Positions 1 through 17,312 of a stretch of DNA of 17,312 nucleotides are shown piece after piece (within the stretch, counting starts at the first letter, position 1; each line of letters begins with the position of its first letter). Under the pieces are notes generated by a model, which worked only from the letters and a program-made list of their open reading frames with translations, ran no database searches and was not told where the DNA came from. This DNA is from Anaerolineae bacterium (GTDB lineage: Bacteria; Chloroflexota; Anaerolineae; 4572-78; J111), in NCBI GenBank assembly GCA_020433835.1, contig JAGRBY010000087.1:1-17312 (forward strand), in the 5' to 3' direction. The position numbers and the translations under genes are program-made.

Positions 1-1240
1 TTTCAGCAGCCGTCAAATTGGGGTTGGCTTCGGCCAGCAGGGCCGCCACCGCCGCCGCGTGCGGAGTCGCCATCGAGGTACCGGATTTGGTGCTCTGCCC
101 CCCACCCAAACCTGTCGAGGTGACCAAAACCCCCGGTGCCAGCAAATCGAGGGCCGAACTGCTGTTACTGGAGCAGGCTACCTGATCGACCGTCACCAAT
201 TCATCGATGCAACTGCCCCAGTTAAAACTGCCTGAAGCGGTATCATACACATTGCCGACGGATATCATCCCGGACACGCAGCTGGGTGAGGTCATCTTAT
301 CGGCCTCGGCCCCGTTGCCCGACGCTGCAAAAATGGCGATATCAGCCTGCTGAGCCGCAGCGGCCGCGGCGGCATACAGCATTGTGTTGGCATCCGCCTC
401 ATCACACACGCCTTCATACGCACCGCCGCCCAAACTTAAATTGATGGCGGTAACGTTTAAGGTCGATTGATTAGCGATAATCCAATCGATACCCGCGATC
501 ACGTCGGAGCTGTAGCCGATGCCGTTGCTGCCCAAAACCCGCACGGCCACCAACCCGGCCCCCGGCGCAATACCCAACGGGCTAACACTACCCCGACCGA
601 CCACTATGCCGGAGACGTTCGTGCCGTGTCCGTTTTCGTCCTGAGCGCTTTCGCCTTCATCGCCGGCAGTGGAGGGACAGCTGCCCCGATTGAAGCAGTG
701 CTGAGCGACTAACGCGGGTGCGATATCGGGGTGCGTCACGTCGACGCCGGTATCCAACACCGCTATATTGACGCCGGCCCCGGTAATGCCCAAATTTTGA
801 TGAACCGCATCAGCTTTAATCAGCGCGGCACTTTCAGCCAGCGTGGCTTCAACCGGCAAATCGAGCGCGACATTTACCACATCGGGCTGAGCCAGCAACG
901 CATCGAGACCGGCTGTTGTCACCTCGCCCGATAAGCCGGGCAAAGTCCGGTAGCGATGCTCAACGCGAAACTCCGGGTCAGGCACCGCTTCCAGCACCCG
1001 TGTTTGTCGATCGTTCACTTCCCGTGCTTGAACACTAACATCGGCACTTCGCACCGGTGGGCGCAGAGCTATCATCACCCGCACCGTCGGTTCAGACGCC
1101 AAGGCAACCCGCACCTCTTCCGCGCCGGACGGCGACTGGGCCTGTACTGCCGGCTCACTCAGCGTAATAAGCGCAAACGCGGCCACCATAAAACCTATTG
1201 TGATGCGATAAAACCAATTGCGGGTTGTGTGTCGTTTCAT
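1..1240 (-). CDS. Secreted subtilisin-like serine protease (peptidase S8), C-terminus cut by window edge
   Basis: This is a secreted serine endopeptidase of the S8 family, with 413 residues visible and the 3' end outside the window. The start at 1240 gives a basic, hydrophobic signal peptide (residues 1 to about 34, ending AVQA). An I9-like propeptide region follows (about 45-145). The catalytic triad is complete: Asp163 in VLDTG, His205 in GHGTNVSG, and Ser389 in GTSMATPH. The oxyanion Asn309 lies in AASGNG. The usual second His of HGTHVAG is Asn here. The start lies 4 nt after the stop of the cohesin-TPR gene, with only a weak AAAGAG ribosome site, so translational coupling is likely. The context suggests processing or maturation of the neighbouring surface proteins, but this is inference. 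A C-terminal dockerin or other module beyond the edge cannot be excluded. The family call is secure; the substrate is unknown. Confidence 0.95.
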   Translation of the reverse strand, partial: MKRHTTRNWFYRITIGFMVAAFALITLSEPAVQAQSPSGAEEVRVALASEPTVRVMIALRPPVRSADVSVQAREVNDRQTRVLEAVPDPEFRVEHRYRTLPGLSGEVTTAGLDALLAQPDVVNVALDLPVEATLAESAALIKADAVHQNLGITGAGVNIAVLDTGVDVTHPDIAPALVAQHCFNRGSCPSTAGDEGESAQDENGHGTNVSGIVVGRGSVSPLGIAPGAGLVAVRVLGSNGIGYSSDVIAGIDWIIANQSTLNVTAINLSLGGGAYEGVCDEADANTMLYAAAAAAAQQADIAIFAASGNGAEADKMTSPSCVSGMISVGNVYDTASGSFNWGSCIDELVTVDQVACSSNSSSALDLLAPGVLVTSTGLGGGQSTKSGTSMATPHAAAVAALLAEANPNLTAAE

Positions 1241-1244
1241 AATT

Positions 1245-2201
1245 CTAGCTCTTTGGACGATCGTGTAGTTGTTGTAAAACGGTTTTGGCTGTAGCGTTGT
1301 CCGGGTCCAGGGCCAGCACACGCTGAAGACAAATTCGCTTCTCGGTTTCTTGCTGAGCAACCAGCCCTTTCCCCAACCAGGCTTCAACATTAGCCGGATC
1401 CAGTTCAATCGCCTGGCTAAACAGTTCGTATGCCTGCATAGTATGGCCCTGATCCATCGCTCGGATGCCTTGCTGACTTAGCAAAGCCGACGAGCGTGTT
1501 GAGAAGCCGCTCGCACCCGGCATGCGACGGGCTGCTGGTGACGGTGTCGCCGGTACCCGACCGCCGGACAACCGTAGACTCAAGATGACCAGTAAGATCA
1601 CGCTTAAAATTAAGCCGCCGCCAACAACAACGGTTAACCCTATCTGGTTCGATGCCGTCGAACCGGTTTCGCCGCTGCCGGCCTCGGTACCGGTGTCGAT
1701 GACCAACCCTTCGGTCTCTACCGGAATAGCCTCAAAACGCGAAGAAACCAGTTGAACATCACCAAAATCAAGGGTGTAGGGGCCGCTGCCTAAAATCTCG
1801 AAGACAATAGTTGCCAGCACACCTTCGCCCTCGATGGGCGTTGCCGAACGCAGCAGGGTAAAGGCGAAGTCAACCGTACCGGTTTCCGGGTCGGCCATAT
1901 TTTGCACAACAAAACGGTTATCGAAGGCGATTAGCGGGCCGGGTTTTATTTGGATGCCGTCAAGCCGTGTATCGTTGTCGCGCACCTTAAGCTGCGCCGG
2001 GTTGTAGCGCACCTGAAGTTCAGCACCGTACATATCCGAGACATCGGCCAAGTTGACATTGACAATCAACAACTTCTCGTCCTGCAACGGTATATTCTGC
2101 AAAGTGAGCCGTGCTGTGTTGTTAAGCTGCGGGCTAGGGGTTGTCCACAAAGGTAGTAGCAAAACCCCTAGCATTACCATAAGTTTGATCGAAAGTGCCA
2201 T
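1245..2201 (-). CDS. Membrane-anchored cohesin protein with cytoplasmic TPR tail
   Basis: This 318-residue protein has an N-terminal hydrophobic signal segment (about 5-20). An extracellular cohesin-type beta-sandwich follows (about 28-168, with the hallmark YGAELQVRYNPAQLKV). A Gly/Ser/Thr-rich spacer leads to one strong TM helix (about 187-210) and an Arg-rich juxtamembrane stretch. At the end are about two TPR units (about 240-306, with AYELFSQAIELDPANVEAW and a second DPDNATA turn). The predicted topology puts the cohesin outside and the TPR inside. Its cohesin is clearly paralogous to that of the 278-residue protein at 12392-13228: both share the YGAE..L.Y.P motif, a DG(I/V)Q motif, and an LVS....E.IP ending. 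No good ribosome site precedes the chosen ATG, and Met8 or Met10 are alternatives. It lies 45 nt after the PGRP-cohesin-dockerin gene and 4 nt before the protease, so an operon is likely. The proposed role is as a dockerin receptor linked to an internal TPR partner, which is inference. Confidence 0.85.
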   Translation of the reverse strand: MALSIKLMVMLGVLLLPLWTTPSPQLNNTARLTLQNIPLQDEKLLIVNVNLADVSDMYGAELQVRYNPAQLKVRDNDTRLDGIQIKPGPLIAFDNRFVVQNMADPETGTVDFAFTLLRSATPIEGEGVLATIVFEILGSGPYTLDFGDVQLVSSRFEAIPVETEGLVIDTGTEAGSGETGSTASNQIGLTVVVGGGLILSVILLVILSLRLSGGRVPATPSPAARRMPGASGFSTRSSALLSQQGIRAMDQGHTMQAYELFSQAIELDPANVEAWLGKGLVAQQETEKRICLQRVLALDPDNATAKTVLQQLHDRPKS

Positions 2202-2246
2202 ATTAAAAATGGGTGCTTCAGAAACACGGCTCTGTAAGTTGTCGCG

Positions 2247-4928
2247 TTACTCCGGCTGCCAACTCATAAGTGGTCCTTGTTGGTTGTAGTTGTTGGCGGC
2301 CATAACCAGATCGGTTATTTCGACCACGCCATTACCGTTGAGATCAGCGACAGGATCGTTGGAGCGGTATCTCTGTGCGATAAAACTTAAATCAAGGATA
2401 TTAACGATGTTATCCGCATTTAGGTCTCCCGCCAAGAGGGTAATTGTTCCCAAAGACATTGTTGTTAACGCTTCGTCCGTCACATGATCGACCTCCACCG
2501 GCAGCGTTTCTTCGGCGCGACCTGAAAGGTAACCGGGATAGGTAAACGTCAGCGGCAGATCGCCATCGATAGCAAACGATCCGTCGGCTTGGGTTTCAAC
2601 CTGCTGACCGTCGTTACTGCTAACCACAATACCACTGTAGTCCGAACGGCCTTGCAAGCTCAGATATCCAACGGCGCTGGCGCACGTTTGAGATACTGTG
2701 ATGGCTCCATCGATGTTGGATGAGGCGATTGCTTGCCCTTGCCCATTCGCCAAGATGACATCTTCCAGGGTAAGGTCGGTGGTGCCGGCAATGAGCGGCT
2801 TCCAATCAATGGTAATGATGGTTTGCTCACCATTAATCACACCGCTGCCGAGCAGCGTGGCAGCAAAGGTTATGCGCCCATTGGTTGTATCGACACTATT
2901 CACGGCGATAAATCCACTGGAGAAAATGCTGTCAACCGTAACCTGAACGCCGTCTCGACCGGGGTCAGCATCGATCACCTGAACGATGTTTGGATCATAG
3001 GTGAGATCGAGCTGTATTGCCTGCGCGTTCGAAACGTTGTTGACAGCCACGGTCGTGGTACCCTGCGTGCTGCACAGGGGCAAAACCAGGTTAGTCGGCT
3101 CAACTTGTACGATTGGGCCTGTCGGTGTCGGTTCGACGGTCGGTTCCACAGTCGGTTCAACGGTGGGTTCCACAGTCGGTTCGACCGTTGGTTCGACAGT
3201 GGGTTCAACCGTGGGTTCCACGGTGGGTTCCACGGTCGGTTCGACCGTTGGTTCGACAGTGGGTTCAACCGTAGGTTCGATGGTCGGCTCGTCAGTCGGT
3301 TCAACGGTGGGTTCAGTAGTGGGTGTGACAACGGGATCGCCGTTGACCACCACGGTATCAGAAGCCATACAGGCCGCAAAGCGCTCGTCGGTGGGATCTG
3401 CTGCCGTAAACTTAAAAGTATACAAACCCGGCAGGTCGGTGCCACCATACTCGCCGTCGTACTCGCCGACACGGTCGACAAAGCCGAAGCCGGTTGAGGA
3501 CTGTGTCTCAATATCATCACGCGTGACTTCCGCATTAACCTGCGCTCCACCTAACGGCGTGCCCAGATAATCGGCCAACCGAACAGTCACGTCGATGGTG
3601 TCGCCAACGTGGTACGACTCTTGGCCGAAGACGATGCCTGTAATTTGGCAGGCATGCAGTTCGGTGGGATCGCAATCATTCTTCTCATCGACCTGCTCAC
3701 GTAAGTATGGCAGTTTATTATAAATATTATCGCCCGGCGAGCTGGTCCAGGTCACATCGCGGCCGCCGGCAATCACCGGCACATCGTGACCATGATAGGG
3801 CGTGGTGGCGAGTGGATCAAGCTCTTTTTGGCCAGTTTTCCAGGCCATCAGGTGAGCGGCACTGTCGAGCATCACCTGAGACGGTTCGGCGGTGGTGAGA
3901 GACGGATTGTCACAATTGCCGTAACAGCCGATAAAGCCGATAGCCATTGAGCCGCTGTTGTAGGTATCGTGAATGCCAATCACATCATCGCCCCCGGCCC
4001 GACCTTCGTAAATAACGCCATTGGGATCAATGAGATAGTTGTAGCCGACATCGCCCCAGCGCAGCACATTGGCGTGGTAGTTCCAGACCGAGCGCACCCA
4101 GCCGGCCCAATCCTGATAAGGGTAGGTGTTGTTGGGTGTCTCTGTCTGATGAACCACAATGTGGGTGACCGGCGCGTATTGGGGAGGGCGGCGAGGGCTG
4201 TTTTGTCCTTCAGGGCAGCCCCAATTCGTACGTGAAACCACGGCTGGTTTGGCCGCCGGGCAGACGTCGTCGGTACTGCTGACGCGAGCCATCTGGCCGG
4301 CGATGTCGCCGTCGCTCGGGCCGTGGCTGGTGTCGCTAAAGACCAGCGTTAAACCGGAGAATTGCGGGGTTAGACCCGGCGTACTGCTTTCCAGCGTGAT
4401 ACGGAACTGAATGGCTGTCTGGGCTTGCCCGGCCCAGATCAGATAACCGCTGTGCAGATTATCGCGTACGGGAAAGAAAGCTTCGGGCGTGTCGAGCCAC
4501 GCGCTCCAACTGCTGCCACCGTCAACGCTTAAGCGCGTCTCCAAGCGCATGCTCGTGCCATCGGGCGTCTCTATAGCCCACAGCGGCACAATATCGGTGG
4601 TGAAGGCGAGCGGGCTAGCAATGGTGCCTGACGTATAACTACCGCTTGTCCCCGCTGCGTCTAATACCAGCCCGCCCGCGTTCACAACAACGCCATCACG
4701 CTGGCCGTTATCGGCAAAATAAGCCGCTTCGAGCGTGGTCTCTTGCGAAACAATGCTGGCCTGTCCATCAGGCGAACTCTGGGCCACGCCGCTAAAGTTG
4801 AGCTGAGCACTATCTTGCACGTGGGCCGACGAAGATTCAACCCTGACCAAAGTAAGCAAACTCAATACTACAATAAAAGCGCTGCCGGTTAACCATTTAG
4901 CCAACCGAACGAAAGATGATATCTTCAT
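2247..4928 (-). CDS. Secreted PGRP/amidase_2-fold protein with VEPT linker, cohesin and dockerin
   Basis: The protein has 893 residues from the ATG at 4928, chosen because GGAG lies 9 nt upstream and a signal peptide (about 1-35) follows directly. The frame stays open to 5042, but those 38 extra residues are not signal-like. In order it has: a beta-rich N-terminal region (about 50-220); a PGRP/N-acetylmuramoyl-L-alanine amidase domain (about 230-415); a Cys-bounded beta module (about 425-530); a VEPT linker (536-600); a cohesin (about 605-745); a carboxypeptidase-regulatory-like module (about 750-830); and a type I-like dockerin (831-893) with two calcium loops, DLNADNIVNILD and DLNGNGVVEITD. 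Of the zinc ligands, His260 in HIVVHQTE is present. The expected His of GHRD is Gly389, and the expected Cys of SCPG is Ser397. It may therefore bind peptidoglycan without cleaving it. Everything after the PGRP domain is paralogous to parts of the 765-residue neighbour. The domain calls are firm; loss of activity is inferred. Confidence 0.9.
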   Translation of the reverse strand: MKISSFVRLAKWLTGSAFIVVLSLLTLVRVESSSAHVQDSAQLNFSGVAQSSPDGQASIVSQETTLEAAYFADNGQRDGVVVNAGGLVLDAAGTSGSYTSGTIASPLAFTTDIVPLWAIETPDGTSMRLETRLSVDGGSSWSAWLDTPEAFFPVRDNLHSGYLIWAGQAQTAIQFRITLESSTPGLTPQFSGLTLVFSDTSHGPSDGDIAGQMARVSSTDDVCPAAKPAVVSRTNWGCPEGQNSPRRPPQYAPVTHIVVHQTETPNNTYPYQDWAGWVRSVWNYHANVLRWGDVGYNYLIDPNGVIYEGRAGGDDVIGIHDTYNSGSMAIGFIGCYGNCDNPSLTTAEPSQVMLDSAAHLMAWKTGQKELDPLATTPYHGHDVPVIAGGRDVTWTSSPGDNIYNKLPYLREQVDEKNDCDPTELHACQITGIVFGQESYHVGDTIDVTVRLADYLGTPLGGAQVNAEVTRDDIETQSSTGFGFVDRVGEYDGEYGGTDLPGLYTFKFTAADPTDERFAACMASDTVVVNGDPVVTPTTEPTVEPTDEPTIEPTVEPTVEPTVEPTVEPTVEPTVEPTVEPTVEPTVEPTVEPTVEPTVEPTPTGPIVQVEPTNLVLPLCSTQGTTTVAVNNVSNAQAIQLDLTYDPNIVQVIDADPGRDGVQVTVDSIFSSGFIAVNSVDTTNGRITFAATLLGSGVINGEQTIITIDWKPLIAGTTDLTLEDVILANGQGQAIASSNIDGAITVSQTCASAVGYLSLQGRSDYSGIVVSSNDGQQVETQADGSFAIDGDLPLTFTYPGYLSGRAEETLPVEVDHVTDEALTTMSLGTITLLAGDLNADNIVNILDLSFIAQRYRSNDPVADLNGNGVVEITDLVMAANNYNQQGPLMSWQPE
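3130..3321 (-). repeat. 12-bp tandem repeat coding for a VEPT linker
   Basis: About 16 head-to-tail 12-bp units of the form ggttc-n-ac-n-gt-n encode (Val-Glu-Pro-Thr)n, with Ile and Asp variants at the upstream end. The linker should be extended and flexible and separates the PGRP-side modules from the cohesin-dockerin end. A higher-order 60-bp period is visible: 3175-3212 and 3235-3272 are identical over 38 bases. This suggests recent unit duplication and possible length variation. Confidence 0.95.
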
Positions 4929-4937
4929 GGTAAAGTA

Positions 4938-4941
4938 CTCC
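4938..4941 (-). promoter_or_regulatory. Ribosome binding site that fixes the PGRP gene start
   Basis: On the minus strand, GGAG lies 9 nt before the ATG at 4928, which opens directly into a signal peptide. No comparable site precedes the farther upstream in-frame ATG at 5042. This supports the shorter, 893-residue protein. Confidence 0.75.
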
Positions 4942-5275
4942 GTAGTTAAACTAGTGAACTCAAGCGGGTTGAAATCTCCCCTCAACACCACAAGCATTCG
5001 AAATGTTAAGCCGTACCCAGAGTACCACGAGCTATCTCCCATCTCAACAAAGGTGGTGCGGAAATTTTGTATGTAACACCTTGGAGCTATATCTACGGGT
5101 TAACTCGTAGGACTGTTATACTAACTTATCCTGCCATCAAGAGAGGTTATTGTGGGGAATAGATATAAGAAGTTGTTATTAAAGCGATAAAATCTATTCC
5201 AACTATCTTCTTACCTTTAGTTCCGGCAGGCTTGTACGGGGTAGCTCTGCACTAAACCGTGGTGAAGAAAAATTA

Positions 5276-5340
5276 GACAGAATTAACATGATTTACCGAA
5301 TTATAACCAATAAAATCGTGATAATCTTGTCAATTCTGTC
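5276..5340. repeat. Long imperfect inverted repeat
   Basis: The arms GACAGAATT (5276-5284) and AATTCTGTC (5332-5340) are perfect complements. The complementarity continues inward with mismatches for roughly 20 bases per arm (to about 5298 and from about 5317). It would form a hairpin on either strand. The wording resembles the dispersed palindromes common in intergenic DNA of environmental bacteria, but other copies cannot be checked here. Confidence 0.6.
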
Positions 5341-5464
5341 GATTTTTTGTCGATCTTCCACCGTTCTCACGTCTCCACGGTTTAATGTTGTGGTACCTTG
5401 TACGGCGACAGCGAGCTTTTCCGTATTTATTGCGGCAAATGCGATATATTTGCATCCATGGAGA

Positions 5465-5499
5465 ACACGGAGCTTCCAAAATTTTGGAAAACTCCGTGT
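5465..5499. repeat. 35-nt palindrome
   Basis: The outer arms ACACGGAG and CTCCGTGT flank a perfect inner palindrome TTCCAAAATTTTGGAA, with one unpaired base on the left and two on the right. There is no T-run on either side, so it is not a good intrinsic terminator. It is more likely a dispersed repeat or a structural or operator element. Confidence 0.7.
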
Positions 5500-5608
5500 C
5501 CTACCGCTACCACAACGAGTACTTTGCTGCATAGCCAGCAGCATAAGTAGCTAACTTGCTGCCGATACCCCTATTGCTCCGTGCCTCGGCTTAGCATTTT
5601 TTGATGCT

Positions 5609-7906
5609 CTAGGGCCAGGGCGATGTAGGCCCGGATTGGCCGTAATTGCCGGCGGCCAGCGTGATATCTAAAATATCCACTTTGCCGTTACCGTCGAGAT
5701 CGGCCAGCGCATCAGGAGTTTGGAATTTGTTGGCCATATAGGCCAAATCTAAAATATCAACCTTATCATCCGTATTGATATCACCGGCCAACAGTTCGAC
5801 TGCGGCCAGGTAAACGTTCTCACCGTCAGCTTCGAGAATTTGCAGCCCCTCAGCCCGCAGATCGATCTGGCTCGACAGATAGCCCGGATGGCTGAGATTG
5901 ATGACGGTCTCGCCCGGCAGGTTGAAACTACCATTGGTTAACGTTTGGGTTTGGGTACCCGCAGAGGTGCTGACAGCTATACCCTGATAGGTACTGCGAC
6001 CCTGTAACGTTGCGCTGCTAACCACATTACAGCTAGGGGCAATTGTAACGGAACCGTTTTGGATTTCCACAGGAATGATTTCCCCATTGCTGTTTTTTAA
6101 CTCTGCCCGCACGATGGTAATAGCGCTTGAAGCGATCCGCTGTAGCCGCCAATCCATAGCAATCAGCCCATCCGGGGCAGTAGAGGTAAACCCACTCAAA
6201 CGGGTAGCGTGAAAGACAATCCGTCCCTCGCGCGTATTAACATTGTTCTCTTTGATGTCACCCGTGGCAAAGATGGGACCGATCCGAACTTGCGCACCCG
6301 GTCTACCACGGTCTGCATCAATGATTTGGATAACACTGGGATCATAGGTAATCTCTAAATATGCGCTGGTTAGATCAGTAACGGCTTCTACATTAACGGC
6401 TGTAGACACATCGATAGCGCACAGATTTGTCGCTAGACTCGGTGGTTCGATCTTCACGATAGCGGGGATAATTTCATCTTCAACAGAAACTATTGCTTGT
6501 CTGGTACACATTGTAAAATTCTCTTCAGTTGGATCTTCAGCTATTAAGTTGAAAATGTAATTACCTGAACCAGACGTGTTGGCATAGGTCAGGCTATAGG
6601 GATTAGTACCGACCAAAGTGAAAGGACCCTCTGTTCCCCCACTATTAGGCAGAGTAACGGTCGCTGTTACGTTGGCGGGCACACCGTTGGTGCCGGTTAA
6701 TGTAGCGGTGACGTTAATGGGTTCGTTGATCTGGTAACTATCTTTATCAAATACGATGCTTTCAAACGCACATGCATTAGGTGGAAGGGGCTTAACCACA
6801 ACTGTAATAGGAGCAGGAACTTGGCATTCAGAAGCGGTATTCAGAGTAAATGTGTAATCACCTGAAACAGATGTATTAGCAAAGGCAAGGGCATAGGGAT
6901 TAGTACCGGCCAGAGCGAAAGGACCAACTGTTTCCCCACCAGGTAGGGTGACAGTCGCGTTTATATCAGGTTCCAAGCCATTAGTGCCGGTTACCGTAGC
7001 GGTCAGATTGATGGTTTCATTGACAAAGTACATAAGATCCGTGTGATCAAACTCAACTGAGCTAACTGTACATTCAGAAGTAGTCGGCGGCACCACCTCA
7101 ACAGGAAGAGGCTCAGAGATGGAGCAGCCCTTGAAATTATCCTCCGGATCACTGGCGAAAACGTGAAATATATAGTCACCCAATTGTTCAGTATTAGAGT
7201 AAATGCCCACATAAGGGCCATTACCAGTGAAGGAGGGCAGATTATCTGTTCCCTCATTAGGCAAGGTAACGGTTCCGGTCACAACCGCCCCGTTTTGAAT
7301 GACACCGTCAACGGTTACATTGGCGGTTAGTTCAATAGGATCGTTTCTTTCTACAGGAGTGTTTGACGTTACGGTGATCTCACACGACGAAATCGGTGGA
7401 ACTACCGGATCTACGCGCTTCGTGGCCTGGCCCATACACGGCAGAAAGCGCTCGCCGGTGGGATCGCTCACGGTGAATTTGAAATCGTAAAAACCGGGGA
7501 GTTCGGTTTTATCATATACACCGTCGTAATCGCCGGTACGATCGATGAGACCGAAGCCGGTGGCTGATTCGGTTTCAATCTCATCTAAATTGCGGCGAGT
7601 CACATCGGCCACGACTTTGGCTCCGGCCAGTGGGTTGCCATTCATATTCGCCACCCGCACCGTAATCTCCATTGTCTCGCCCGTAACGTAAGACTCCTTA
7701 TCAAAGATGACTGCGGTAACCTGGCAGGTCTCGAGAGCAGGGGTGGGCGTGTATGTTGGCGTAGGCGTATATGTTGGCGTATACGTCGGATAGTAACCGT
7801 TTGCTAATGTAACTTGATATTGACCCGCTCCAGCGATAAACAAGGTCAAAAGCAAGCCGGCCAGCCACCATCGTATTTGTATGGTTTTGATGCGTCGTTT
7901 TTTCAT
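5609..7906 (-). CDS. Secreted multi-module protein with four Cys-paired beta modules, cohesin and dockerin
   Basis: This 765-residue protein has a basic signal peptide (about 1-36) and a short Tyr/Thr/Pro linker (about 38-57). Four tandem Ig-like beta modules follow (about 58-170, 171-275, 276-375 and 376-478). Each starts with a Cys (CQVTAV, CEITV, CTVSS, CAFES) and has a second Cys near its end, so one disulfide per module is plausible. A cohesin (about 479-622, with YLEITYDPSVIQIIDADRG) is also bracketed by Cys. A carboxypeptidase-regulatory-like module (about 623-700) and a dockerin (about 702-758) end the protein, with calcium loops DINTDDKVDILD and DLDGNGKVDILD. GAGGA sits about 8 nt before the ATG. 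The first module and the whole cohesin-to-dockerin end are paralogous to the PGRP protein. Having both cohesin and dockerin suits it to link chains together; the ligand of the beta modules is unknown. Confidence 0.88.
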   Translation of the reverse strand: MKKRRIKTIQIRWWLAGLLLTLFIAGAGQYQVTLANGYYPTYTPTYTPTPTYTPTPALETCQVTAVIFDKESYVTGETMEITVRVANMNGNPLAGAKVVADVTRRNLDEIETESATGFGLIDRTGDYDGVYDKTELPGFYDFKFTVSDPTGERFLPCMGQATKRVDPVVPPISSCEITVTSNTPVERNDPIELTANVTVDGVIQNGAVVTGTVTLPNEGTDNLPSFTGNGPYVGIYSNTEQLGDYIFHVFASDPEDNFKGCSISEPLPVEVVPPTTSECTVSSVEFDHTDLMYFVNETINLTATVTGTNGLEPDINATVTLPGGETVGPFALAGTNPYALAFANTSVSGDYTFTLNTASECQVPAPITVVVKPLPPNACAFESIVFDKDSYQINEPINVTATLTGTNGVPANVTATVTLPNSGGTEGPFTLVGTNPYSLTYANTSGSGNYIFNLIAEDPTEENFTMCTRQAIVSVEDEIIPAIVKIEPPSLATNLCAIDVSTAVNVEAVTDLTSAYLEITYDPSVIQIIDADRGRPGAQVRIGPIFATGDIKENNVNTREGRIVFHATRLSGFTSTAPDGLIAMDWRLQRIASSAITIVRAELKNSNGEIIPVEIQNGSVTIAPSCNVVSSATLQGRSTYQGIAVSTSAGTQTQTLTNGSFNLPGETVINLSHPGYLSSQIDLRAEGLQILEADGENVYLAAVELLAGDINTDDKVDILDLAYMANKFQTPDALADLDGNGKVDILDITLAAGNYGQSGPTSPWP

Positions 7907-7936
7907 TGTCTTTTCCTCGCTATGGTGTCTATTCGA

Positions 7937-7942
7937 ATTATA
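7937..7942 (-). promoter_or_regulatory. Possible -10 box for the 765-residue protein gene
   Basis: A perfect TATAAT lies on the minus strand about 30 nt upstream of the start at 7906. No good -35 element is seen at 16-18 nt spacing. The implied leader is about 25 nt long and contains the ribosome site. Confidence 0.4.
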
Positions 7943-8060
7943 CTTAGCTTATCACAGCCCATACGGCGTACTCAACAAGGCTAATGCTGAAATAGTTTGC
8001 GTGCCAATTTGTATAAGAGCATAGGTGTTAGCACGGAGAGCGTGGGTCTGTATCAGGATC

Positions 8061-8115
8061 ATAAAAGCCCGCCGGCGCGAACGAACCTTGCTCTCTTTAC
8101 GCCGACGGGCTTTAT
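8061..8115 (-). terminator. Intrinsic terminator after the 375-residue dockerin gene
   Basis: On the minus strand, GCCCGTCGGCG pairs with CGCCGGCGGGC across a 22-nt loop. The one imperfect position is a G-U wobble on this strand only. The stem is extended by A/T pairs and followed by TTTTAT. It lies about 60 nt past the stop at 8177, which suggests the 8177-9304 gene is transcribed separately from the genes beyond it. Confidence 0.65.
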
Positions 8116-8176
8116 GGATAAATCTGCTAGACTAAAGTTTCCGGAACAGTTAGCGGCTTTAGCTTTGCCCGTTTAA

Positions 8177-9304
8177 CTACAGATCATACACGGGGATAGT
8201 ACCGTCTGTGGGGCCATCGATACCGAAGTTTTGAGCCGCTATGACTAAATCGATGATATTAATGGTACCATCAAAGTTGTAGTCAAGGCTTTCCACAAGA
8301 GGAAGATCCAGCCCGTTATAATTTGCTATATTACCAAAATTAGCCACGATGATCTGGATATCAATGATGGTAACCTGATTATCATTATCAGCGTCGCCGG
8401 CCAGCATATAAACTGTATCAACATCCTCAGCAAGCGGATAGTCGATCTCAACATCAACGTAACCTAAGCGGTTAATAGTGATTTGGGTAGGCGGCGCGTC
8501 AGTCACCTCATAAGTCGGAAATGGCTGTGAGGCAGCATTGCAATAACCAAGGTGGATAACTGTAGGACTCGTTGACACTTCATTCCCTACCGGCACACGG
8601 AAACCAAAGGGACAGGGCGGTCCTTGGGCCATACCGCTTGGTTTCCCACCTTGCAGACCAACACGGAACTGACTCGGGTTGCCCACTGTGGTTACAGCTA
8701 ATGGCCCGTTTGCGGCCGCGATGGGATTGCCATTTCCGGCTTGATCAACTACGAGAGAAGCAACAGGGTCAAGACAAACTTGGGTAGGCAATCCACCGGC
8801 AATACTCCGCCACGGGATCTCAATGAGATTACCGCTACCTTCAATCGGCCCGGCGCTGGAGTTAATGTAGAAAAGATTAATCTCAAAATAGGATGGTACG
8901 GCAGCACCGGCAATAGCCGAAGCACAATGGCCGGCAGGGGCAGGAGCAATAGGGCGAATTTGGATGAGATAATCACTACCCTGAACACCTGGCACTACCG
9001 AACCTGCTTTAACATCCTGAAAGCCAAGTTGCGGAGTTAAAACAGCCGCATCATAACCAACGCTTAATGTTACCCCCCAAACTTGTTCGGCACCGTCAAC
9101 ATAGATGCGGCTGGCAGCTTTACCGCCACCAATAGGGACATTAATAGGGTTCGGTGCCCACAAAACATCGCCGGTTATGTCCGCGGCTTGTGTACTTACA
9201 TCCCCCTCCGGCTCTTGAGCGGCCGCCGGCACAACAATGACAGCAACCAGCAGCAGCGCCAATAGGAGCAGCCCGACGGGTTTCAAGAACTTCCTTCGTT
9301 TCAT
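8177..9304 (-). CDS. Secreted cohesin-like and dockerin protein
   Basis: This 375-residue protein has a strong signal peptide (about 1-29, ending PAAAQ). A cohesin-like beta region follows (about 42-210, with WGVTLSVGYDAAVLTP). A second, less clear beta region (about 212-295) holds paired Cys. The C-terminal dockerin (about 300-365) has calcium loops DADNDNQVTIID and DYNFDGTINIID. AGGAGA lies 6 nt before the ATG at 9304, which fixes the start. The dockerin positions that usually decide specificity (10 and 11 of each loop) are Ile-Ile here, against Ile-Leu or Ile-Thr in the two larger neighbours, so it may prefer another partner. The cohesin is more divergent than the other three and the call rests on general pattern. 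It has its own terminator and faces the response regulator gene across a divergent region, so joint regulation is possible. Confidence 0.83.
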   Translation of the reverse strand: MKRRKFLKPVGLLLLALLLVAVIVVPAAAQEPEGDVSTQAADITGDVLWAPNPINVPIGGGKAASRIYVDGAEQVWGVTLSVGYDAAVLTPQLGFQDVKAGSVVPGVQGSDYLIQIRPIAPAPAGHCASAIAGAAVPSYFEINLFYINSSAGPIEGSGNLIEIPWRSIAGGLPTQVCLDPVASLVVDQAGNGNPIAAANGPLAVTTVGNPSQFRVGLQGGKPSGMAQGPPCPFGFRVPVGNEVSTSPTVIHLGYCNAASQPFPTYEVTDAPPTQITINRLGYVDVEIDYPLAEDVDTVYMLAGDADNDNQVTIIDIQIIVANFGNIANYNGLDLPLVESLDYNFDGTINIIDLVIAAQNFGIDGPTDGTIPVYDL

Positions 9305-9383
9305 GTTTATTCTCCTAAAGCTAAAAATTGAATAGATATGCCCCAGTTGCTAGGGCGCGGCCGGCAGCAGGGTTCCGGAAAAT

Positions 9384-9397
9384 ATGTGCATGCACAT
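9384..9397. promoter_or_regulatory. 14-bp perfect palindrome, candidate operator
   Basis: ATGTGCATGCACAT is a perfect dyad about 80 nt upstream of the dockerin gene start at 9304, in the divergent region it shares with the response regulator. Its size and position suit a dimeric regulator such as a LuxR-type protein. There is no direct evidence for binding. Confidence 0.4.
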
Positions 9398-9602
9398 CCT
9401 TGGCCAGCTTGCTCTATTCTAGCCGGATACCTGGGTAGTTTTCAACGGTAACAGTGCGGGTAGGCTCTCCGTAATATCTATGGCCCCATTTTGCGTGGTA
9501 GTACGGAGGTACGTTGCTGTTAACCTCGCCGGCTCCCGTTTCCCGACCACCAGCCCAAAGCGGGCCATCACCAGGGCCGCAGGTACTAGGCCAAATTTCA
9601 CC

Positions 9603-9631
9603 TTGACGGGCGCGATAAGATATCTTAAGAT
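9603..9631 (+). promoter_or_regulatory. Promoter of the response regulator gene
   Basis: TTGACG (9603-9608) and TAAGAT (9626-9631) are separated by exactly 17 nt. The -10 is followed about 28 nt later by the ATG, with GAGAGGGG as the ribosome site. A perfect palindrome TAAGATATCTTA (9616-9627) overlaps the spacer and -10, so a dimeric protein bound there would block transcription. Confidence 0.6.
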
Positions 9632-9659
9632 GAAGGTAGATCTTTGAGAGGGGTTTATT

Positions 9660-10319
9660 ATGACCGCTATACGTATTCTCATTGCTGAAGACCAAACAAT
9701 ATGGCGCGATATCTACAGCCGGGTCATTGCCAATGCCGACGGTATCGAGCTGCTGGCCGCGGTAGCCGACGGCCAGACGGCGGTAGCGGCAGCCACAGAG
9801 CTTAAGCCCGATGTCATGCTGCTCGATATCCAGATGCCGAAACTAAACGGCATTGAAGCCGCCAAGCAAATTCGGGCGATTTTGCCGGAGGTGGGGTTGA
9901 TTTTGATTTCGCACCACGCCCAGCGCCAATACGCCGAAGCGTTTTTGCGCAACGGCACATCCGGCAAAGCGTACTTGCTAAAACATACGCTCAGCGAGCC
10001 GGTGGAGCTGATTCGGGCCATCGAGGTGGTAGCTGAGGGCGGCGCGATGCTTGCCCCGGAGATTCAGGACGAACTGCTTCAGTTGGCCTCGTCAACACCA
10101 TACGCCCAGCTCAACGCCTTGACCAAGCGCGAGAAGGAAGTTTTGGGGCTGATGGCCGAGGGCTACACCAACGTCAGCATCGCCAACAAAATTAGCGTTA
10201 GCGAACGCACCGTCGAAAGCCACGTCAACAACATCTTCTCTAAATTAGACCTCAGTTCCGAAGCTACCCGTAATCCGCGTGTTATGGCCGTGCTGTTGTT
10301 TTTGCAAGCCGGGCAGTAG
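9660..10319 (+). CDS. NarL/FixJ-family response regulator (REC + LuxR HTH)
   Basis: This 219-residue protein is a cytoplasmic DNA-binding response regulator of full family length. The receiver domain (about 4-120) has the acidic pocket Glu10-Asp11, the phosphoacceptor Asp56 in MLLDIQMP, the switch Ser84 and the conserved Lys108 in YLLKH. The LuxR-type helix-turn-helix (about 152-198) shows LTKREKEVLGLMAEG and SERTVESHVNNIFSKL. GAGAGGGG lies 6 nt before the ATG. The facing histidine kinase at 10865-12289 is of the HisKA_3 class that normally phosphorylates this family, so the two are the likely pair even though they are convergent rather than in one operon. Targets are unknown; the palindromes in its upstream region suggest control of itself and of the divergent dockerin gene. 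Confidence 0.95.
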   Translation: MTAIRILIAEDQTIWRDIYSRVIANADGIELLAAVADGQTAVAAATELKPDVMLLDIQMPKLNGIEAAKQIRAILPEVGLILISHHAQRQYAEAFLRNGTSGKAYLLKHTLSEPVELIRAIEVVAEGGAMLAPEIQDELLQLASSTPYAQLNALTKREKEVLGLMAEGYTNVSIANKISVSERTVESHVNNIFSKLDLSSEATRNPRVMAVLLFLQAGQ

Positions 10320-10562
10320 CGGCCTCAATTCGATCCGTTCATCTATGCAGTACGTTTAGAGATAAGGCTAAGGCTGAGGCTAAGAAAAACGTCGATTTTT
10401 TGGCCGCAAAAGGGTATCACTGCGGTATCAAAACTCTGCGTTCTAAAAAAGTGCAAACATAGTGAGCAAGCCGGGAGGATTTGTCTTTGGTTGCCTTAGC
10501 TTAATCTCCACTTGATGCAATAGCCCGGATTAATAGCCAAGTTTCTCACGCCAGGTCACCTC

Positions 10563-10687
10563 TTCCGCCGCGCCAAGGCACTTTCATCATGCTGCATACC
10601 CCTTTTCCGCCGCGCCAAGGCACTTTCTTCACGCGGCAAGCCCTGTTCCACCGCGCCAAGGCACTTTCTTCACAATGCATGCCCCTT
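10563..10687. repeat. 42-bp tandem repeat, three copies plus a degenerate fourth
   Basis: Units begin with TTCC at 10563, 10605, 10646 and 10688, giving periods of 42, 41 and 42. Each full unit carries the core CCGCGCCAAGGCACTTTC and ends in a GCAxxCCC-like segment; the fourth unit decays after TTCCGCTG. The core is nearly invariant while the second half varies. There are no CRISPR features, since the spacers are too short and similar to each other. Confidence 0.85.
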
Positions 10688-10777
10688 TTCCGCTGTGAGA
10701 ACTCTCCCCTTTTATGCCGGATGCCCTTTTAATCCGTAAAAATCATATAATCCGTGGTTACGTAAGCTGTGAGGAGC

Positions 10778-10827
10778 GTCAAAGTTTACTTTGACCCCCC
10801 AGCGTAGATGACAAAGCCAGCTTTGTC
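10778..10827. repeat. Two adjacent perfect hairpins (REP-like or terminator pair)
   Basis: GTCAAAG-TTTA-CTTTGAC (10778-10795) and GACAAAG-CCAG-CTTTGTC (10810-10827) each have a perfect 7-bp stem and a 4-nt loop. The two stems differ by one base pair (TCAAAG against ACAAAG). They lie just past the kinase stop, so they could end transcription from either side, although no clear T-run follows. A dispersed intergenic repeat is the alternative. Confidence 0.7.
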
Positions 10828-10864
10828 GCTCCGGCATGGGTTGGGTGAGTGAGGAGGGTATATC

Positions 10865-12289
10865 TCACGCCATCACAGCGGGCGCTTTGGTTTGGCGAAG
10901 ATGGTAGGTGTGCGCCTGCAAATTGGCCAGCAGGCGGCTGGGTTGGGTTACGGGTACGCGAACGTGAACCGTGGTACCCTGCCCCAGAGTGGAATCAAAT
11001 GTTAAGCGCCCGCGCCAGGCCAGCGTGCGTTCGTTCATCGACAGCAGCCCCAGATGGCCGGCCTGGCCCATCAGCACTTCCGGCCTATCGCGCAAGCCGC
11101 AGCCCGTATCCTGCACCGTAATGCTGATGGCGTTTTGGCCCCACCGCAGGTGAATGAGAACTTGATCGGCGTGGGCATGGAATAACGCGTTGTCGATGGC
11201 CTGGCGGGTGATGTAGTATAAATCCGTTTCTAATTTATCTTCGCCGATGCACTGCTCGCCGAAACCCTGGGCGGTTAAGGTGATAACCCTGGGCGCGGAC
11301 GGGGGCAGCGCCTGCTTGCCGATGGAGTCGAGATAGGCTTGCAGGGCTGCAATCAACCCCAGGTCGGTTAACACGGTGGGGTGCAAGCCCTGCGTAATTT
11401 CCCGCAAGCGCCGGTTGAGGTGCTGCGCTTCTTCCTCCAGAGCCAGCAGATTTTGCGCCACCGGGTCGGAGTCGGTGGCCAGTTGGCGGCGATTAAGGCG
11501 CAGCGACATCGACATAGTCGTCAGGCGGCTCAGGATATCGTCGTGCAGTTCGATAGCCAGGTGGCGGCGATCTTCCTGCTCGGCGTCGATGGTGCGCCGG
11601 TAGGCAAGCTGCAACTTGGTGATGGTTTCTTCCAGATCGGTTACGAGACAGGCGTTTTTGATGACCAGGGCTAACTGGCCGGTCATAAAATCGAGCCAGC
11701 GCAAGGTTGCCGGCTCAACCGCGCCGGTTTGGCGCTGTCCAAAACAGATCGCGCCGATCAGTTCGTGGCCTAAAACCAACACGGTAATGTGATCGACTTG
11801 TAATGCAAGCAAGCCCTGCCGCAGGGCGCTCTCCGGCAGGTGGAGTACCGGCTGCGGGCCATCGAGCTGGCCCACGGCAATATCAAAGGGAAGTTCGCTT
11901 AGATCGGGCGCGGGCGGCGCACCGGCTGAACGCAGCATGACCAGCACGTTATCATCGGCGCGATAGCGCCAAAGGGAAAGGTGATCGCCGGCTATGGTCT
12001 TGAATAATGTTTCGATCAGATGATCAAGGAGATGCTCCTGGTTGGATATTTCGCGCACCGTCTGGCCAAAGTGGGCTGTGGCCTGCCAGTAAGATGTCGT
12101 CTCCTGCTGGTGAATACGGTTCACGCTGGCCCCGGTCCAGACGCATAAAACGGCGACAACTAACCAAGCGATGGCGACTAAATCGGATATCGCGCCCCAT
12201 AAAAAGAGAGCCATAGGTAAGGAGATAATAAGCACCAACAGCACAACGGCTACGGCTATAAGTTTATCTCGATGATAATGGCTCTGCAT
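10865..12289 (-). CDS. Membrane histidine kinase (2 TM, GAF, HisKA_3, HATPase)
   Basis: This 474-residue sensor kinase has two N-terminal TM helices (about 10-31 and 34-54) with almost no external loop. A GAF-like sensor region (about 85-215) follows. The HisKA_3 dimerisation region (about 238-305) carries the phosphoacceptor His249 in AIELHDDILSRL, and an HATPase domain (about 350-447) ends the conserved part. The N-box Asn367 (AIDNALFHA), G-box DTGCG (394-398), GHLGL (411-415) and GQGTT are all visible, so it should be active. The start at 12289 has only a weak AAGG. It lies 102 nt downstream of a membrane-anchored cohesin gene on the same strand with no clear terminator between them, so they may be co-transcribed. 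The likely partner is the convergent NarL-type regulator. Because it lacks an extracellular domain, it must sense within the membrane or cytoplasm, or through a partner such as the adjacent cohesin protein, which is speculative. Confidence 0.94.
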   Translation of the reverse strand: MQSHYHRDKLIAVAVVLLVLIISLPMALFLWGAISDLVAIAWLVVAVLCVWTGASVNRIHQQETTSYWQATAHFGQTVREISNQEHLLDHLIETLFKTIAGDHLSLWRYRADDNVLVMLRSAGAPPAPDLSELPFDIAVGQLDGPQPVLHLPESALRQGLLALQVDHITVLVLGHELIGAICFGQRQTGAVEPATLRWLDFMTGQLALVIKNACLVTDLEETITKLQLAYRRTIDAEQEDRRHLAIELHDDILSRLTTMSMSLRLNRRQLATDSDPVAQNLLALEEEAQHLNRRLREITQGLHPTVLTDLGLIAALQAYLDSIGKQALPPSAPRVITLTAQGFGEQCIGEDKLETDLYYITRQAIDNALFHAHADQVLIHLRWGQNAISITVQDTGCGLRDRPEVLMGQAGHLGLLSMNERTLAWRGRLTFDSTLGQGTTVHVRVPVTQPSRLLANLQAHTYHLRQTKAPAVMA

Positions 12290-12391
12290 GGATACCTTGG
12301 ATGTGATTTTTAATGTTCAAAGCGTTCGGCTATCAGCTTGCAGCCGTCAGCTTTATTTCAAAGACTATAAGTAATGGCCGGCAGCGTGCTG

Positions 12392-13228
12392 TTACTTAAA
12401 AGCGCTGGGGCGCGTACCCTGTACGTGCTTGGGCGAGCCGGGTTGGTCAGAAGATGAAGCCGGCATAGAGATTTCGGTGACGGGCTTTCGAGCAGCGCCG
12501 GTGGTCGGCTGTGGTTTTTTGGTACCGCCAACCACGGCGAAAATCCCCAAACTGAGAAAGCCTAAAACGATCACGCCTATCGCTACAATCCACCACGGAA
12601 ACTCGTCATCAACTTCGACGGTGGGTTGGGCCTGATCGCTGTTAACGGCGGCTTGCGGTTGGTCGGCAACGGTCGGAGCCGACTCGCTTGGGGCGGGGGC
12701 GGCTGCGTTAGGCGCTCCATCACCCAGATTAAAGGGAACAAACTCGGCGGGAATGGTTTCCAGGCTAAAGGAGACCAGCTTAGCGTCTTCGACAACAATG
12801 GTGGCGTTGGCATCGGGTTGTAAGACGTTAAAGGTTATCCGCGCCAGCGCCCCTGTGCCACTCACCGGCGGAGCGGGGTTGAGCAGGGTTAAGGCGTACG
12901 TTACGTTTCCGGCTGCCTCATCGGCATTGTTAACCACCACAAAACCCTTGTTGGCGGGTAAGAGCGGGCCGGCTTCAACTTGAACACCGTCTTTGTCGGG
13001 ATCACTATCTTGTACCGAAAAAACGGCCGGATCGTAGGTAAGTTTGAACTCAGCGCCGTATAGTTCCGTAACGTTTTCGACGACAACATCAAGCACCAGC
13101 GTTCCCTCCGGAGCATCAACCGGCTGTAAGGAGATGCGACTGTCTTGCGCATAGGCCAGAGAAGCGCTTAAAAACAGGGTCATCATAAAGGCCATTATTA
13201 CGATAGATATTTTCATAGCATGTTTCAT
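12392..13228 (-). CDS. Membrane-anchored cohesin protein
   Basis: This 278-residue protein has a signal peptide (1-27, cleavage after AYA). An extracellular cohesin follows (about 28-168, with LYGAEFKLTYDPAVFSV and DKDGVQVEAGPLL). An Ala/Pro/Ser/Gln-rich spacer (about 171-207) leads to a single TM helix (211-234) and a short, basic and Ser/Pro-rich cytoplasmic tail. GGAGG lies 7 nt before the ATG, a strong ribosome site. The cohesin is a close paralogue of that in the TPR protein at 1245-2201, but here no TPR follows. It is a candidate cell-surface receptor for the dockerin proteins encoded to the left, analogous to anchoring scaffoldins but with a TM helix instead of SLH modules. Binding specificity is not known. 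The kinase gene follows on the same strand. Confidence 0.87.
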   Translation of the reverse strand: MKHAMKISIVIMAFMMTLFLSASLAYAQDSRISLQPVDAPEGTLVLDVVVENVTELYGAEFKLTYDPAVFSVQDSDPDKDGVQVEAGPLLPANKGFVVVNNADEAAGNVTYALTLLNPAPPVSGTGALARITFNVLQPDANATIVVEDAKLVSFSLETIPAEFVPFNLGDGAPNAAAPAPSESAPTVADQPQAAVNSDQAQPTVEVDDEFPWWIVAIGVIVLGFLSLGIFAVVGGTKKPQPTTGAARKPVTEISMPASSSDQPGSPKHVQGTRPSAFK

Positions 13229-13419
13229 GGGATTACCTCCAAATCTCTATAAACTGATAGATAGTAGCTTGCTTAAGATGTTGGCTGATATCGGGTACGA
13301 ATAAAGGGCCACTGTTTGAATGCCAACGCATTTAAAAAGCTGCACGTTCGCGAATGAGGCGGAGTATGTAAATATGAAATTTGGTTGATGATGGGATGAT
13401 AGAGTGCTGCGTATAATAA

Positions 13420-13436
13420 GTAATGCCAAGCATTAC
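13420..13436. promoter_or_regulatory. 17-bp dyad, candidate operator
   Basis: GTAATGC-CAA-GCATTAC is a perfect 7-bp inverted repeat with a 3-nt centre. It starts 3 nt after TATAAT (13412-13417), the position expected for repressor binding at a start site. No good -35 partners this -10, and the plus-strand gene is 500 bp away, so the target is unclear. Confidence 0.4.
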
Positions 13437-13756
13437 GAGGATAAAACAAACTCAACAGGATGGTTACAATGCGGAACCATGGGGCCTTGTTTGCCCCAAC
13501 ACGAAACCGTCGAGAGGCAACAGTATTATATGGTTCTGGCAAACAACAGAAACTATACAAATGAGCGGGCATCGTATTAACCATTGTGTTGAGTTGGTAA
13601 AGAACAAAAAACCTGCGGCTGAAGCCGGTGGGTAGCAAACTTTTTTGCAATTAACGATCTAAAAATAGCATGACCCCTGCCTTTTAACAATAGCGATTCG
13701 GTACTGATCACTCTCGATCAATACGCTCTTGTTAAATATGTGCAATTTAAGAAGTG

Positions 13757-13765
13757 TGGTATAAT
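13757..13765 (+). promoter_or_regulatory. Extended -10 promoter for sucCD
   Basis: TGGTATAAT matches the extended -10 consensus (TGnTATAAT). The -35 region is poor, as is common for extended -10 promoters. Transcription from here would give a leader of about 170 nt before the GTG of sucC. Confidence 0.5.
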
Positions 13766-13931
13766 GTGTGAAATTTTGTGCATTCCCTATTGATGCAGAA
13801 AATTTCTTCACCTTCACAAAGTACCAAGCCAACTTCTATACACCACCTTGAATCAGGTATACATCATGGTAGCAAGCTAGAGGCATTATGCCTTCTGGTA
13901 AATAACAAAATATAAATTTCATAGATAGAAC

Positions 13932-13938
13932 GAGGAGG
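13932..13938 (+). promoter_or_regulatory. Ribosome binding site fixing the GTG start of sucC
   Basis: GAGGAGG lies 7 nt before GTG at 13946, and the encoded N-terminus MKLHEYQSK is the standard SucC start. This confirms the non-ATG start. Confidence 0.85.
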
Positions 13939-13945
13939 TTTACGC

Positions 13946-15082
13946 GTGAAACTTCACGAATACCAATCAAAGCGGATTTTTGCCAAGTACGGTGTTCCCA
14001 TTCCTAATGGGGAAGTGGCAACAACTCCAGCCGAAGCCAAAGAGATAGCTCAAAAGCTAGGTGGTTCCGTCGTCGTCAAAAGCCAGGTTTTAGTCGGTGG
14101 TCGGGGCAAGGCCGGCGGCGTAAAAGTGGCTAAAGATGCCAATGAAGCGGAAGCAATCGCCGGCCAGATTTTGGGAATGGACATCAAAGGCTTAACCGTT
14201 GAGAAGGTACTAATTGACGAGACAGCCGATATCAAAGATGAGATTTATCTGGGTATCGTCATTGACCGGGCGCAGCAAAAACCGGTCATTATTGCCTCGG
14301 CAGAGGGTGGCGTTGAGATTGAAGTGGTTGCCAAAGAAAACCCAGACGCCATCAAACGGGTGGCCGTTGACCCGGTCTTTGGCCTGTTAGGTTTCCAGGC
14401 CACCAATCTGGCTTATGACTTAGGGCTGAAACGTGACATGGTCGGCCAGTTTACCAAAATCCTTAAAGGGCTGTACCAGGCCTTTATGGATGCCGATGCT
14501 AGCCTGGCTGAAATTAACCCCTTAGTTGTAACCGGCGAGGGAAAACTTTTGGCCGTTGATGGTAAAATCCTTTTGGATGATAACGCTCTATACCGTCACC
14601 CCGAACTGGCCGAAATGCGCGATATCCAAGAAGAAAGCCCATCCGAACGCGAAGCCCGTATGTCTGGTTTGAACTTCATCAAGCTCGATGGCGAAATCGG
14701 CTGTATGGTCAACGGTGCCGGTTTGGCGATGGCGACGATGGACATTGTTCAGCATTACGGCGGCTCACCGGCCAACTTCCTTGATATTGGTGGTGGTGCC
14801 AACGCCGAAAAAGTAGCTAAAGCGCTGCGCATTATTCTCCAAGACCCCAACGTAAAAAGCATCCTGTTTAATATCTTTGGTGGTATCACCCGCTGTGATG
14901 AAGTAGCCAAAGGTATTCTGGAAGCCCTCAAACAAGTTCCCACCGACGTGCCCATGGTAGCACGCCTGGTTGGCACCAATGAGGAAGAAGGTCAACGAAT
15001 TCTAGCTGAGGCCAATTTCCCCAGTGCCATCAGCCTTAGCGACGCCGCACAACAAGCTGTAGCCCTGGCAAAAGGAGCATAA
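13946..15082 (+). CDS. sucC: Succinyl-CoA synthetase (succinate-CoA ligase), beta subunit
   Basis: This is the beta subunit of the TCA-cycle enzyme that interconverts succinyl-CoA and succinate with nucleotide phosphorylation, in the cytoplasm. Its 378 residues are close to the usual bacterial length. The N-terminal ATP-grasp domain (about 2-230) shows [10 protein letters not shown], the nucleotide-binding [11 protein letters not shown] (about 50-60) and the metal-site region AEINPLVV. The C-terminal ligase domain shows [20 protein letters not shown] and [11 protein letters not shown]. It starts with GTG behind a strong ribosome site. The stop is 3 nt before sucD, so the two are translated together. 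Nucleotide preference (ATP or GTP) cannot be read with confidence here. Confidence 0.98.
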
Positions 15083-15085
15083 GAA

Positions 15086-15952
15086 ATGGGTATCTTAGTT
15101 GGGAAAAACACGCGATTAGTTGTTCAAGGGATCACCGGGCGTGAGGGAGCATTCCACACGCAGCAAATGATTGAATATGGCACCAATGTTGTGGCCGGTG
15201 TAACGCCCGGCAAAGGTGGTGAGTGGATTAACGGTGTGCCGGTGTTCGATACGGTCAAAGAAGCCGTCAGCGCCACCGATGCCAATACCAGCATCATCTA
15301 CGTACCGGCCCGTTTCAGTGCCGATGCCATTATGGAAGCCGCTGATGCCGGTATCAAACTGGTCATCTGCATCACCGAAGGCGTGCCGGTTTTGGATATG
15401 GCTCGCGTTCAGGCATTTTTGGCCGGTAAAGACGTTCGGCTTATTGGCCCCAACTGCCCCGGTTTGATTACACCGGGCGAATGCAAAGTCGGTATCACTC
15501 CAGGTCACATTCACCTGCCCGGCAATGTAGGGCTGGTTTCCCGCAGTGGAACGCTGACCTATGAAGTGGTCCAGGCTCTCACCGATAAAGGTATCGGCCA
15601 AAGCACGGCTGTTGGTATCGGCGGTGACCCGATTATCGGCACCAAATTTATTGACTGTCTGCAACTGTTCGAAAGTGATCCTCTAACCGATCAGGTCGTT
15701 CTCATCGGTGAAATCGGGGGTACGGACGAGCAGGTAGCGGCTCAATTTATTGCCGACCACATGAGCAAACCGGTTACGGCCTTTATCGCCGGTCGTACCG
15801 CACCTCCCGGAAAGCGTATGGGTCACGCCGGAGCCATCATTCAAGGTGGTGAAGGTACAGCGGAAGAAAAGATCAGAGCGCTTGAGGCCGTTGGCGTTAA
15901 AGTTGCCGACCTGCCTACCGAAGTGGCGGATATTGTCGCCAGCCAAATGTAG
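15086..15952 (+). CDS. sucD: Succinyl-CoA synthetase (succinate-CoA ligase), alpha subunit
   Basis: This is the CoA-binding and phosphohistidine-carrying subunit of succinyl-CoA synthetase, 288 residues as expected. The CoA-binding Rossmann domain begins with [13 protein letters not shown] (about 12-24). [19 protein letters not shown] (about 119-137) and SRSGTLTYE (152-160) are family signatures. The active-site His247 lies in RMGHAGAI, with [10 protein letters not shown] following. The ribosome site AAAGGAG is inside the end of sucC. A strong hairpin terminator follows about 65 nt after the stop. Confidence 0.98.
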
Positions 15953-16015
15953 TTCTTTTGTTTGATAGAAAGTCTGGTGGCTGTTGCTTGAAGTGACGGC
16001 CACCTATACATGAAT

Positions 16016-16048
16016 AAAAAAGGGTCTGGAAATTTCCAGACCCTTTTT
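16016..16048. terminator. Strong bidirectional intrinsic terminator
   Basis: A perfect palindrome GGGTCTGGAA-ATTTCCAGACCC (16022-16043) is flanked by six A and five T. It reads as a terminator on both strands and sits between the convergent sucD and sulfoquinovose synthase genes, serving both. Confidence 0.93.
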
Positions 16049-16079
16049 GTTGTTTATCATCGAGCTAAACGTTCAACAC

Positions 16080-17312
16080 TCAGACCGATTGGGGCGCATC
16101 CTGACTTCGTTTTTGAGGCTCATTTAAAAGCTCAGGTACCTGACTCCCTTCGCGATCAAACGGAATATCTTCACGCCAGCGCGAGGAAGGTAAGATTTTT
16201 TCCATATTAATACGGTCTTTGAACTTGGCGGCAACATCATATACCTCAATCAGCAACCCTTCGCTTAAGGTAATGGGGTTGAGACCAAGCTGGCGAAACT
16301 TGTCGTTGCGAATAATAAGTTCGTTGCGCCAGGCTTCGTTGCGGGGGTTGACATAGTAGCGAATCTCGGCCTCGGTGAGATCTGAAATGAGAGTCGCCAA
16401 ATCGCGCACGCAATGGGTTTCGGTCGCCTGGTTAAAAATCTGGACTCGATCGCCGGAACTGGGCGGCGAGGTGATCGCCAGCGAAATGCAGCAAACCGTA
16501 TCTCTAATGTGAATAAACGCGCGAGTCTGCCCGCCGTGACCATACACCGTGAGCGGATGACCGACTGCTGCCTGCACCATAAAGCGATTAAGAACCGTAC
16601 CGTAATCGCCTTCGTAGTCAAAGCGGTTGATCAGGGCCGGGTGCATCAGTGTCTCTTCGGTATTGGTACCCCAGACCACGCCCTGATGCAGATCGGTAAT
16701 ACGCACATTATCGTTCTTATTGTAGTAATGAAAAAGAAGCGCATCCATCGTTTTGGTCATATGATAGATACTGCCGGGATGGGGCGGATAGGGGATTTCA
16801 ATTTCCTGATCGCGGCCTTCGATATCGACCTTAACCGTCAAGTAGCCTTCGGGAATGGTCATTCCGGCTGTGCCGTAGCCATAAACACCCATCGTACCCA
16901 GGTGAACCAGATGCACATCAATACCAGCTTCAACAATGGCGCATAACACGTTGTGGGTGCCGTTGATATTATTATCAACTGTATATCGCTTATGGCGAGG
17001 CGATTTCATGGAATAAGGAGCGGCACGTTGTTCGGCAAAGTGGACAATGGTGTGGGGTTTCTGCATGCGCAGTAGATAAAGCAGTTCCTGGTAGTCTTCT
17101 GATAAATCGATATCAACGTAATCAATCGTCCGTCCGGATACCTCCTTCCAAGCCCGCAGGCGGGTCTCGATAGTTTCTATAGGGGTCAACGATCGGCAAC
17201 CCAACTCGACATCAATCTTACGCCGCGACAGGTTGTCCACTATCGTTACATCATACCCCTCGCTTGATAGCCGCAGGCTTGTGGGCCACCCACAAAAGCC
17301 GTCACCACCAAG
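16080..17312 (-). CDS. sqdB: UDP-sulfoquinovose synthase (SqdB/SQD1 family), N-terminus beyond window edge
   Basis: This NAD-dependent short-chain dehydrogenase-type enzyme converts UDP-glucose and sulfite to UDP-sulfoquinovose, the head-group donor of the sulfolipid SQDG. There are 410 residues visible. The frame runs to the edge with the NAD-binding GGDGFCGWPTSL at its first residues, so the internal ATG at 17240 is not the start; probably only a few residues are missing. Family signatures are VDNLSRRKID, HFAEQRAAPYSM, HLGTMGVYG (catalytic Thr, codon 16893-16895), YHMTK (YxxxK, Tyr codon 16764-16766, Lys codon 16752-16754), DLHQGVVWG, NRFMVQAAVGHPLTVYG and GGQTRAFIHIRDTV. The order and wording match plant and bacterial SQD1 closely. 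It ends with a polar tail (SQVPELLNEPQKR) not typical of the family. The glycosyltransferase partner (SqdD or SqdX type) is not in the window. A related nucleotide-sugar epimerase is possible but less likely. Confidence 0.88.
   Translation of the reverse strand, partial: LGGDGFCGWPTSLRLSSEGYDVTIVDNLSRRKIDVELGCRSLTPIETIETRLRAWKEVSGRTIDYVDIDLSEDYQELLYLLRMQKPHTIVHFAEQRAAPYSMKSPRHKRYTVDNNINGTHNVLCAIVEAGIDVHLVHLGTMGVYGYGTAGMTIPEGYLTVKVDIEGRDQEIEIPYPPHPGSIYHMTKTMDALLFHYYNKNDNVRITDLHQGVVWGTNTEETLMHPALINRFDYEGDYGTVLNRFMVQAAVGHPLTVYGHGGQTRAFIHIRDTVCCISLAITSPPSSGDRVQIFNQATETHCVRDLATLISDLTEAEIRYYVNPRNEAWRNELIIRNDKFRQLGLNPITLSEGLLIEVYDVAAKFKDRINMEKILPSSRWREDIPFDREGSQVPELLNEPQKRSQDAPQSV

Follow-up and report, generated by a model that had tools for sequence, protein, structure and literature searches.

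The window, i.e., the whole 17,312-nucleotide stretch of DNA that was analysed, carries five genes for proteins with cohesin and/or dockerin modules (P1 to P5), interspersed with genes for signalling and proteolysis. In order of transcription, its minus strand encodes P5 (12392-13228; secreted cohesin, TM helix, and short basic tail), a HisKA_3 histidine kinase (10865-12289; Pfam, with two N-terminal TM helices by hydropathy and a weak GAF_3 match below the Pfam cut-off), P4 (8177-9304; divergent cohesin-like module and C-terminal dockerin), P3 (5609-7906; four Ig-like modules, cohesin, X module, and dockerin), P2 (2247-4928; N-terminal module, PGRP, Ig-like module, PT-repeat linker, cohesin, X module, and dockerin), P1 (1245-2201; secreted cohesin, TM helix, and C-terminal TPR), and an S8 subtilase (2-1240; Pfam Peptidase_S8, 1e-39) that runs off the window edge. 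A LuxR-type response regulator (9660-10319; Pfam) lies on the plus strand, and the genes at 13946-15952 are presumably sucC and sucD. According to the coordinates, P2 and P1 are 45 bases apart and P1 and the subtilase four, and because of these short gaps the three genes probably form one operon. Promoter- and terminator-like sites occurred in the window at about the frequency found in shuffles, and operon limits were therefore not drawn from them; Rfam returned no RNA family for the window. Between P3 and P2, an imperfect palindrome of about 158 bases (5240-5397) was observed, which looks like a MITE-type dispersed repeat; its predicted folding is much more favourable than that of shuffles (z -5.9), and of the window's 54 matches in the related genome G015, 43 fall to it.

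Module limits of P2 were determined with Pfam and an alignment with 18 homologues, placing (all minus strand) the PGRP at 3693-4262 (Pfam), the Ig-like module at 3342-3671, the PT-repeat linker at 3114-3341, the cohesin at 2688-3113 (Pfam Cohesin, 4.3e-9, above the cut-off), the X module at 2439-2678, and the dockerin at 2250-2438 (Pfam Dockerin_1, 4.2e-4, below the cut-off). The C-terminus of P2 (residues 606-893) was modelled by AlphaFold with a pLDDT of 90.3, the top Foldseek match of the model was 3kcp_A (E 3.8e-19), and the predicted structure thus resembles the Coh-X-Doc end of the scaffoldin CipA. The X-dockerin of P2 matches X-Doc dyads titled type II. In P3, the four Ig-like modules (about 6479-7735) are followed on the same strand by a cohesin (6038-6460), an X module (5801-6019), and a dockerin (5615-5794); Pfam placed only the dockerin above its cut-off (Dockerin_1, 3.8e-5; cohesin 0.031, below), and profiles built from P2 relatives scored the cohesin at 115 bits, the X module at 59, and the dockerin at 93. 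The cohesin-like module of P4 (about 8801-9166, minus strand) had no Pfam match and was found with hhalign against a cohesin profile (97% probability; E 8e-11, calculated for one comparison), while its dockerin (8207-8407, minus strand) has two dockerin loops and a Pfam Dockerin_1 match of 0.0024, below the cut-off. An AlphaFold model of P4 from five sequences reached a pLDDT of 39 and was not used. A viral fold library returned nothing of use. As controls, 14 well-known genomes were searched with the same Pfam families, yielding Cohesin in one and Dockerin_1 in two.

P1 and P5 share one architecture, i.e., a cohesin, then one TM helix, then a C-terminal part. In P1, the cohesin (about 1713-2069; Pfam E 7.7e-9, above the cut-off) is followed on the minus strand by the helix (1581-1637, residues 189-207; hydropathy) and by a predicted cytosolic TPR part (about 1356-1472; Pfam TPR_11, 2.9e-7). 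In P5, also on the minus strand, the cohesin (12776-13117; Pfam E 5.9e-11, above the cut-off) precedes the helix (12533-12589, residues 214-232; hydropathy) and a basic tail ending in RPSAFK, a motif present in four of six P5-type relatives. A homologue search with P5 had 120 proteins among the matches listed, the first being the window's own. Orthologues of P1 were found at the loci L001, L144, L146, L150, and L157; by eye, relatives show strong conservation of the TPR part (AWLGKG..AQQ..EKRIC, window 1356-1472), a hint that it may have a fixed partner in the cytosol.

A preliminary description of this DNA had proposed a compact non-cellulosomal cohesin-dockerin cluster of five such genes, with cohesin and dockerin on one chain in three of them, two cohesins exposed on TM helices, and no glycoside hydrolase, and had suggested profile searches as a check. 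These searches, run with Pfam, with the relatives' profiles, and by profile-profile comparison, bore out all five genes: Pfam Cohesin was above its cut-off in P1, P2, and P5 and Dockerin_1 in P3, both module kinds were located on one chain in P2, P3, and P4 (the cohesin of the last being divergent, as had been stated, and recovered by profile comparison), and Pfam Cohesin together with hydropathy confirmed both anchors. The window encodes no plant-wall enzyme, and no glycoside hydrolase family matched in the nine window proteins scanned (Pfam, E up to 1); the outline of the cluster is supported. The expected cohesin fold was modelled for the C-terminus of P2 but not usefully for P4, and the dockerins, expected to be of type I, did match Dockerin_1, but those of P2 and P3 carry an X module and that of P2 is like type II dyads. 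The cargo was rightly given as a PGRP fold and Ig-like modules rather than plant-wall enzymes, with the subtilase overlooked; also missed were the TPR tail of P1, the presence of an X module, the loss of zinc ligands, the LysM-cohesin protein of relatives, and a two-component system common to some relatives.

Among features of a scaffoldin, the cohesin fold and an X-dockerin dyad at the scaffold C-terminus were found, tandem cohesins were absent from the five window proteins (one cohesin per chain by Pfam and profiles), and no cellulose-binding module was matched when the window proteins were scanned with Pfam. One cohesin and one X-dockerin per chain, as in P2 and P3, would permit the head-to-tail chains suggested in the preliminary description. 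At positions 10 and 11 of the dockerin calcium loops, which we take to be the specificity positions, IL or IF was found in 70 of 101 loop matches, at least one match being spurious. Of 39 proteins with a dockerin score of at least 60 bits, 35 have a C-terminal motif of N/Q/K/S and Y/F, three or four residues, and then GP or AP, and 27 have a tryptophan among their last eight residues. Such uniform features suggest that these dockerins may have one shared specificity.

The cohesins themselves were compared at two levels. PDB cohesin matches of the anchor profile (E up to 0.1) were all scaffoldin or anchoring chains, nearly all titled type II, and the in-chain cohesin profile from P2 also matches type II chains (3l8q_A, 5g5d_A), so that type II likeness does not tell anchor from in-chain cohesins and cohesin type does not settle the pairing. 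In a tree of 43 cohesins, from which domains shorter than 110 residues or below 30 bits were excluded, 16 anchor-type cohesins (TM, TM-TPR, and LysM) formed one group with a support of 92/85, and 12 TM and TM-TPR rows were grouped with 100/96, the row of L157, counted as TM, being short and without a confirmed helix. A separate anchor group only suggests that the cohesins may have divided roles; by analogy with the cellulosome, X-dockerins might dock on the cohesins of P1 and P5.

The PGRP module of P2 was identified by Pfam (Amidase_2, 8.3e-13) and by PDB matches to PGRP chains, the best of them with E 1.7e-13. The zinc ligands of PGRPs and related amidases are His, His, and Cys, and those animal PGRPs in which the zinc cysteine is missing (PGLYRP1 type) are not known to have amidase activity. 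The catalytic positions of P2 read H260, Y298, G389, and S397, i.e., H260 is kept, while G389 and S397 replace the other two ligands. As two of three zinc ligands are lost, the module is probably a binder and not an amidase, and, judged from its fold, it may bind peptidoglycan; it would then exemplify how an enzyme fold can become a binding module on a scaffold. The second histidine and the cysteine were lost in 63 of 64 related PGRP rows, which comprise the homologues found with the Coh-X-Doc region and fetched relatives, some of them identical or nearly so, the 63 thus not being independent; the lone exception (L166) is without cohesin or dockerin. Among 80 rows from loci of a genome scan (the best 80 of 514 relatives, including L001 and L002, both from one organism), His and Cys were kept in 74. 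Zinc loss is not strictly linked to cohesins or dockerins, since L002 and L043, in which neither module matched, have likewise lost both ligands, and L048 has a dockerin yet keeps His and Cys. L002 is a second PGRP protein of H5_CFX7 with the same lost ligands and no cohesin or dockerin match.

In the window subtilase, D163, H205, and S389 are present, and the catalytic Asp/His/Ser were found in nine of nine aligned subtilases (the window's included, L166 left out). Of nine frames of relatives that match S8, eight have a dockerin at their end (L001, L144, L146, L149, L150, L157, L158, and L167), that of L167 being 88.9% identical to the window's over 270 residues. The ninth (L166, genome G021) is 31% identical and without dockerin, and G021 is without any dockerin or anchor-cohesin match. 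The subtilase was counted in the set on the basis of synteny with relatives, and its reading frame very probably ends in an X-dockerin beyond the window edge. Other dockerin-bearing proteins of relatives comprise M23 peptidases (L157, L188), a CAP protein (L169), alpha/beta hydrolases (L187 and, weakly, L145), and further subtilases (L189, L190). Outside the locus, dockerins are often borne by beta-propeller or cytochrome proteins without a link to wall digestion, and one dockerin protein of G015, with DUF5060 and an agarase-type binding domain, is a possible glycoside hydrolase. The scan of dockerin cargo covers part of the census matches, with a few proteins matching no informative family, and L185 was the single weak glycoside hydrolase candidate among the dockerin proteins scanned from the order-level group. 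Directly downstream of its dockerin-bearing subtilase, L167 encodes a MauG-type di-haem peroxidase with an N-terminal X-dockerin (1594-3396). A multihaem cytochrome c7/c3-like protein with dockerin was seen in L178 (1226-3052), and a protein type that recurs in several genomes (L171, L172, L175, and L182; 1218-1261 residues) combines DUF7948 and SBBP beta-propeller repeats with a dockerin at the C-terminus.

The census of the locus rests on relatives' genomes. A genome collection was scanned with the P2 alignment, the best 80 of 514 relatives being kept, and pointed to Anaerolineales bacterium H5_CFX7 (L001), where the gene order is a cohesin-dockerin protein, P5, kinase, regulator, P4, P3, P2, P1, an X-dockerin subtilase, and a protein with a cohesin, two LysM domains, and, by eye, a lipobox. 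This cohesin-LysM protein continues the locus in three relatives. The same gene set had been expected in related genomes, and the whole order was found in some and part of it in others: the gene order of L001 recurs in L144 and L146, although no LysM protein was seen in L144; P1 to P5, subtilase, and LysM anchor share one stretch only in L001 and L146; L150 is without separate P3 and P5; and in the stretches fetched from G024, G025, and G026 only P4 and P2 lie together, with anchors and a dockerin-bearing protein on another contig in G024 and G026 (a subtilase by Pfam in G026). The closest genome, G015, has kinase, regulator, and P5 on one contig at 79-86% DNA identity to the window, and the centre of its locus is interrupted by contig breaks. 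Flanking sucCD genes were seen in the window as well as in G009, G011, G013, and G014. Across the 25 genomes of one order-level Anaerolineae group, 16 had a match to the P2 profile (E up to 1e-30), and 11, judged from the stretches fetched, encode PGRP, cohesin, and dockerin together in a single frame. Kinase and regulator accompany the locus in four of these 11 (G001, G009, G011, and G017; loci L001, L144, L146, and L150) and were absent from the fetched stretches of the remaining seven; in G017, the locus histidine kinase (L150, 3030-4571) is split over two reading frames.

Dockerins and anchor-profile cohesins occurred together in 15 of the 25 genomes (Fisher p 7e-5, a value that overstates independence, as the genomes are related), with dockerins only in G010, a cohesin fragment only in G012, and neither in eight. 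The anchor profile also matches in-chain cohesins, all three of its matches in G019 being on dockerin-holding frames. Dockerin genes are clustered beyond chance: five of ten in G001, six of eight in G009 (a double match in one gene counted once), and six of nine in G011 lie inside the locus, within 13-17 kb, with p below 1e-7 in each by a rough uniform-placement estimate for three genomes chosen after the locus was seen. In a class-wide search scoring only three candidates per genome, for which absences weigh little, P2-profile matches reaching beyond the PGRP part were confined to the order-level group. A class-wide dockerin search (E up to 1e-20) matched 24 of 298 genomes, and as 11 of these are outside the order-level group, such dockerins also occur beyond it. 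G204 (L170) has a PGRP protein with a dockerin and weak cohesin and X matches beside a cohesin gene. The distant genome G002 (L048), which has cohesins and dockerins of its own, was not counted as a member as its architecture differs. This distant Chloroflexota genome also encodes a protein of 1466 residues (L229, 3234-7634) with SpoIID, amidase, Ig, and dockerin, in which the amidase motif GHRD..CPG is intact.

We slightly favour, as a little better than evenly balanced, the reading that this locus encodes a cohesin-dockerin assembly of the cell surface, non-cellulosomal in kind, which carries a protease as cargo together with peptidoglycan-binding modules and acts on bacterial wall material. 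Its architecture is well supported by what computation returned, i.e., modules, the fold of P2's end, synteny, co-occurrence, intact protease residues, and lost zinc ligands; from these we infer the function, including cohesin-dockerin partners, peptidoglycan binding, and substrate. P1, P5, and, in relatives, the LysM lipoprotein would present cohesins at the cell surface, on which secreted X-dockerin proteins (P2, P3, and the subtilase; in relatives an M23 peptidase and others) would dock. P2 and P3 would serve as adaptors whose own cohesin recruits a further dockerin protein, and the PGRP without its zinc site would be a peptidoglycan-binding module in the role of a scaffoldin's cellulose-binding module. 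The assembly would then hold the protease against bacterial wall material, most likely other cells or debris, and there are hints that the scaffold handles bacterial material rather than cellulose. The surface-assembly reading is weakened by the type II likeness of both anchor and in-chain cohesins, by the loss of zinc ligands in PGRP proteins without cohesin or dockerin match, by the pick-up of in-chain cohesins by the anchor profile, by the beta-propeller, cytochrome, and DUF5060 dockerin proteins, by the restriction of kinase and regulator to four of 11 genomes and of G024 to G026 to P4 plus P2, and by the rarity of the full set on one stretch.

The PGRP may also bind the cell's own wall, which would count against the favoured reading and leads to its main rival, a doubtful but substantial one, namely a structural envelope scaffold in which cohesin-dockerin contacts tie the organism's own wall or sheath to the membrane, with PGRP and LysM holding its own peptidoglycan, Ig-like modules as spacers, and the subtilase trimming or maturing surface proteins. 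Anchors in the membrane and, in relatives, on LysM, a PGRP without zinc site, and the enzyme-free P3 with its Ig-like modules and Coh-X-Doc end would all fit such a scaffold, and the predicted cytosolic TPR and the two-component system linked in some relatives would fit envelope sensing. However, the occurrence of both module kinds in only 15 of 25 order-group genomes argues against a general envelope part, and the dockerin-bearing M23, CAP, and hydrolase proteins of relatives look like secreted enzymes. Somewhat less probable again is an extended form of the surface assembly, a CipA-type scaffoldin turned into a machine for bacterial biomass, with PGRP targeting, proteases and peptidases in place of cellulases, and the TM-cohesin-TPR protein reporting dockerin occupancy, in some relatives with the two-component system; its chances are lowered by the presence of that system in four of 11 genomes only and by the type II likeness of both cohesin classes. 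If true, it would be a first concrete candidate for the proposed lyticome.

That cohesins and dockerins serve unrelated adhesion roles and do not pair in this organism is improbable: the presumed dockerin specificity positions are mostly hydrophobic (IL/IF), unlike those of the type I pairs of Clostridium, but the modules co-occur and cluster in genomes, and both sides match a known interacting kind of X-Doc and cohesin. A true cellulosome fragment with glycoside hydrolases elsewhere in the genome, for which the fold of the scaffoldin end, the DUF5060 protein of G015, and a dockerin protein of the distant G002 that weakly matches Glyco_hydro_cc could be adduced, was rejected as highly improbable, as the Pfam scan of the window contained no cellulose-binding module, tandem cohesins, or glycoside hydrolase, and, apart from that of G015, none of the order-group dockerin proteins scanned had a match to a glycoside hydrolase family.

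The best-known cohesin-dockerin scaffolds are those of plant-digesting bacteria; non-cellulosomal cohesins and dockerins are widespread, yet rarely add up to a system that can be read. Here, one conserved locus brings together adaptor, anchors, cargo, and a likely targeting module, and makes it testable whether cohesin-dockerin chemistry attacks or organises bacterial wall material; its new X-dockerin pairs could possibly be used in protein assembly. No description of this locus was found among the titles and abstracts listed from the open-licence literature. In the accessible text of PMC4877987, no cohesin or dockerin is reported for five curated Anaerolineae genomes and UNI-1, in contrast to the elaborate set in the Anaerolineae lineage considered here. 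Judging from excerpts of the pertinent papers, non-cellulosomal cohesin-dockerin complexes (planctosome, lyticome) and dockerin proteases were already proposed or known, and the novelty lies in the whole set in one conserved locus.

Compared with CipA of Clostridium thermocellum (PDB 3kcp, 4fl4), P2 has the same module folds in the same order (cohesin-X-dockerin), and both systems have separate surface proteins with cohesins, which here match type II chains. Unlike CipA, there is one cohesin per chain and no cellulose-binding module, anchoring is by TM helix or LysM, the cargo is a protease and peptidoglycan-related, and the arrangement of modules differs in the P2 model (rmsd 18). The planctosome, a hypothetical non-cellulosomal cohesin-dockerin complex for peptide degradation in freshwater Planctomycetes, likewise has an adaptor holding both cohesin and dockerin, but its anchor is a lamin tail domain and its peptidases are M12B/M14, compared with TM anchors and an S8 peptidase in the window, and the available part of its description mentions no X module or PGRP, unlike P2 (PMC6461901). 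The lyticome, as presented in the available text, is an extracellular multi-enzyme complex for bacterial cell lysis proposed from dockerin-bearing wall hydrolases, a concept without a described locus (PMC6403190). A C. thermocellum S8 protease with a double dockerin is thought to be held at the surface via dockerin-cohesin contact, but it is part of the cellulosome, has two dockerins, and is described in the accessible passages without mention of an X module (PMC12484212). The non-cellulosomal cohesin of Archaeoglobus fulgidus (PDB 2xdh) is an archaeal module. Animal PGRPs of the PGLYRP1 type (PDB 27aa, 1yck) resemble P2, a PGRP by sequence, in that a serine replaces the zinc cysteine, but they keep the GHRDV histidine, which here is Gly or Ala as a rule, and the PGRP described here is, in contrast to theirs, fused to Ig-Coh-X-Doc.
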